Positions 1-58,572 of a stretch of 58,572 bases of DNA are shown piece after piece. The stretch covers positions 1-58,572 of the forward strand of contig NZ_VHKL01000018.1 of the NCBI RefSeq assembly GCF_007474605.1. The letters are read 5' to 3'. Both the position numbers and the translations under genes were made by a program. Positions within the stretch are counted from its first letter, which is position 1. Every line of letters begins with the position of its first letter. A model generated the notes under the pieces. It was not told the origin of the DNA. It did no database searches and saw only the letters and a program-made list of their open reading frames with translations. The DNA is from Rhodoligotrophos appendicifer (GTDB lineage: Bacteria; Pseudomonadota; Alphaproteobacteria; Rhizobiales; Im1).

Positions 1-68
1 AGGGGGAGGCAAGGGGGTGTGGGTGGAGGCGGGCTAGGGGGGAGGAAACGTTTAAAATCGGCCGCAGT

Positions 69-96
69 GAGGAGAAGGAGGTCTCTCCTTCTCCTC
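69..96 (-). terminator. Perfect 12-bp hairpin downstream of the DUF3644 operon
   Basis: Positions 69-80 (GAGGAGAAGGAG) and 85-96 (CTCCTTCTCCTC) are perfect inverted repeats around a 4-nt loop. The hairpin lies about 80 bp past the stop of the leftward gene ending at 178, so it probably terminates that operon. The only adjacent T-run (TTT) lies on the rightward side, so it is not a textbook Rho-independent terminator for leftward transcription. Confidence 0.55.
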
Positions 97-177
97 TTTC
101 GACAAAGAGCGTCAAAATTTGGCTTTGCGGTTTCGAAGTGTCTAAATACATCGCTTGTCGGGCCTTAAAGTGCGTAG

Positions 178-738
178 CTATGAACTTGCTGCTGCCATCA
201 CGATCTGCACGATGCCCATCAGCAGGCTGGCGATCCCCGTTATCCCGGCGAGCGTAGTAGAGCGTAAGAGGCGCATGATCTCGGGCCAGAGTGGATCTGG
301 AGTTTCGATCAGCTTTTCGGCAGACTCAATTAATGCCATGGCATTTGCCTTATGAGCATTAGAGAGTTTGGCGGATTCGACGACTACTCGAATATCCCTG
401 AGAATGTTCTGGATCTCAGACTTTTGATTTTCAGATAAGTTATATTGGCCAGTCCATGCAACGCTGTCCACCCTGACAGAAATATCGCCTTTCTGCACTG
501 CGTCCAACCCTGCGGCGGTGATCTGAAACAGTCTGCCGCCGGACATTTGATATGCCTGACGCGTGATAACCAATCCTACGGACTCTAGGTCATCTGTCAG
601 GGTCAAAATGTATTGACTAGAACCCTCAATCTGCGTGTGTTTCCTGATCGTCGAGATGGTGCAGTATCGTTTGTCTCCGCCAATCAGGCGTTGGTGTAAG
701 TATCTAAGGATCTTTAGCTGATCAGTTTTTGAATTCAA
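178..738 (-). CDS. Hypothetical winged-helix-like protein with C-terminal membrane helix
   Basis: This 186-residue protein has no family I can name. Residues 1-85 look like a winged-helix fold: helices around DQLKILRYLHQRL, then a basic wing-like segment ending QMSGGRLFQITAAGLDAV. The middle (90-150) is helical and the C terminus (about 160-184, LAGITGIASLLMGIVQIVMA) is one hydrophobic helix, so a membrane-anchored sensor or regulator is plausible. The start is TTG at 738, overlapping the stop of the upstream gene, with a GGAG ribosome-binding site inside the end of that gene. This implies translational coupling. Base composition is clearly lower in GC than in the following 50 kb. Confidence 0.75.
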   Translation of the reverse strand: MNSKTDQLKILRYLHQRLIGGDKRYCTISTIRKHTQIEGSSQYILTLTDDLESVGLVITRQAYQMSGGRLFQITAAGLDAVQKGDISVRVDSVAWTGQYNLSENQKSEIQNILRDIRVVVESAKLSNAHKANAMALIESAEKLIETPDPLWPEIMRLLRSTTLAGITGIASLLMGIVQIVMAAASS

Positions 739-1892
739 TCCGATCTCCTCTGAGATTTAACTATCTCATCTACCAAAAAATCCAGCCATGCATCGTTGTA
801 GGTGTAGCTGTTGTAAGCCTTATGGAAGATGCAATAGGTGCGGTTGGCGTTTTCCCCCTTGCCGGCCCGCACGTTGTGTCTCTTCCATGCTTCCGTGTGG
901 TTGCTGACCGTAAAGCGACGGCCGCTTCTCCGACTGACAAGAGCGGCCACCTCACTGGGTTTATAGGGGTAGAGCTCGTCAGAAATCTTGTACTTTTGGA
1001 GGACGTTGTGAACGCTCTTTCCCTCAGCAGAATCTGGCGTCAGAAACTGGATATGTGCACTTCCCTTTGAAGCGCTGTCTAACGTGTAAACAACCCGAAA
1101 TTGATATTCCAGGTCACTCAACTCCTCCTCTGAGAGCTCTGCCGTCAGTCGAGCGTCCAGCGCTGCGATATGCGCTGGAACGTCGTACTGGTGAGGCTGC
1201 GCGGCCTGCTCGATCTCAAGCTTGCCGAACTGAAGAGCTACCGAGATTTCGTTTTGAAGACTTAGGCGAGGTCCGTACCAGTCCACAATCGTCCTATCGA
1301 AGTTCAGGCAGCAAGCTTGGAAAACAGCGAGCCATCGAGGATCGCTACGTCCCATTAGCCTGTGTTCGACCTCGTCCCGAATGGCTTTGATCGTGTTTAG
1401 GTTGTTCTTGATGCCCTTTGACAGCGGAGAGTCGGACTTGTTGAGCATGTAGCTTAGGCCAAAGGTTGTGCCGTCACTGTTCAAGATGTTACCGTCTTGC
1501 CTGTGATAAAACTCGTGGAGAAGATAGGTCCACGCAATGTTCGCCAGGATAGCAAACATACCAGCTTTGAACTTGTAGCTGCTGCTATTGAAAATCGTGA
1601 CCGCGATTATCATTGCTTCGCGCGCACGAATCAACCGCTCGTCATCGTAAATATTGAGGCCGGTTATAGGGTCAAAGCTAAGCTTCCACTTCTTAAAAAA
1701 TTCTATTTCTGCCTCTGAGGCGGGCTCGACAAAATTGTCTTTTTTGACACCAGAAATACGGCCGAAGTTAACTGTTGGAGTTCGCTGATAGTTAATGAGC
1801 GCATGGATATCCTGGCTCCGCTCGCCACAAAAAAGTAAGGCCTTTACTATCCGCTTCTCAAATGTAGTCAGTCCCCCGCCTTTTGACATCAT
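735..1892 (-). CDS. DUF3644 domain-containing protein
   Basis: The N terminus (GLTTFEKRIVKALLFCGERSQ, then HALINYQRTPTVNFGRISGVK, residues about 7-51) matches the helix-turn-helix-like start typical of DUF3644 proteins. Residues 85-230 form a mostly helical region containing LLHEFYHRQ and DEVEHRLMGR. The C-terminal 80 residues contain a second possible DNA-binding segment (KYKISDELYPYKPSEVAALV). No function is established for the family. Start choice is ATG 1892 or the adjacent ATG 1889, which is better spaced from GGAGG. The downstream gene starts on this gene's stop codon, so the two form an operon. The lower GC and edge position suggest an acquired accessory unit; a defence role is possible but unproven. 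Confidence 0.8.
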   Translation of the reverse strand: MMSKGGGLTTFEKRIVKALLFCGERSQDIHALINYQRTPTVNFGRISGVKKDNFVEPASEAEIEFFKKWKLSFDPITGLNIYDDERLIRAREAMIIAVTIFNSSSYKFKAGMFAILANIAWTYLLHEFYHRQDGNILNSDGTTFGLSYMLNKSDSPLSKGIKNNLNTIKAIRDEVEHRLMGRSDPRWLAVFQACCLNFDRTIVDWYGPRLSLQNEISVALQFGKLEIEQAAQPHQYDVPAHIAALDARLTAELSEEELSDLEYQFRVVYTLDSASKGSAHIQFLTPDSAEGKSVHNVLQKYKISDELYPYKPSEVAALVSRRSGRRFTVSNHTEAWKRHNVRAGKGENANRTYCIFHKAYNSYTYNDAWLDFLVDEIVKSQRRSD

Positions 1893-2070
1893 CGCCTCCG
1901 CTTACTACTAAGTTGATATTTTTGTTTAGAGGGAACTCAGCGCAAAAGGTTCTCAGGTTAACGCTAACATGCGAAGCTTCTGTGAAAAACATGAACAGGT
2001 CGGACGTGAAAACATTAGCGTCCATGGCGACAAGCCACTTCAGCGCGCCAATTGCCCGGTAAATCTTCAT
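1858..2070 (-). CDS. Doubtful small ORF upstream of the DUF3644 gene
   Basis: This is a 70-residue open frame (starts MKIYRAIGALKWLVAMDANV) in the AT-richer leader of the DUF3644 gene, overlapping its first 35 bases in another frame. There is no clear ribosome-binding site and no recognisable domain. It could be a leader peptide or noise. It is included only because nothing else fills 1893-2150. Confidence 0.2.
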   Translation of the reverse strand: MKIYRAIGALKWLVAMDANVFTSDLFMFFTEASHVSVNLRTFCAEFPLNKNINLVVSGGDDVKRRGTDYI

Positions 2071-2189
2071 TCAAATATTATGAACTGTCGTTCGTTATCC
2101 TGACAAGTAAGTTTAAGATCTAAAATATTTTCTTCGCAGCTTTGAGTTCCCTTGGCTATCGATTCATTATTGTTACTGAGCAAGGCCGA

Positions 2190-2720
2190 AACGGCGCTTT
2201 GCGCTTCCTCAGGATGAGGTTCTCCCTTGGGACGGATCCTTCGAGACGGGTGGGGAGGCCGCTCGGATGAGGGTTTCCCTTGGGGCTAGTCCTTCGAGAC
2301 GCGCCCTGCGGTCGCTCCTCAGGATGAGGATTACCCCAAGGCTTTGGGGCGGAGGGTTTGGCGGTCCCGGGTCTGCACGGCACCGCTGCGCGGTGCAGTG
2401 CGCCCGGGATAACCCGGGGTGGGTGCTTCGGGACGGCGGAGCGGTTGCGGATCCTTGCGGAGCGTCATCCCGGGCTTGACCCGCGGTCCCGGGCCCCAGG
2501 GGAAAGTGTTGCGTGTGTGGCCCCTGGATCCTCGGGTCAAGCCCGAGGATGACGGGTGGGGGGGGCGATGGGGGGGCTTTCCCCTGCGGGACGGGGTCCC
2601 GGATCTGCGCAGCACCGCTTCGCGCTGCGGCGCGTCCGGGATGACCGGTGTGGGGGGTGCGCTGCGGTGCGTCCGGGATGACGGGTTTGGGGGGTGCGCT
2701 GCGGCGCGTCCGGGATGACG
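2190..2720. repeat. Cluster of dispersed intergenic repeats (two families)
   Basis: The stretch 1893-2891 holds no convincing gene apart from the doubtful ORF at 1858-2070. From about 2190 it is filled by two repeat types. The first has the form CCTTCGAGACG...GCTCCTCAGGATGAGG (best copy 2291-2329, with fragments at 2208 and 2239). The second has paired ends like GTCCCGG and CCGGGATGAC (about 2365-2410, 2464-2553, 2596-2644, with short direct copies of GGTGCGCTGCGGYGCGTCC around 2657-2720). These resemble alphaproteobacterial palindromic intergenic elements. Confidence 0.8.
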
Positions 2721-2891
2721 GGTTTGGGGTGCAGCAAGGGAGGACGGTGTTGTCATGGGGTTGTTAAGGCTGCTGTTCAATTGTGTGGCGTCGGCGGTGG
2801 TCTGGGGTTAGCGTCGGGCGGATTGGGGGCTCGAGGGCCGGCGCTTCGTTCTGCTGCGCCCCGTCGTCGCCATCAGGAGGATATATCGCCC

Positions 2892-3623
2892 ATGAAAATA
2901 CCCCAGATCCGCTTCGCGCTGCTGCTGCTCGGCAGCCTGGTCTCGGCGTCGGCCGTGGCCTCGGCGCAGGAGGCGGCCAAGCCGCATGTGCCGCTGCAGA
3001 AGACCATCGGCCAGGTCACCCATACGGCGCCCGAGCCGTCGCTCGCCGTGATCAATTCGACCGGCGCCACGCTGGACGGCACGAAGCTGACCCTGACGGG
3101 CGTTGCGCCGAATTCCATCGTCTTCGCCGACCGGCCGGTGCGCGCGGCCGGGCATGTGACGACGAAGCAGTTCATCATGCAGTGGGACGAGGGCAAGGAC
3201 AGCTTCGCCAAAGATCCGCCGAACGCCACCATCTCGGTCCTGGGCGGGGACGGGTCGGCGGTCGAGGATGCCGTGGTGACGCTCAAGAAGCCGGTGCTGG
3301 AGGGCACGACGCTGACCTTCGAGGTCGCGGTGCTTGAAGGCAGCCTGTCGGGCGGCAGCGGGCCGGCGGCGCTGTTCATCGACTTCTTCGCGGCCCATTA
3401 CGGCGGCTATCACGGCGGCGTGACGGTCGGCCATGTGGGCGGCTATGGCTATCACGGCGGCGGGGCCTATTGGCATGCACCGGCCTATCACGGCGCCTGG
3501 TACGGCGCCGGTGCGGTGGCGGGCGCGGCGGTCGCCGGTGCGGCGGTCGGTGCGGCGGCAGCGACGGCGGCTCCCTATTACCGGCCGGCCTGCGGCTATT
3601 ACCCCTATCCGCCCTGCTATTGA
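2892..3623 (+). CDS. Exported Gly/His/Tyr-rich hypothetical protein
   Basis: The 243-residue product starts with a clear signal peptide (MKIPQIRFALLLLGSLVSAS, cleavage probably near ASA-QEA at 26-28). The middle part (about 45-165) alternates short hydrophobic strands and looks like a beta-rich domain (TLTGVAPNSIVFADRPVRAA, FIMQWDEG). The C-terminal third is a low-complexity run with repeated HGG and GYHGG units, an Ala/Gly/Val hydrophobic stretch (about 207-227) and a Tyr/Cys-containing end (YYPYPPCY). ATG 2892 was chosen over upstream starts because AGGAGG lies 11 bases before it and the signal peptide begins there. A periplasmic or envelope role is inferred. Confidence 0.8.
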   Translation: MKIPQIRFALLLLGSLVSASAVASAQEAAKPHVPLQKTIGQVTHTAPEPSLAVINSTGATLDGTKLTLTGVAPNSIVFADRPVRAAGHVTTKQFIMQWDEGKDSFAKDPPNATISVLGGDGSAVEDAVVTLKKPVLEGTTLTFEVAVLEGSLSGGSGPAALFIDFFAAHYGGYHGGVTVGHVGGYGYHGGGAYWHAPAYHGAWYGAGAVAGAAVAGAAVGAAAATAAPYYRPACGYYPYPPCY

Positions 3624-3631
3624 GGCTTCGT

Positions 3632-3698
3632 CCTTCGAGACGGCCCCCCATGGGGGCCTCCTCAGGATGAGGGGTGGAGGGGCCTCCTCAGGATGAGG
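3632..3698. repeat. Intergenic palindromic repeat plus partial second copy
   Basis: A full copy with arms CCTTCGAGACGGCC and GGCCTCCTCAGGATGAGG occupies 3632-3672. The right arm is repeated directly at about 3680-3698. It sits just after the stop of the preceding gene, as most copies in this window do. Confidence 0.8.
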
Positions 3699-3809
3699 GG
3701 GAGGCGGGCCGGATCGAGCGCGGCCATGAGCTGAGCGCAAGGCTTCCCTGCGGGAGGCCTTGCGAAATTCGTTTGTCGCGGAGATGCGCAGGGGTTTACA
3801 TCCGCGGCC

Positions 3810-5246
3810 ATGAGTGCTGCGCCTGATGCATCGGACCCCGAGGTCTTCGTTACCGAGCGCGACCCGAAGCTGCGGCTGCTGATCCCGCTCATCGTCGCCG
3901 TCGCCTTCCTCATCGAGCAGCTCGACCAGACCATCATCACCACCGCCATCCCGGCCATGGCGCTGAGCCTCGGGACGACGCCGATCCGGCTCAATCTGGC
4001 GATCACCGCCTATATCCTGACGCTCGCCGTGTTCATCCCGGTGTCGGGCTGGTTCGCCGACCGGTTCGGGGCGCGGACGATCTTCGCGCTGGCGCTGTTC
4101 ATCTTCACCCTCGGCTCGGCCCTGTGCGGCATGGCGAATTCGTTCGAGATGCTGGTGGCGACGCGGGCGCTGCAGGGGATCGGGGGCGCGATGATGACGC
4201 CGGTGGGGCGGCTGATCCTGCTGCGCTCGTTCCCGCGCGCCCGGCTGGTGACGGCGATGACGTATATGACGCTGCCCGCCATCATCGGGCCGGTGGCGGG
4301 GCCGCTCCTGGGGGGCGTGCTGACGACATATGCGTCGTGGCGGTGGATCTTCTATGTGAATGTGCCGATCGGGCTTTTGGGCATGGTGCTGGCGCTGCGC
4401 TATGTGGAGAATACGAAAGCACCGCAGCTCGCGCGGTTCGATTTCAAGGGCTTCGTCATGGTGGGGCTGGGGGCGGCCTTGCTGCAGTTCGGACTGGAGA
4501 ATGTGGGGCGGCCGATGCTGCCGGTGCCGGCCATCGTGCTGGTGCTGGCGGCTTCGGCGCTGATGCTGCTCGGCTTCGTGCGGCATGCGCGTAGGGTCGC
4601 AGCACCGGCCGTGGACCTCACGCTGTTCCGCGAGCGCGCCTTCGCGGTGGGGACGCTGGCGGGAGGATTGTGCCGGGTGGGGCTCAACGGCACGCCGTTC
4701 CTGCTGCCGCTGATGCTGCAGGTGGGCTTCGGCATGAGCCCCGTCCTGTCCGGCTCGCTCACCTTCGCCAGCAGCCTGGGGGTCGTGCTGGTGAGGCCGT
4801 CGCTGTCGCCGCTGCTGAAGCGCTTCGGCTTCGACCGGGTGCTGATCGCCAGCGCGGTCTTCAGCGCGCTGTTCACCGCGGGCTTTGCCCTGATCGAGCC
4901 GGGGACGCCGCATTGGGCGATCGGGACCTACGTGTTCGCCTTCGGGCTCATGCGCTCGCTGCAGTTCATGACCTCGAACACGCTGTCCTATGCGGACCTG
5001 CCGAGCGAGAAGCTGTCGCGGGGCACGAGCCTGGGCGGCGTGCTGCAGCAGCTGAGCGTGAGCTTCGGGGTGTCGATCGCGGCCACGCTGCTGGCGCTGG
5101 TGAGCGTGGGCAGCCACGAGCTCACCCCGGCGCGGTTCCACGAGGTGTTCCTGCTGCTGGCAGTGATCCCGCTGCTGTCGATCCCGGGCTTCCTGCTGCT
5201 GAAGCCGGAAGACGGGCGACAGGTGAGCCGGCATGTCAGGGACTGA
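3810..5246 (+). CDS. MFS transporter, DHA2 (EmrB/QacA) drug-efflux type
   Basis: This is a 478-residue integral membrane protein with about 14 predicted helices and a short cytoplasmic N terminus. Family marks are the helix-1 motif QLDQTIITTAIPAM (about 36-49), the loop 2-3 motif GWFADRFGAR (about 79-88), and the antiporter-type motif C around GPVAGPLLGG (155-164). Family members expel drugs or other hydrophobic compounds by proton antiport; the substrate here is unknown. No obvious Shine-Dalgarno precedes ATG 3810, and the gene is monocistronic between repeats and a convergent tRNA-modification gene. Confidence 0.9.
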   Translation: MSAAPDASDPEVFVTERDPKLRLLIPLIVAVAFLIEQLDQTIITTAIPAMALSLGTTPIRLNLAITAYILTLAVFIPVSGWFADRFGARTIFALALFIFTLGSALCGMANSFEMLVATRALQGIGGAMMTPVGRLILLRSFPRARLVTAMTYMTLPAIIGPVAGPLLGGVLTTYASWRWIFYVNVPIGLLGMVLALRYVENTKAPQLARFDFKGFVMVGLGAALLQFGLENVGRPMLPVPAIVLVLAASALMLLGFVRHARRVAAPAVDLTLFRERAFAVGTLAGGLCRVGLNGTPFLLPLMLQVGFGMSPVLSGSLTFASSLGVVLVRPSLSPLLKRFGFDRVLIASAVFSALFTAGFALIEPGTPHWAIGTYVFAFGLMRSLQFMTSNTLSYADLPSEKLSRGTSLGGVLQQLSVSFGVSIAATLLALVSVGSHELTPARFHEVFLLLAVIPLLSIPGFLLLKPEDGRQVSRHVRD

Positions 5247-5284
5247 TGCAGCCTGCAGCTGCTGTGCCGGCGGCAGGAGTGGTG

Positions 5285-6274
5285 TCAGCGCGGCGCGGCG
5301 GCGCGGGCGAGCCGGTCGTTGATGGCCTCGCCGAGGCCGTGATGGGGAACCGGGGCTGCGGCAATGGTGGAGGACCGGCTGACGGCCTCGGCGTCGAGCT
5401 CGTGCAGCAGGCGGAACAAATTGGCAGCGGCCTCGATGAGATCGCCGCCGGGCGAGAGATTGCGCATGGGGCCGTCATGAGGGGCGGCCGGTCCGAAGGC
5501 GAGATAGGCCTCGCCGGGGGCCGGGGCCGTCACGTTCAGGCGCAGGGCTGCACGCGGCGCGTAATGGCTGAGGAGCTGGCCCGGCGCGGTGGGACGATCG
5601 GGATCGGCGGCACAATCCGCCAGCCGCCCCTCGAGACAGCGCTCGATCGCCTCGCGGGCGAGGCCGCCGGGGCGCAGCAGCGTCGGCGCGGATCCCAGAC
5701 AGGCGATAATCGTCGATTCGAGGCCGATGCCGGTGGCGCCGGCGTCGAGGATCCGGTCGACCCGGTCGCCGAGGCTGGCGGCCACATGAGCGGCCAGAGT
5801 CGGGCTGATCGAGCCGGAGCGGTTGGCGCTGGGTGCCGCCAGCGGCCGGCCACAGGCGCGCAGCAGGGCTTGGGCCGTTTCGTGGGCGGGGACGCGCAGG
5901 GCGATCGTGTCGAGCCCGGCCGAGGCCAGAGCGGAGATCGGGCAGCCGGGTGCGCGCGGCACGACCAGGGTCAGGGGACCCGGCCAGAAGGCCTGTGCCA
6001 GGCGTTCGGCGGCCGCATCGAAGCTGCCCAGGACGCGGGCGGCAGCGAGATCTTCGACATGGATGATGAGCGGATTGAAGCTGGGCCGGCCCTTCGCCTC
6101 GAAGATGCGGGCCACGGCCCGGTCCGAGGTTGCGTCCGCGCCCAGGCCGTAGACCGTCTCGGTGGGAAAGGCCACGAGGTTGCCATGGCCCAGACAATCG
6201 GCCGCCGAGGCGATATTCTCCGGGGTCGCGGGCAGGATTTGCAGGCCGCGGGCCTCATGTCCGATTGACGCCAC
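5285..6274 (-). CDS. tsaC: L-threonylcarbamoyladenylate synthase (Sua5/TsaC long form)
   Basis: The enzyme makes threonylcarbamoyl-AMP from threonine, bicarbonate and ATP, the first step of the universal t6A37 tRNA modification in the cytosol. The YrdC fold covers residues about 12-200 with the substrate loop FPTETVYGLGAD (36-47), KGRP (61-64) followed by NPLIIHV, and the SxN motif S149-A-N151. A C-terminal Sua5 domain (about 225-325) marks the long form. At 329 residues it has normal length. The start is GTG 6274, since no in-frame ATG precedes the conserved core. It is divergent from the acyl-CoA dehydrogenase at 6364. Confidence 0.93.
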   Translation of the reverse strand: MASIGHEARGLQILPATPENIASAADCLGHGNLVAFPTETVYGLGADATSDRAVARIFEAKGRPSFNPLIIHVEDLAAARVLGSFDAAAERLAQAFWPGPLTLVVPRAPGCPISALASAGLDTIALRVPAHETAQALLRACGRPLAAPSANRSGSISPTLAAHVAASLGDRVDRILDAGATGIGLESTIIACLGSAPTLLRPGGLAREAIERCLEGRLADCAADPDRPTAPGQLLSHYAPRAALRLNVTAPAPGEAYLAFGPAAPHDGPMRNLSPGGDLIEAAANLFRLLHELDAEAVSRSSTIAAAPVPHHGLGEAINDRLARAAAPR

Positions 6275-6363
6275 GGCGCTGACCCCTACATTCCATGCAC
6301 AAATAGAAATTCACACGCGTATCGCGCCGGCCTGCCCCGCGCGCTCAAGCCAGGAAGCCTCCA

Positions 6364-8109
6364 ATGCCTTATACCCCACAGGTCGACGACCTCAAGCATG
6401 TGCTCGGTTCCATCACCGGATTCCGCCAACTGGTGGAGGAGGGGCTGTTCCCGGACCTCACCGCAGACACGCTGGACCAGATCCTGGAGGAGGCGGGCCG
6501 CTTTGCCGGAGAGGTCCTCGCGCCGCTCAATGTGGTGGGCGACCGGGTCGGCGCCAAGCGCAATGCGGACGGCTCCGTGACGACAGCGCCGGGCTGGCGG
6601 GAGGCCTATACGCGGTGGGTGGAGGCAGGATGGGGCGCGCTGCCGTCGCCGGTCGATTATGGCGGCCAGGGCCTGCCGGTTTCGGTAGGGCTTGCGGTGC
6701 AGGAATTGTGGAACACCGCGGCCATGGCCTTCGGGCTCGGACCGCTGCTCACGCAAGGAGCGGCGGATGCGCTGCATCAACATGGCAGCGAGGCCCTCAA
6801 GAGCATCTATTTGCCGAAGCTCGCCACCGGGGAATGGTCGGGCACCATGGTGCTGACCGAGCCGCAGGCCGGCACCGATCTCGCCGCCATCAAGACCAAG
6901 GCCGAGCCGCAAGGCGACGGCACCTACAGAGTTCAGGGCACGAAGATCTTCATCACCTATGGCGAACATGATCTCGTGGACAATATCGTGCATTTCGTCC
7001 TGGCACGGGTCGTGGGGGCGCCGGAGGGCACGCGCGGGATCTCCATGTTCCTGGTGCCGAAGGTGCTCGTGAACGAAGACGGCAGCCTGGGCGCGCGCAA
7101 CGACGTCAAATGCCTGGCGCTGGAGCACAAGCTCGGAATCCATGCGAGCCCCACCTGCGTCATGGCCTATGGCGAAGAGGACGGTGCGGTGGGCTATCTC
7201 GTGGGGCAGGAAAATCGCGGCCTCAACTGCATGTTCACGATGATGAATTCGGCCCGGCTGCATGTGGGGATGCAGGGTGTGGCCGTCGGCGAGCGGGCGT
7301 TCCAGCATGCGCTGGGCTATGCCCAGGACCGGAAACAGGGAAAGCGGTCGGGATCGGACCAGATGGTGCCGATCATCACGCATCCGGACGTCAAGCGCAT
7401 GCTGCTGGACATGAAGGCGAAGGTCGCGGCATCGCGGGCGATCTGCTTTGCCACCGCCTATGCCCTCGACGTCGCCCGCCATGGGCGGACGGAGGAGGAG
7501 CGGCTCCATCATGAAATGCTGGCCCAGCTGCTCACGCCGGTCGCCAAGGCATTTCCCACCGACATGGGCGTGGATGTGGCCTCGACCGGCATTCAGGTGC
7601 ATGGCGGCATGGGCTTCATCGAAGAGACGGGCGCTGCGCAATATTACCGTGATGCGCGGATCGCGCCCATCTATGAGGGCACCAACGGCGTGCAGGCGAT
7701 CGACCTGGTGGGACGCAAGCTGCCGCTGGGCGAAGGCCGCGTGGTCGCCGGGCTGATCAAGGAGCTGCGCGGCATCGCCGAGGAGGCGCGGGCGGTGAAC
7801 GATCCGGCCTTCGGCAAGACGGCCGAGCGGGTGGGCGAGGCGGTTGCCGATCTCGAGGAGGCGACGGCCTGGATGCTGAAGGCGCTGGCGCGCAACCAGG
7901 ACGAAGCCATGGCCGGAGCGACGCGCTATCTGAAGCTGTTCGGGCTGGCCGCCGGCGGCGCCTGGCTGACCAAGGGGGCGCTGCAGGACCGGACCAACGG
8001 ACATGTGCCGACGGCGCGGTTCTTCGCCGAACAGGCCCTGCCGGAGACGGGGGCGCTGAAGCGCAGCGTCATGGAGGGCGCGGATGCGGTGCTGGAGGCA
8101 GCCCTCTAG
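6364..8109 (+). CDS. Acyl-CoA dehydrogenase, DmdC-like (long form)
   Basis: This 581-residue FAD enzyme would oxidise an acyl-CoA to its 2-enoyl-CoA in the cytosol. The usual N-terminal helical, middle beta (WSGTMVLTEPQAGTDLAAIK, about 158-177) and C-terminal helical domains are present. They are followed by the extra about 130-residue C-terminal domain of the 3-methylmercaptopropionyl-CoA dehydrogenase (DmdC) subgroup. The catalytic base is Glu438 in YEGTNGVQAIDLVGRKLPLG. The length fits DmdC and related broad acyl-CoA dehydrogenases (570-600). Substrate cannot be decided: many alphaproteobacteria carry several paralogues, and the DmdB-like ligase in this window lies 43 kb away. Confidence 0.9.
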   Translation: MPYTPQVDDLKHVLGSITGFRQLVEEGLFPDLTADTLDQILEEAGRFAGEVLAPLNVVGDRVGAKRNADGSVTTAPGWREAYTRWVEAGWGALPSPVDYGGQGLPVSVGLAVQELWNTAAMAFGLGPLLTQGAADALHQHGSEALKSIYLPKLATGEWSGTMVLTEPQAGTDLAAIKTKAEPQGDGTYRVQGTKIFITYGEHDLVDNIVHFVLARVVGAPEGTRGISMFLVPKVLVNEDGSLGARNDVKCLALEHKLGIHASPTCVMAYGEEDGAVGYLVGQENRGLNCMFTMMNSARLHVGMQGVAVGERAFQHALGYAQDRKQGKRSGSDQMVPIITHPDVKRMLLDMKAKVAASRAICFATAYALDVARHGRTEEERLHHEMLAQLLTPVAKAFPTDMGVDVASTGIQVHGGMGFIEETGAAQYYRDARIAPIYEGTNGVQAIDLVGRKLPLGEGRVVAGLIKELRGIAEEARAVNDPAFGKTAERVGEAVADLEEATAWMLKALARNQDEAMAGATRYLKLFGLAAGGAWLTKGALQDRTNGHVPTARFFAEQALPETGALKRSVMEGADAVLEAAL

Positions 8110-8168
8110 GCGGTGTGCGTGGGCGGGTTTGCCAGCGGGTGTGCCGGCGGGTTTGCCTCTGCCGCCCG

Positions 8169-8290
8169 GGGTCCCGGCTCTGCGCGGACGCACGCGTCCG
8201 CTGCGGCCGGGATGACCGGGATGCTTTCTTTTCGACCCTTTCAGGCTGAGCAGTCGAGGGATTTTCCGTTTTCCCTTGCGGGAGAGGGAT
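8169..8290. repeat. Intergenic repeats between acyl-CoA dehydrogenase and deacetylase-like genes
   Basis: A GTCCCGG...CCGGGATGAC-type element occupies 8169-8216, with an internal inverted core (GCGGACGC/GCGTCCGC). At about 8265-8290 there is a fragment of a third family (CCCTTGCGGGAGAGGG) whose fuller copies are at 35268-35311 and 47024-47068. Confidence 0.7.
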
Positions 8291-8306
8291 CTTTATAAGG
8301 AGCTTC

Positions 8307-9245
8307 ATGAACACTCTTCTTCTCACGCATCCGGATTGTCTCGAGCATGAGACGCCGAAGGGGCATCCGGAACGGGTCGATCGGCTGCGCGCCATCAACC
8401 AGATCCTGGCCGCGCCGCATTTCCAGAGGCTCGACCGGCTCGAGGCCCCGCGCGGCCTGCGGGAATCGGTGCTGCTGGCCCATGAGGAATCCTATGTCTC
8501 GCGCATCGAGGAGGCGGTCCCGTCGGAGGGGATGGAGGCGGTCGACCCCGACACCTGGCTGTCGCCCCGATCTCTGGATGCGGCCTTGCGCGGGGTGGGG
8601 GCCGCGACCCGGGCGGTCGATGCCGTGTTCAATGGGGAGGCCGTGAACGCCTTCTGCGCCACGCGACCGCCGGGACACCATGCCGAAAGCGACAAGGCCA
8701 TGGGCTTCTGTTTCTTCAACAATGCGGCGATCGCCGCCCTGCATGCGCGCGAGAACCACAATGCGCAGCGGGTGGCGGTCGTCGATTTCGACGTGCATCA
8801 CGGCAATGGCACGCAGGAGATCTTCTGGTCTGACCGGGACCTGTTCTACGGCTCGACCCACCAGATGCCGCTGTTCCCGGGCACCGGCGAGATGTCGGAA
8901 ACGGGGGTGGGCAACATCGTGAACGCGCCATTGCGGGCGGGCGACGGGTCGGACCGGTTCCGCGAGGCGATGATGTCGACCATCCTGCCGGCGCTGGATG
9001 CCTTCGAGCCCGATTTGATCGTGGTCTCCGCCGGCTTCGATGCCCATCGCGACGATCCTCTGGGCAGCCTGCAGCTGAGCGAAGAGGACTTCATCTGGAT
9101 CACGCTCCGGCTCCTGGAACTCGCCGACCAGCATTGCGAAGGGCGGCTGGTGTCGGTCCTGGAAGGCGGCTACGACCTGCGCGCATTGGCGAGCTCGGTC
9201 GGATGCCACGTACAGACCCTGATGCGGGCGGCGGAGATCTCATGA
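8307..9245 (+). CDS. Histone deacetylase-family (arginase fold) amidohydrolase
   Basis: This 312-residue zinc hydrolase belongs to the histone deacetylase/AcuC/acetylpolyamine amidohydrolase superfamily and would remove acyl groups from lysines or polyamines. The active site is intact: tandem His124-His125 in RPPGHHA, zinc ligands Asp162 and His164 in [10 protein letters not shown] and Asp245 in SAGFDAH, and the transition-state Tyr289 in GGYD. It ends in an ATGA overlap with xseB. This neighbourhood is common in Rhizobiales, so the two are probably co-transcribed. The physiological substrate is unknown. Confidence 0.92.
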
Positions 9246-9490
9246 TGACGGACAAGCAGGACGTGGCAGGCCTGAGCTTCGAGACGGCGTTGAAGGAACT
9301 CGAAGGCATCGTCGACCGGCTCGAGGCGGGCAAGGTCGATCTCGAGGAATCGATCACCATCTATGCCCGCGGCGAGGCCCTGAAAGCCCATTGCGAGGCC
9401 TTGCTGAAATCGGCGGAAGCCCGGATCGAGAAGATCACCCTGAAGCCGGACGGAACGGTAGCGGGAACGGTGCCGCTGGACGTGGAGTAG
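9242..9490 (+). CDS. xseB: Exodeoxyribonuclease VII small subunit
   Basis: The product is an 82-residue acidic helical-hairpin protein with the family signature [20 protein letters not shown] (residues about 10-29) followed by [17 protein letters not shown]. Several copies bind the XseA large subunit to degrade single-stranded DNA in repair. ATG 9242 overlaps the previous stop by 4 nt; a second ATG follows immediately. xseA is not in this window. Confidence 0.93.
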
Positions 9491-9497
9491 GCGTGGC

Positions 9498-9640
9498 CCT
9501 TCGAGACGCAGCCTTGCGGCTGCTCCTCAGGATGAGAGCACCTTGCCTGGGTGCGGAGCCCTTGGCGGTCCCGGGTCTGCGCGGACGCGGTCGTCCGCTG
9601 CGGCCGGGATGACGGTGCGGGAGTGCCATGCGCTTGGGAT
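9498..9640. repeat. Two dispersed repeats between xseB and tlyA
   Basis: A CTTCGAGACG...GCTCCTCAGGATGAG element (9498-9534) is followed by a GTCCCGG...CCGGGATGAC element (about 9565-9613). In many related genomes the dxs gene lies between xseB and tlyA; here only these repeats are found. Confidence 0.8.
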
Positions 9641-9652
9641 GACGGAGAGGGA

Positions 9653-10396
9653 ATGGCGCGACAGAGGCTCGACCTCAGGCTGGTGGCGGCGGGGCTGGTG
9701 TCCAGCCGGGCGCGGGCTCAGGCGGCGGTTTCGGGCGGGCTGGTGCGGGTCGATGGCGCGGTCGCAACGAAGGCCGCGATGCTGGTGAGGGGGGATGCCC
9801 TTCTCAGCGTGGAGGCGGCACCGGAGCTTGCCTATGTCTCGCGCGCCGCCCTCAAGCTTCTCCACGGTCTCGACCATTTCGAGATCGAGGTCGCGGACAC
9901 GGTGGCGCTGGATCTCGGGGCCTCGACCGGCGGCTTCACCCAGGTGCTGCTGGCGAGGGGTGCTGCCCGGGTGTTCGCTGTGGATGTGGGCCATGGCCAG
10001 CTCGATGCCGCGATCGCCGCGGATCCTCGCGTGACGGCGATCGAAGGGCTGAATGCGCGCGATGTGGATGCCGCCACGGTTCCCGTGGCCCCGCAGCTCG
10101 TCGTCTGCGATGTGAGCTTCATCAGCCTCAAGCTGGCGCTGCCGGCGAGCCTCGCCCTGGCGGCGCCGCGGGCGGAGCTGTTGGCGCTCATCAAGCCGCA
10201 ATTCGAGGTCGGCCGCCAGGGCCTGGGCAAGGGCGGCATCGTGCGCGATCCCGCCCTGCAGGAGCAAGCCTGCACCGACATCGCGACCTTTCTGGAGGCG
10301 GAGATGGGGTGGGCGGTGCAAGGGGTGACGCCGTCGCCGATCACCGGGGGCGACGGTAACCAAGAATATCTGATCGCGGCACGGGGGCCGAGATAG
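9653..10396 (+). CDS. tlyA: TlyA-family rRNA (cytidine-2'-O)-methyltransferase
   Basis: This 247-residue protein has an N-terminal S4 RNA-binding domain (about 5-65) and an FtsJ-like methyltransferase domain. The SAM site is LDLGASTGGFTQ (86-97), and the K-D-K-E set appears as Lys68 in AALKL, Asp153 in VCDVSF, Lys181 in IKPQFEVG and the Glu in GNQEYLIAARG. Family members 2'-O-methylate 16S and sometimes 23S rRNA and were once called hemolysins. ATG 9653 was chosen because GGAGAGG precedes it and the S4 domain begins there. Confidence 0.9.
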   Translation: MARQRLDLRLVAAGLVSSRARAQAAVSGGLVRVDGAVATKAAMLVRGDALLSVEAAPELAYVSRAALKLLHGLDHFEIEVADTVALDLGASTGGFTQVLLARGAARVFAVDVGHGQLDAAIAADPRVTAIEGLNARDVDAATVPVAPQLVVCDVSFISLKLALPASLALAAPRAELLALIKPQFEVGRQGLGKGGIVRDPALQEQACTDIATFLEAEMGWAVQGVTPSPITGGDGNQEYLIAARGPR

Positions 10397-10455
10397 CGAT
10401 ATGATCGTGCAGCGGATATAATCGCCGCCCCTTCCCAAGCTCGAGGATCACTTTC

Positions 10456-10965
10456 ATGCGCAATGACGAGACTTTGTCGGCCGAAGAGAAGAAGACGCTG
10501 GCCCATGGCCTGTCCCGGGTTCTGGCGGACAGCTTCAAGCTCTATCAGAAGACCCACGGGTTCCATTGGAACATCGAGGCGGCGAATTTTCACGACCTGC
10601 ACCTGATGCTGGAGGAACAATATCGCGACATCTGGGATGCGGTGGACGTGATCGCCGAGCGGATCCGCGCATTGGGCCATTATGCGCCGTCGACGGCGAC
10701 CGATTTCAGCCAGCTGTCGGAGATCGAGGAGGAGCGCGGCGTGCCCGAGGCCAAGGCGATGCTGAAGCAGCTGGTGGCCGACAATGAGACGGTGGTGCGG
10801 ACCATGCGCGACATCCGGCCGAAAGTGGAAGAGGCCGGCGACACCGCCACCGGCAGCATGCTGGACGACCGGCTGCAGGTGCATGACAAATATATCTGGA
10901 TGCTGAAGGCGACGCTGAAAGACGGCGGCAAGGGCACGAAGTCGGTGCTGGAGACGCTGACCTAG
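10456..10965 (+). CDS. dps: Dps-family DNA-binding ferritin-like protein
   Basis: The product is a 169-residue four-helix ferritin-like protein forming dodecamers that store iron and protect DNA. The inter-subunit ferroxidase site is visible as His37 in GFHWN and Asp64/Glu68 in DVIAER. The end (KDGGKGTKSVLETLT) is short and only mildly basic, so iron storage may matter more than DNA binding. The downstream aroC converges on it with 5 bp between the stops. Confidence 0.92.
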   Translation: MRNDETLSAEEKKTLAHGLSRVLADSFKLYQKTHGFHWNIEAANFHDLHLMLEEQYRDIWDAVDVIAERIRALGHYAPSTATDFSQLSEIEEERGVPEAKAMLKQLVADNETVVRTMRDIRPKVEEAGDTATGSMLDDRLQVHDKYIWMLKATLKDGGKGTKSVLETLT

Positions 10966-10970
10966 GCCGC

Positions 10971-12056
10971 TCAGCCGTTCTGGGCGCGGTTCAGGAGAAA
11001 ATGGTCGGCGAGGACCAGGGCCATCATGGCTTCGCCGACGGGGACCGCGCGGATGCCGACGCAGGGGTCGTGACGGCCTTTGGTGACGATCTCGGTGTCC
11101 TCGCCCGCAGCCGTCACCGTATGGCGGGGGCTGAGGATGGAGGAGGTGGGCTTCACGGCGAAGCGGACGATGATGTCCTGGCCGGTGGAGATGCCGCCCA
11201 GGATGCCGCCGGCATGGTTGGAGGCGAAATCGACGGCGCCGTCGACCATGCGCATCTCGTCGGCATTGGTCTCGCCGGTGAGGCTGGCCGCCTCGAAGCC
11301 CTCGCCGATCTCGACCGCCTTCACCGCATTGATGCTCATCATGGCGGAGGCGAGATCCTGGTCGAGCTTGGCATAAAGGGGTGCGCCGAGGCCGGGCGGT
11401 GCGCCTGAGGCGATCACCTCGATGACGGCGCCGGCGGAGGAGCCGGCCTTGCGGACCTGGTCGAGATGGGCCTCCCACAGGCGGGCGGTCTCGGCATCGG
11501 GGCAGAAGAAGGGGTTGCGGGCGACCTCGTCCCAGTCCCAACGGGCGCGGTCGATCCGGTGCGGGCCGATCTGGACCAGGGCGCCGCGGATCGTGATCCC
11601 AGGCACGACCTTGCGGGCGACGGCGCCGGCAGCGACCCGGGCGGCGGTCTCGCGAGCGGAAGAGCGGCCGCCGCCGCGATAGTCGCGGATGCCGTATTTC
11701 TTCAGATAGGTGTAGTCGGCATGGCCGGGGCGGAACTTGTCGCGGATGTCGGCGTAATCCTTGGAGCGCTGGTCGGTGTTCTCGATCATCAAGGCGATGG
11801 GCGTGCCGGTGGTGCGGGGGCCGTCGCTGCGGTCATCCTCGAAGGTGCCGGAGAGGATGCGGACGCGGTCGTCCTCGCGGCGCTGGGTCGTGAAGCGCGA
11901 CTGTCCCGGCTTGCGGCGATCGAGGTCGCGCTGGATATCGGCCTCGGTGAGGGACAGGCCCGGCGGGCAGCCGTCGATCACGCAGCCCAGGGCCGGCCCG
12001 TGGCTCTCGCCGAAGGTGGTCATGCGGAAGATGTGGCCGAAGCTGTTATGCGACAT
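10971..12056 (-). CDS. aroC: Chorismate synthase
   Basis: The 361-residue protein converts 5-enolpyruvylshikimate-3-phosphate to chorismate using reduced FMN, the last shikimate-pathway step. All signatures are present: [18 protein letters not shown] near the N terminus, [20 protein letters not shown] around residue 130, and [18 protein letters not shown] near the C terminus. I chose ATG 12056 ([20 protein letters not shown]) because the 12 preceding in-frame residues are Arg/Pro-rich and atypical. Confidence 0.95.
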
Positions 12057-12154
12057 GAAACGGGTTCTAGGGCGCGGGAGGCCGCGCGGCAAGGGCAGGT
12101 TGATTCAGTCTGGCGGGAAACGCGGCCAAGGCCCTGGGGGAGGCGGCTGCTTGG

Positions 12155-12169
12155 TTAAACTTCAGTTAA
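12155..12169. promoter_or_regulatory. TTAA-N7-TTAA box (CtrA-type full site)
   Basis: TTAA at 12155-12158 and 12166-12169 are separated by 7 bases, the consensus spacing of a CtrA site in alphaproteobacteria; a third TTAAC follows at 12174-12178. It lies about 100 bp upstream of aroC in the 268-bp gap between two leftward genes, a gap that is otherwise unremarkable. TTAA is rare in this GC-rich sequence, which raises the weight of the match. Confidence 0.4.
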
Positions 12170-12324
12170 AAGTTTAACGAAAGGGCGCGGCGGATTCCGG
12201 ATCTCGGCCGCCGGCGCTAAGCGGTTGATCGGATTCAGAGGACGGATCCGACTCACTTTATGAACAGTTTGACTCAATTTATCAGCATCGCGCGCTAAGC
12301 GTCTGAGGGGATTCAGCGAACGGC

Positions 12325-13371
12325 TCAGGGGATCACGGTGTGCCGGCGCAGGGTCGCGAGGGCGTCGAGGATCGACTGCTCGGTGTCGATGGCGTCGGGA
12401 AAACCATGCTGCCGGGACTTCACGATGGAGGAGAGATCGTCCCAGTCGGCGCGGAAGAGGAAGTCGCCGAAGGTCCAGTTGGCGAGGCTGGCGAGGGGGT
12501 GCGGAGCGAGGTTGCGGGCGGTGATCAGGGCCTGCCATTCGGCGTCGGCGCCGGACATGATCGCGGCCAGGGGGGCATTGCGGACCTGGCCTAAGGGCAC
12601 GGCGAAGAACTCCGCCAGACGCGGCCAGAGATTGGACCAGCGGAAATAGTCGCCATTGATGATGTTGTAGGATTGGTTGGCGCAGACGGGATCGGTCGCG
12701 GCCCAGACCATGGCGCGGGCCAGGAGGCGGGCGTCGGTCGCCTGGCTGATCGAGTGATAGCAGGCTTCGGTGCCGGGGAAATCCAAGGGCTGGCCCCGGG
12801 CGGCGCAGAGGGCGCCATAGGCGCCGAGAAGGGTGACGAGGTTGAAGGGGTAGCCCGTCGTGGGGGCGCAGACGATGTGGGGGCGCACCGTCGACCAGGT
12901 CCAGTCGCGGCCCCGCTGCAAGCGCTCCACGTCGTCGAGCTGGTCGTAATAGAAGTTGGGACCGGCATGGCGCGGATCGCTTTCCCGGGCCGGCGTGCGG
13001 TAGGGGCCGAGATGGCTGCCATACCATTTCGTGCCATGGACGAGGCTCACATGCTCCAGGGAGGGCGAGGCGGCCAGCGGCTCCAGGATATGGGCCAGCA
13101 TGGCGCGATTCATGGCGGCTTCGGCGGGCGCGTCGGGATTGCTGTAGCGGGCGCAGTAGAAGAGATGGGTGACGGTGCCGAGATGCACGGCCGCTTCACG
13201 ACAGGCGCGGGCGTCGGCGAGGTCGAGGGCGAGATGACGCCAGCCGGGACTTGCCGGCGGGGCCTTGCGCGACAGGCCGGTGACCGTCCAGTCGCCGAGG
13301 CTGACGAGATGATCGACCAAAGTGGTGCCGACAATGCCGAGGGCACCGGCGATCAAAGCGTGGCGGGGCAT
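12325..13371 (-). CDS. PRISE-type SDR (progesterone 5-beta-reductase/iridoid synthase-like)
   Basis: This is a 348-residue extended SDR. The nucleotide-binding motif is GALGIVGTTL (9-18). It lacks the classical YxxxK pair and instead has the PRISE signatures: Lys115 in VHGTKWYG and the Tyr pair 141-142 in NFYYDQLDD. Family members reduce activated C=C bonds of enones (steroids, iridoids, small enones) with NADPH. It ends a leftward run of three genes after an SDR (1-bp gap) and an acyl-CoA ligase, suggesting a role in breaking down an isoprenoid or alicyclic compound. The substrate is not predictable. Confidence 0.85.
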   Translation of the reverse strand: MPRHALIAGALGIVGTTLVDHLVSLGDWTVTGLSRKAPPASPGWRHLALDLADARACREAAVHLGTVTHLFYCARYSNPDAPAEAAMNRAMLAHILEPLAASPSLEHVSLVHGTKWYGSHLGPYRTPARESDPRHAGPNFYYDQLDDVERLQRGRDWTWSTVRPHIVCAPTTGYPFNLVTLLGAYGALCAARGQPLDFPGTEACYHSISQATDARLLARAMVWAATDPVCANQSYNIINGDYFRWSNLWPRLAEFFAVPLGQVRNAPLAAIMSGADAEWQALITARNLAPHPLASLANWTFGDFLFRADWDDLSSIVKSRQHGFPDAIDTEQSILDALATLRRHTVIP

Positions 13372-13372
13372 G

Positions 13373-14098
13373 TCATCTCCGGGTCGGGCGCAGGATGATT
13401 TCATCGAGGGCCACATGGGCGGGTTGGCGCAAGGCCCAAAGGACGCTCGCCGCCACGTCCTCCGGCAACAGATATTGCTTGAAGCGGGCGTAGAATTCCT
13501 CGGCGCGGGCCACATCGCCCTGCCAGCGGCTCAGGGCGAATTCGGTGCGCACAACGCCGGGAATGATCTCGATGAAGCGCAGGCCGGTGGCGGCATAGTC
13601 GAGGCGCAGACCCGCCATGAGGCCGTGGAGGGCATGCTTGGTCATGCCATAATCGGCCAAGCCCGCCACCGCCTCGCGGCTGACGATGGATCCGATGGCG
13701 ACGAGATCACCGGCGTCACGGGCGAGCCAGGCCGGAAGCAGGATCTGCGCGAGATCGGCAAGGCTCGTCAGGTTCACCGAGAGTTTGGCGGCGAGGTCTC
13801 CCTCGTCAGCCTCATGATAGGATGTCTTGCCGCCGGCGTCGTGGCCGGCCGCATAGACGAGGGTGTCGATGGCCCAGTCGGGAGGCAGCTGGGCCATGAG
13901 GCGCGCAGCCGCCCCGGGCTCAGACAGATCGGCAGCGATGAGATGAAGGGCCTCGCCGAAGCGGGCGCTGAGAGGCGCAAGCCGTTCGATGCGGCGCCCG
14001 GTGGCGACGATGCGTGCGCCGGCTTCGAGCAAGGCTAATGCGCAAGCCTCACCGATGCCGCTGGTGGCGCCGGTGACGAGAACAGTGCGTTCAGACAT
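13373..14098 (-). CDS. Classical SDR oxidoreductase
   Basis: The 241-residue enzyme has the cofactor motif TGATSGIG (9-16) and a catalytic YGMTK with a preceding Ser (IGSIVSRE). It would interconvert an alcohol and a ketone or aldehyde with NAD(P). ATG 14098 overlaps the end of the acyl-CoA ligase gene by 8 bp and its stop is 1 bp from the PRISE gene, so the three form one operon. Confidence 0.87.
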   Translation of the reverse strand: MSERTVLVTGATSGIGEACALALLEAGARIVATGRRIERLAPLSARFGEALHLIAADLSEPGAAARLMAQLPPDWAIDTLVYAAGHDAGGKTSYHEADEGDLAAKLSVNLTSLADLAQILLPAWLARDAGDLVAIGSIVSREAVAGLADYGMTKHALHGLMAGLRLDYAATGLRFIEIIPGVVRTEFALSRWQGDVARAEEFYARFKQYLLPEDVAASVLWALRQPAHVALDEIILRPTRR

Positions 14099-15707
14099 TG
14101 GAGGTCTCCGGGCGCTTCGCGCGGCCAGCCGCCTGCGGGTCCACCCAGGTCTCGGGGGTGATGCCGCGGGTGCGGAGTTCGGCCTTGCGGATCTTCTGGG
14201 TGGGGGTCTTGGGCAATTCGACCATGAGCTCGATGAAGCGGGGCCGGGCAAAATCCGGCATGCGCGCCGCGCAGTGGGCGGCCAGGGTTGCGGCGTCGCA
14301 CGCACTGCCGGTTTTCACGACCACACAGGCCTTCACCTCCTGCTCAAGAGCATCATAAGGGGAGGCGACGCCGATCACCGCGACCTCGGCGACGTCGGGA
14401 TGGCTGCGCAGAACCTCCTCGACCTCGAAGGAGGAGATGTTCTCGCCGCGACGGCGGATCGCGTCCTTGGCGCGATCCAGGAAGAAGAAATAGCCCTCGT
14501 CATCGCGGCGCATGACGTCGCCGGTGTGGAACCAGAGGTTGCGCCACGCTTCTAGGGTCGACTCGGGGCGATTGTGATAGGCGAGCATGGTCGTCCAGGG
14601 CTTCTTCGGGCGCACGACGAGCTCGCCGGGGGTGCCGGTGGGAACCTCCTCGTCGGTTTCGGGATCGACGAGGCGGGCCTCGAAGCGGTCGGCGACGATA
14701 CGCCCGCAACTGCGGGGACGGCGGGGCTCGTGGCGCGGATGAAACAGCGGGCAGTTGAGCTCGGTCGAGCCGTAGAGTTCGATCAGCTGGACACCGAAGC
14801 GGCGCTCGAAGCGGGGCCCAAGCTCGGGCGAAGTCGGGACGGCGGTGGCGATGCGCAGGGCGGTGTCCGCATCGCCGGGGTCCTCGGGCTGCTTCAGAAT
14901 GAACTCGACCATGACGCCGAGGAGATTGGTGGCCGTCACCTTGTGCTCGCGAATATGGGCAAGCCAGCGGCTGGCGCTGAATTGGGGACTGAGCACGATC
15001 TCGGTCTCGAGGATCAGCGCGCCGAGCACGCCGAGCAGCAGGGCGTTGGCGTGGAAGAGAGGCAGGCAGGAATAGAGGACATCGCGGGAGGTCAGCCCAA
15101 GCTGATCGATATAGACGTCCGGATTGGCGCGCAGCTGGCCATGGGGCATGACTACGCCCTTGGAGCGGCCGGTGGTGCCGGAGGTGTAGATGATGGCGCC
15201 CGGATCGCGCTCCGTCACGGTGATGGCAATGGAGCGGGCGGGAGCGAGGAGCAGGTCGGCGAAATGGAGGTGCTCCACGGTCGCAGGGAGCGCAACGGAG
15301 GGGGCGCCGTCGGGGACCTCGATGACGGTGTGCAGGGTGGGCGCCTCGGGCAGGATGGCTGCGATCGATGGCAGGTGAGCGGTGGCGGCGACGATGATCG
15401 CAGCGCCCGAATCCCTCACGATATGGGCGAGATAGTCGCCGACATAGGCGGTGTTGACGGTGACGATGACGGCGCCGAGGCGGTTCGTCGCAAACCAGGC
15501 CTCGATGAATTCGGGCATCGAGGGAAGCATCAGCAGGAGGCGGTCGCCGCGGGCGAGACCGAGTTCGGCAAAGGCCGCGGCGAGGCGGCGGGAGACCTGC
15601 TCGATCTCGCCATAGCTGCGGCTTGCGCCGGTGGTCAAAGTGAGGAAGCGGCGGTCGGGCAGGCGGGAGGCGCGCTCCTCGATCAAGGCGGGAAGGGCGA
15701 GCGTCAT
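14091..15707 (-). CDS. AMP-dependent acyl-CoA ligase (CaiC/FadD-like)
   Basis: This 538-residue ANL-superfamily enzyme activates a carboxylic acid to acyl-AMP and then acyl-CoA. The P-loop is IIYTSGTTGRSKGVVMPHGQ (about 168-187), the YGSTE motif is LIELYGSTELN, the hinge region is DRAKDAIRRRGENISSFEVE, and the catalytic Lys is in TPTQKIRKAEL near the C terminus. It leads the leftward operon with the SDR and PRISE reductase; AAGGA precedes ATG 15707. The context fits CoA activation of an imported carboxylate. Confidence 0.9.
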   Translation of the reverse strand: MTLALPALIEERASRLPDRRFLTLTTGASRSYGEIEQVSRRLAAAFAELGLARGDRLLLMLPSMPEFIEAWFATNRLGAVIVTVNTAYVGDYLAHIVRDSGAAIIVAATAHLPSIAAILPEAPTLHTVIEVPDGAPSVALPATVEHLHFADLLLAPARSIAITVTERDPGAIIYTSGTTGRSKGVVMPHGQLRANPDVYIDQLGLTSRDVLYSCLPLFHANALLLGVLGALILETEIVLSPQFSASRWLAHIREHKVTATNLLGVMVEFILKQPEDPGDADTALRIATAVPTSPELGPRFERRFGVQLIELYGSTELNCPLFHPRHEPRRPRSCGRIVADRFEARLVDPETDEEVPTGTPGELVVRPKKPWTTMLAYHNRPESTLEAWRNLWFHTGDVMRRDDEGYFFFLDRAKDAIRRRGENISSFEVEEVLRSHPDVAEVAVIGVASPYDALEQEVKACVVVKTGSACDAATLAAHCAARMPDFARPRFIELMVELPKTPTQKIRKAELRTRGITPETWVDPQAAGRAKRPETSNV

Positions 15708-15715
15708 GAGGCGGG

Positions 15716-15990
15716 TCCTTCGAGACGCGCCCTGCGGCCGCTCCTCAGGATGAGGGCTTTCTTATAACTGTCATCCGGGGCTTGACCCGGAATCCCCGAG
15801 CCGCATGGGGTCCCTGGCCGCATAGGGCCCCCGAGCCGCATGGGGTCCCGGCGCTGCGCAGCACCGCTGCGCGCTGCGGCGCGTCCGGGATGACGTCCTT
15901 CGCTACACGGGATGAGGGCTTTCCCGTGGAGCACGAGATCCCGGGTCTGCCCTGCAGCACTCCCTGCTGCAGGGCGTCGGGGATGACGGG
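15716..15990. repeat. Intergenic repeat cluster
   Basis: The 336-bp gap 15708-16043 is mostly repeats: a CTTCGAGACG...CTCAGGATGAGG element (15716-15755), then GTCATCC...GGCTTGACCCGGAATCC (about 15769-15797), a direct run of GAGCCGCATGGGGTCCC-like units (about 15798-15851), and GTCCCGG...CCGGGATGAC (about 15846-15893). A degenerate copy reaches about 15990. No gene was seen. Confidence 0.8.
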
Positions 15991-16043
15991 GGAACGGGGG
16001 ACTCCGAGGGGAGAGTGCGGGCGAGACGGCCAAGCGTGAGATC

Positions 16044-16634
16044 CTAGATCATGTGCAGCGCACCGGAGAATGCGGGCTGCGGGGCATCATGCTGAGGGCG
16101 TTCGATGGTGGGGTCGATCGCGGGGAAATCCGGCCACTCCGCCAGGCCCGGGGTCTGCGCGTTCAGCAGGGGTCGCAAGGCGCCCAAGGCCGAAACGCGA
16201 TCGCCGTCATTGGCCTCCATCAGCTGCTGCCAGGCTGCGGGAGCAAGCTTCACCTGGATGAGGGAGGAGGGGAATCCGAAAACATCCGTGGTGCCGGTTC
16301 CAACAAGCACTTCGGGAACGGCGAAGACATAGGTCTCTTGTCCGGATTTATACTCTCCCTGGACCTTGACGACCGGCGTGGAGGGTCCGCCTGCGGGCGC
16401 CTCTCCCACGAGATCGAAACGGTCGTGATAGGGATCGAAGCCCAGGACGGTCTGATCCAGATCATCCTGGTCCAGAGGCACGTGCACCGTCTCGGACTCC
16501 TCGTCGTCCAGGTCGAGCTTCAGCCGACGCGTCTGGTAGGGGCCGGGCTTCGTCAGGGTCACCGAAACGTCCTCTTCCTCATAGCGCGCCTTCATGGAGG
16601 CATAGTCCGGCTTCGACGCTGCAGTTCGGGTCAT
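16044..16634 (-). CDS. Hypothetical acidic protein
   Basis: This 196-residue soluble protein has no signal peptide, membrane helix or family I recognise. The first 70 residues are strongly charged (RYEEEDVSV, LDLDDEESETVHVPLDQDDL), the middle (85-150) alternates as in beta structure (QETYVFAVPEVLVGTG, LIQVKLAPAAWQQL), and the end is Pro-rich. A very good ribosome-binding site (GAAGGAG) sits 7 bases before ATG 16634. It is flanked by repeats and a separate operon and could be monocistronic. Confidence 0.7.
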   Translation of the reverse strand: MTRTAASKPDYASMKARYEEEDVSVTLTKPGPYQTRRLKLDLDDEESETVHVPLDQDDLDQTVLGFDPYHDRFDLVGEAPAGGPSTPVVKVQGEYKSGQETYVFAVPEVLVGTGTTDVFGFPSSLIQVKLAPAAWQQLMEANDGDRVSALGALRPLLNAQTPGLAEWPDFPAIDPTIERPQHDAPQPAFSGALHMI

Positions 16635-16752
16635 GAGTCATCTCCTTCACATCGGCCACGGTCAAGCGTGGAGGAGATAGAGTGGTGCGCAGTCGCGTCG
16701 CCGTCGGGGTCGATTTGTGACCGGTGAGGTCCATTTCTGCAACCGTGTGCGG

Positions 16753-17520
16753 TCACCGCGCCGTCATGCCACCATCGACGGGGAGCATCACGCCGGTGAT
16801 CATGCGGGCCTCGTCGCTGGATAGGAAGACGGCGGCGGCGGCGACGTCGTCGAGGCCGATCAGGCGCTGCATGGGCACACCCGCTCCGAACTTCGCGAGG
16901 AAGGCCTCTTCATCGCCGGTTCGCCGGCCGATCTCACGCATCAGGGGGGTATCGATGGGGCCGGGGCAGAGGGCGTTGACGCGGATGGGCACGGGGGCGA
17001 ATTCGAGAGCGATCGCGCCGACGAGGCCGCCGATGCCGTGCTTGGAGGCGGCATAGGCCGTGAAGCCCGCGCGGACCATGATGGACTGGATCGAACCAGT
17101 GAACAGGATCGAGGCATTGGCGCCGGACTGGGCGGCCTCGCGCAGGGCCGGGACCGCGGCCTGGGCCATGAGGAAGGGGCCGGTGAGATTGGCGTCGATC
17201 ACCTTGCGGAACTCGCCCGCCGGGATCGATTCGACGCCGCCCTGCTGCGGCACGCCGGCATTGTTGTGGAGGATGTGCAGGGCGCCGAATTCGGAGACGG
17301 CCCGGGCGACGGCCTCCTGGCACTGGGCCTCGTCGGTGTGGTCGGAGACCAGCCAGCGGGCCTGTCCGCCGAGCTCGCCGGCAACCGCGCTCACCTTGTC
17401 GGCGGCGAGGTCGGTGAGCAGCAGGCGGGCGCCCTCGCGGGCGAAGTAACGCGCGGTGGCGGCGCCGATGCCGGAGCCCGCGCCGGTGATGATGGCGATC
17501 TTGCCGTCGAGACGACCCAT
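16753..17520 (-). CDS. Classical SDR oxidoreductase (FabG-like)
   Basis: This 255-residue NAD(P)-dependent dehydrogenase has TGAGSGIG (12-19), NNAG (about 88-91), the catalytic Ser in ILFTGSIQS, YAASK, and a C-terminal LPVDGGMTAR. It resembles 3-hydroxyacyl-CoA, secondary-alcohol or hydroxysteroid dehydrogenases. It is the last gene of the seven-gene leftward run with the flavoprotein (4-bp gap) and the Liv-type importer, which ties it to the transported compound. ATG 17520 was chosen over a far-upstream frame extension running through the flavoprotein gene. Confidence 0.88.
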   Translation of the reverse strand: MGRLDGKIAIITGAGSGIGAATARYFAREGARLLLTDLAADKVSAVAGELGGQARWLVSDHTDEAQCQEAVARAVSEFGALHILHNNAGVPQQGGVESIPAGEFRKVIDANLTGPFLMAQAAVPALREAAQSGANASILFTGSIQSIMVRAGFTAYAASKHGIGGLVGAIALEFAPVPIRVNALCPGPIDTPLMREIGRRTGDEEAFLAKFGAGVPMQRLIGLDDVAAAAVFLSSDEARMITGVMLPVDGGMTAR

Positions 17521-17524
17521 GAGT

Positions 17525-18982
17525 TCAGCCTTTCGGTTCGAGTTTGGCCGCAGTGCCGCCCGCCAGGCGGCCGGAAGTGAAGGCCCAGCCGAGATGGTGG
17601 CCATGGCCCTCCAGGAGGAGCCCGCCCTGGCCGGTCGAGCCCGCGCCATAAAGGCCGCGGATGGGCGTGCCGTCGCGGCGCAGGATCTCGAGCGTGTCGG
17701 AAACGCGCACGCCGCCATCGGTGTAGACGACGAAGGCATGGAGCGGGCCCAGGGCATGGACGGGGCCGGACGCTGCTTTCAAGGTTTCTGCCAGCGCCTG
17801 GGGCGAGGCGCCGATCCGGGCGGCCAGGGCCGCGGGCGTCTCAGCCTGGTGGCAGAGCTCGGGCCGGGTGCGGCGGTAATCGGCGAGATAGGCGTAAGCG
17901 ACGCCAGGTGCGGTCGAGACGAAATTCGGCCAGCTGTCATAGCGCCGGGCCAGAGCGTCGTCGAAGACGATGTAGGCGGTGTTGTCCGGGGTCGCGGCCA
18001 CCGCGTCGCCGGGGCTGCGGCCGGCCAGCGTCAAGGCCTCGCCGTCGCGGCCGACGAGAAGGGCGCCATTGGCGAAGAGGCTGCGCTCAGGCGCCAGGAC
18101 CGTCGTCATGAACCCCATGACGAAGGGGCGGATCACGCTGGCGGGCATGCGCTCCAGGCCCCAGCGCATGAAGCGGGTGAGGGAAGGGGCTGGCGGAATG
18201 CGCTGGTAGAGGGGCCGGCTGCGGGGCGGCTCGAAGCGCAGGACGGGGCCGAGCGCCAGGTCGCCATTGAGGATCTCGCCGCCGATCGCCTCGACCATGC
18301 GCTGGCAGTCGCCGGTGGCGGTGGGGTTGACGGCGGGGACCGGCCCCAGGGCCTCGGAGACGAGGGCTGCCTTCATCTCGGCATTGCCGCTGTAGTCGCC
18401 GCCGGCAAGGACGATACCGCGACGGGCCGACACGCGAGTGAGGGTGCCTGCGATCTCGGCCTCGATGGCGGTCGCCCGGTCGCCGTCGAAATGGATGCGG
18501 ACGGCCTTGGCGTTGACGCGGATGTCGACGCCGAGAATGCGGGCGCGGCGGGCGAGGTGATAGATATAGGCGCGGGAATTGGGCAGCACATTGTGCATGC
18601 GCGGCTTGGTGTGGGGCGGCTCCTCCATGGGGCCCAGAAACTCGACCCCCATGGCGCGCAGCCAGCGCACCGTCTCGGGCACATTGTCGACGAGGAGCCG
18701 GCGCAGACCGAGATTGTCACGATTGGCCAGGGAGCCGGCGAGCTTGCCCATGTCCTCGAAATGGCTGTCGGGATGATCGACAATGCCGCGGGCGCGCTGA
18801 TGGGCGGTGCCGGTTGCGGTGATGGAGCCCACGGACCAGCGGGTGCTGCCGCCGGGCTCCGGGTTCTTCTCCAGGAGGATCACGTTCGCGCCGGCTTCGG
18901 CTGCCCCCACCGCAGCGGCGAGGCCGGAGCCGCCGCCGCCGACCACCACCACGTCGGCCGTGATCTCGGGCACCGCCGTCAT
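17525..18982 (-). CDS. FAD-dependent oxidoreductase (3-ketosteroid-dehydrogenase/FrdA-like)
   Basis: This 485-residue flavoprotein starts with the FAD motif VVVVGGGGSGLAAAVGAAEA (11-30) and EKNPEPGGSTRWSVGS, and ends with GLYGAGSTGQGGLLLEGHGH, the layout of the FAD_binding_2 family (fumarate reductase, 3-ketosteroid-1-dehydrogenase). It would introduce or reduce a C=C bond next to a carbonyl. Its ATG overlaps the stop of the Liv ATPase gene by 4 bp and the SDR follows after 4 bp, so uptake and oxidation genes are co-transcribed. A tricarballylate or urocanate-type substrate cannot be excluded. Confidence 0.85.
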   Translation of the reverse strand: MTAVPEITADVVVVGGGGSGLAAAVGAAEAGANVILLEKNPEPGGSTRWSVGSITATGTAHQRARGIVDHPDSHFEDMGKLAGSLANRDNLGLRRLLVDNVPETVRWLRAMGVEFLGPMEEPPHTKPRMHNVLPNSRAYIYHLARRARILGVDIRVNAKAVRIHFDGDRATAIEAEIAGTLTRVSARRGIVLAGGDYSGNAEMKAALVSEALGPVPAVNPTATGDCQRMVEAIGGEILNGDLALGPVLRFEPPRSRPLYQRIPPAPSLTRFMRWGLERMPASVIRPFVMGFMTTVLAPERSLFANGALLVGRDGEALTLAGRSPGDAVAATPDNTAYIVFDDALARRYDSWPNFVSTAPGVAYAYLADYRRTRPELCHQAETPAALAARIGASPQALAETLKAASGPVHALGPLHAFVVYTDGGVRVSDTLEILRRDGTPIRGLYGAGSTGQGGLLLEGHGHHLGWAFTSGRLAGGTAAKLEPKG

Positions 18983-19677
18983 ACCGCCAGATGCGCCATG
19001 ACCTGGGCCTCGTCGGCCTTGGCCTGTTCGACCGTGCCGCTATAGACGATGGCGCCGCGGTTCATGACATAGACGTCGTCGGCCACATTATGGGCGAAAT
19101 GCATGTCCTGGGCCGCCAGCAGCATGGTCAGGCCCTCCTGCTTGAGGCGGATGATCGCCTGCTCGAGGGTGCGGACCATGAGCGGCGACAGGCCCTCGGT
19201 GGGCTCGTCGAGCAGGAGCAGGCTGGGACAGCCCATGAGGGTGCGGGCGATGGTGAGCATCTGCTGCTGGCCGCCGCTGAGAAATCCGCCCTGGCGCTCG
19301 CGGAACTCCTGCAAAGCGGGGAAGACCTCGAAGGATTTGTCGAGGGACCAGGCGATGCCGTTGGGGTTCCTGCGCTCGGCGATGAGCAGGTTCTCCTCCA
19401 CCGTGAGGTCGGGGAAGATGCGGCGCTCCTCGGGGACGTAGCCGAGGCCGAGGCGTGCGATCTTGAAGGGGGGCAGGCGGTTCAGGGGCTTGCCCTCGAA
19501 GGTCACCGTGCCGGCGGCGGGCGGGGTCAGGCCCATGATGGTGCGCAGGCAGGTGGTCTTGCCGACGCCGTTGCGGCCGATGATGCAGGCGGAGCGGCCC
19601 TTGGCGAGGCTCAGGGAGACGCCGAAGAGGATCTGCGAGACGTCGTAGAAGGTGGCGAGGTCGCGGCATTCAAGCAT
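18979..19677 (-). CDS. Liv-type ABC transporter ATPase (LivF-like)
   Basis: This is a 232-residue cytoplasmic ATPase subunit with Walker A GRNGVGKTT (about 36-44), signature FLSGGQQQML, Walker B LLLLDEPTEG and a late His in the D/H-loop region. The LivF subgroup shows in MLECRDLATFYDVSQILFGV. ATG 19677 overlaps the LivG-like gene by 8 bp. It is part of a complete five-component importer with the binding protein at 22556. Confidence 0.92.
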   Translation of the reverse strand: MLECRDLATFYDVSQILFGVSLSLAKGRSACIIGRNGVGKTTCLRTIMGLTPPAAGTVTFEGKPLNRLPPFKIARLGLGYVPEERRIFPDLTVEENLLIAERRNPNGIAWSLDKSFEVFPALQEFRERQGGFLSGGQQQMLTIARTLMGCPSLLLLDEPTEGLSPLMVRTLEQAIIRLKQEGLTMLLAAQDMHFAHNVADDVYVMNRGAIVYSGTVEQAKADEAQVMAHLAV

Positions 19678-20422
19678 GTCCGGACTCTCCCAGATAGACT
19701 TCCTGGACGCGGGGGTTGGCGCGGACATCGGCGGGGGCGCCATCGGCGATCTTCGTGCCCTGATGCATGACGGCGATGCGGTGGGCCAAGGCGAAGACCA
19801 TGTCGATGTCGTGCTCGGTGAAGAGGAGGCTGACGCCGTCGCGGGCGTTCAGATCCTTGATGACGTCGATCACCAGGGACCGCTCGGCACCGCTCATGCC
19901 GGCGGTGGGCTCATCCAGCAGGACGACGGAAGGGTTGCCGGCCAAGGCGATCGCAAATTCGAGGCGCTTGCGGTCGCCGGCGGCGAGCTCGCCGGCGTAG
20001 CGGTGGCCGCGATCGCCCATGCGCACCTGATCGAGCAGGCGCGCGATCTCGGTGTCCAGCATGCGGCTGGCCGGGCGCAGGAAATCGCGGCACAGGCCGC
20101 GGCGGGCGAGAAGGGCGATGCGCACATTCTCGATGGCGGTGAGACGCGGGAAGATCGAGGTGATCTGGAAGGAGCGGGCGATGCCCAGATGCACGAGGCT
20201 GTGGGGCCGGAAACCGACGATGCTGGCGCCGTTGTAGCGGACGTCGCCTTCATTGGGCTGGAGCGCGCCGGAGGCCATGTTGAGGAGAGTGCTCTTGCCG
20301 GCGCCGTTGGGACCGATGAGGGCGAGGATCTCGCCCTTGGACAGAGCCAGGGTCATGTCGGAGACGGCCTTGAAGCCGCCGAAGGTCTTGGTGACCCGGT
20401 CGAGCTCGAGGACTGCGGTCAT
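19670..20422 (-). CDS. Liv-type ABC transporter ATPase (LivG-like)
   Basis: The 250-residue ATPase has Walker A GPNGAGKST (about 38-46) and Walker B VVLLDEPTAGMS. The signature loop reads LAAGDRKRLE rather than the usual LSxGxxR; this Gly-Asp form occurs in LivG proteins. It overlaps both neighbours (8 bp downstream, 4 bp upstream) and pairs with the LivF-like subunit to power the importer. Confidence 0.92.
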   Translation of the reverse strand: MTAVLELDRVTKTFGGFKAVSDMTLALSKGEILALIGPNGAGKSTLLNMASGALQPNEGDVRYNGASIVGFRPHSLVHLGIARSFQITSIFPRLTAIENVRIALLARRGLCRDFLRPASRMLDTEIARLLDQVRMGDRGHRYAGELAAGDRKRLEFAIALAGNPSVVLLDEPTAGMSGAERSLVIDVIKDLNARDGVSLLFTEHDIDMVFALAHRIAVMHQGTKIADGAPADVRANPRVQEVYLGESGHA

Positions 20423-21414
20423 GACGAGGTCCCCGCGGCAGGCTTGGCGGTGGGCTCGACGGCAGGGGGTTCGGACGCGGCAGGCGGCTGGCGCTTGCGG
20501 CTGCGACCGAAGAGGGTGCCGACGATGCCCTCAGGCAGGAACAGGACAAGCAGCAGGACGACGACGCCGAAGACCATGAGCGGGTATTCGGTATAGCTCG
20601 CCACGAAGAAGTTGAGGATCGTGAACAGGGCAGCACCGACGGCGGGGCCGAAGAAGGTGTGCATGCCGCCGGCCAGGGTCATGAGCACGGGTTCCGCCGA
20701 TTGCGGCCAGAACAGCAGCGAGGGGAAGGCCATCTGGTGGAAGGAGGCCTGCAGCGCCCCGGCGACGCCGGTCAGAGCGCCGGAGATCGTGAAGGCTGCC
20801 AGCTGATAGAGGCGGATGTTCAGGCCGATGAAGCTCGCGCGCTGCGGGTTTTCGCGGATGGCGGAAAGGGCGGCCCCAAAGGGCGAGCCGACGATCAGGC
20901 GGATCAGGATGATGCAGCCGGTCACGATGACGAGCGCCATGTAGTAGAAATTCGTCGTGTTGAAGAGATAGTCGGGCGGCATGACGGGCGCGCCATTGTC
21001 ACCGCCGGTGAAGGAATACCAGCCGGCGACGATGGCGAAGATCAGCTGCGAGAAGGCGAGCGTGAGCATGGCGAAATACATGCCCGAGACGCGAACGGTG
21101 AAGAAGCCGATGGCCAGGGCGAAGAGGCCAGCCACCAGGGGGGCCACGAGAATGCCGATCTCGATGGGCCAGCCCAGATGCATCTGGACCAGGGCGACCG
21201 TATAGGCGCCGAGACCGTAGAAGGCGGCATGGCCGAAGGAGAGCAGCCCCGTCTGGCCGAGGACGAGATTGTAGCTCATGGCGAAGAGGGCGGCGATGAG
21301 CACGTCGACGGTGAGGAAGAGATTGCTCTCGTCGATGAGGAAGGGCAGGACGGCCAGGACGATCAGCAGGAGGGTGTAGAAGACCGGGCCGCCGCGGGTG
21401 GTGAGGCTCTGCAT
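20419..21414 (-). CDS. Liv-type ABC transporter permease (LivM-like)
   Basis: This 331-residue permease has about 9-10 helices and the LivM marks LGQTGLLSFGHAAFYGLGAY (about 52-71) and an EAA-like loop SAIRENPQRASFIGLN. The C-terminal 30 residues (SRKRQPPAASEPPAVEPTAK) form a Pro/Ala-rich cytoplasmic tail. ATG 21414 shares one base with the LivH-like stop, and the next gene overlaps by 4 bp. Confidence 0.92.
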   Translation of the reverse strand: MQSLTTRGGPVFYTLLLIVLAVLPFLIDESNLFLTVDVLIAALFAMSYNLVLGQTGLLSFGHAAFYGLGAYTVALVQMHLGWPIEIGILVAPLVAGLFALAIGFFTVRVSGMYFAMLTLAFSQLIFAIVAGWYSFTGGDNGAPVMPPDYLFNTTNFYYMALVIVTGCIILIRLIVGSPFGAALSAIRENPQRASFIGLNIRLYQLAAFTISGALTGVAGALQASFHQMAFPSLLFWPQSAEPVLMTLAGGMHTFFGPAVGAALFTILNFFVASYTEYPLMVFGVVVLLLVLFLPEGIVGTLFGRSRKRQPPAASEPPAVEPTAKPAAGTSS

Positions 21415-22289
21415 CAGACGCGCCTCCCGAGCAGGCCTTGCGGCCGCAGCAGAAGCACGGCGCAAAGCGCGATGAAGATGAAGGCGATGGCCAGGCGCGG
21501 GGCGACCATGATGCCGAGAGCCTGGACGATGCCGATGATGAGGGCGGCCAAGAAGGCGCCCGGGATCGAGCCGCTGCCGCCGATGATAACGACGGCGAAG
21601 CTCTCGATGATGATCGAATCGCCAATGCCCAGCGATACCGAGCCGATGGGCGCGGCGAGCGCACCGCCGAGACCCGCCAGGGCAGCGCCGAGGCCGAAGA
21701 CGAGCGTATAGAGCTTCGGCACGTTGATGCCGAGAGCGCCGACCATCTCGGGGTCGACCACCGCGGCACTCAAGGTGCGGCCGAAGCGGGTGCGCTCGAT
21801 CATCAGGCTCAGGAGAATGGCGATGACCACGCCCATGGCGATGACGAGCAGATAGTAAGTCGGGAAGGGGCGTCCGAGGATGTCGATGCTGCCGCTCAGG
21901 AAGGGTGGGTAGCCGATGGAGCGATAGGCGCCACCCCAGAACATCTTGATGCCGTCGGCGATGATCAGGGTCATCGCGAAGGTCATGATCAGCTGGTAGA
22001 GGTGCTCACGGTCGGCGATGCGGCGCAGCAGGAGATATTCGAAGGCGAGGCCAAAGGCACCGATCAGCAAGGGACCGACGATCAGGGAGGCGACGAAGCC
22101 GAGATTCGAGGCGCCGACATAGTTGGTGACCGCGAAAGCCAGGAAGGCTGCGAGCATATAGAAGGAGCCATGGGCGAAATTGGCGATCCGGAGCACCCCG
22201 AAGATGAGGGTCAGACCGGAGGCGACGACAAAGAGGATCATGCCGCGGCTGATCCCGCTCAGGAGCTGGATGATGATGTCAGTCCACAT
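21414..22289 (-). CDS. Liv-type ABC transporter permease (LivH-like)
   Basis: This 291-residue permease has about 8 helices. LivH marks are GMILFVVASGLTLIFGVLRI near the N terminus and an EAA-type loop RFGRTLSAAVVDPEMVGALG (about 168-187). AGGGA precedes ATG 22289. It heads the tightly overlapping permease-ATPase-flavoprotein-SDR run; the binding-protein gene upstream is separated by 266 bp of repeats. Confidence 0.92.
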   Translation of the reverse strand: MWTDIIIQLLSGISRGMILFVVASGLTLIFGVLRIANFAHGSFYMLAAFLAFAVTNYVGASNLGFVASLIVGPLLIGAFGLAFEYLLLRRIADREHLYQLIMTFAMTLIIADGIKMFWGGAYRSIGYPPFLSGSIDILGRPFPTYYLLVIAMGVVIAILLSLMIERTRFGRTLSAAVVDPEMVGALGINVPKLYTLVFGLGAALAGLGGALAAPIGSVSLGIGDSIIIESFAVVIIGGSGSIPGAFLAALIIGIVQALGIMVAPRLAIAFIFIALCAVLLLRPQGLLGRRV

Positions 22290-22308
22290 GCGATCCCTGG
22301 TCGACGCG

Positions 22309-22520
22309 ATCCTTCGAGACGCGGCCTCGCGGCCGCTCCTCAGGATGAGGTTAGTAATGCGGCCCGAAGGCCGCTCCTCAGGATGAGGATAGTGATGCGG
22401 CCTCGCGGCCGCTCACTGTGACGTTCCCGGGCGGGCCCGGGTTCCCAGGGGCCAAGGGCTTCGCGCTTCCCTTGTGGTCCTGGATCCTCGGGTCAAGCCC
22501 GAGGATGACGAAGAAGAGGG
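22309..22520. repeat. Repeats between binding-protein and permease genes
   Basis: A full CCTTCGAGACG...CTCAGGATGAGG copy (22310-22349) is followed by two right-arm copies (about 22361-22388 and 22398-22412) and a GGGTCAAGCCCGAGGATGACGAAGAAG run, part of which is repeated directly up to about 22540. Copies here may form the 3' hairpin of the binding-protein transcript and uncouple its level from the permease genes. Confidence 0.75.
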
Positions 22521-22555
22521 CCCGAGGATGACGAAGAAGGGACCTGACGGAGTTC

Positions 22556-23788
22556 TCAGCCGCCCTTGCGCTGGGCCAGGATCTCCTCAGGGGTCGGCAT
22601 CACGGTTTCGGCCGGGATACGCTTGATGTCCACGAGGCCCTTGAAGGGAAGGCCTTCGACCTTACCCGTCGTTCCCAGGAAAGAGGGAACGTTGCCCTGA
22701 TGGTCGACTTCGCGGAAGACAACCTCGCCCTGCAAGCCATCAAATTTCAGCTTCTGAATGGCTGCAGACACCGCATCGGAGTCACCAACATTGGTGTCCT
22801 TGATGCCTTGCGCGAGGATCATCATGCCGTCATAGCCCATGACCGCCCAATCGGAGGGGTAATGGCCGAACTTGTCGGTGAACTTCTTGATGAAGGCATC
22901 CATCTTCTCACTCTTGGTGCCGAAGGCGGGGGCGTACATCTGGCCGATCACGCCATCGGGCATGTCGTCACCCAAGGCGACAAGATCGTCGGTGAAGAGA
23001 AGGGTGGCGAACTTGGTCTTCTCAAAGAGACCATAAGGCTTGGCCTGCTTGATGAAGGCGATGAGGTCGGCGCCCCAGAGATAAGAGAAGATGATGTCCG
23101 GCTGGGCCGACATCAGCTGGGTGATGTAAGGCGTGAAATCCGGCTCGCCGAGCTTGGGCCATTGCTCGCTGATGATCTTGGCCTTCGGGTTCACCTTCTC
23201 CAGCCAAGCGCCGAAATATTTCACGGCCTGGTGGGAGGCTTCGTAGTCACCGCCGATGAAGGCGATCTTCTCATTGTCCTGGCCGATGCCTTCGGCCATG
23301 GCGCGGGCCAGCATGGTGCCGGAGGGAACGATGGTGAAGAAATAGGGGTGGAAAAGCTCGCCGACGAGGCGGGGCGTGTTCGGGATCGTCATGACAACGA
23401 TCTTCTTATACTGCTTGGCGACGCCGGTCACCGCGACGCCGACGGAACTCGCGTCAGGGCCGATCAGATAATCGATCTTCTCGCGGACGATGAGATCGCG
23501 GGTGAGGCTGGAGCCAAGCTCCGGCTTCAGCTTCGAATCGCGCACCAGGAGCTCGAGCTTGCGGCCATTGATGCCGCCGGCCTCATTGATCTCGTCAATG
23601 GCGAGCTGAACCGAATCGACCTGAGCCCGGGCATAGGTCGCAGCAATGCCGGTGAGGTCCGTGGTGAGGCCGATCTTGATCGGCGGCTCATCGGCACTCA
23701 CGCCGGTGGTCGACAGTCCAAACAGCGTAACGGCGGCACCCATGACAGTGCCCAACATGCCGCGACGCGACACAGAATAGAAAGTCAT
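22556..23788 (-). CDS. Liv-type ABC transporter substrate-binding protein, Tat-type signal
   Basis: The 410-residue periplasmic binding protein (type I fold, Peripla_BP_6) feeds the Liv-like permeases. The signal peptide has a twin-arginine motif (SRRGML, Arg8-Arg9) and a likely cut after VSA (about 32). The mature start IKIGLTTDLTGIAATYA, the hinge GPDASSVGVAVTGVAKQYKK and FIGGDYEASHQAVKYF are typical of the family. GGAGG lies 6 bases before ATG 23788. A palindromic FadR-type box lies 80 bp upstream. Neighbours suggest a carboxylate or ketone ligand rather than a branched-chain amino acid, but this is inference. Confidence 0.92.
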   Translation of the reverse strand: MTFYSVSRRGMLGTVMGAAVTLFGLSTTGVSADEPPIKIGLTTDLTGIAATYARAQVDSVQLAIDEINEAGGINGRKLELLVRDSKLKPELGSSLTRDLIVREKIDYLIGPDASSVGVAVTGVAKQYKKIVVMTIPNTPRLVGELFHPYFFTIVPSGTMLARAMAEGIGQDNEKIAFIGGDYEASHQAVKYFGAWLEKVNPKAKIISEQWPKLGEPDFTPYITQLMSAQPDIIFSYLWGADLIAFIKQAKPYGLFEKTKFATLLFTDDLVALGDDMPDGVIGQMYAPAFGTKSEKMDAFIKKFTDKFGHYPSDWAVMGYDGMMILAQGIKDTNVGDSDAVSAAIQKLKFDGLQGEVVFREVDHQGNVPSFLGTTGKVEGLPFKGLVDIKRIPAETVMPTPEEILAQRKGG

Positions 23789-23867
23789 TCACATCCTCCC
23801 GAGTTCAACGCTCTTCGCGGCGCTTCGCCAGACAAAGGCGAGCGAACACCCTTATCTCGTTGCCGGT

Positions 23868-23878
23868 CTGTCCGACAA
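23868..23878 (-). promoter_or_regulatory. FadR/GntR-type operator upstream of the binding-protein gene
   Basis: CTGTCCGACAA here differs at one base from the perfect palindrome TTGTCCGACAA at 24148. Both fit the TNGTNNNACNA pattern of FadR-subfamily regulators (this copy has C at the first position). It lies 80-90 bp upstream of the binding-protein start, suiting promoter control by the adjacent regulator. Confidence 0.6.
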
Positions 23879-23944
23879 CAGGTCAAATCTTATCCGAATC
23901 GTTTGCGGGCGCAAGAGGGTTTCGAAGGAGGGGTGCTGCCTGTG

Positions 23945-24107
23945 ATCCCGGGTCTGCGGTCCTTCGAGGCGCAGCCTTTGGCTGCTCCTCAGGATGAGGG
24001 GGTTTCCCCTGCCGGACGGGGTCCCGGGTCTGCGCAGCACCACTAACGTGCTGCAGCGCGCCCGGGATGTCCTCCGAGACGGCCCTACAGGCCTCCTCAG
24101 GATGAGG
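23945..24107. repeat. Intergenic repeats between the divergent liv and fadR-like genes
   Basis: The 412-bp gap 23789-24200 holds two operator-like boxes (23868 and 24148) and repeats: CCTTCGAGGCG...CTCAGGATGAGG (about 23960-24000), GTCCCGGGTCTGCGC...GCGCCCGGGATG (about 24020-24068) and a second CCGAGACGGCC...CTCAGGATGAGG (about 24071-24107). No gene was seen in it. Confidence 0.75.
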
Positions 24108-24147
24108 GCTGTCCATGCCATGCCTCGAAAAGGGGAGCGTTGACCGT

Positions 24148-24158
24148 TTGTCCGACAA
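24148..24158 (+). promoter_or_regulatory. FadR/GntR-type operator upstream of the regulator
   Basis: TTGTCCGACAA is a perfect 11-bp palindrome fitting TNGTNNNACNA, located 43 bp before the regulator start at 24201, which suggests autoregulation. Confidence 0.65.
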
Positions 24159-24200
24159 GGCTATAGTCCATGCGCAGTGCCGCAGACTTTGGAGTGCCGG

Positions 24201-24962
24201 ATGGCCGATCCCATGTTCGACAAGCTCACCGTCAACCCGGCCTATCGGGTGGTGGCGGAGGCGATCGAACGCAACATCCTGATGGGACGGCTCAAAACCG
24301 GGGACCGGCTGCCCTCCGAAATGGAGCTGGCCAAACAGTTCGGCGTGCATCGCTCCACCGTCAGGGAGGGGATCCGCCTGCTGGAGCAGAGCGGGCTGGT
24401 GTCGCGATTCGGGCGGACGACGCTGGAGGTGACGCTGCCGCATTTCCAGGACCTCGCCAGCCGGGCCTCGCGGGCGCTGTCCATGCACAAGGTGAGCTTC
24501 CAGGAATTATGGGAAGCCTCCATGCTCACCGAGCCGGCTGCGGCGGAGATGGCCGTCGACAACGTGACCGAGGACGAATTCGCGCGGCTGAACGAGAATG
24601 TGCGCGCGATGGCGGACAGCGCTCCGGATACGGACGAATTCGTGCGGCTGGATACGGAGTTCCACGACCTGCTGGCCATGGCGGCCGGCAACAAGGTCAT
24701 CGCCATGATGCGCGAGCCCGTCAGCCTGCTGTTCCTGCCGGCCGGGCGGATCATCCTGCCGCGGCTCAAGACCTATGACCGGGTGGTCAAGGCACATGAG
24801 GAAATCCTGGCGGCGATCGGGGCGCGGGACAAGGCCCGGGTGCGGGAGTGGATGCATCGCCACATGAGCGACTTCAGACGCGCCTATGTGCGCACCGGGC
24901 TCGACCTCGACCAACCCATGCAGATGCCGGAAAGCGCGCTGACGCCGCAGAGACCGGAGTAA
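24201..24962 (+). CDS. FadR-subfamily (GntR/FCD) transcriptional regulator
   Basis: This 253-residue regulator has an N-terminal GntR winged helix (RLPSEMELAKQFGVHRSTVR, about 41-60, then EGIRLLEQSGLVSRFGRTT) and a C-terminal all-helical FCD ligand domain (about 90-230) with DTEFHDLLA and the HEEILAAIGARD helix that carry metal-binding residues. ATG 24201 has GGAG 5 bases upstream and fits better than GTG 24177. It is divergent from the Liv binding-protein gene and directly upstream of the CoA racemase-like gene. It probably responds to a carboxylate or CoA intermediate of the same pathway. Confidence 0.9.
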   Translation: MADPMFDKLTVNPAYRVVAEAIERNILMGRLKTGDRLPSEMELAKQFGVHRSTVREGIRLLEQSGLVSRFGRTTLEVTLPHFQDLASRASRALSMHKVSFQELWEASMLTEPAAAEMAVDNVTEDEFARLNENVRAMADSAPDTDEFVRLDTEFHDLLAMAAGNKVIAMMREPVSLLFLPAGRIILPRLKTYDRVVKAHEEILAAIGARDKARVREWMHRHMSDFRRAYVRTGLDLDQPMQMPESALTPQRPE

Positions 24963-25001
24963 CGAAACGGCCAAGGCCTAAGCCGTCGAGGGGGCAAGCG
25001 A

Positions 25002-26153
25002 GTGGGACCACTTTCCGGATATAAAATCATCGAAATGGCCGGCATCGGGCCGGCACCCTTCTGCGGCATGCTGCTGGCGGATATGGGCGCGGAGGTCATT
25101 CGCCTCGACCGGGCGGAGAGCGCCGATCTGGGGCTGGATCTCGGACCTGATCCGCGCTTCGGCGTGCTGGGCCGGGGCAAATCGTCCATCGCCCTCAATC
25201 TGAAGACGGATCAGGGGCGGGCGCTGGCGCTGGAGCTCATCGCGCAGGCGGATGCGCTCATCGAAGGCTTCCGCCCCGGGGCCATGGAGCGGCTAGGGCT
25301 GGGGCCCGACGCCTGCTGGGCCGTCAATGAGCGGCTGGTCTTCGGCCGGGTGACGGGATGGGGCCAGGACGGCCCCCTGGCGCTGCGGGCGGGGCATGAT
25401 CTCAACTATATCGCGCTCTCGGGGGTGCTGCATGCCATCGGTCCCACCGAGGGGGCGCCGGTGGCGCCGCTCAACCTCGTCGGGGATTACGGCGGCGGCG
25501 CCATGCTGCTCGCCGTGGGCGTGCTGGCCGCCCTGCTGGAGGCGAAATCCTCCGGCAAGGGGCAAGTGGTGGATGCCGCCATGATCGAGGGCTCAGCCCT
25601 CCTGATGGCCCCCGTCCACGGGATGCTGGCGCGGGGGCTCTGGCAGGAGGCGCGCGGGCGCAACATCCTCGATGGCGGCGCACCGTGGTACCGGCCCTAT
25701 CAGACGAAATGCGGCAACTACATCTCCATCGGCGCCATCGAAGGGCGGTTCTATGCGGAGCTGTTGCAGCGGCTGGGACTGGAAGACGAAACGCTGCCGG
25801 CGCGCGAGGACATAGCGGGACATGCCACGCTGGAGCAGCGCTTCGCGGAGGTGATCGCAGGCAAGACGCGGGAGGAATGGTGCGCGATCTTCGAGGGAAG
25901 CGATGCCTGCTTTGCGCCGGTCTTATCCATGTCGGAGGCCTATGTGCATCCGCATAATGCGGCGCGGGGGGTCTTCGTCGAACAGCAAGGCGTGCCGCAG
26001 CCGGCGCCGGCGCCGCGGTTCAGCCGGACGGCGAGCGCCATCGGCGGACCACCGCCGGCGGATGGCGCCCAGGGGGAAGAGGTGCTGCGCCGGCTCGGGC
26101 GGTCGGATGCGGAGATCCGGGCGCTGGTCGAGGCGGGCGTGGTGAAGGGCTAA
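25002..26153 (+). CDS. CaiB/BaiF family protein, alpha-methylacyl-CoA racemase-like
   Basis: The 383-residue family III CoA enzyme starts at GTG 25002. The sequence follows alpha-methylacyl-CoA racemase (AMACR/Mcr): GIGPAPFCGMLLADMGAEVI (14-33), His132 in GHDLNY and Asp162 in LVGDYGGG, the two catalytic bases of AMACR. Such enzymes epimerise 2-methyl-branched acyl-CoAs from isoprenoid and sterol side chains so that beta-oxidation can proceed. It lies 39 bp after the regulator gene and is probably co-transcribed. The AMACR assignment supports an isoprenoid- or steroid-type substrate for this block. Confidence 0.9.
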   Translation: MGPLSGYKIIEMAGIGPAPFCGMLLADMGAEVIRLDRAESADLGLDLGPDPRFGVLGRGKSSIALNLKTDQGRALALELIAQADALIEGFRPGAMERLGLGPDACWAVNERLVFGRVTGWGQDGPLALRAGHDLNYIALSGVLHAIGPTEGAPVAPLNLVGDYGGGAMLLAVGVLAALLEAKSSGKGQVVDAAMIEGSALLMAPVHGMLARGLWQEARGRNILDGGAPWYRPYQTKCGNYISIGAIEGRFYAELLQRLGLEDETLPAREDIAGHATLEQRFAEVIAGKTREEWCAIFEGSDACFAPVLSMSEAYVHPHNAARGVFVEQQGVPQPAPAPRFSRTASAIGGPPPADGAQGEEVLRRLGRSDAEIRALVEAGVVKG

Positions 26154-26180
26154 GCCCGGGCCTTCGTCGCGGCCCCGGCG

Positions 26181-28451
26181 TCAGCTCGACAGAGGTGCGG
26201 GATTTGGCGACGATGGGGGCGGGAGGATCTCGGGCTCCTCGTGCTGGCCGCCATTGCCGATGGTCTTGATCGGCAGCGGTGGTGCCTTGCCGTGCTTGTC
26301 CTCGCCCATATACAGCGTGATGTGAGGGAAGGGGATCTCGATGCCGCGGGCGTCGAAGACTTCCTTGATCAGCTCGTTATAGGTGCGGCCGGTGCCCCAA
26401 TGCTGGCCCGGCATGGTCTTGATGCGGGCGCGCACCATGACTGCCGAATCACCGAAGCCGGTGACGCCATGCATGTCGAGGGGGCCGATGATGTGGTCCT
26501 TGTGGCTGGTCTGCAGCAGCTTGTCGAAGGCCTCCTGCATGGCCTCCTTCACTTCCCCGATGTTCTCGCGATAGGCGACGCCGATCTCGGCCACATGGAA
26601 GGAGAAGCCCTTCATCATGTTGGAGACGGAATCGACCGAAGAGAAGGGGATCAGGTGCAAGGTGCCGTCGAGGGAGCGGATCGAAACGGAGCGGATCGTG
26701 AGGCGCTCGACGACGCCAGAGAAGGAGCCGAGGCTAACGACGTCACCCTCGTTCATGGCATTCTCGAACTGGATGAAGGCCCCGGTGATGATGTCCTGAA
26801 CGAGCTTCTGGGCGCCGAAACCAATGGCCAGGCCGAGGACGCCGGCACCGGCGAGCAAGGGGGCGATGTTCACGCCGATCTGGGCGAGCGCGAGCATCAG
26901 AATGATCACGCATAGGGCAATGGTGAAGGCGTTGCGGAACAGAGACAGGAGCGTGCGCTCCCGGGCGGTGGGCACCTTGCCGTAATTCGGATTGAGGCGG
27001 TATTCGACCCAGGAGGAGACGCCCAGATAGATCGCGATACCCACCAGGATGATCAGGGCGGCGGACATGACCGAGCCGGTGACGTGCTGGCCGGCGTCGG
27101 AGGCGATCCAGCTGATGAAGTCGATGAGGCCCCAGACATGGGCGATGGCCACGATCACGCCGATGAGGACGATGGTGCGCACCACCTGCAGCACCCGGGG
27201 GACGAAGGCGTTGAGGCGCCGCTCGAGCAAAGGCAGGCGCTCGCGGAGATCATCGGGGACGCGCAGGCCGACGGAGACGAAGCGGGTGGTGAAGGCGATG
27301 ACGACAGCGCCGATCGCCACCGCGATGAGGCTCTGAACCGTGGCCGCGATCATGAAGGACAGGGCCTCCATGGGATTGGCGAGCCAGGTCACGAACAGCG
27401 CCACGAGATAGAGGATGGCGATGATGTGCCAATAATTGCCGAGAAAGGCCAGGGTGCGCGACAGGAGGCCGTCGCGGCCCATCTCGGCACGGCGACACAA
27501 GACGGCGCGCACGCGGTCGCGATTCTGCAGGACGATGACCACGGCCATGGTGATGACCGTGAACATGACCAGGATGCGCAGGGCCTGGGCCGCTTCATGG
27601 GACACGCTGGTGCTGACGATGGGGGCTGCGAACATGAAGGTGTAGCCCAGCATGGAGACGATGCGGCTGAGCCAGAAATACCAGTAGGTGGCGCTGGTGT
27701 CGGAGAGCGGAAGGAAGCGCAAAGACGGGCGGTCGGGCTCGAGCACCGAACGCATGAGGACCTTGAAGAGCTCGACCACGAGAAAGGCATTGAGCAACAG
27801 GGTCTGGTTTATGCCCAGGCGGCCTCCCCAGCCGCCGATGTTCAGGGCGATGACGTAGCCCGCACCCCAGGCGAGCACCACGCCGAGCGCATCGACCAAA
27901 GTGGCCACCGTCAGCCACATCGCGCTGGCAAGCCATCCGCCGCCGGTCGAGCGCCGGGCGACCATGGCCTGGACTCGATCGGTTACGAGGCGGACGATGA
28001 GAAAGGCCACAAACAGGCCCAGACCCACCAGGGCCACGTCGCTGATGGCGTTCCAGAGGCGGGTGAAATTGGTCTCCGTGGTGCCGGCGAAGACCTCACC
28101 GGTTTCGACGAAGAGCTTGCCCAGGCCCTGGGCAATGGCCACGCCCTGCTCAGCCACCATTCGGGTGTATTCGGCGACCTGACGCGCGACCGTGGGGTCG
28201 ACGGTGGCCTCGGCCGCCTCCGCCTTCTCCTTCGCCACCGCCTCGGCCGTCTGAGCCTTCAGGCTCTCGATCAGGGCGGCGCGGGCCTTGTCGTCTTCAA
28301 GAAGCCGGATGAGGTCGGACACCGTGGCGGTGCCCGGAGGCGGCTCGGCGGCGGGGGTCGCACTTTCCTGCTGAGCGGGGATCGTGATCTGGGCGGCCGC
28401 CGGGGCGGCGATGAAAAACAATCCGAGGATCAACAGGGTCAGCAGCCGCAT
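26181..28451 (-). CDS. Large MscS-family mechanosensitive channel
   Basis: This is a 756-residue membrane protein with a signal peptide (1-22), a periplasmic charged helical region (about 40-115), about 10-11 membrane helices, and the MscS core: pore helix and beta domain GAGVLGLAIGFGAQKLVQDI (about 555-575), then GDVVSLGSFSGVVERLTIRS and PFSSVDSVSNMMKGFSF. The C terminus is Pro-rich. Such long forms (YbiO/MscK-like) open under hypo-osmotic shock. It converges with the CoA racemase-like gene (27-bp gap) and is divergent from the sugar-dehydrogenase gene. Confidence 0.92.
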   Translation of the reverse strand: MRLLTLLILGLFFIAAPAAAQITIPAQQESATPAAEPPPGTATVSDLIRLLEDDKARAALIESLKAQTAEAVAKEKAEAAEATVDPTVARQVAEYTRMVAEQGVAIAQGLGKLFVETGEVFAGTTETNFTRLWNAISDVALVGLGLFVAFLIVRLVTDRVQAMVARRSTGGGWLASAMWLTVATLVDALGVVLAWGAGYVIALNIGGWGGRLGINQTLLLNAFLVVELFKVLMRSVLEPDRPSLRFLPLSDTSATYWYFWLSRIVSMLGYTFMFAAPIVSTSVSHEAAQALRILVMFTVITMAVVIVLQNRDRVRAVLCRRAEMGRDGLLSRTLAFLGNYWHIIAILYLVALFVTWLANPMEALSFMIAATVQSLIAVAIGAVVIAFTTRFVSVGLRVPDDLRERLPLLERRLNAFVPRVLQVVRTIVLIGVIVAIAHVWGLIDFISWIASDAGQHVTGSVMSAALIILVGIAIYLGVSSWVEYRLNPNYGKVPTARERTLLSLFRNAFTIALCVIILMLALAQIGVNIAPLLAGAGVLGLAIGFGAQKLVQDIITGAFIQFENAMNEGDVVSLGSFSGVVERLTIRSVSIRSLDGTLHLIPFSSVDSVSNMMKGFSFHVAEIGVAYRENIGEVKEAMQEAFDKLLQTSHKDHIIGPLDMHGVTGFGDSAVMVRARIKTMPGQHWGTGRTYNELIKEVFDARGIEIPFPHITLYMGEDKHGKAPPLPIKTIGNGGQHEEPEILPPPSSPNPAPLSS

Positions 28452-28636
28452 GCCGGGGCATTCTCCGTCTGTCAGGGCGTTCCGGTTCGGTGTTCAGGGG
28501 GTATGGGGTGCCGAAACGCTGCTGTCAACCTTTCGGGGGAGGGACGAGGGGCAGAATGCCGCGCTGCAGAAAGGTGGCAAAGAGACGTCGCCGTGGCATG
28601 GTCCGCCGCTGTTTCCATGGTGACGAGGTCCCATCC

Positions 28637-29818
28637 GTGACGTTCTCCTGCCTGCGCCAATGCGGTCTTGCCCTGATGATGTCGATGGCCGCCATACTGC
28701 CCGGCCTGGCTGAAACCGCCGAGCCCGGAACGGCCGAACCCGGAACGGCCGAGCCCGGAACGGCCAATCCACCGCCCGAGGTGACGGCGGACGCGCTCTC
28801 GCTGTCGACGGTCTTCAAACCCATGGAGCGGATCTGGGGCATCGACTTCCTTCCCGACGGGCGGGCGATCGTCACGGAACGGCCGGGGCGGCTCTCGATC
28901 CTGGGCAAGCCGGGGGATAAGCCGATCCCGATCGAAGGCGTGCCTGCGGTGTTCGTGCTGAACCATGCCGGGCTGCTCGACGTCCATCTCGATCCACACT
29001 TCAAGGACAACCAGCTCCTCTATCTCTCCTATGTGGTGGGAAGCGACGATTCCTCCTCGATGCGGCTCATGCGGGCGCGCCTCGACGGCCATAAGCTGGC
29101 CGATGCGAAAATCATCTATGAGGCCGGTCCCTTCGTTCCGGGATCGGAGAATTGGGGCGGGCGGATCGCCATCGACGGCCAGGGCTTCCTGTTCCTGTCG
29201 CTCGGCGACCGCCTGCAGGATTGGTGGCGCGCCCAGGATCTGAGCCAGTCCTGGGGCAAGATCATCCGCATCCGGACGGACGGGGCGATCCCCGAAGACA
29301 ATCCGTTCGCCCATGTGCCCGGCGCGCGCAAGGAGATCTGGTCCTACGGCCATCGCAACCCGCAAGGGCTGGCGATCGATCCCAAGACCGGCACCCTGTG
29401 GGAGGTCGAACACGGGCCGCAGGGAGGCGACGAGGTCAACATCATCAAGCCGGGCCGCAATTATGGCTGGCCGGTCATCACCTATGGCATCGGCTACGAC
29501 AATGCCAAGGTCGGGATCGGCACCCATGCGCCGGGACTGGAGCAGCCCGTCTACTATTTCAAACCCTCCATCGCGACGTCGGGTCTCGAGATCACCCAGG
29601 AGGGAAGTCCCTGGGGCCATGCCCTCTGGGTTGGGGGGCTCGCAACGGAGATCCTGGTGAAGCTGACGCTGGAGGGGGAACGGGTGACGGGGGAGGAGCG
29701 GTTCCTGGAAGGGGAAATCGGCCGCGTACGGGTGGTGAGGGCGGCACCGGACGGCTCGCTCTATCTGGGGGCGGATGAGGATGAGAGCGGGGTCTATCGG
29801 GTGGCGCCGAAGCAGTAG
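28637..29818 (+). CDS. PQQ-dependent soluble aldose dehydrogenase-like protein (sorbosone dehydrogenase/YliI)
   Basis: This exported six-bladed beta-propeller protein of about 393 residues starts at GTG 28637. A signal peptide (CLRQCGLALMMSMAAILPGL) is followed by a three-fold EPGTA repeat and then the GSDH domain from about residue 50: WGIDFLPDGRAIVTERPGRL, NHAGLLDVHLDPHF, the His-containing ENWGGRIAIDGQGFLFLSLGD, SYGHRNPQGLAIDP and VEHGPQGGDEVN. It would oxidise sugars in the periplasm if PQQ is available; some homologues do not bind PQQ. ATG 28598 is an alternative start but gives an Arg-rich N terminus. Confidence 0.85.
   Translation: MTFSCLRQCGLALMMSMAAILPGLAETAEPGTAEPGTAEPGTANPPPEVTADALSLSTVFKPMERIWGIDFLPDGRAIVTERPGRLSILGKPGDKPIPIEGVPAVFVLNHAGLLDVHLDPHFKDNQLLYLSYVVGSDDSSSMRLMRARLDGHKLADAKIIYEAGPFVPGSENWGGRIAIDGQGFLFLSLGDRLQDWWRAQDLSQSWGKIIRIRTDGAIPEDNPFAHVPGARKEIWSYGHRNPQGLAIDPKTGTLWEVEHGPQGGDEVNIIKPGRNYGWPVITYGIGYDNAKVGIGTHAPGLEQPVYYFKPSIATSGLEITQEGSPWGHALWVGGLATEILVKLTLEGERVTGEERFLEGEIGRVRVVRAAPDGSLYLGADEDESGVYRVAPKQ
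28721..28765 (+). repeat. Three tandem 15-bp units inside the sugar-dehydrogenase gene
   Basis: Units 28721-28735, 28736-28750 and 28751-28765 read GARCCCGGAACGGCC and differ at one base. They encode EPGTA three times just after the signal peptide, a spacer whose length could vary between strains without a frame change. Confidence 0.85.
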
Positions 29819-29827
29819 GCGGGGGAA

Positions 29828-30245
29828 TCCTTCGAGACGGCCCTTTGGGCCTCCTCAGGATGAGGCTTCGAGACGCGCCCTGCGGGCGCTCCTCAGGATG
29901 AGGGGGGCTTTTGGCTGTCATCCCGGGCTTGACCCGGGATCCCCGGCGGCATGGGCTCTTCGAGTCGCATGAGGTCCCGGCTCTGCGCAGCACCGCTACG
30001 CGCTGCGGCGCGTCCGGGATGACGGGTTGTGGGGGCGGCATGGGGTCCCGGATCTGCGCTGCGCTCCGTCCGGGATGACGGGTGTGGTGGGGGGTCTTGT
30101 TCTGCTGTCATCCCGGGCTTGACCCGGGATCCCTGGCAGCATGGGGTCCCGGATCTGCGCTGCGCTGCGTCCGGGATGACGGGTGTGATGGGGCCTGAGT
30201 TCTTGGCGGTCCCGGACTGCGCTGCGCTTCGTCCGGGATGACAGG
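29828..30245. repeat. Largest intergenic repeat array (about 0.4 kb)
   Basis: The gap 29819-30271 holds no gene. Two tandem CTTCGAGACG...CTCAGGATGAGG copies lie at 29828-29864 and 29865-29901. They are followed by GTCATCCCGGGCTTGACCCGGGATCC (about 29917-29942, again at about 30108-30133) and at least four GTCCCGG...CCGGGATGAC units ending near 30022, 30080, 30181 and 30242. It separates convergent genes. Confidence 0.85.
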
Positions 30246-30271
30246 GTATGGAGGGGGGGGTCCCGTTCGAA

Positions 30272-32380
30272 TCAGGTCTTTACGATGAGGGCGTCGACGG
30301 CCGTGGCTCCTTGCGGGCGGACCATCAGGGGGTTGACGTCGAGTTCCAGCAGGGTGTCGCGGTTGGCGGCGGCGTAGTCGGCAACCGCCATGATGGCGGC
30401 GACGGTGGCAGCGAGGTCGCCTTTTGGGCGGCCGCGAAATCCGTCCAGGAGTGTGAAGCTCTTCAGGCGGCGGACGGCTCGCTCGACGGCCTCAGGGGTG
30501 GTGGGAAGGAGCAGGCGTTCGGCGTCACGCATCAGCTCGACCAGGATCCCGCCCGCGCCGATCACCAGGACGAGGCCGAAGAGAGCATCGCGCTTCACGC
30601 CGACGATGAGCTCGGCGACCGCATCGGTGAGCATGGGCTCGAGGAGGAATTCATCCAAAGTGAGGCCGGGGCGGGCGGCCTCGACGCGCGACTTCATCGC
30701 CTGGGCCGCCTCGAGCACCGCTGCGGCATCGGACAGGTTTAAGGCGACGCCGCCGACTTCGGTCTTATGGGCGAGGTCGTCATGGAGGGCCTTCAGAACG
30801 AAGGGGCCCGCCATGGAGGCTGCGGCGGCGGCAAGGGTCGCAAGAGTGGCCGTGCGTCCCGGAGGGATGGGCAGGCCGAATTCGGCGAGCGCCCTTTTGC
30901 TGTCGCGCTCGTTGAGGGTGTGGCCGCCCGCCGGGTCGAGCGGCGCACAGGCAAAGGGGAGATCGATGCGGCGCCTGGTGCGGCTGCGCTCGGCGAATTC
31001 TGTCCAGGCGCCGAGGACGGGACCGGCGTCGTGGAGGCCCTGGAGCGGCAGGAGGCCTTCGGCAATGACCATGCGGCGCATGGGCTCGGGCATGGATTCG
31101 GGGTTCACCGAGGCCACGGCGCCGGGGATGCCGGTGACCCGCGCGGCGGTGCCGATGGAGCGGACCATGGCCTGGTGGGCCGGATCGACGGGGGCGCCCG
31201 GCTCGAGGCGGCCATGGTCGATGACCAGGACGGCCTGATCATAGTTTCGCGACATCATTTCGGTGAACATGGGGGTGAGCAGATTCTCCTGGCCCCAATA
31301 GCCGGCGGTGAAGTCGAGAGGGTTGGAGCAGTGGCCGTAATCCGGCAGGATCGCCTCGACGGCCTCAATTTGAGCCGCGTCGGGAGGCGGCAGCTCCAAA
31401 CCAGCGGTCGTGAAGAAATCGGCCGACATGCCGTTGTCGCCGCCGGAGCTGGAGAAGACCGTCAGGCTGCGCCCCTTGGGCTTGGGCCAGAGGGAGGCGG
31501 TCTTCAGGAGCTCGAGAAACTGCGGCACCGAGGCGGTCTGCATGATGCCGAGGCGGTCGAAGAGGGCATCATAGAGCTCGTTCTGGCCGGCCAGGGAACT
31601 CGTGTGGCTCGCGGCCAGCTGGGCGCCGAGCTCGGAGGTGCCGACGCGCAAGGCGACGAGGGCCATGTCGCGCTCGGCTGCGCGGGCGCAGGCGGCAGAA
31701 AAGGCGGGCACGTCGCGAATGCCCTCGAGGAACAGGCCGATGGCGGTGACGTTGGGATCGTCGATGAGGAATTCGATATAGTCCTCGAAGCCGAGGACGG
31801 CCTGATTGCCGGCGCTGATCACATAGGACAGCGGAACCTGGCGCTGGTTCTGGGTGAAATGGATGCAGACATTGCCGCTCTGGCCGATGATGGCGGCACC
31901 GCGGGGGCCCGCCGTGTGGTCGTAAGGAGCCGACCACATGCTGGCGCCGGTCACGTAATTGACGACGCCGAAGCAGTTGGGGCCGACCAGGGCCATGTCG
32001 CCGGCCGCCTCGATCAGGGCCGCGTGGCGCGCCATCCCGACGCCGCCGATCTCGGAGAAACCCGAGGCATAGCAGACGGCCGCAGCCGCGCCCATGGCGC
32101 TCAGGTCGCGAATAGCGGCGATCGTGGCGTCGGCTGGAATGGTCAGGAAGGATGCGTCGGGGACGACGGGCAAATCCAGAATGGAGGGCGTGCAGCGGAT
32201 GCCGCCGATCTCGGCTCGCTGGGGGTGGACGACGTAGATCTCGCCCTGATAGCCGGCGCGACGGGTGATGTTGATGATCTCGGCATTGCGGATGCCGCCG
32301 GCGAACATGAGATGGCGCGGCGCGAGAAGCCGCGCGATATTGGCTTGGCGCGCCAGAGCGCGGCCGGTCCTGGCCTCCAT
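30272..32380 (-). CDS. ADP-forming acyl-CoA synthetase (acetate-CoA ligase family)
   Basis: The 702-residue protein has a CoA-binding Rossmann domain (about 20-120, MFAGGIRNAEIINITRRAGY), two succinyl-CoA-ligase-like domains (about 140-430) and a C-terminal ATP-grasp domain (about 480-700, GPFVLKALHDDLAHKTEVGG and VIGAGGILVELMRDAERLLL). It would interconvert acid, CoA and ATP with acyl-CoA, ADP and phosphate. ATG 32380 has GGGAG 9 bases upstream, next to the stop of the reductase gene, so it is the fourth gene of the operon starting at 35083. Confidence 0.9.
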   Translation of the reverse strand: MEARTGRALARQANIARLLAPRHLMFAGGIRNAEIINITRRAGYQGEIYVVHPQRAEIGGIRCTPSILDLPVVPDASFLTIPADATIAAIRDLSAMGAAAAVCYASGFSEIGGVGMARHAALIEAAGDMALVGPNCFGVVNYVTGASMWSAPYDHTAGPRGAAIIGQSGNVCIHFTQNQRQVPLSYVISAGNQAVLGFEDYIEFLIDDPNVTAIGLFLEGIRDVPAFSAACARAAERDMALVALRVGTSELGAQLAASHTSSLAGQNELYDALFDRLGIMQTASVPQFLELLKTASLWPKPKGRSLTVFSSSGGDNGMSADFFTTAGLELPPPDAAQIEAVEAILPDYGHCSNPLDFTAGYWGQENLLTPMFTEMMSRNYDQAVLVIDHGRLEPGAPVDPAHQAMVRSIGTAARVTGIPGAVASVNPESMPEPMRRMVIAEGLLPLQGLHDAGPVLGAWTEFAERSRTRRRIDLPFACAPLDPAGGHTLNERDSKRALAEFGLPIPPGRTATLATLAAAAASMAGPFVLKALHDDLAHKTEVGGVALNLSDAAAVLEAAQAMKSRVEAARPGLTLDEFLLEPMLTDAVAELIVGVKRDALFGLVLVIGAGGILVELMRDAERLLLPTTPEAVERAVRRLKSFTLLDGFRGRPKGDLAATVAAIMAVADYAAANRDTLLELDVNPLMVRPQGATAVDALIVKT

Positions 32381-32394
32381 GGCCGTCACTCCCG

Positions 32395-33237
32395 TCACTT
32401 CTTCTTCGGTTTGAGGGCGTTCCAGTCGTCGTCGCTCATGAGCGCGCCGATGAAGTTGAACTGACCGGCACCAGCCAGCCATTCGCCGCCATCGAGGGTC
32501 ACGCATTCGCCGTTCATATAGCCGTTCTCATCAGCGACCATGAAGGCGGCGAGATTGGCGAGCTCGGCATGGTCGCCGGCGCGCTGCAGCGGGTTCTGGT
32601 CGATGAAGGCCTGGGCGAGCTCCGGCTTGGGCACCAGCCGTTCCCAGGCGCCGGCAGTGGGGAAGGGGCCGGGGGCAATGGCGTTGAGGCGAATGCCGCG
32701 GCCGCCCCATTCGACGGCGAGCGAGCGGGTGAGGGCCAGAACGCCGGCCTTGGCCATGGCGGAGGGCACGACATAGGCGGAGCCGGTCCAGGCATAGGTG
32801 GTGATGATGGACAGGACATTGGCCTTATGGCCCGCCGCCAGCCAGCGCCTGCCGCAGCCGAGGGTGACGTAGGAAGTCCCATGCAGGACGATGTTCAAGA
32901 CGGCATCGACGGCGCGGGGCGACAGGTCCTCGGACCGGGAGATGAAGTTGCCGGCGGCATTGTTGACGAGGATGTCGAGAGGGCCGTCGGCAAAGGCCCA
33001 GTCGAGGAGGGTGTCCACCTGGGCCGCGTCGCGGATGTCGCAGGGTTTGTAGAAGACTTTGCCGCCGGTCTCATCGGCCAGAGATTTGGCGGTCGCGGCC
33101 AGGACCTCCTCGCGCCGGCCGCAGATCATCAGCTCGGCCCCGAGGGAGAGCAGGCGGCGGCCGATGGACAGGCCGATGCCGGTGCCGCCACCGGTGACGA
33201 GCACGCGCTTGGATTTCAGGAGATCATTGCGAAACAT
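32395..33237 (-). CDS. SDR, 2,4-dienoyl-CoA reductase (DECR)-type
   Basis: The 280-residue enzyme has the NADP motif TGGGTGIG (15-22) and NNAAGNF (92-98). In place of the usual YxxxK it has Tyr148, Ser159 and Lys163, spaced exactly like Tyr199, Ser210 and Lys214 of mitochondrial 2,4-dienoyl-CoA reductase. This argues for NADPH-dependent dienoyl-CoA reduction in unsaturated fatty-acid breakdown. Its start follows immediately after the stop of the TetR gene, with the acyl-CoA dehydrogenase gene beyond. Confidence 0.9.
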   Translation of the reverse strand: MFRNDLLKSKRVLVTGGGTGIGLSIGRRLLSLGAELMICGRREEVLAATAKSLADETGGKVFYKPCDIRDAAQVDTLLDWAFADGPLDILVNNAAGNFISRSEDLSPRAVDAVLNIVLHGTSYVTLGCGRRWLAAGHKANVLSIITTYAWTGSAYVVPSAMAKAGVLALTRSLAVEWGGRGIRLNAIAPGPFPTAGAWERLVPKPELAQAFIDQNPLQRAGDHAELANLAAFMVADENGYMNGECVTLDGGEWLAGAGQFNFIGALMSDDDWNALKPKKK

Positions 33238-33924
33238 TCAGCGTCCTATGGATTGGTCGGCACTGGCCGCAGCCGGCGCCATTTCGGACAAGACAGCGTC
33301 GAGATCGGCATAGGCGCCGGGATCCTCGCGGAAGGTTTGGAACAGCCATTGGCGCAGGACCAACTGGGCCTCGGCCATGGTGTAATCCTCCTCCATGATC
33401 CAGCCGAACCAGAGGCCGTCGGCCAGCTGGGTGAAGGCGATGGCGGCGTGACGCGGATCCAGCTCCAGACCGCGCTCGGCGGCGGCGGCGACCATCATCT
33501 TCTCGATCCAGCGCCGGTAGCGGCCGTACAATGTGCGGTGCACCTCGATCATGTCGGCATTCCAGCGCGCCACGCCCCAGAAGGCGAGCCAGACGGGCGC
33601 ATTCTGGCGCTTGGCCGCCTCGTCGCTGAAGGTGATGGTGGCGACCGTCAGCAGGCGGCGGAACGGATCCTTGCCGACCTTGAGCAAGGCGTCGCGGACC
33701 TGCTCGTCGAGGCGCTTGGTGATGTGACGGAAGGCATGGAGGAAGAGATCATCCTTGCCGTTGAAATAATGGCCGATCAGGCCGCGGGACAGCCCCGCGG
33801 CGTCGCAGATGGTCTGCACCGTCGAATTGGCGTAGCCGAGCTGGGAGATCGAGCGGATGGTCCCCTGGATCAGATCCTGCCTGCGGGCTTCGATGGTGGG
33901 CGTGAGCTTGACCGGCCGGTTCAT
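33238..33924 (-). CDS. TetR-family regulator (BetI-like)
   Basis: This 228-residue regulator has a helix-turn-helix STVQTICDAAGLSRGLIGHY (about 35-54) followed by FNGKDDLFLHAF, and a C-terminal all-helical ligand domain with the BetI-type phrase LWFGWIMEEDYTMAEAQ. It lies inside the acyl-CoA operon (1 bp after the dehydrogenase, directly before the DECR gene), so it probably represses its own operon in response to an acyl-CoA. The inverted repeat at 35168 is a candidate operator. Confidence 0.9.
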   Translation of the reverse strand: MNRPVKLTPTIEARRQDLIQGTIRSISQLGYANSTVQTICDAAGLSRGLIGHYFNGKDDLFLHAFRHITKRLDEQVRDALLKVGKDPFRRLLTVATITFSDEAAKRQNAPVWLAFWGVARWNADMIEVHRTLYGRYRRWIEKMMVAAAAERGLELDPRHAAIAFTQLADGLWFGWIMEEDYTMAEAQLVLRQWLFQTFREDPGAYADLDAVLSEMAPAAASADQSIGR

Positions 33925-33925
33925 G

Positions 33926-35083
33926 TCAGGCCCTGAATTTCTTGAGGATGTCCTTGGCGATGAGGTCGCGATGGATCTCGGAGGTGCCCTCCCAGATCCG
34001 CTCGACGCGGGCATCGCGCCAGAAGCGCTGGATCGGGAAATCCTCCATGACGCCCATGCCGCCGAAGATCTGGACGGCCGAATCGGTGACGCGGCCGATC
34101 ATCTCGGAGCCGAAGAGATTGACCATGGAGGCTTCGTGGCGGGTGAGGGTGCCCTCATCCATCTTCCAGGCGGCCTCCTGGACCATGAGCAGGGACATGC
34201 GAATGTCCATGGCCATGTCGGCGATCTTGAAGCCGGTGCCCTGGAACTCGCCGATGGTCTTGCCGAAGGCCTTGCGGTTGGCCGCCCAGTCGCAGGCCAT
34301 GTCAAAGACGCGCTCGGCACGACCGGTGCAATGGGCGGCGAGCATGACGCGGCCGGAATAGAGCCAGTCATTGGCGAAGTCGAAGCCCTTGCCCTCCTCG
34401 CCCAGGATCTTGCCGTCGGGGACGCGGACATCCTCGAAATAGACCATGTTCGGGTTGTAGCCGCGGGTGCAGATCGACTTCATGGGGGTGACGGTGACGC
34501 CGGGAGTGTCCTTGTCGACCAGGAAGACGGTGAAGCGCTTGCGCTTGCCGCGGGGCGTGTCGTCCTCGCCGGTGATGGCGTTGAGGATGATAAAGTCGGC
34601 CATATCGGCATAGGAGATGAACTGCTTGACGCCGTTGATCACCCAGTCGCCGCCGTCGCGCCGGGCGGTGGTGCGGATGGCGCGGGCGTCGGAGCCGGCC
34701 TGGGGCTCGGTCAGGGCGAAGCAGTCGACCTTCTCGCCGCGGATCGAGGGCATGAGATAATCCTCGATCTGGTCGCCCTTGCAGCCGAGGAGGATCTTCG
34801 TGGGGCGCTTGACGAGCAGGCTGAGGCCGGTGGAGGGCTTGCCCATGACCCGCTCGACCTGGGCCAGGGTCTGGTAGTCGAGGCCGCCGCCGCCGAGCTC
34901 GGCGGGCATGTTCATGGCGATGAAGCCGGCTTCGCGCGCCTTGCGCTTGATCTCCTGGGCAATGTCGGGCGGCACCATACGGAGCTCCTCGACGATGTCC
35001 TCGTGCGGGTAGAGCTCGGTTTCGACGAAGGCGGTGAGGGCCTCGACGATGGCCTTCTGTTCGAAGGTGAGGGCGAAATCCAC
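33926..35083 (-). CDS. Acyl-CoA dehydrogenase
   Basis: The 385-residue, normal-length FAD enzyme has CFALTEPQAGSDARAIRTTA (about 115-134), GMGVMEDFPIQRFWRDARVE and the catalytic-Glu motif IWEGTSEIHRDLIAKDIL near the end. It would carry out the first beta-oxidation step and pass electrons to ETF. It is the first gene of the operon with TetR, DECR-type reductase and ADP-forming ligase. Confidence 0.92.
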   Translation of the reverse strand: MDFALTFEQKAIVEALTAFVETELYPHEDIVEELRMVPPDIAQEIKRKAREAGFIAMNMPAELGGGGLDYQTLAQVERVMGKPSTGLSLLVKRPTKILLGCKGDQIEDYLMPSIRGEKVDCFALTEPQAGSDARAIRTTARRDGGDWVINGVKQFISYADMADFIILNAITGEDDTPRGKRKRFTVFLVDKDTPGVTVTPMKSICTRGYNPNMVYFEDVRVPDGKILGEEGKGFDFANDWLYSGRVMLAAHCTGRAERVFDMACDWAANRKAFGKTIGEFQGTGFKIADMAMDIRMSLLMVQEAAWKMDEGTLTRHEASMVNLFGSEMIGRVTDSAVQIFGGMGVMEDFPIQRFWRDARVERIWEGTSEIHRDLIAKDILKKFRA

Positions 35084-35167
35084 GGGCGGCTGGCTCCTAA
35101 TGCGGCGTAGTGATCTTCAGGCCATGACGACCTGCAAATGTCGGCTTTCTGCGCTTCCGGTGCTCAT

Positions 35168-35181
35168 GTACCGTTAGGTAC
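35168..35181. promoter_or_regulatory. Inverted repeat GTACC-GTTA-GGTAC, candidate TetR operator
   Basis: A perfect 5-bp inverted repeat with a 4-nt spacer lies 85 bp upstream of the acyl-CoA dehydrogenase start. Many TetR proteins bind short palindromes of this size at their own promoters. Nothing else stands out in the gap 35084-35267. Confidence 0.4.
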
Positions 35182-35267
35182 TCTGCGCTCCGGTTCTCGA
35201 AATCCATCATTTTCGACTCGTCCTGACCTGAAGCTCAACACGCCGTAGAGCGGGGTGTGAGGTGCTC

Positions 35268-35311
35268 CTCACCCGTCCGCTGCGCGGCCGACCCCTCCCG
35301 CAAGGAGAGAG
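35268..35311. repeat. Third dispersed repeat family (CACCCGTCCGC...CTCCCGCAAGGAGAGAG)
   Basis: This element resembles 47024-47068 over most of its length: CACCCRTCCGC, then CGGCCGACC, then CTCCCGC and GAGAGR. A partial copy is at 8265-8290. It contains a short hairpin (CTCCCGCAAGGAGAG). Confidence 0.65.
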
Positions 35312-35347
35312 TTGAAGGAGTGCTAAGTCTCGGGGGGTGCGCATCGT

Positions 35348-36136
35348 TTACCTGCCCACGAAGACGGGAGAGCGGCGCTCGTTGGCGGCGGCCAGGCCCT
35401 CCTTGTGGTCTTCGGTCTTGGCGCAGACGCGGCCGAGCTCGAGCTCCAGGCGCTGCTGATCGCTCAGGCTGCGGGCGTGGGAGGTGTCGATCAGATGCTT
35501 GGCCAAGCCCTGGGCGACGGTTGGGCCCGAGGCCAGCTTCTCGGCAAGCTTCATGGTCTCAGCCTCGAGCTCGGCGGGCTCGACCACCATGGTCACGAGG
35601 CCGACCTCCTTGGCCTTCACACCGTCATAGAGATCTCCGGTATAGGCGAACATCTTGGCATTCTCGATGCCCATCACCCGGGGCATCAGCCAGGAGCCGC
35701 CGGCATCGGGCGGATAGCCGATCTTGGTGTAGGCGCAGATGAACTTGGATTTCGTCGAGGCCACGCGGAAGTCGCAGGCCAGCGCCATGTCGAGACCGGC
35801 ACCGACGGCGGCCCCGTCGATCATGGCGATGGTGGGCTTGCGCAGGGCATAGACGTCATGGACCAGCATGCAGGCTTCCTCGACCCAGTTATTGTCCGGG
35901 TGCGGGTCGATGCCCTTGATCTTGTCGGCCCATTCCTTCACGTCGGCGCCGGCGGAGAAGGCACCGCCGCGACCGGTGAAGACGATGGCGCGCAGGTGCT
36001 CGGCGGCGGCTGCCTCCTTCACCGCCTTGCGCATCTGGAGCAGCACGGCGGTGTTGATGGCGTTGCGCACATCGGGGCGGTTCACGGCGATGATGCGGAC
36101 GGCACCGCGGTCTTCGACTTCGACAAAATCAGACAT
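35348..36136 (-). CDS. Enoyl-CoA hydratase/isomerase family protein
   Basis: The 262-residue crotonase-fold enzyme has an oxyanion-hole segment GRGGAFSAGADVKEWADKI (about 55-73), MIDGAAVGAGLDMALACDFR (about 98-117) and IGYPPDAGGSWLMPR, where the second catalytic Glu of hydratases is replaced by Asp. It may be a hydratase, isomerase or another crotonase. ATG 36136 was chosen because AGGAG lies 9 bases upstream. It is 26 bp downstream of the Pot-type permease gene. Confidence 0.88.
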   Translation of the reverse strand: MSDFVEVEDRGAVRIIAVNRPDVRNAINTAVLLQMRKAVKEAAAAEHLRAIVFTGRGGAFSAGADVKEWADKIKGIDPHPDNNWVEEACMLVHDVYALRKPTIAMIDGAAVGAGLDMALACDFRVASTKSKFICAYTKIGYPPDAGGSWLMPRVMGIENAKMFAYTGDLYDGVKAKEVGLVTMVVEPAELEAETMKLAEKLASGPTVAQGLAKHLIDTSHARSLSDQQRLELELGRVCAKTEDHKEGLAAANERRSPVFVGR

Positions 36137-36162
36137 GGACGACAGCTCCTGGGCCGCGATGG

Positions 36163-36960
36163 TCACGGCGTCTTCTTGCGATTGGCGAGGTAGTGGAGGA
36201 TCAGCGGCGGCACGGTGGTGAGGATCAATAACAGCGTCGAAATCGCCGCGATGGTCGGATCCACTTCGTCGCGGAGGGAGGAGAACATGCGCTTGGTCAG
36301 GGTCGCACCCTCTCCTCCGGAGATGAGCATGGCGATGATGACCTCGTCGAAGGCGACGATGAAGGCGAGGAGTGCGCCGGAAATCACGGAATAGCGGATC
36401 TGGGGCAGGGTGACCGTGAGGAAGGCCCAGAGGCGGTGCGCCCCGAGGCTGCGGGCGACCATCTCCTGGTTCATGTCATAGGTCTTCAAGCCGGCGGAGA
36501 CGGTGACCAGGACGAAGGGGACGGCGATCATGGTGTCGGCGAGAACCAAGCCAAGGGTCGTGTTGACCATCCCAAGCTGCGCATAGACGAAATAGAGGCC
36601 GATCGAGATCAGGATCACGGGGACCATCAAGGGTGAGATGAGGGCGCCGTAGATCGTGCCGTTGAGGCGGAAGCGACCGACATGGAGGCCATAGGCTGCG
36701 GCCACGCCGATGGGGGTGGCGCAGAGCATGGTCAGGAACGAGACCCGCAGCGAGACGAAGGTCGCATCCTGCCACTGGGGACGGGTGAAGAAGTTCTCAT
36801 ACCATTGCAGCGACCAGCCAGGCGGCGGGAAGATCAGCGAGCGCGACGACGAGAAGGACATGGGCACGACGATGAAGGTCGGCGCGATGAGAAAGAGCAG
36901 CGTCAGGGCGGTCAGGCCGTAGAGCCAGAAGCGGTGACTATGGGGGACATGCTGTTCCAT
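36163..36960 (-). CDS. Pot-type ABC transporter permease (PotC-like)
   Basis: This 265-residue inner-membrane permease has 6 predicted helices and the EAA loop MVARSLGAHRLWAFLTVTLP (about 170-190). It pairs with the PotB-like permease 5 bp upstream. The family imports polyamines and related cations, but also thiamine, iron or 2-aminoethylphosphonate in some cases. ATG 36960 follows directly after the PotB-like stop. Confidence 0.9.
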   Translation of the reverse strand: MEQHVPHSHRFWLYGLTALTLLFLIAPTFIVVPMSFSSSRSLIFPPPGWSLQWYENFFTRPQWQDATFVSLRVSFLTMLCATPIGVAAAYGLHVGRFRLNGTIYGALISPLMVPVILISIGLYFVYAQLGMVNTTLGLVLADTMIAVPFVLVTVSAGLKTYDMNQEMVARSLGAHRLWAFLTVTLPQIRYSVISGALLAFIVAFDEVIIAMLISGGEGATLTKRMFSSLRDEVDPTIAAISTLLLILTTVPPLILHYLANRKKTP

Positions 36961-36965
36961 GGCGC

Positions 36966-37862
36966 TCAGCCCAGCTTCGCGTTGAGGCGCGACAGTGCCC
37001 AGCGGCTCAGCAGCAGGAAGACGCTGGTGAGGACAAGGAGCACGACGCCCAGGGCCGCGGCCGGACCCCAGGTGGGATAGAGAGAAACCGAGGCCTCGAC
37101 GCGCTGGGCGATCATCTGGACCTTGCCGCCGCCGAGCACCGCGGGAGTGATGTAGAAGCCCAGGCAGAGGACGAAGGTGAGGATCAGCCCCGCCACCAGA
37201 CCCGGCATGGAGAGGGGGAAGAAGATCTGCCAGAAGGCCCGCGTGGGAGAGGCGCCGAGATTGGCAGCGGCGCGCAGGTAGCCCGTGTCGATGGAACGCA
37301 TGGAGGCGTAAAGCGGCAGCACCAAAAAGGGCAGCATGACATGGACCATGCCGATGATGACGCCGGTCATGTTGTTGACCAGGGGCAAGGGCGCGGTGAT
37401 GGCGCCGATATCCATGAGGAAGCTGTTGACGATGCCCCGGCGCTGGAGCAGCACCAGCCAAGCATAGGTGCGCACCAGGAGCGAGGTCCAGAAGGGGACG
37501 AGCACTCCGAGCATGAGGATGCCGGCCCATTTCTGAGGGATCTGGCTCAAGCAATAGGCGAGAGGATAGCCGATCGCCACGCAGATCAGGGTGACCAGGG
37601 CGCTGATCTTGAAGGTGACGATGAAGATGTTGACGTAAGCCCCTTCCGTCCAGATGCGCGTGTAGTTCTCCGTCGTCAGGGCGCCGTCGCCGTCGATGGC
37701 CGACAAAGTGAACAGCCAGCCGACGGGGATCAGGAGCAGCAGAAGCACCAGGAGGAGGCCGGGCGAACAGAGGGCGAAGAGGCCGCGGCGTTCGGCGCGC
37801 TGGTCGGCGGCGAGGCCTTGGGCGTTCACATCATCGCGGAAGTGGAGGGCTGTGGCGGTCAT
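36966..37862 (-). CDS. Pot-type ABC transporter permease (PotB-like)
   Basis: The 298-residue permease has a cytoplasmic N terminus of about 28 residues, 6 helices and the EAA-type loop AANLGASPTRAFWQIFFPLS (about 198-217). It lies between the ATPase gene (9-bp gap) and the PotC-like gene (5-bp gap). Confidence 0.9.
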   Translation of the reverse strand: MTATALHFRDDVNAQGLAADQRAERRGLFALCSPGLLLVLLLLLIPVGWLFTLSAIDGDGALTTENYTRIWTEGAYVNIFIVTFKISALVTLICVAIGYPLAYCLSQIPQKWAGILMLGVLVPFWTSLLVRTYAWLVLLQRRGIVNSFLMDIGAITAPLPLVNNMTGVIIGMVHVMLPFLVLPLYASMRSIDTGYLRAAANLGASPTRAFWQIFFPLSMPGLVAGLILTFVLCLGFYITPAVLGGGKVQMIAQRVEASVSLYPTWGPAAALGVVLLVLTSVFLLLSRWALSRLNAKLG

Positions 37863-37871
37863 GGGTCCGGC

Positions 37872-38957
<1,086 letters not shown>

Positions 38958-38989
38958 GAGTGTCGGGCCCGCGGCCGTCCGCTCCGGCA

Positions 38990-39140
38990 CCTTTGAGACG
39001 GTCCTCCAGGCCTCCTCAGGAGAGGGAGGGAGATGTCATGCGGGGGATCGAGATGGCAGGATTGAAGCATGGCTTGGTTCTCTGTCCCTGAAGGTCCCGG
39101 ATCTGCGCAGCAGCACTCGGTGCTGCAGCGCTCCTAAGAT
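38990..39140. repeat. Degenerate repeats between ATPase and binding-protein genes
   Basis: The gap 38958-39226 carries a decayed CTTTGAGACGG...CTCCTCAGGAGAGG element (about 38991-39028) and GGTCCCGGATCTGCGCAGCAGC...CTAAGATGAC (about 39090-39140). No gene was seen. Confidence 0.6.
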
Positions 39141-39226
39141 GACGGAAGGGGGCATCGCCGCTCTCGCGACCCGCACCCGGGATGAGAATTGGCCTCGTCA
39201 TCCCGGCGCGCGCGCGGCGTGCGGTG

Positions 39227-40276
39227 CTAGTTGCCCTTCTGCAGGAAGGCGTCCCATTTTTCCTGGGACTTCTGGCCGTTCTCGGCCCAATAGGCCTTGT
39301 TCTGGACCACCTGCTTGGACAGGTTCTCCGGCGAGGTGTTCGCCTTGGCCGCCGTCTCGGGCGAGATCTTGCCGGTGTCGTAGGCCTTCTGGTTCATTGG
39401 GCCGTAGGAGACGTATTTCGGCAATTCGGCCTGAAGCTCGGGGGAGATGAAGGAGTTGATGACCTTCATGGCCAGCTCCTTGTTCTTGGCCCCCTTCGGC
39501 ACGACAAGGCATTCGACGTCCATGATCGCCTGGTCATAGGTGAAGGCGTAAGGCGCGCCGTCCTTGATGGCGGCCTCGATGCGGGCGACCCAGATCGAGA
39601 GCATGTCCGCTTCGCCCGAGGTCGCCAGCTGGGCCGATTGGGCACCGGAGCTCCACCAGGCCACGATATGGGGCTTGATTTCCTCGAGCTTCTTGATGGC
39701 CCGTTCCTGGTCGATCGGATAGAGCTGGTCCTTCGCCACGCCATCGGCCATCAGCGCCATCTCGGCCGTGGTCGACAGGCCGTAGCCGCCGAGGGCGCGC
39801 GTGCCGGGGAACTTCTCGGTGTCCCAGAAATCCTTCCAGTTCTTCGGCGGATTATCCTTGTAGACCTCCGTGTTGTAGGCGAGGACCGAGGAATAGGCGG
39901 TGAAGCCCACCCAATAGGGCTGAACCACGTCCTTGGGGATGCCGTCGGCGTTGATCACCTTGTAATCGAGGGGCTCGAGCAGGCCCTCATTGGCCGCCTG
40001 CTGGCACTGGCCGGAATAGAGTTCGACCACGTCCCACTCGATGTTGCCGGCCTTCACCTGGGTGCGGATATCGGCGATGGATGAGAGGGTATAATCCTTG
40101 ATGGTGATGCCGAGAGCCTTGGCCGTGGGATCGTAGAATGCCTTGCGGAGCGCGTCCTGATAGGCGCCGCCGTAAGAGGCGACATTGACGGTCTCCTCGG
40201 CAAGGGCATGACCGGCGGCAAGGGACGCGCAGAGCAGCGGCAAGGCCGCGGCGGCGGCCTTCGCGAGTTTCCTCAT
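39227..40276 (-). CDS. Pot-type ABC transporter substrate-binding protein (PotD-like)
   Basis: The 349-residue periplasmic protein has a Sec signal ([20 protein letters not shown], cut near ALA-EE at 26-28) and a type II binding fold: VNVASYGGAYQDALRKAFYD (about 30-49), EWDVVELYSGQ, AYNTEVYKDNPPKNWKDFWD and FPGTRALGGYG. ATG 40276 with GGAGG upstream is clearly better than GTG 40294. A ligand such as putrescine or a guanidino compound would fit the next gene, but the exact ligand is uncertain. Confidence 0.9.
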   Translation of the reverse strand: MRKLAKAAAAALPLLCASLAAGHALAEETVNVASYGGAYQDALRKAFYDPTAKALGITIKDYTLSSIADIRTQVKAGNIEWDVVELYSGQCQQAANEGLLEPLDYKVINADGIPKDVVQPYWVGFTAYSSVLAYNTEVYKDNPPKNWKDFWDTEKFPGTRALGGYGLSTTAEMALMADGVAKDQLYPIDQERAIKKLEEIKPHIVAWWSSGAQSAQLATSGEADMLSIWVARIEAAIKDGAPYAFTYDQAIMDVECLVVPKGAKNKELAMKVINSFISPELQAELPKYVSYGPMNQKAYDTGKISPETAAKANTSPENLSKQVVQNKAYWAENGQKSQEKWDAFLQKGN

Positions 40277-40361
40277 AGAGTGTTTCCTCCACACAATGGG
40301 ATCGGGTCTTCTTGTCCGGCTGACCGGTGAGACTTCGACCTTCGGCTATAGTGAGAATTTT

Positions 40362-40376
40362 TTGTTGGACGTACAA
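40362..40376. promoter_or_regulatory. TTGT-N7-ACAA inverted repeat upstream of the importer
   Basis: TTGTTGGACGTACAA lies 86-100 bp upstream of the binding-protein start in an AT-rich pocket of otherwise GC-rich DNA, flanked by T-runs on either side. It may be a promoter region with a regulator site. No regulator gene is adjacent. Confidence 0.35.
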
Positions 40377-40444
40377 GACATTTTTTCGGGGTGTGGATGA
40401 CGGGGGCTGGCGGCCGTTTGGGCTCGTCGGGATGGGGTTCTCTT

Positions 40445-40745
40445 CTGGCTGTTATCCGGGGCGGCGCGAGGTCCCGAGCCGCATGGGGTCCCGGCTCTGC
40501 GCAGCATCACTTCGTGCTGCGGCGCGTCCGGGATGACGGGTGTAGGGGCCGCTCGTTTTTGGGTGTCATCCCGGGCCGCAGGGGATCGCGGGCGTCCTTC
40601 GAGACGCGCCCTTCCGGGCGCTCCTCAGGATGAGGCCTTCGAGACGGCCCTTCGGCCTCCTCAGGATGAGGGATTCTTGCTCCTGGCGGTCCCGGATCTG
40701 CGCGGCACCGCTTCGTGCTGCGGCGCGTCCGGGATGACGGGTGTG
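40445..40745. repeat. Intergenic repeat array
   Basis: Within the gap 40277-40754, GTCCCGG...CCGGGATGAC units end near 40537 and 40739. Two tandem CCTTCGAGACG...CTCAGGATGAGG copies lie at 40595-40633 and 40638-40670, and GTCATCCCGGGCCGC at about 40565. No gene was seen. Confidence 0.8.
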
Positions 40746-40754
40746 GGGAGCGGC

Positions 40755-42359
40755 CTAGGTGAAGTTCTTGGCCTGCAGGCGCAGGACGGTGGGACCGGGG
40801 TGATCCAGGGCCTTGGCCATTGCCGGGGCGATCTCGGCGGGGCCCTCGACCTCGACGGCGCGGGCACCGAAGCCGCGGGCGACGGCGATGTAGTCGGGAT
40901 TGCGCGGGGAGACGCCGATCTGAGGCATCTGCAGGCGGATCATGCCATCGCGGATCTGACCGAGGCCGTCATTGTCCCAGAGGATAATGGGCAAAGGCAT
41001 TTCCAACTCCACCGCCGTGCCGAGATCCGTCAGGGTGAAGAGCAGGCCGCCATCGCCGACCATGGCCGCGACGGGGCGCTCGGGCGCGCCGAGCTTGGCG
41101 CCGATGGCGGCCGGCAGCCCGTAGCCCAGAGTGCCGAAGCCGCAAGGATGGAGATAGCTGCGGGGCTGATCCACGGGGAAGTGGCTGTTTGCGGCATAGG
41201 CCAGCTGGGTCATGTCGGTGGCCAGGACGGTGTCCGCGGGCAGGGCGGCGCGGAGGGCGTTCAAGGCGACCATGTATTCGGGGCGCTCGGCGGCGCGCTC
41301 CTCGTCGAGTGCCTTGCGGATCGCAGCCACCTTGGCGCGGGCCCGGCCATCCCAGGGCTCGGTGCGGCCTCGGCCCAGGGCTGCCAGAAGATCCCGGGCA
41401 AAGGCACCCGCCTCGCCCAGCAGAGGCAGTTCGGCGGGATAGAGATCACTCAGCTTGCGGATGTCGAGATCGACCCGGATGAGCTTGCCGGGCATCTGCA
41501 GGCGGTCGACCCAATGGTCGGTCTCGGCCAGCTCGGTGCCCAGCGCCAGGATCACATCGGCCTCGGCCAGGAGCTTCTGGGTCTGGGGCGAGGGCAGGGT
41601 CGCGCCCAGCGACAGGGGGTGCCGGTCGGCGATGATGCCCTTGCCGGCGATGGTGGTGATGACGGGGGCGGACAGGGCCTCGGCCATCGCTGCCAGGGAA
41701 GGGTGGGCCGAGATGGCGCCGCCGCCGACGAGGATCAAGGGGCGTTCGGCCTCGGACAGCAGGCGCGCGGCGCGCTCGACGTCGGCGGCCTGCACATGAG
41801 GGGGGCCGACGAAGGGCGGGATCGCCGCGGCCTCGCTCAGGCCGGAGTCGGCGCCGAGAATGTCGATGGGCAATTCGAGATGGGCGGGGCGGGGACGGGC
41901 GGCGGAAAAGAGGTTGAAGGCCTCATGGACATAGGCCGTGACCTGGTCGCGATCAAAGGCGGTGCGGGAGAGGCCGACCAAGGGCCGGGCGGTTGCAGCC
42001 TGGTCGGTGATCTCGTGCAGCGAGCCCCAGCCGCGGCCAAGCTCGCGGGTGGCGTTCACGCTGGACAGGACGAGCATGGGAATGCTGTCGGAGAAGGCCT
42101 GGCCAATGGGGGTGAGCGCATTGGTGAGGCCCGGGCCGGTGATCAGTGTGCAGACGCCCGGCTTGCCGGTGACGCGGGCATAGCCGTCAGCCATGAAACC
42201 CGCGCCCTGCTCGTGGCGGACGAGGATGTGGCGCATGTTCTCCGAAGCGATGCCCCGATAGAGCTCGAGAGTGTGCACACCGGGAATGCCGAAGACGGTA
42301 TCCACGCCATAGGCCTTGAGCAGGCGCATGAGATACTGGCCGATGGTGAGGGTCGACAT
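40755..42359 (-). CDS. ThDP-dependent enzyme, 5-guanidino-2-oxopentanoate decarboxylase (AruI)-like
   Basis: The 534-residue enzyme has the three domains of the acetolactate-synthase superfamily: an N-terminal pyrimidine domain with Glu50 in RHEQGAGFMADGYARVTG, a central domain (about 190-330) and a C-terminal pyrophosphate domain with the GDG...N motif (VGDGGLLFTLTDLG to ILWDND). The start YGVDTVFGIPGVHTLELYRG closely follows AruI, which decarboxylates 2-ketoarginine to 4-guanidinobutanal in the arginine transaminase route. Acetolactate synthase is less likely. The 65-bp gap to the upstream hydratase gene suggests co-transcription. Confidence 0.82.
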   Translation of the reverse strand: MSTLTIGQYLMRLLKAYGVDTVFGIPGVHTLELYRGIASENMRHILVRHEQGAGFMADGYARVTGKPGVCTLITGPGLTNALTPIGQAFSDSIPMLVLSSVNATRELGRGWGSLHEITDQAATARPLVGLSRTAFDRDQVTAYVHEAFNLFSAARPRPAHLELPIDILGADSGLSEAAAIPPFVGPPHVQAADVERAARLLSEAERPLILVGGGAISAHPSLAAMAEALSAPVITTIAGKGIIADRHPLSLGATLPSPQTQKLLAEADVILALGTELAETDHWVDRLQMPGKLIRVDLDIRKLSDLYPAELPLLGEAGAFARDLLAALGRGRTEPWDGRARAKVAAIRKALDEERAAERPEYMVALNALRAALPADTVLATDMTQLAYAANSHFPVDQPRSYLHPCGFGTLGYGLPAAIGAKLGAPERPVAAMVGDGGLLFTLTDLGTAVELEMPLPIILWDNDGLGQIRDGMIRLQMPQIGVSPRNPDYIAVARGFGARAVEVEGPAEIAPAMAKALDHPGPTVLRLQAKNFT

Positions 42360-42424
42360 GGGAGGATCCTTGAAGGGTGTTGAGGCAGACGGGCGACGGA
42401 GGCGCTGGACGCGAGGAGGCGCCG

Positions 42425-43243
42425 CTATTCGCCGCGCCAGACGGGGGCGCGCTTTTCGAGATAGGCGCGGGGGCCTTCCTTCGCATCGCCGCTTTTGAGC
42501 ATGCGTCGGTACATGGCCAGATGGTCCGGCGTCTTGCGGATGATGTCCATGGCCTCGGGCAGGGGCATCTGCTCGATGGCGAGCATCACTTCCTTCAAGG
42601 CCTGAAGCGCCAAAGGTGCGCCTTGGGAAATCGTCCCGGCAAGGTCGCGGGCGGCGTCGAGGAGCTCATCGCGCGGGTGGACGGAATGGACCAGGCCCCA
42701 ATGCAGGGCCTCGGCCGCATCCATGCGGCGACCGGTGAGCATCATGCCCATGGCGACGTTATAGGGAATGCGACGCGGCAGACGCTGGAGGCCGCCAGCG
42801 TCAGGAAGGATCCCCCGATCCATCTCCGGCAGCTGGAAGAAGGCGTCCTCGGCCATGAGGATCATGTCGCAGGCGAGCGCGATCTCGAAACCGCCGCCGA
42901 TGGCCGGGGCCTGAACCGCCGCGATCAGAGGTTTATAGAGATCATGAAAAGCCGTTATTCCGCCGAAGCTTGCACCGCTTTCCTCACCTCCCGGCTGATT
43001 TTCCAGGGCGGCATTGCCGGCATCGGCATCGGCGACGGCTTCATTGAAATCCCAGCCGGCTGAGAAGGCGCGCGTCCCCGCTCCCGTAATGAGGCCGGCC
43101 TGCAGTTCGGGATCCTCATGCAGTAGACGGGCGGCCGCGTAGAGCTCGCGGCTGAGGCGGCGGCTGACGGCATTCACTTTCGGATGGTCTAGCGTCATCT
43201 CCAGTACGCGCGACCGCCGTTCGACCCGCACGATCGGGTCCAT
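42425..43243 (-). CDS. Enoyl-CoA hydratase/isomerase family protein (CaiD-like)
   Basis: This 272-residue crotonase has TGAGTRAFSAGWDFNEAV (about 63-80), the oxyanion segment PAIGGGFEIALACDMILMAE and LPEMDRGILPDAGGLQRLPR with one Glu and one Asp at the catalytic positions. It resembles carnitinyl-CoA dehydratase. ATG 43243 is preceded by GGAGAG; ATG 43288 is a weaker alternative. It is the first gene of a probable two-gene unit with the AruI-like gene. Confidence 0.87.
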   Translation of the reverse strand: MDPIVRVERRSRVLEMTLDHPKVNAVSRRLSRELYAAARLLHEDPELQAGLITGAGTRAFSAGWDFNEAVADADAGNAALENQPGGEESGASFGGITAFHDLYKPLIAAVQAPAIGGGFEIALACDMILMAEDAFFQLPEMDRGILPDAGGLQRLPRRIPYNVAMGMMLTGRRMDAAEALHWGLVHSVHPRDELLDAARDLAGTISQGAPLALQALKEVMLAIEQMPLPEAMDIIRKTPDHLAMYRRMLKSGDAKEGPRAYLEKRAPVWRGE

Positions 43244-43414
43244 GTTGCTCTCCGACAGGACGTTCTCCCCTAGGTTTTGGACAGTCATCCAATTGCCCGA
43301 GATGATAGGGGGAGGGCGTGGCGAAGGCAAGTTGCCTTGCGCAAAGGACGCGGGTGCGGACGATCATAAGCCGTGCCGCACCCACAAAACCCGGAAGGTC
43401 TCAGCCCGTCAGAA

Positions 43415-43723
43415 TTACTGGACCTTCGTGCTGCTGGTCATTCCGCCGCCGGAGCTCGCACCGGTGCTCGGAACGCAGTTTGCCTGAGACATGTCGCAGC
43501 TCGTCGCGTCGCCCGAGGCCTTCATCTGCACTTCATTGGGATCGGTGCCGGTCGTCACGGCAGTGCTGGCGTTGGTCTGGGTCGTGCCCGTGCCGCCAGG
43601 ATCAGCCGCAGAGCTCGGCGGCGTACCGGAAGCCGTGTCGCCAGTCGACCCGGCAAAGCCCGCCGAGGCGCTCATCATCAGAGCTGCAGCCACGGCTGCA
43701 CTGCGCAATAAATTCTTGCTCAT
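43415..43723 (-). CDS. Small exported Ser/Thr/Gly-rich protein
   Basis: The 102-residue product has a clear signal peptide (NLLRSAAVAAALMMSASAGF, cut near FAG at 23-25) and a mature part of about 77 residues of low complexity, rich in Ser, Thr and Gly, with two Cys in SCDMSQANCVP that could form a disulfide. GGAGA precedes ATG 43723 better than ATG 43729. No family was recognised. Confidence 0.7.
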   Translation of the reverse strand: MSKNLLRSAAVAAALMMSASAGFAGSTGDTASGTPPSSAADPGGTGTTQTNASTAVTTGTDPNEVQMKASGDATSCDMSQANCVPSTGASSGGGMTSSTKVQ

Positions 43724-43937
43724 GATCATTCTCCATTCATGTATGAAAGGCTAAAGCACGAGCCGGGTTCGAGTTCCCAACGTTCCCCCTCACAGACGCG
43801 TTACAGAGCCTGCAGTGTACGGGCTGTCTGTCTGCCACTGTGGCACGAATTTGGCAACGAAGGAGCGGCTCGGACGTTGTCTCGGGAATATGAGGACCAT
43901 GGCATCCCCCGGGGGTGACACAAACAAAGAGGGTTTC

Positions 43938-44294
43938 ATGTATAAGTTCGCCGCCATCGCGCTCCTCGGCGTGATGACCAGCCTATCGCCCGCCAGCGCC
44001 GCCGAGCGGCTGACGGCAAAGCAGATCCGGGCTCTGTTTCCAGGCTCCTTCACCGGGATCTGGCAGAATACCAATCGCGTGTCGATCAAGGCGGAGCGGG
44101 ACGGTACTCTGGCGGGAGTGGCCGGCGGAATGACCGATAGCGGGGTCTGGCAAGTCAGTGGCCGGCGGCTCTGCGTCACCTTCAAATCATGGACACAGAA
44201 TAAGCAGCGTTGCGGCGAAGTGTTTCGCGACGGGGCCCAATATATCGGCTTCATCGAGGATGGTAAGCCGCAGCTCCAATTCCAGAGAAATTAA
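43938..44294 (+). CDS. Small exported hypothetical protein
   Basis: This 118-residue protein starts with a signal peptide (cut near ASA-AE at 21-23). The mature domain has LTAKQIRALFPGSFTGIW, a short beta pattern, and SGVWQVSGRRLCVTF...KQRCGEVF, whose paired Cys may form a disulfide. The layout resembles small exported DUF995-like proteins, but this is only a resemblance. AGAGGG lies 7 bases before ATG 43938. It is divergent from the Ser/Thr-rich gene and convergent with the aldolase gene. Confidence 0.72.
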   Translation: MYKFAAIALLGVMTSLSPASAAERLTAKQIRALFPGSFTGIWQNTNRVSIKAERDGTLAGVAGGMTDSGVWQVSGRRLCVTFKSWTQNKQRCGEVFRDGAQYIGFIEDGKPQLQFQRN

Positions 44295-44303
44295 CGCGGG
44301 ATT

Positions 44304-44927
44304 TCAGCCGTAGGTCTCGTAGCGGCGGCGTGCAGCCTCGATCTCTTCCGTCTTGAGAATGCGAGGCTCGCCTGCCGAGCAAGCGAGCAGATATTGGCGG
44401 GCCAGGGCTTCGAGCTTCTGGGCGCGGACCAGCGCATCGCGCAAATCGGTGCCGTGGCAGATCATGCCATGATTGGCGAGGAGACAGGCGGTGCGATCGC
44501 GCAATGCCTCAACGGCCAGGCGGCCGAGTTCCGGCGTGCCAAAGGTGGTATAGGGAGCACAGCGGACGTCTTCACCGCCGAAGCCCAGAACCATGTAGTG
44601 AAAGGCAGGCAACGACCTGCCGAGACAGGCCAGGGCGGTGCAGGCATCGGAATGGGCATGAACGATGGCACGCGCCTCGGGATAGGCCGCATAGATGTCG
44701 CCATGCATGAAGGCTTCACTTGACGGCTTCAGATTGTTCCGGGATGCACCGCTGGCATCGACATGGCAGATGTCGGTCTCGGTGACCTCGTCGACGGCGA
44801 CACCGGAGCGGGTGATGAGCATGCCGTCAGCCAGGCGGCAGCTGACATTCCCGCTGGCCGCGAAAGAAAGCCCGGCCACGCCGAGGGCACGGTAAGTTTC
44901 GGCTACGGCGCGGGCGGATTCAGGCAT
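44304..44927 (-). CDS. Class II aldolase/adducin family protein
   Basis: This 207-residue zinc enzyme has SGNVSCRL at the substrate loop and metal and catalytic residues Glu71 (SSEAFMH), His90 and His92 (IVHAHSDA) and His153 (ANHGM), as in fuculose-phosphate aldolase and related 4-phosphate decarboxylases or epimerases. The exact reaction is not predictable. It lies 15 bp after the SDR gene in the operon that begins with pdxH. Confidence 0.88.
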   Translation of the reverse strand: MPESARAVAETYRALGVAGLSFAASGNVSCRLADGMLITRSGVAVDEVTETDICHVDASGASRNNLKPSSEAFMHGDIYAAYPEARAIVHAHSDACTALACLGRSLPAFHYMVLGFGGEDVRCAPYTTFGTPELGRLAVEALRDRTACLLANHGMICHGTDLRDALVRAQKLEALARQYLLACSAGEPRILKTEEIEAARRRYETYG

Positions 44928-44942
44928 GGCGCTGTGGTCTCC

Positions 44943-45698
44943 TCAGACGTGCTGGCCGCCATTGATGTGGAGTTCAGCCCCGTTCACGTAGCTCGAGGCG
45001 TCGGTGCACAGAAAATAAATTGCCTTGGCGACCTCCTCGGGCTGGCCGAGGCGACGCATGGGTATATCGACGATCAGCTTTTCCGTGCCGGGCGAGAGGA
45101 TGGAGGTCTCGATCTCCCCGGGTGAGATTGCGTTGACGCGCACGCCCAAGGGACCAAAATCATGGGCCATTTCCCGGGTGAGGGCGAAGAGAGCCGCCTT
45201 CGAGGTCGAATAGGCCGCCCCGGCGAAGGGATGGACCTTGCCGCCGGCAATCGAGGTAACGTTCACCACCGAGCCCTTGGCCGCCTTCAACTCTTCGAGA
45301 AGGCCCCGCCCCAGCATGATCGGGGCGAAGAGATTAATCTGGAAGACGGTCGTCCAGTCCTCGACATCCATGTCCATGGCGGCCAGGCGAGAGCCGCCGG
45401 GTCCCTTGGGGGAAATCGCGGCATTGTTCACGAGGGCATTCAGCCGGCTGCCATTGGCCTGGAGTCGCTCGCGCATCTCATGGATCGCGCGCTTGACATC
45501 ACCGGGATTGGCCAGATCCAGCTGGATGTGGTCCTCGGGGCCGGCATCCCAGGGACAGTTTTCCGGAAAGCCATGACGAGAGCAGGTGATGACACGCCAG
45601 CCCGCGCTGGAGAAGCGCTTCACGGTGGCGTGCCCGATGCCCCGGCTGGCGCCGGTCAGGATGAGCGTCTTGCGCTCGTTGTCAGTGTTCTCGATCAT
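44943..45698 (-). CDS. Classical SDR oxidoreductase
   Basis: The 251-residue enzyme has TGASRGIG (15-22), NNAAIS (about 91-96) and the catalytic YSTSK. It contains an insertion after the second strand ([19 protein letters not shown]) longer than in typical FabG. ATG 45698 overlaps the pdxH stop by 4 bp, and the class II aldolase follows, so it may act on a sugar-derived ketone or alcohol. Confidence 0.88.
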
Positions 45699-46324
45699 GG
45701 GTAAAGCCGGCTCTTGGTCCAGGGGCCATCGAGGCTTTCGCGCTCGAAGCGGATGCGCTCATGCAGGCGGAAGGGGCGATCCTGCCAGAACTCGAAGGAT
45801 ATGGGCATGATGCGATAGCCGGACCAGTAGGGGGGACGCGGAACATCGCCCAAAGCATAGCGCGCGGCATATTTGGCGACGGCCTTCTCCAAGGCGAAGC
45901 GGCTCTCCAGCGGGCGCGACTGCTGGGACGCCCAGGCGCCGATGCGACTGTCGCGAGGCCGGCTGGCGTAATAGGCATCGGCCTCGGCGTCGGTGACGCG
46001 ACCGACGCTGCCGCGAATGCGGATCTGCCGGCGCAGGGACTTCCAGTGAAAGCAAAGAGCCGCCTTGCCGCTGGCCTCGAGCTCGCGTCCCTTCTGGCTC
46101 TCGGTGTTGGTGTAGAACACGAAACCCTTCTCATCCACGCCCTTCAGGAGAACGACGCGGACATGAGGCATGCCGGAGGCGTCAACGGTTGCCAGACTCA
46201 TGGCATTGGGATCGTTGGGCTCTGAGGCGGTGGCCTCCTGCATCCAGGCGTCGAACAGCGCGAAGGGTTCGTCGCGCTCGGTGAAATCCGCAGACGAGCC
46301 GGATTGAATGGCATCCATCGACAT
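45695..46324 (-). CDS. pdxH: Pyridoxamine 5'-phosphate oxidase
   Basis: The 209-residue FMN enzyme oxidises pyridoxine/pyridoxamine 5'-phosphate to pyridoxal 5'-phosphate. Signatures are [20 protein letters not shown] (about 42-61), [20 protein letters not shown] and the C-terminal [20 protein letters not shown]. Three start codons (GTG 46327, ATG 46324, ATG 46315) lie close together; ATG 46324 was chosen. Confidence 0.95.
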
Positions 46325-46476
46325 CACAGTTTCTTTCGTCCTGAGCGCGGCGGGACCCCGTGCCCTTTAGCCTCGGCTGCAGCCATAGTCTTGGCGCATT
46401 TCCATCGGAACACGGTGGCAGAAGCGTGCCGCAGCCATGAGGAGGATGGGGCATTTCATTAAACGAGGGGACTAGC

Positions 46477-46950
46477 ATGATCAAGCAGACCATAGCGGCC
46501 GGCGCCATCGCCGCTTCGCTGGCGCTCGCCGGCTGCGCGGGGCCCAACCCCTATCAACCCGCGGCCTGGGGCGGCAACCAGGCCGGTGGAACCGTGGTCG
46601 GGGGCGTCGCAGGCGGACTGCTCGGCGCCGCCGTGGGCGGCACAGGGGCGACGGTGGTCGGGGCCACGCTGGGCGCGGTGCTGGGGAACCAGATCGGCTA
46701 TTCCATGGATGCACAGGCGCAACAGAGGGCCTATTACGCCGCCGAATCAGCCTTCGATTCTGGGCAACCGGTGCAGTGGCGGGACCCGCGCGGCACCTAT
46801 TACGGCGAGGTGGTGCCGTATGACCCCTATTATCGCGGACCGGAGATGTGCCGGGATTTCCTGCATACGATGTTCGTGAACGGACGGCGGGAAGTGGTGC
46901 GGGGCACGGCGTGCGAGATGGCGGACGGCTCCTGGCGGGTCGTGGGCTAG
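46477..46950 (+). CDS. Glycine-zipper lipoprotein (17-kDa surface antigen-like)
   Basis: This 157-residue protein has a lipoprotein signal with lipobox LAGC (Cys20), a glycine-zipper 2TM-type segment (GGTVVGGVAGGLLGAAVGGT, about 37-56, then VVGATLGAVLGNQIGYSMDA), and a C-terminal domain with WRDPRGTYYGEVVPYDPYY and two Cys (MCRDF and GTACEM). This matches the rickettsial 17-kDa antigen/RT0821-like outer-membrane family. GAGGGG lies before ATG 46477. It is divergent from pdxH. Confidence 0.85.
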   Translation: MIKQTIAAGAIAASLALAGCAGPNPYQPAAWGGNQAGGTVVGGVAGGLLGAAVGGTGATVVGATLGAVLGNQIGYSMDAQAQQRAYYAAESAFDSGQPVQWRDPRGTYYGEVVPYDPYYRGPEMCRDFLHTMFVNGRREVVRGTACEMADGSWRVVG

Positions 46951-47023
46951 GGGACTTTCGGGACGGCGCTTCCGGCTTGAGGATGAGGGACCCCGCGCGT
47001 GGGTCTTCCCCTGCCGCCCCCGT

Positions 47024-47130
47024 CACCCATCCGCGTGCCACGGCCGACCTCTCCCGCGAGGGGAGAGGAGCAAGACGGCTGCTCAGGATGACGGTAGGTG
47101 CTCGGCTCTGCGCTTCGCTTGGGCCGGGAT
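47024..47130. repeat. Intergenic repeats between lipoprotein and fabI
   Basis: A copy of the third family lies at 47024-47068 (CACCCATCCGCG...CTCCCGCGAGGGGAGAGG). A degenerate CTGCGCTTCGCTTGGGCCGGGATGA unit follows at about 47106-47130. Confidence 0.65.
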
Positions 47131-47227
47131 GATGAGTGGAAGCGCTACAGCGGGGCGGAAATAAAGCCGTGGACCGGGTAGGCCTTTTGTGTAGGATGCG
47201 CCGGGTTTTCGAGGGATCGAGGATAGA

Positions 47228-48040
47228 ATGACCGAGCCACAAGCGCTCATGGCCGGAAAACGCGGCCTGATCATGGGAGTGGCGAATAACCGCTCGATCG
47301 CCTGGGGCATCGCCCGGGCCTGCGCCAGCCATGGCGCGGAGCTCGCCTTTTCCTATCAGGGCGAGGCGATCAAGAAGCGCGTCGAGCCCCTGGCGGCGCA
47401 GCTCGGATCGGAACTGGTACTGCCCTGCGACGTGACCGATGGGGCCTCGCTGGACGCGCTGTTCGCGGCGGTCGACGCGAAATGGGGCGGGCTCGACTTC
47501 GTGGTGCACTGCATCGCGTTTTCCGACAAGGACGAGCTCACCGGACGCTATGTCGACACCAGCCTGGACAATTTCACCAAGACGCTGAACATCTCCTGCT
47601 ATTCGTTCACGGCCGTGGCGCAACGGGCCGAGAAGCTGATGAAAAACGGCGGCTCGATGCTCACGCTCACCTATTTCGGCGCCGAGAAGTGGATGCCGCA
47701 TTACAACGTCATGGGCGTCGCCAAGGCCGCGTTGGAGGCCAGCGTGCGGTATATGGCGGCCGATCTCGGCCCGCAGAACATCCGGGTCAACGCCGTCTCG
47801 GCCGGGCCGATCAAGACGCTGGCCGCGTCGGGCATCGGGGATTTCCGCTATATTCTTAAATGGAACGAATATAATTCGCCGTTGCGGCGGACGGTGACCA
47901 TCGAAGAGGTCGGAAACTCGGCCCTGTTCCTGCTCTCCGATCTCGGCAGCGCGGTGACGGGGGAGATCCTGCATGTGGATGCGGGCTATCATATCGTGGG
48001 CATGAAGAACCCCGATGCCCCGGATATCTCGGTGGTCTGA
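47228..48040 (+). CDS. fabI: Enoyl-[acyl-carrier-protein] reductase (FabI)
   Basis: This 270-residue NADH-dependent SDR-type reductase performs the last step of fatty-acid elongation. It has MGVANNRSIAWGIARA (16-31) and the FabI triad Tyr149/Tyr159-x6-Lys166 in LTYFGAEKWMPHYNVMGVAK. The C-terminal GEILHVDAGYHIVGM is typical. fabI near pdxH is a common alphaproteobacterial arrangement. It is followed within 56 bp by the six-gene cluster on the same strand. Confidence 0.95.
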   Translation: MTEPQALMAGKRGLIMGVANNRSIAWGIARACASHGAELAFSYQGEAIKKRVEPLAAQLGSELVLPCDVTDGASLDALFAAVDAKWGGLDFVVHCIAFSDKDELTGRYVDTSLDNFTKTLNISCYSFTAVAQRAEKLMKNGGSMLTLTYFGAEKWMPHYNVMGVAKAALEASVRYMAADLGPQNIRVNAVSAGPIKTLAASGIGDFRYILKWNEYNSPLRRTVTIEEVGNSALFLLSDLGSAVTGEILHVDAGYHIVGMKNPDAPDISVV

Positions 48041-48062
48041 CGGCGTTAAGGATTTCTAAAGC

Positions 48063-48076
48063 CTCTCGGGCGAGAG
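48063..48076 (+). terminator. Small hairpin after fabI
   Basis: CTCTCG-GG-CGAGAG forms a short perfect 6-bp inverted repeat 22 bp after the fabI stop. Its 2-nt loop is tighter than usual and no T-tract follows, so it is a weak terminator at best. It separates fabI from the palindromic box at 48081. Confidence 0.35.
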
Positions 48077-48080
48077 TACG

Positions 48081-48095
48081 GCAACTTAAAGTTGC
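48081..48095. promoter_or_regulatory. 15-bp perfect palindrome abutting the first gene of the cluster
   Basis: GCAACTTAAAGTTGC is a perfect palindrome around its central base and is directly followed by the ATG at 48096. A near-copy, GCAACTTAAGATTGC, is found before the fifth gene at 49991, and the match continues into CAT. A TTAA-N7-TAAA sequence (48046-48060) lies just upstream. A shared regulator site is inferred. Confidence 0.55.
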
Positions 48096-48632
48096 ATGAG
48101 TCGCCCAATGCCCACTCCCGCTCGCTCCGCCTCGTCCCATTCGCTCTCTCCTCATGACTGGTCGTATAGGGTCCTCGGCAGCTACCAAAGATCGGATGGA
48201 CATCCCCTCATTCCGACGCCGGATCCGAGCCCTCCCGCGCGCTTTTTCGCGCCATTGGACGCCCCGGAGACGATCCCCAGCTTTCACTTCCTCGGGCCGG
48301 GAGAGTATCTCGATCTGCCGGGGGCGCAGCGGTCGCCCCTGCGGCCTGGGGATTTCGACATCGGCCGGGACCTTTCGGTCAGTTCCTCCCTCGACAGTGT
48401 CAGTGGGTCGTCAGGAAGCTTCCATTTTCCCTGGGGGAAGCTCGCCCTCGGGGGCGGCGCGACGGCGCTGGCCTTGGCGGGCGCGGGTGGTGCAGCCTAT
48501 TTCCTGACCCACGAGCCGGGAACTTCAGGCAGCTCCCTCGAGACCGGCGCTCCAGACAGTCCCGAGGAGCCCAGCGCGCCGGAGTTGGCTTCCCTCGGCG
48601 ACGGCGGAAGCCTTGCCTGGATGACGGCGTAA
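48096..48632 (+). CDS. W-tail membrane protein A (unknown family)
   Basis: This 178-residue protein belongs to no family I recognise. Residues 1-110 are Ser/Pro-rich and probably flexible (PLIPTPDPSPPARFF, LDLPGAQRSPLRPGD). A Phe/Trp-containing juxtamembrane segment (FHFPWGK, 109-115) leads into one Gly/Ala-rich helix (about 116-137, LALGGGATALALAGAGGAAY). The last 41 residues are acidic and Pro-rich and end SLAWMTA with Trp175. There is no signal peptide; the charge pattern predicts N-terminus inside and tail outside. The start is uncertain: the palindrome touches ATG 48096, and ATG 48108 is an alternative. Gene B follows after 3 bp. Confidence 0.7.
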   Translation: MSRPMPTPARSASSHSLSPHDWSYRVLGSYQRSDGHPLIPTPDPSPPARFFAPLDAPETIPSFHFLGPGEYLDLPGAQRSPLRPGDFDIGRDLSVSSSLDSVSGSSGSFHFPWGKLALGGGATALALAGAGGAAYFLTHEPGTSGSSLETGAPDSPEEPSAPELASLGDGGSLAWMTA

Positions 48633-48635
48633 GCC

Positions 48636-49058
48636 ATGGGACTGACGCTCACCGCCTCGCGTCTCAACCTCGCTGAGCAACGCGGCTCTTGGGAGGGTCC
48701 TGGGGCTCACGAATCGCTGCACCCGGTGAGCCGACCCTGGCCCGTGGATGTACGGTTTCTGGAGCTTGACGATGGACCGCTGCGGGGGTTCCAGCGGCCG
48801 GTCAACGCCGTGGACGGATCAGGCTCTCCCAAAGCATGGTGGCTCGGCGGCGGCCTGGGGCTCGTCGCCGGCCTCGCCGCGGGCGTCGGCGGCACACTCG
48901 GAATCGGTGCGCTGATGCAGCGCGCCGAACCCAGAAAGACAGACGACTGGACCACAAGCAGTTTCACCGAGGCGTCTTGGGCGGACCATGGCGCGGAGAC
49001 CGGCGTCCCGGGCGTTCCGACAGGGAACGCCGGAGACATGGCCTGGATCGACAGGTGA
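48636..49058 (+). CDS. W-tail membrane protein B (unknown family)
   Basis: The 140-residue protein has an N-terminal 65 residues with no recognisable motif, then KAWW (66-69), one Gly-rich helix (about 70-94, LGGGLGLVAGLAAGVGGTLG) with GxxxG spacing, and a 47-residue tail with Trp105, Trp115 and Trp137 ending GDMAWIDR. The layout matches gene A and the four following genes. It starts 3 bp after the stop of A, so the two are co-transcribed and probably translationally coupled. Confidence 0.7.
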   Translation: MGLTLTASRLNLAEQRGSWEGPGAHESLHPVSRPWPVDVRFLELDDGPLRGFQRPVNAVDGSGSPKAWWLGGGLGLVAGLAAGVGGTLGIGALMQRAEPRKTDDWTTSSFTEASWADHGAETGVPGVPTGNAGDMAWIDR

Positions 49059-49169
49059 TCCGATGAGCAGCAGGAGACGACCATTCCCAGCAATCCGTTC
49101 TACAGGGCCACTCTTCCCACGCGGGCTCCGAGGATTCCGCCGCTCAACGAGGTCTATGAGAGCCGGGAT

Positions 49170-49400
49170 TTGTATGTCCAGCATCCGTCACTTTGGGGAG
49201 AGCCGCCGGACCTCGCCGGCTTGCCTCGCGCGCAATCCTGGGCGGTGCCGCTTGCGGTCGCCGGTGTCGGAGCCGTTGCCGCGTCCGCGATCGGCCTGGG
49301 GATCTGGGCCGCCGGGCGCAGCCAGCCCCCACCGGAAAGCCCGCCCTGGCCCATCGAGGAAGGGGCGGCATGGCCGCAAGACGCCGATTGGATCGTCTGA
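49170..49400 (+). CDS. W-tail membrane protein C, start uncertain
   Basis: From TTG 49170 this is a 76-residue protein with QSWAVP (22-27), one helix (about 25-48, PLAVAGVGAVAASAIGLGIW) and a 28-residue acidic tail with Trp60, Trp68 and Trp74, ending DADWIV. The frame is open from the stop of gene B, and the upstream residues look coding, but there is no ATG, GTG or TTG between 49059 and 49169. AGGAG at 49072-49076 sits 6 bases before an in-frame ATT at 49083, which would give 105 residues. So either a rare ATT start, a frameshift from ATG 49063, or the short TTG form is used. Confidence 0.6.
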   Translation: MYVQHPSLWGEPPDLAGLPRAQSWAVPLAVAGVGAVAASAIGLGIWAAGRSQPPPESPPWPIEEGAAWPQDADWIV

Positions 49401-49454
49401 CGCGGCAGAAAACAGCGTGTTTTGTCCACAGCAAGGTGCTCAGGGAGAGCCATC

Positions 49455-49970
49455 ATGACCAACCAGACCGTCCCCCCCATTGCCATTCGTCCGGGAGCCG
49501 TCACGGCGGGAGAACTCGCGCCCATGCTGACAGATGCCTATCAGGCGGGCTTCAATCACGGCACCCGAGGGCTGACACCCTCCTTCGGGGTCACGGGGGC
49601 GGAGCTGCGGGTCGGCAACGCGTATCACCTGGCCCTGGACAGGGCTATGAACGATGGCGACGCGCCGGTGACGGCGGTGCGCCATTTCGGGGCGGGCTAT
49701 ATGGCCGGCCTCACGGATATGGAGCGCTTTGAGCCCCAGCTGCCATCCGCCGGCGAGGACCAAGTCCCCTTGCTGCCGGAAAAGAGTTCGTCCTGGTCGC
49801 CGCTTTCGATCGCAGCGGTGGGGGCCGCGGCGGGAAGCGCCGCCACGCTTGCCGTGGGCGGCGGCGTGGTCGCGGCGGTCCTGAGCGGCCAGGCGAATGA
49901 GGGTGCGAGCCCCGATGCCTCGTCTGAGGGGCCCTGGAGTCCCGAACCGCAGACGCAGGCATGGTGGTGA
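49455..49970 (+). CDS. W-tail membrane protein D (unknown family)
   Basis: This 171-residue protein has the most protein-like N-terminal part of the cluster: residues 20-90 look like a small helical domain (LAPMLTDAYQAGFNHG, VGNAYHLALDRAMNDG, AVRHFGAGYMAGLTD). Then come SSWSPLS (112-118), one Gly/Ala-rich helix (about 117-143), SGQ (144-146) and a 25-residue acidic tail ending TQAWW (Trp170-Trp171). GGGAGAG lies before ATG 49455. It is separated from gene C by 54 bp. Confidence 0.75.
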   Translation: MTNQTVPPIAIRPGAVTAGELAPMLTDAYQAGFNHGTRGLTPSFGVTGAELRVGNAYHLALDRAMNDGDAPVTAVRHFGAGYMAGLTDMERFEPQLPSAGEDQVPLLPEKSSSWSPLSIAAVGAAAGSAATLAVGGGVVAAVLSGQANEGASPDASSEGPWSPEPQTQAWW

Positions 49971-49990
49971 AAGACATCAAACAAGAGTTT

Positions 49991-50030
49991 GCAACTTAAG
50001 ATTGCATTAACGCATATGTTGGGATATAGG
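49991..50030 (+). promoter_or_regulatory. Composite promoter before gene E: palindrome-like box, CtrA-type site, sigma-70-like hexamers
   Basis: GCAACTTAAGATTGC (49991-50005) differs from the box at 48081 at two bases. TTAA-N7-TTAAC (49996-50011) is a perfect CtrA full site. TTGCAT (50002-50007) and TATAGG (50025-50030) are separated by 17 bp, as in a -35/-10 pair; the CtrA site overlaps the -35, where CtrA typically acts. The predicted transcript starts just ahead of ATG 50064. Confidence 0.55.
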
Positions 50031-50063
50031 GGGGCCATTGTTCATCCCTTTAGCGAGTTCTTC

Positions 50064-50276
50064 ATGGCCAAAACGACAGCGTCATCATCCAGCTCTCATT
50101 CCTTTGTCACGCCGCTCATCGGCGTCGGCGGCGTCGCGGTGGGAACCCTCCTCGGCTTCGGCATCGGAGCCCTTGCATTCAGCGGACAGCGGAGCACGCC
50201 GCCCGATCCCAATGCCGGCCTGATCAGCCATGCTGATTCCGCAGCCGGCGCCTGGCACGATTCCTATTTTCAGTGA
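50064..50276 (+). CDS. W-tail membrane protein E, minimal form (unknown family)
   Basis: At 70 residues this is the shortest member and shows what is common: a Ser-rich leader (1-13), HSFVTP (12-17), one Gly-rich helix (about 17-39, PLIGVGGVAVGTLLGFGIGA), SGQ (40-42) and a 28-residue tail ending GAWHDSYFQ (Trp64). ATG 50064 fits the promoter at 49991-50030; ATG 50016 lies inside the promoter and is less likely. Essentially the entire protein is the shared anchor module. Confidence 0.7.
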   Translation: MAKTTASSSSSHSFVTPLIGVGGVAVGTLLGFGIGALAFSGQRSTPPDPNAGLISHADSAAGAWHDSYFQ

Positions 50277-50285
50277 CGGCGCACA

Positions 50286-50318
50286 CTCGATCTCCCAACG
50301 GGGTTTTGGGGGATCGAG
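50286..50318 (+). terminator. 11-bp hairpin between genes E and F
   Basis: CTCGATCTCCC (50286-50296) pairs with GGGGGATCGAG (50308-50318) with one G-U pair, around an 11-nt loop. It starts 10 bp after the stop of gene E. No T-tract follows, so it may terminate, attenuate or protect the transcript. Confidence 0.5.
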
Positions 50319-50457
50319 GGCTTCGATCCGCGTGGTGGCCAGGCTGGCCCGCCGTCGCGACGACACTGCGCTCCCGCCGAAGTCTCGGTGGCGGCAGCGA
50401 GAGACCCTCACATTTCGAGCGATTGCTTCCAAACCATTTTGACGGGGAAATTATTCC

Positions 50458-50892
50458 ATGACTCCACCACCCTCGCGCGTACCCACACCCCCACCCCCAC
50501 TGATCCCGACCGGATCACAAGACATCCTTCATCCGGTCGGTCCGGGTCCAGTGGCGTTTCGTCCCGCGCCTCCTCCTCCTCCTCCTCTTCCTCTTTCTGA
50601 CGCGTCGCATGCCGCCGTACCGGCCGATCTCGGGGCAAGTCCCGGCGGACGACACGTCCCCATCGCAGATGCCACTCCTACAACCGTCCATGACGGGGGG
50701 ACAGCATCCTGGAAGTGGGGGCTCGCCGGGGTCGCCGTGGGAAGCCTACTCGGTGCGGGGGTGGCCGTTCCCGCCACACTGGCGCTGACCGGGCAGTTCG
50801 ACCGTCATGGGGAGAGTGCTCCCGCACCCGATCCGATCACCGGATCGGACGGCTGGCTGGGAAAGGATTCCTCAGCGGTCTGGACAGCCTAG
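50458..50892 (+). CDS. W-tail membrane protein F, Pro-rich (unknown family)
   Basis: The 144-residue protein has a Pro-rich N terminus (VPTPPPPLIPTG; residues 38-43 are six Pro, encoded by six CCT triplets at 50569-50586). It continues with ASWKWG (83-88), one Gly/Val-rich helix (about 88-111), TGQ (111-113) and a 31-residue tail ending SAVWTA (Trp142). The GQ just after the helix is shared with D and E. GGGG lies before ATG 50458. It is the last of the six; the next gene is an unrelated acyl-CoA ligase. Confidence 0.7.
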   Translation: MTPPPSRVPTPPPPLIPTGSQDILHPVGPGPVAFRPAPPPPPPLPLSDASHAAVPADLGASPGGRHVPIADATPTTVHDGGTASWKWGLAGVAVGSLLGAGVAVPATLALTGQFDRHGESAPAPDPITGSDGWLGKDSSAVWTA

Positions 50893-50978
50893 CTCACCAT
50901 TGAGCCTCGACCTCAGGATCGCTAAAGTCCTCCGCAGAAATTCGGCGCCCGCGGGCGCTCCTTGGAGGATTATGCCTT

Positions 50979-52625
50979 ATGTTGGGGCTCATGCAGGATT
51001 GGCCATTGCTGATCCACACGATCATGGATCACGCCAGCCGCTATCACGGTACCCAAGAGATCGTATCGCGGACGGTGGAAGGGCCAGTCCATCGCTATAC
51101 CTATGCCGATTGCGCGAAGCGGGCGCGGGCCCTCGCCGATGCCGTGAACACAAAGCTCGGCATCGGCGCAGGCGACATCGTCGCGACCATGGCCTGGAAC
51201 GGGTATCGCCACCTGGAGATCTGGTACGGGCTGATGGGGCTCGGGGCTGTGGTGCATACGCTCAACCCGAGGCTCTTCGCCGACCAGCTCGACTACATCG
51301 TGAACCACGCCGAGGACAAATACATCTTCCTCGAGCTCTCCTTCATCGCCCAGATGGAGGCCCTGCAGGACAAGCTGCCGACGGTCAAAGGCTTCATCAT
51401 CATGACCGATCGGGCACACATGCCCGAAACCAGTTTGCGCAATCCCATCTGCTACGAGGAGCTGATCGCTGCGGGCGACAACACCTTCGCCTGGCCGAAG
51501 CTCGACGAGCAGCAGGCCTGCGGCATCTGCTATACGTCCGGCACCACCGGCAATCCCAAAGGCGTCGTCTATTCCCAGCGGAGCCATGTGCTGCATGCCA
51601 TGGCGATCTGCGCCGGGGACGCGCTGGCGCTGAAATCGACCGACGTGGTCATGCCCGTGGTGCCGATGTTCCATGCCAATGCCTGGTCGCTCGCATTCTC
51701 GGTGCCCATGGCGGGTGCGAAGATGGTGATGCCTGGGGCGAAGATGGACGGGGCCTCGATCTATGAGCTTCTGGACCAGGAGAAGGTGACCGTCACCGCC
51801 GGCGTTCCCACGGTGTGGCTGATGCTGCTGCATCATCTTGAGAAGCATCCCGAGCTCAAGCTCGACCATCTGGAACGGGCGCTGATCGGCGGCTCGGCCT
51901 GCCCGGAGGCGATGATGGCGGCCTTCGAAAAGAAATACGACACCAAGGTCGTGCATGCCTGGGGCATGACCGAGATGAGTCCCATCGGCTCGATCGGCAA
52001 TCGTTCGGGGGCGACCGCCGATCTCGATGCGGAGGCGTGGTGGCCCCTGCAGCTGAAGCAGGGCCGGCCGCCCTTTACGGTCGAGATGGAAATCACGGAC
52101 GATCAGGGGCAGGTGCTGCCCAATGACGGCAAGACCTTTGGCCATCTGGTGGTGCGGGGAGCGGCGACGGCGCGGGAATATTACAAGGGCGAGGGCGGCA
52201 AGATCCTCGACGACAAAGGCTATTTCGACACCGGCGACGTGGCGACGATCGACGCGTATGGCTTCATGCAGATCACCGACCGGGCCAAGGACGTGATCAA
52301 GTCGGGCGGCGAATGGATCTCCTCCATCGACCTGGAGAATGCCGCCGTCGGGCATCCGGCGGTGGCGGAGGCTGCCGTGATCGGCATCACGCACCCCAAA
52401 TGGGACGAGCGGCCCTTGCTGGTGCTGGTGAAGAAGCCGGGAGCGGAGGTCAGCAAAGAGGAGGTGCTGGGCTTCCTCAAGGACAAGGTGGTCAAATGGT
52501 GGCTGCCGGATGACGTGGTGTTCGTGGAGGAAATCCCGCATACGGCCACGGGAAAGATCTCGAAGCTGACGCTGCGGCAACAATTTGCCGGCTACGTGCT
52601 GCCGGGGGCGGAGGCGGCGGAGTAG
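50979..52625 (+). CDS. Acyl-CoA ligase, DmdB/medium-chain type
   Basis: This 548-residue ANL enzyme has P-loop [20 protein letters not shown] (about 182-201), [15 protein letters not shown] (about 325-339), the hinge [20 protein letters not shown] and the catalytic Lys in [14 protein letters not shown]. It follows the branch that includes 3-methylmercaptopropionyl-CoA ligase (DmdB) and medium/long-chain fatty-acid ligases. GGAGG lies 10 bases before ATG 50979. It appears monocistronic between the six-gene cluster and repeats. Confidence 0.9.
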
Positions 52626-52675
52626 GGGGCGCAGGACGGTTCTTGGCGCGCTGTGGGGGAGGAGCGCCTCCCGCA

Positions 52676-52770
52676 TGAGGTCCCGGCTCTCCGCTTTGCT
52701 GCGGCCGGGATGACGGATCGAAAATTGCACGGGGTCCCGGATCTGCGCTGCGCTCCGTCCGGGATGACGG
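52676..52770. repeat. Two intergenic repeats after the acyl-CoA ligase
   Basis: Two GTCCCGG...CCGGGATGAC units are seen (about 52679-52716 and 52733-52770). No other signal stands out between 52626 and 52776. Confidence 0.75.
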
Positions 52771-52776
52771 GTTGGG

Positions 52777-53691
52777 TCAGGCGGGAGCGTATTCGGCCGT
52801 GAGGGCCACGGGGCCGTCAGCCTTGACCTTGCCCTGCTCCACCAAATGCTCGACGGCCGCCCAGGTCGACATGGCGGCGGCGGGATGGAGCTTCGGATCG
52901 ACGGCCTTGTAGACCTCCGCCACGATGGAGGGAATGGTCCGGTTGCCGGAGCGGATGCGGTCGAGGATCGCCTGCTCGCGCATCTGGCGATGGGTGATGA
53001 AGGCGCGGACGAAAGAGCGCGGATCACGCTTTTCAGGCCCATGTCCGGGCCAAAAGACCTCGTCGTCGCGCTCGAGCAAGTGGCGCAGGCTCGCCATGTA
53101 GTCGGCCATGTTGCCATCGGGGGGCGCGATGATGCTGGTGGACCAGGCCATGACGTGATCGGCAGAAAACAGCGCGTTTTCCTCCCGCAGCGCGAAGGCC
53201 ATGTGGTTGGATGTGTGGCCCGGCGTGAAGACCGCCTCCAGGTGCCAGTCCCGGCCTGCAATCACCTCGCCATGGCCAATGCGCTGGTCGGGGTCGAAAT
53301 CCGTGTCGCCGCTGGCGTCCAGCTCGATCATGCCGGACAGGTCGCGGGCGATGGCGCGACCCGAGCCATGGGGGCCGAAGGCAATGGTGGGGGCACCGGT
53401 CGCCTGCTGCAGCCGGGCCGCAAGGGGAGAATGATCGCGGTGGGTGTGCGTGACCACGATGTGGCTCACCGTCTCGCCCTCGATCGCCGCGAGGAGGGCC
53501 GCCAGATGATCATCGCTCTCGGGCCCGGGATCGATGACGGCAACCGAACCCTGGCCGACGATATAGGTGTTCGTGCCGCGAAAGGTGAAGGGACCCGGAT
53601 TGGGTGCTACCAAGCGGCGGATCAGGGGAGAGACTTGCTGGGCGCGGCCGAGGGTGAAATCCATGTCTCGCTCAAATGGGATGTCGGCCAT
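52777..53691 (-). CDS. Metallo-beta-lactamase-fold hydrolase (LACTB2/GloB-like)
   Basis: The 304-residue protein has a dinuclear metal site HTHRDH (His82, His84, Asp86, His87), GTNTYIVG (39-46), FTPGHTSNHM and a C-terminal winged-helix-like segment (ILDRIRSGNRTIPSIVAEVY) as in LACTB2-type hydrolases. Relatives include ribonucleases and thioesterases; the substrate is unknown. ATG 53691 has GGAG 8 bases upstream. It is divergent from the racemase-family gene. Confidence 0.88.
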   Translation of the reverse strand: MADIPFERDMDFTLGRAQQVSPLIRRLVAPNPGPFTFRGTNTYIVGQGSVAVIDPGPESDDHLAALLAAIEGETVSHIVVTHTHRDHSPLAARLQQATGAPTIAFGPHGSGRAIARDLSGMIELDASGDTDFDPDQRIGHGEVIAGRDWHLEAVFTPGHTSNHMAFALREENALFSADHVMAWSTSIIAPPDGNMADYMASLRHLLERDDEVFWPGHGPEKRDPRSFVRAFITHRQMREQAILDRIRSGNRTIPSIVAEVYKAVDPKLHPAAAMSTWAAVEHLVEQGKVKADGPVALTAEYAPA

Positions 53692-53845
53692 ATGCGGGTC
53701 TCCAGTCGCGGTTGAGGTAGCAGGGATGGACAGGCGAAACAAGCCGCGGACGGGCCGGGCTTCAGAGGCGGCCGTTGCGGAGAGGCTTTGCAGCGCCTGC
53801 TGCGCGCGATAGGGTCGGCTCACTCATCATAAGAGGCGGTCATTC

Positions 53846-54892
53846 ATGCGGTCTTTACGGGCGATCAACGTGGTCGGGTGCCATGCGGAGGGAGAAGTGG
53901 GCGACGTGGTCGTCGGCGGGCTGCTGGCGCCCAAAGGCGAGACGGTCTTCGAGATGATGAAGACCATGGAGCGCGAACAGGACCATATCCGCCGCTTCCT
54001 GCTGTGCGAGCCGCGCGGCACCGTGGCGCGGAACATGAACATCATCGTGCCGGCCAAGCGCGCCGATTGCGTGGCGGGCGCCATCATCATGGAATCGACG
54101 GAATATCCGCCGATGTCGGGCTCCAACACCATGTGCATCTCGACCGTGCTGCTGGAAACCGGGATGGTGCCCATGGTGGAGCCGGTGACGCGGATGCGGC
54201 TCGACATGCCCGGCGGACCGGTGGACGTGATCGCCGAGTGCCGGGACGGGAAATGCGTCTCGGTGACCTTCGAGAACGTGCCCTCCTTCGTGTTCCATCT
54301 GGACGCACCACTGGAGCTCGAAGGACATGGGACGATCAGCGTGGATGTCGCCTATGGGGGCATGATCTACGCTCTCGTGGATGCGAGGGCGCTCGGCTTC
54401 TCCATCGCACCGGACGAGGCCCGGGACCTTGCGGTGCTTGGTGAACAGGTGCGGATCGCCGCGCGCGCGCAGATCGAGGCGATCCATCCGGAGCTGCCGG
54501 AGGTGAAGGGCGTCTCCATCGTCCAGTTCAATACCCGCTTCGAGGGGCCGGACACCGTTGCCCGCAACACCTGCATCGTGTCGCCGGGACGGTCGGACCG
54601 CAGCCCGACGGGCACCGGGCTTTCGGCGCGGCTGGCGGTGCTGGCGGCGCGGGGACAGCTCAAGGTGGGCGAGCGGTTCTCGCATTCCTCGATCATCGGA
54701 TCCCGCTTCGACGGGCGGATCGCCGGCGAGGCACGGTGCGGCGACAAGCCCGCCATCATTCCCGCCATCACCGGCCGGGCCTGGATCACCGGCACGACGA
54801 GCTATTTCCTCGATCCGAGCGATCCCTATCCACAAGGCTATGTGGTCGCCGACAGCTGGGGCACGTCGGGCACGGCCGTGAGCCAGGAATGA
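53846..54892 (+). CDS. Proline racemase family protein, Ser/Thr catalytic variant
   Basis: The 348-residue protein has the two-lobed proline racemase fold. The two catalytic positions are Ser91 (PPMSGSNT) and Thr255 (DRSPTGTGLSA). Proline racemase has Cys/Cys, many 4-hydroxyproline epimerases Ser/Cys and trans-3-hydroxyproline dehydratase Cys/Thr. Ser/Thr does not fit any of these well-studied pairs, so neither racemisation nor dehydration can be assumed. Its length is normal and the fold motifs (CHAEGEVGDVV, GRAWITGTTSYFLDP) are intact. It overlaps slyX by 4 bp. Confidence 0.88.
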   Translation: MRSLRAINVVGCHAEGEVGDVVVGGLLAPKGETVFEMMKTMEREQDHIRRFLLCEPRGTVARNMNIIVPAKRADCVAGAIIMESTEYPPMSGSNTMCISTVLLETGMVPMVEPVTRMRLDMPGGPVDVIAECRDGKCVSVTFENVPSFVFHLDAPLELEGHGTISVDVAYGGMIYALVDARALGFSIAPDEARDLAVLGEQVRIAARAQIEAIHPELPEVKGVSIVQFNTRFEGPDTVARNTCIVSPGRSDRSPTGTGLSARLAVLAARGQLKVGERFSHSSIIGSRFDGRIAGEARCGDKPAIIPAITGRAWITGTTSYFLDPSDPYPQGYVVADSWGTSGTAVSQE

Positions 54893-55101
54893 GCGGGGAG
54901 GCGCTTGCCGCGCGGGTCGACGAGCTGGAGATGCGGCTCACGCATCAGGACGTGACCATCGAGGAGTTGAACCGGGTCGTCACGGAACAATGGACGGAGA
55001 TCGATCGGCTGAAGCGGCTGGTGCGGGGGTTCGAAGACCAATTGGCGGAAGCCATGGCGGAGCGAGAGCGTCCGATGGAGCCACCGCCGCCGCATTATTG
55101 A
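54889..55101 (+). CDS. slyX: SlyX family protein
   Basis: This 70-residue coiled-coil protein has the SlyX pattern RVDELEMRLTHQDVTIEELN followed by TEQWTEIDRLKRLVR and the typical Pro-rich end PPPPHY. Its function is unknown. ATG 54889 overlaps the stop of the racemase-family gene, so the two are co-translated. Confidence 0.9.
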   Translation: MSGEALAARVDELEMRLTHQDVTIEELNRVVTEQWTEIDRLKRLVRGFEDQLAEAMAERERPMEPPPPHY

Positions 55102-55124
55102 GGCGTGGGGGGCGAAGGCGCTGG

Positions 55125-55240
55125 CTGTCATCCCCGGCTTGACCCGGGATCCCCGAGCCGCACGGGGTCCCGGATCTGCGCTACGCTTCGTCCGGGATGA
55201 CGGGTGGGGTGCGCTGCAGCGCGTCCGGGATGACGGGTGG
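55125..55240. repeat. Intergenic repeats after slyX
   Basis: GTCATCCCCGGCTTGACCCGGGATCC (about 55127-55152) is followed by GTCCCGGATCTGCGCTACGC...CCGGGATGAC (about 55167-55201), and by a short direct copy GCGTCCGGGATGACGGGTGGGG up to about 55240. Confidence 0.8.
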
Positions 55241-55314
55241 GGTCGGGGTGGAGGCGCTGATTTAACCGAGAGGTGAATTGCGGGAGGGGCGCGGGGTTCT
55301 TATGTTTGTCGGCC

Positions 55315-56058
55315 ATGGTGCTCGCATCTCTCAAATATCTCAGTCTTGCCTTCCTGATCCTGTTCGCCACGCCGCTTGCGGTTCATGGTGCGATGCAGTG
55401 GAGCCGGGGCTGGCCGAAGAGCTGGTCCCAGGCGGACTGGACGAGCTCGGGGCAATTGCTGCCGGCCTCCGCCTCGCCGGAGGCCATGGTGAGGATCTAT
55501 GCGGCGCCCACCGGACGGTGGAAGGGGATCTTCGCCGTCCACAGTTGGATCGTGGTGAAGGACAAGGGCGCGCGCTCCTATGACCGCTATGACGTGGTCG
55601 GCTGGGGTAGCCCCGTGCGCCATAATGGCTATGCGCCGGATGCGCGCTGGTTCGGCTCCGACCCGCAGGTGGTCTATGCCGCCGAAGGGGAGACGGCGGA
55701 GGCGCTGATCCCGAAGATCCGCAAGGCGGTCGCGACTTACGCCTATTCCAAGCGCGGCGATTACACGATTTGGCCGGGGCCCAATTCGAACACCTTCGTC
55801 GCCGCCGTGATCGCCGCCGTCCCGGAGACCAAGGCGGTGCTGCCGCCCACCGCCATCGGCAAGGATTTCCCCTATGACGGCCGATGGCTGAAGCGGACGC
55901 CGACGGGAACAGGCGTGCAGCTTTCGCTGGGCGGCTATGCCGGGCTCACCATCGGCTGGTATGAAGGCATCGAGCTGAATGTGCTCGGTGCCATCGCGGG
56001 TGTCGACCTGCGCCGGCCCGGCATCAAGTTGCCGGGCTTCGGGCGGATCGGGATCTAG
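55315..56058 (+). CDS. DUF3750 domain-containing membrane-anchored protein
   Basis: The 247-residue protein has an N-terminal membrane helix or signal anchor (VLASLKYLSLAFLILFATPL) and a conserved DUF3750 domain from about residue 50: AMVRIYAAPTGRWKGIFAVH, SWIVVKDKGARSYDRYDVVG, the GPNSNTFVAAVI motif (about 156-167) and the end GAIAGVDLRRPGIKLPGFGR. The NSNTF segment resembles NlpC-like folds, but function is not established. ATG 55315 lacks a strong ribosome-binding site; TTG 55273 is a weaker alternative. Confidence 0.85.
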   Translation: MVLASLKYLSLAFLILFATPLAVHGAMQWSRGWPKSWSQADWTSSGQLLPASASPEAMVRIYAAPTGRWKGIFAVHSWIVVKDKGARSYDRYDVVGWGSPVRHNGYAPDARWFGSDPQVVYAAEGETAEALIPKIRKAVATYAYSKRGDYTIWPGPNSNTFVAAVIAAVPETKAVLPPTAIGKDFPYDGRWLKRTPTGTGVQLSLGGYAGLTIGWYEGIELNVLGAIAGVDLRRPGIKLPGFGRIGI

Positions 56059-56061
56059 CCG

Positions 56062-56955
56062 TCAGCCCAGGACGCCGTGGGTCTTGAACCAGGTCTCCAT
56101 CTCCTGCCAGGCCTGCTTGGCCACCTCCTCGCGATAGCTCGGGCGATAGTCGGCATGGAAGGCGTGGGGCGCGTCGGGATAGACTTTGATCTCGGCCGTC
56201 TTGCCCGCCGCCTTCAGGGCCGACTGCATGGCCTCGACCTGGGACACCGGGATGCCCTGGTCGGCGCCGCCATAGAGCCCGAGGACCGGCGCCTTCACCT
56301 CAGGGGCCAGTTCCAGCGGACTTTTCGGCAAGATCGCCTTCTGCCCCTCGGGGTCGACCAAGGATCCGTAATAGGCCACGCCAGCCTTGAGCTCCGCATT
56401 GTGGGCGGCATAGATCCAGACCGTCCGGCCGCCCCGGCAGAAGCCGACGATGCCGAGCCGGCCGGTATCGCCACCTTCAGCCTTGGCCCAGGCGACAGTC
56501 GCGTCGAGATCGGCGAGCAGCTCCTGATCGGGTTTTGCATTCACGATTGGCAAGAGCTTCGGGACCTCGGTGATCTTCGTCAAATCGGTGCCGGCGCGAA
56601 AATAATAGTCGGGCGCTACGGCAAAGGCGCCGAGCTTCGCAAGCCGACGGGTGACGTCGCGGATATATTCGTGCAGGCCGAAGATCTCCATGCAGACCAG
56701 GATGACCGGCGCATTCGCTGCATTGGCGGGCTTGGCGAAATAGACTGGCATCTCTCCGCCTGAGACCGTCACCTTGGCCTCGCCGGTCTCGAGGCCGGTC
56801 GTGTCGGTGGTGATCACGTCGGCACGGACCTCGCCGGCGCATAGAGCATAACCCGCGGCGGAGGCTGCGGAGGCGGTCATGAAACCGCGGCGCGAGAGGG
56901 GAACGGAGCGGACGAGGCCCAGGACGTCGGAGGGAAGCTCACTCAAGGCAGACAT
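56062..56955 (-). CDS. Dienelactone hydrolase family protein, Tat-exported
   Basis: This 297-residue alpha/beta hydrolase carries a twin-arginine signal (SRRGFM, Arg22-Arg23, then TASAASAAGYALCAG). The nucleophile is Cys173 in GFCRGGR, with a likely Asp in GGADQGIP and His in PHAFHADYR, the Cys-Asp-His triad of dienelactone hydrolases. ATG 56955 includes the whole signal. It converges with the DUF3750 gene (3 bp apart). Confidence 0.9.
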   Translation of the reverse strand: MSALSELPSDVLGLVRSVPLSRRGFMTASAASAAGYALCAGEVRADVITTDTTGLETGEAKVTVSGGEMPVYFAKPANAANAPVILVCMEIFGLHEYIRDVTRRLAKLGAFAVAPDYYFRAGTDLTKITEVPKLLPIVNAKPDQELLADLDATVAWAKAEGGDTGRLGIVGFCRGGRTVWIYAAHNAELKAGVAYYGSLVDPEGQKAILPKSPLELAPEVKAPVLGLYGGADQGIPVSQVEAMQSALKAAGKTAEIKVYPDAPHAFHADYRPSYREEVAKQAWQEMETWFKTHGVLG

Positions 56956-57061
56956 CGGGTCTCCATTTGCTTTTTTCTGATGCGGGCAGATTAGAGGAGA
57001 AATGGGCTGCCGACAGGGGGCTGCGGCCGCCCAGCGATCAAACCGACGTGAGGGGAGGCGA

Positions 57062-57101
57062 TCCTTCGAGACGCAGCCTCACGGCTGCTCCTCAGGATGA
57101 G
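57062..57101. repeat. Single palindromic intergenic repeat
   Basis: CCTTCGAGACGCAGCC...GGCTGCTCCTCAGGATGAGG is a complete copy of the commonest repeat family here, just past the stop of the leftward TIGR03808 gene. Confidence 0.85.
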
Positions 57102-57131
57102 GGGATCTCGGGGCTGAGATTCGCGATGGGG

Positions 57132-58472
57132 TCAGGCGCTGTTGCCGGTGACGGTGAGGTTGCCGGGGAGGTCGCGGGCGGCCATGAGATCGGGGGTGAC
57201 GGCGCGGCCGTTCTGATGGCCGATGATGGCGCCTTCGCTGCAGTCGGAGAGCATGTTCTGGCCGATGAGCACGCGGCCGGCGCCTGGAGCGACGGAGGCC
57301 GCAATGCCCCAACGGGTGTCCCGGATCATGTTGCCGGTGACGGCGACGCTGCGCTGATAGCGGCCCCAGCCGACCATGATGCCGGCCCGCGGGGCATTCT
57401 CGACGACATTGCCGGTGATGGCGGCGTCGGCCTCGACGGCGATGCCGATGCCGCGCGGCTCCCCTTCCGTGCGGGTGAAGAGATTGCGGATGAGATTGCC
57501 GGAGCAGACCGCAAGCCGGCCGCCCTCGTTGAAATTGGTGATCGAGATGCCGAGTGCTGCCGTGTCCACGAGGTTGTCGCTGATGACGGCACCCTGGAAG
57601 CCGAATTCCGCATAGAGCGCAACTTCGCCCAGACGGGCGCAGGAATTGCCGATGATCTGGGCATTGGAGCCGGCATTCACGCGCACGGCGGTGAAGGCGC
57701 AATCGGTGATGCGGTTGTCGCGGACTGAGACCGAGCCCGCGCGGAAGACGTTGATGCCATTGCCGTTCTGACCGGAACCCCCGGCATCAGCACGGATCCG
57801 CTCGATGCGGTTGTTGAAGACGGCGGTTGCGTCCTCGCCGGCCGCGCTGCGCCAGACCTGGATGCCATTGTTGCCGATGTCGGCGATGCGGTTGCCGTGG
57901 ATCTCGAGGCCGCGGCTGTCGAGAGCGAAGAGCGCCACATTGGCGATCTCCGCCAGGGTGCAGCCCGTGACCGAGCCCGAGCAGCGGATCAGGCCGATGC
58001 CGCCATCGGCGGAGTTGCGGATTTCGAGACCCGTCAGACGGAGATCATCGGCGGCCTCGGCGCGCAGGAGGGCACCATCGAGTGCCGCGCGGGCGCCATC
58101 GAGCACGAGATCGGACAGGCGGATATGGGGCCCGGTGAGGGAGAGCAGGTTGCGGCTGCCCGATTGCTGCAGGATGGTGCGGCCGGGGCTGCCGAAGAGG
58201 CTGACCGGGGCCTCCATGACGATCCCCGAGACGCGATACCGGCCGGCCGGAAGGAAGAGCGGCGTGTCCTCGCGCGCTGCGGCGGCGAGGGCCTGTTGAA
58301 GGGCGCCGCTCTGATCCTCGGGGCTGTCGGGGATGAGGCTCAGGCTGCGGGCGTCGAGCACGGGCGAAGGCTCAGCGGCGCGGGCGGCACGCGCGGCGGC
58401 GGGGGTGGCGAGGGCGCCGGCAAGGCCGAGGGAGCCTGCGGCGAGCATGTGTCGTCTGGAGACAGGGGACAT
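57132..58472 (-). CDS. TIGR03808 family Tat-translocated right-handed beta-helix protein
   Basis: The 446-residue protein has a twin-arginine signal (SRRHML, Arg6-Arg7) and a long series of about 22-residue beta-helix coils with repeated G-N-x-I/V and I-x-x-N units (such as LEIHGNRIADIGNNGIQVWR, SVSVRDNRITDCAFTAVRVN). These belong to the uncharacterised TIGR03808 family of Rhizobiales. ATG 58472 was chosen because it places the RR motif correctly and AAGGA lies upstream. A role as an exported polysaccharide-binding or surface protein is inferred from the fold. The 100 bases after 58472 hold only a G-rich tract. Confidence 0.9.
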   Translation of the reverse strand: MSPVSRRHMLAAGSLGLAGALATPAAARAARAAEPSPVLDARSLSLIPDSPEDQSGALQQALAAAAREDTPLFLPAGRYRVSGIVMEAPVSLFGSPGRTILQQSGSRNLLSLTGPHIRLSDLVLDGARAALDGALLRAEAADDLRLTGLEIRNSADGGIGLIRCSGSVTGCTLAEIANVALFALDSRGLEIHGNRIADIGNNGIQVWRSAAGEDATAVFNNRIERIRADAGGSGQNGNGINVFRAGSVSVRDNRITDCAFTAVRVNAGSNAQIIGNSCARLGEVALYAEFGFQGAVISDNLVDTAALGISITNFNEGGRLAVCSGNLIRNLFTRTEGEPRGIGIAVEADAAITGNVVENAPRAGIMVGWGRYQRSVAVTGNMIRDTRWGIAASVAPGAGRVLIGQNMLSDCSEGAIIGHQNGRAVTPDLMAARDLPGNLTVTGNSA

Positions 58473-58572
58473 GGGATCTGGGTTCCTTCTGACAGCACCC
58501 ATGCAAGATGCTTGCCCGGCTCGTCGGCCCAGCGGGGGGAGGCAAGGGGGGGGGAAGGCGGCGGCGGATTAG

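What the first reader, a model, noticed from the sequence alone, without database searches (positions are those of the whole stretch)
48096..50892. Six consecutive short proteins share an undescribed 'variable head - SW/F - Gly-rich helix - acidic Trp-ended tail' architecture
Directly visible: all six genes encode one glycine-rich helix placed close to the C terminus. Each has a Trp or Phe just before it (FPW, KAWW, QSW, SSW, HSF, ASWKW). Each ends in a 28-47-residue, mostly acidic, Pro-rich tail with Trp at or near the end (SLAWMTA, DMAWIDR, DADWIV, TQAWW, GAWHDSYFQ, SAVWTA). Three have [ST]GQ immediately after the helix. N-terminal parts are unrelated, and member E is almost only the shared module. 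None has a signal peptide. This is the pattern of a sorting or assembly module attached to different cargo, or a multi-subunit membrane structure. I know of no family of this kind; PEP-CTERM and similar sorting tags have the helix followed by a short basic end, which does not fit.
Basis: partly seen in the sequence, partly recalled or inferred. Interest (0 to 1): 0.93.

Follow-up and report, generated by a model that had tools for sequence, protein, structure and literature searches.

The report
Fast-evolving Trp-tailed small protein regulon
Six neighbouring small bacterial genes belong to a fast-changing, so far undescribed protein family that shares a DNA control site and an acidic, tryptophan-tipped tail, and may be cargo of a type I export machine that appears to carry the same control site.

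Summary
Six short ORFs between fabI and an acyl-CoA synthetase encode a Gly/Ala-rich helix plus a 28-46-residue acidic tail with Trp in the last 10 residues. Two sister species keep the locus with 4 and 1 such genes; Trp is kept in 4 of 5. The six match no Pfam, NCBIfam, PHROG or PADLOC family. A profile matches 3 of 397 genomes of the order, all one genus.

New: each inferred transcription unit there begins with a 17-bp palindrome (TGCAACTTnAAGTTGCA). It also precedes orphan genes elsewhere, some without the helix, whose products keep an acidic, Lys/Arg-poor tail, mostly with an aromatic end. In the own genome it precedes a PrtD-type type I secretion ABC gene (borderline site in the second species, none in the third).

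Best reading: co-regulated cargo of this T1SS, the tail being an uncleaved export signal and the helix a membrane-active or surface-anchoring part, working like but not belonging to Caulobacter Cdz. Locus, tail, Cys depletion and palindrome are shown; export and function are inferred. T3SS and T6SS markers are absent. 'Sorting module on different cargo' is partly supported.

The parts
48080..48096 (.). 17-bp palindrome GGCAACTTAAAGTTGCA at the head of genes A-D (its last base is the A of A's annotated ATG)
   Evidence: leave-one-out score 24.3; maximum 13.8 in 595 random 350-bp windows
48096..48632 (+). gene A, 178 aa, Ser/Pro-rich head, Gly-rich helix 116-134, tail ends SLAWMTA; true start uncertain (no ribosome-binding site seen by eye; ATG 48108 possible)
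48636..49058 (+). gene B, 140 aa, helix 76-94 (three GxxxG), tail ends DMAWIDR
49089..49400 (+). gene C, 103 aa if it starts at ATT 49089 (AGGAG upstream), or 76 aa from TTG 49170; tail ends DADWIV
   Evidence: similarity to S4 of the sister species reaches upstream of 49170
49455..49970 (+). gene D, 171 aa, head without recognisable family, helix 125-143, SGQ, tail ends TQAWW
49990..50006 (.). second palindrome TGCAACTTAAGATTGCA, head of genes E-F
   Evidence: leave-one-out score 27.0, 57 nt before E
50064..50276 (+). gene E, 70 aa, almost only helix and tail, SGQ, ends GAWHDSYFQ
50458..50892 (+). gene F, 144 aa, Pro-rich head, helix 92-110, TGQ, ends SAVWTA
   Evidence: codon support weakest of the six; missed by the family profile although it is one of its rows
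47228..48040 (+). fabI-type enoyl-ACP reductase (SDR), left flank conserved in the sister species (name recalled from sequence, not from a family search)
50979..52625 (+). acyl-CoA synthetase, right flank conserved in the sister species (name recalled from sequence)

Best explanation
The six genes are members of a genus-restricted, fast-evolving regulon of small, cysteine-poor proteins. A dimeric regulator probably binds the 17-bp palindrome at the head of each transcription unit and switches them on or off together with a PrtD-type type I secretion ABC transporter and its HlyD-type adaptor. The common acidic, Lys/Arg-poor C-terminal tail with an aromatic end (Trp in most helix members) would be the uncleaved signal read by that exporter. 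After export, the Gly-rich helix would insert in a membrane or self-associate on the cell surface; the variable heads are the cargo. Shown: ORFs, locus conservation, tail conservation, Cys depletion, palindrome at the heads of the locus's units, palindrome at the exporter in the own genome. Inferred: that the palindrome is an operator, that the exporter carries these proteins, and what they do outside.
For: Syntenic members in both sister species. Trp in last 10 residues in 4 of 5 syntenic genes against 12.9% of 225 control proteins (P 0.0012). Last 28 residues: mean Lys+Arg 0.5 in the 16 helix members against 3.4 in controls; net acidic in 16 of 16 helix members and 7 of 7 picked palindrome-neighbour proteins. 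Cys 6 observed against 27 expected in these 23 proteins. Palindrome with leave-one-out score 22.7-28.9 at all 5 inferred unit heads of the locus in three species; no site above 16 in 134 kb of 8 control loci. Among 25 further sites of score 20 or more, 5 precede an ORF with such a tail (one doubtful) against 88 of 3000 random places. The palindrome (25.4) lies 155 nt before the T1SS ABC gene in the own genome. That gene product is PrtD-type (TIGR01842, 659 bits, cut-off 510; the match starts at residue 12, so there is no room for an N-terminal peptidase), and the G001 adaptor matches TIGR01843 (367 bits, cut-off 209). Of four genomes searched, the three with the family have mutual orthologues (76% and 84% to the G001 query), the sister genus only 38%. 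Literature: HasD-type exporters lack C39/CLD domains and PrtD shows a basic bowl (PMC8277102, passages); C-terminal T1SS signals of proteases and TliA end in hydrophobic residues after an acidic one (PMC2642768, passages).
Against: The exporter is not at the locus. Its palindrome is clear only in G000, borderline in G002 (13.9; null maximum 13.8) and absent in G001 (5.0). 20 of 25 non-training sites of score 20 or more have no such ORF, and sites below 15 have one in 3 of 38. Genome-wide the pattern is only modestly above its reversed control (33/25, 19/9, 33/22). S6 and Q3 have no good site within 350 nt and the L034 gene's strong site is about 340 nt upstream. S3 and Q3 lack Trp in the last 10, and only 1 of 7 picked non-helix proteins has it. 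Tips are Trp-centred rather than the classical acidic-plus-hydrophobics, except C (DWIV). No RTX repeats (HasA lacks them too). Export cannot be tested here.
Confidence: 0.42

Rival explanations
1. Small inner-membrane proteins, N-in/C-out, of a stress or envelope regulon: the helix anchors them, the acidic tail lies in the periplasm, and there is no export. The palindrome regulates them with unrelated genes, and the T1SS site is incidental.
For: One helix of transmembrane length in each (model of S1 shows one helix 14-36 at low confidence, mean pLDDT 65). The exporter site is borderline or missing in two of three species. Acidic tails suit a periplasmic side.
Against: Does not explain why palindrome-linked proteins without a hydrophobic segment (L163, L174, L176, L177 genes; peak 19-residue hydropathy at most 0.89) also have an acidic tail with an aromatic in the last 7 residues and almost no Cys; these were picked by eye, so this counts only in part.
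Confidence: 0.27
2. Effectors of another secretion system (T3SS, T4SS, T6SS) with a C-terminal signal.
For: Orphan, disordered or coiled-coil-like proteins with a shared operator and fast turnover look like effector sets; VirB4-type genes exist in all four genomes searched.
Against: T3SS/flagellar ATPase C domain absent in G000, G001, G002; T6SS VipB absent in all four genomes. The two VirB4 loci whose genes were listed (L191 in G000, L193 in G001) look like Trb-type conjugation (names recalled), and none of the 8 VirB4 loci carries the palindrome (best score 11.8). T4BSS genes were not tested.
Confidence: 0.08
3. A Cdz-like contact-killing system proper: two-peptide glycine-zipper bacteriocins with cognate immunity.
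For: Small glycine-zipper proteins plus a T1SS in an alphaproteobacterium; 13 of 16 have GxxxG around the helix.
Against: Helix is C-proximal in most, no N-terminal leader next to a mature zipper, and no exporter or recognisable immunity gene at the locus.
Confidence: 0.12

Closest known systems
Cdz (CdzC/CdzD with CdzAB) of Caulobacter crescentus (PMC5380434, abstract start and passages read)
   Same: Small proteins with a Gly-rich, GxxxG-containing hydrophobic stretch and a polar C-terminal end; alphaproteobacterial; T1SS involved there, proposed here.
   Different: Cdz-like proteins have a predicted leader ending in G[G/A/S] and sit in one cluster with exporter and immunity gene. Here the helix is near the C terminus behind unrelated heads, the tail is acidic and Trp-tipped, the candidate exporter lies elsewhere, and no immunity gene is seen.
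PrtD/HasD-type T1SS substrates with uncleaved C-terminal signal (HasA, PrtG, TliA; PMC8277102 and PMC2642768, passages read)
   Same: No N-terminal signal, C-terminal acidic region with hydrophobic or aromatic tip, low Cys (low Cys of such substrates is recalled), PrtD-type exporter in the genome.
   Different: Many small unrelated proteins spread over the genome under one palindrome; Trp-centred tip; a membrane helix directly before the tail; no RTX repeats (as in HasA).
PEP-CTERM and similar C-terminal sorting tags (recalled)
   Same: Hydrophobic helix near the C terminus of otherwise unrelated proteins.
   Different: Those end in a short basic cluster after the helix; here the tail is long and acidic, and no NCBIfam model matches above its cut-off.
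Gly-zipper_Omp / Rick_17kDa_Anti (Pfam PF13488, PF05433)
   Same: Glycine-zipper stretch; one true member lies 1.1 kb upstream (46477-46950).
   Different: None of the six matches these models.

Membership tests
T1SS substrate with C-terminal signal (PrtD/HasD type) | no N-terminal signal peptide | tested here: inconclusive
   Hydropathy only, no dedicated predictor: 11 of 16 have the helix starting at residue 37 or later; in the short ones (E, S1, Q1, Q3, A7) the helix itself lies near the N terminus.
T1SS substrate with C-terminal signal (PrtD/HasD type) | acidic C-terminal region ending in hydrophobic/aromatic residues | tested here: met
   16 of 16 net acidic, 14 of 16 Trp in last 10 (not all independent; 4 of 5 in the syntenic set), Lys+Arg 0.5 against 3.4 in 225 controls.
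T1SS substrate with C-terminal signal (PrtD/HasD type) | cognate PrtD-type ABC exporter and HlyD adaptor present and linked | tested here: inconclusive
   ABC orthologues in all three genomes, family models met (adaptor tested in G001 only), not adjacent; linked by the palindrome in G000, borderline in G002, not in G001.
T1SS substrate with C-terminal signal (PrtD/HasD type) | secreted in an exporter-dependent way | not testable with these tools
   needs an experiment
Cdz-like glycine-zipper bacteriocin | 60-151 residues, glycine-zipper motif, short polar C-terminal region | tested here: met
   12 of 16 within 60-151 aa; 13 of 16 with GxxxG around the helix; polar tail of 23-67 aa in 15 of 16, 132 in S6.
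Cdz-like glycine-zipper bacteriocin | N-terminal leader ending in G[G/A/S] before a mature zipper region | tested here: not met
   G[G/A/S] pairs occur in 11 of 16 within residues 11-40, 5 have none, and the helix starts only at residue 37-125 in 11 of 16; no leader predictor was run.
Cdz-like glycine-zipper bacteriocin | exporter and immunity gene in the same cluster | tested here: not met
   Locus lies between fabI and acyl-CoA synthetase with no transporter.
PEP-CTERM-like sorting tag | helix followed by short basic C terminus; matches a TIGRFAM/NCBIfam tag model | tested here: not met
   Tails acidic; no NCBIfam match above cut-off for A-F, S2, S5, S6, Q2.
T3SS or T6SS effector | the secretion system is present in the genome | tested here: not met
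   One marker family each: PF18269 absent in G000-G002; PF05943 absent in G000-G003.

The most novel reading that the evidence does not exclude
A type I secretion machine serving a dispersed, operator-controlled and rapidly turning-over repertoire (over 20 candidate cargo proteins seen across three species), recognised by a new acidic, aromatic- and mostly Trp-tipped C-terminal signal and in many cases carrying a glycine-zipper membrane helix: a T1SS used the way other bacteria use effector-injecting systems.
Probability: 0.27. Interest if true: 0.85.

Novelty: new variant of a known kind. Interest (0 to 1): 0.6.

Why it matters
T1SS cargos are usually few and encoded beside their exporter. 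A palindrome-defined set of small, unrelated, fast-evolving cargos would widen that picture, give a simple tag (the tail) to look for T1SS cargo by sequence, and offer a new class of surface or membrane-active small proteins in an alphaproteobacterial genus. Even if export is wrong, a conserved locus whose proteins diverge almost beyond recognition while keeping control site and tail is a clear case of a rapidly evolving orphan family.

Tried and rejected
T3SS, T6SS and VirB-type T4SS delivery: tested by one family each and rejected or not supported. Search with protein A in 61 genomes: best match outside the own gene E 0.025; one looked at (L012) is unrelated. The -24/-12 sigma-54 reading of the palindrome: spacing wrong by 2 (from the sequence and a recalled consensus, no call). 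VjbR-type regulator: paper search gave nothing useful. Cdz membership: rejected on leader and cluster content. PDB sequence search with D and with the L163 gene product: nothing significant. Pfam with 9 further proteins: nothing above cut-off; weak coiled-coil-type matches to the L177 product, best E 0.004. Plasmid search with S2: no match. AlphaFold model of S1 (first row of A3): one helix and an unstructured tail at low confidence; no fold search was run. ORF at window 17038-17580: rejected as a likely non-coding frame. The organism could not be named; the one genome-contig scan kept 80 of 591 relatives of the acyl-CoA synthetase, none above 70% identity, and says that the own genome's records may be left out; these 80 loci served only as ORF controls and were not searched for the family by synteny.

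Selection effects: Q2 (L148) and S5 (L170) were found by a filter that demanded a Trp in the last 12 residues, so their Trp is not independent; S6, Q3 and A7 were picked by eye from listings, and the seven other proteins (L177, L174, L176, L163, L034, L173, L216) were picked by eye as orphan ORFs near a palindrome. Independent tests are the five syntenic genes and the scan of 85 sites, which used all sites counted. Two of the seven sites used to train the score came from the motif search itself. The family profile scored at most 13 first-look candidates per genome and misses F, one of its own rows; members this divergent in other genera could be missed.
Full report
OBSERVATION. A filter for this architecture passes 33 of 9632 ORFs in 1.34 Mb of control loci (0.069 per 2.8 kb) against six here. 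Codon scores favour the annotated frame in all six, narrowly in F. Two start sites are odd: A's ATG overlaps a palindrome and shows no ribosome-binding site, and C has no ATG; ATT 49089 behind AGGAG is the likeliest start, supported by similarity of C's upstream part to gene S4 of a sister species.

HOMOLOGUES. A search with protein A finds nothing convincing outside its own gene in 61 genomes, but synteny does. Two genomes of the same genus (G001, G002) keep fabI and the acyl-CoA synthetase around the place. G002 has four ORFs of the same architecture (S1-S4), G001 one (Q1). In the sister genus (G003) fabI and the synthetase are not adjacent, and I saw nothing similar in the ORF lists beside them. 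A profile of the 11 modules (A2) finds 3 of 397 genomes of the order, all this genus, 1 of 141 genera; it scored at most 13 candidates per genome there and misses F, one of its own rows. Trp in the last ten residues is kept in 4 of 5 syntenic genes (control 12.9% of 225 proteins, P 0.0012). The six match no Pfam, PHROG, NCBIfam or PADLOC family convincingly.

PALINDROME. A 17-bp palindrome, consensus TGCAACTTnAAGTTGCA, stands before A and E in the window, before S1 and S3 in G002 and before Q1 in G001. Leave-one-out scores are 22.7-28.9; the maximum in 595 random 350-bp windows is 13.8, and none exceeds 16 in 134 kb of 8 control loci. B, C, D, F, S2 and S4 have none of their own, so the inferred units are A-D, E-F, S1-S2, S3-S4 and Q1. 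Genome-wide there are 33, 19 and 33 sites within 3 mismatches in G000, G001 and G002, against 25, 9 and 22 for the reversed control pattern, and 17 against 14 in G003, so most weak sites are background.

REGULON. All 85 sites of G000-G002 were examined by script. Of the 13 with score 24 or more, 7 precede, with a start within 220 nt, an ORF with an acidic, Lys/Arg-poor, aromatic-ended tail; 6 of these 7 are training sites. For scores 20-24 it is 4 of 19, for 15-20 3 of 15, below 15 3 of 38; random places give 88 of 3000 (2.9%). Without the training sites, 5 of 25 sites of score 20 or more are positive, one of them doubtful, and 20 are not. The dispersed genes include further helix-tail proteins (L148, L170, L167) and proteins without a hydrophobic segment (L163, L174, L177; L176 narrowly fails the tail filter; L173 has a weaker site of 16.3; L216 lacks the aromatic end). 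L172 982-1656 (helix, coiled-coil-like part and His-rich tail ending HDAVWTGA) and L208 16993-17247 have the tail but no good site within 350 nt. By eye, L167 in G000 and L208 16993 in G001 sit at the same place beside the same large gene (an aminoacyl-tRNA synthetase, recalled), and L034 in G000 and L259 in G001 beside the same neighbour: position kept while sequence diverges. Tails of the 16 helix proteins and 7 others are net acidic without exception; an aromatic in the last 7 residues is found in 14 of 16 and 6 of 7 (control 28.9%), Trp in the last 10 in 14 of 16 and 1 of 7. Cys is 6 against 27 expected, none in the window's six. The 23 proteins were not all chosen blindly; see the selection note in Tried and rejected.

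EXPORTER. One of the 33 sites in the own genome (score 25.4) lies 155 nt before a PrtD-type T1SS ABC gene, followed by what reads as a HlyD-type adaptor (the G000 adaptor was not run against families). The ABC protein scores 659 bits against a cut-off of 510 for TIGR01842, and the G001 adaptor 367 against 209 for TIGR01843. Of the four genomes searched, the three with the family have orthologues (76% and 84% identity to the G001 query over its first 570-odd residues); the best in the sister genus is 38%. In G002 the site is borderline (13.9) and in G001 absent (5.0), though the surrounding promoter block aligns. Marker families for T3SS and T6SS are absent. VirB4 genes exist, but the two loci whose genes I listed look Trb-like and none of the eight carries the palindrome.

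MECHANISM. The most economical reading is T1SS cargo: HasD-type exporters lack C39/CLD domains, PrtD shows a basic bowl (PMC8277102, passages), and C-terminal T1SS signals of proteases and TliA end in hydrophobic residues behind an acidic one (PMC2642768, passages). The shared tail, the lack of Cys, and acidic aromatic-ended tails on helix-free co-located proteins fit this; an anchoring role alone would not explain the latter. The glycine-zipper helix (GxxxG in 13 of 16) suggests membrane insertion or self-association outside, as in Caulobacter Cdz (PMC5380434, passages), but the leader and gene-cluster features of Cdz are not met. A structure model of S1 shows one helix and an open tail at low confidence. 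Export and activity are inference.

LITERATURE STATUS. Paper searches on T1SS, C-terminal signals and glycine zippers (open-licence PMC library) listed no paper whose title or abstract start describes such a family; this is not proof of absence. PMC5380434, PMC8277102, PMC3034196 and PMC2642768 were seen as passages, others only as search listings. The organism could not be named.

Noticed in passing
window 46477-46950: 17-kDa-antigen-like glycine-zipper protein (Pfam PF13488, PF05433 above cut-off) just upstream of fabI; unrelated to the six but easily confused with them.
   Followed up: partly
window 49058-49100: Gene C has no ATG; AGGAG followed by ATT in the open frame suggests a rare ATT start or an assembly error.
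   Followed up: partly
L209 14127-14201: Three palindrome-like sites in tandem (scores 15.3, 21.6, 13.2) upstream of a 209-aa orphan ORF in G001.
   Followed up: no
L031 6855-7313: S2 has an amphipathic, coiled-coil-like stretch directly before the Gly-rich helix; L172 982-1656 has one directly after it (by eye).
   Followed up: no
L169 3374-3390: High-scoring palindrome (28.1) between a glmU-like gene (recalled) and a 185-aa membrane protein in G002 without the acidic tail: the palindrome may control more than the tail proteins.
   Followed up: no
L163 3198-3731: 177-aa orphan protein behind a palindrome in the own genome, no Pfam or PDB match, tail with EEDLDD and FF near the end; possible helix-free cargo.
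   Followed up: partly
L031, L170, L172 tails against window 48096-50892: Tails in G002 are rich in His and Asp (for example HHTSDDTSHKDDFWPH), those in G000 in Pro and Glu: tail composition differs by species (by eye).
   Followed up: no
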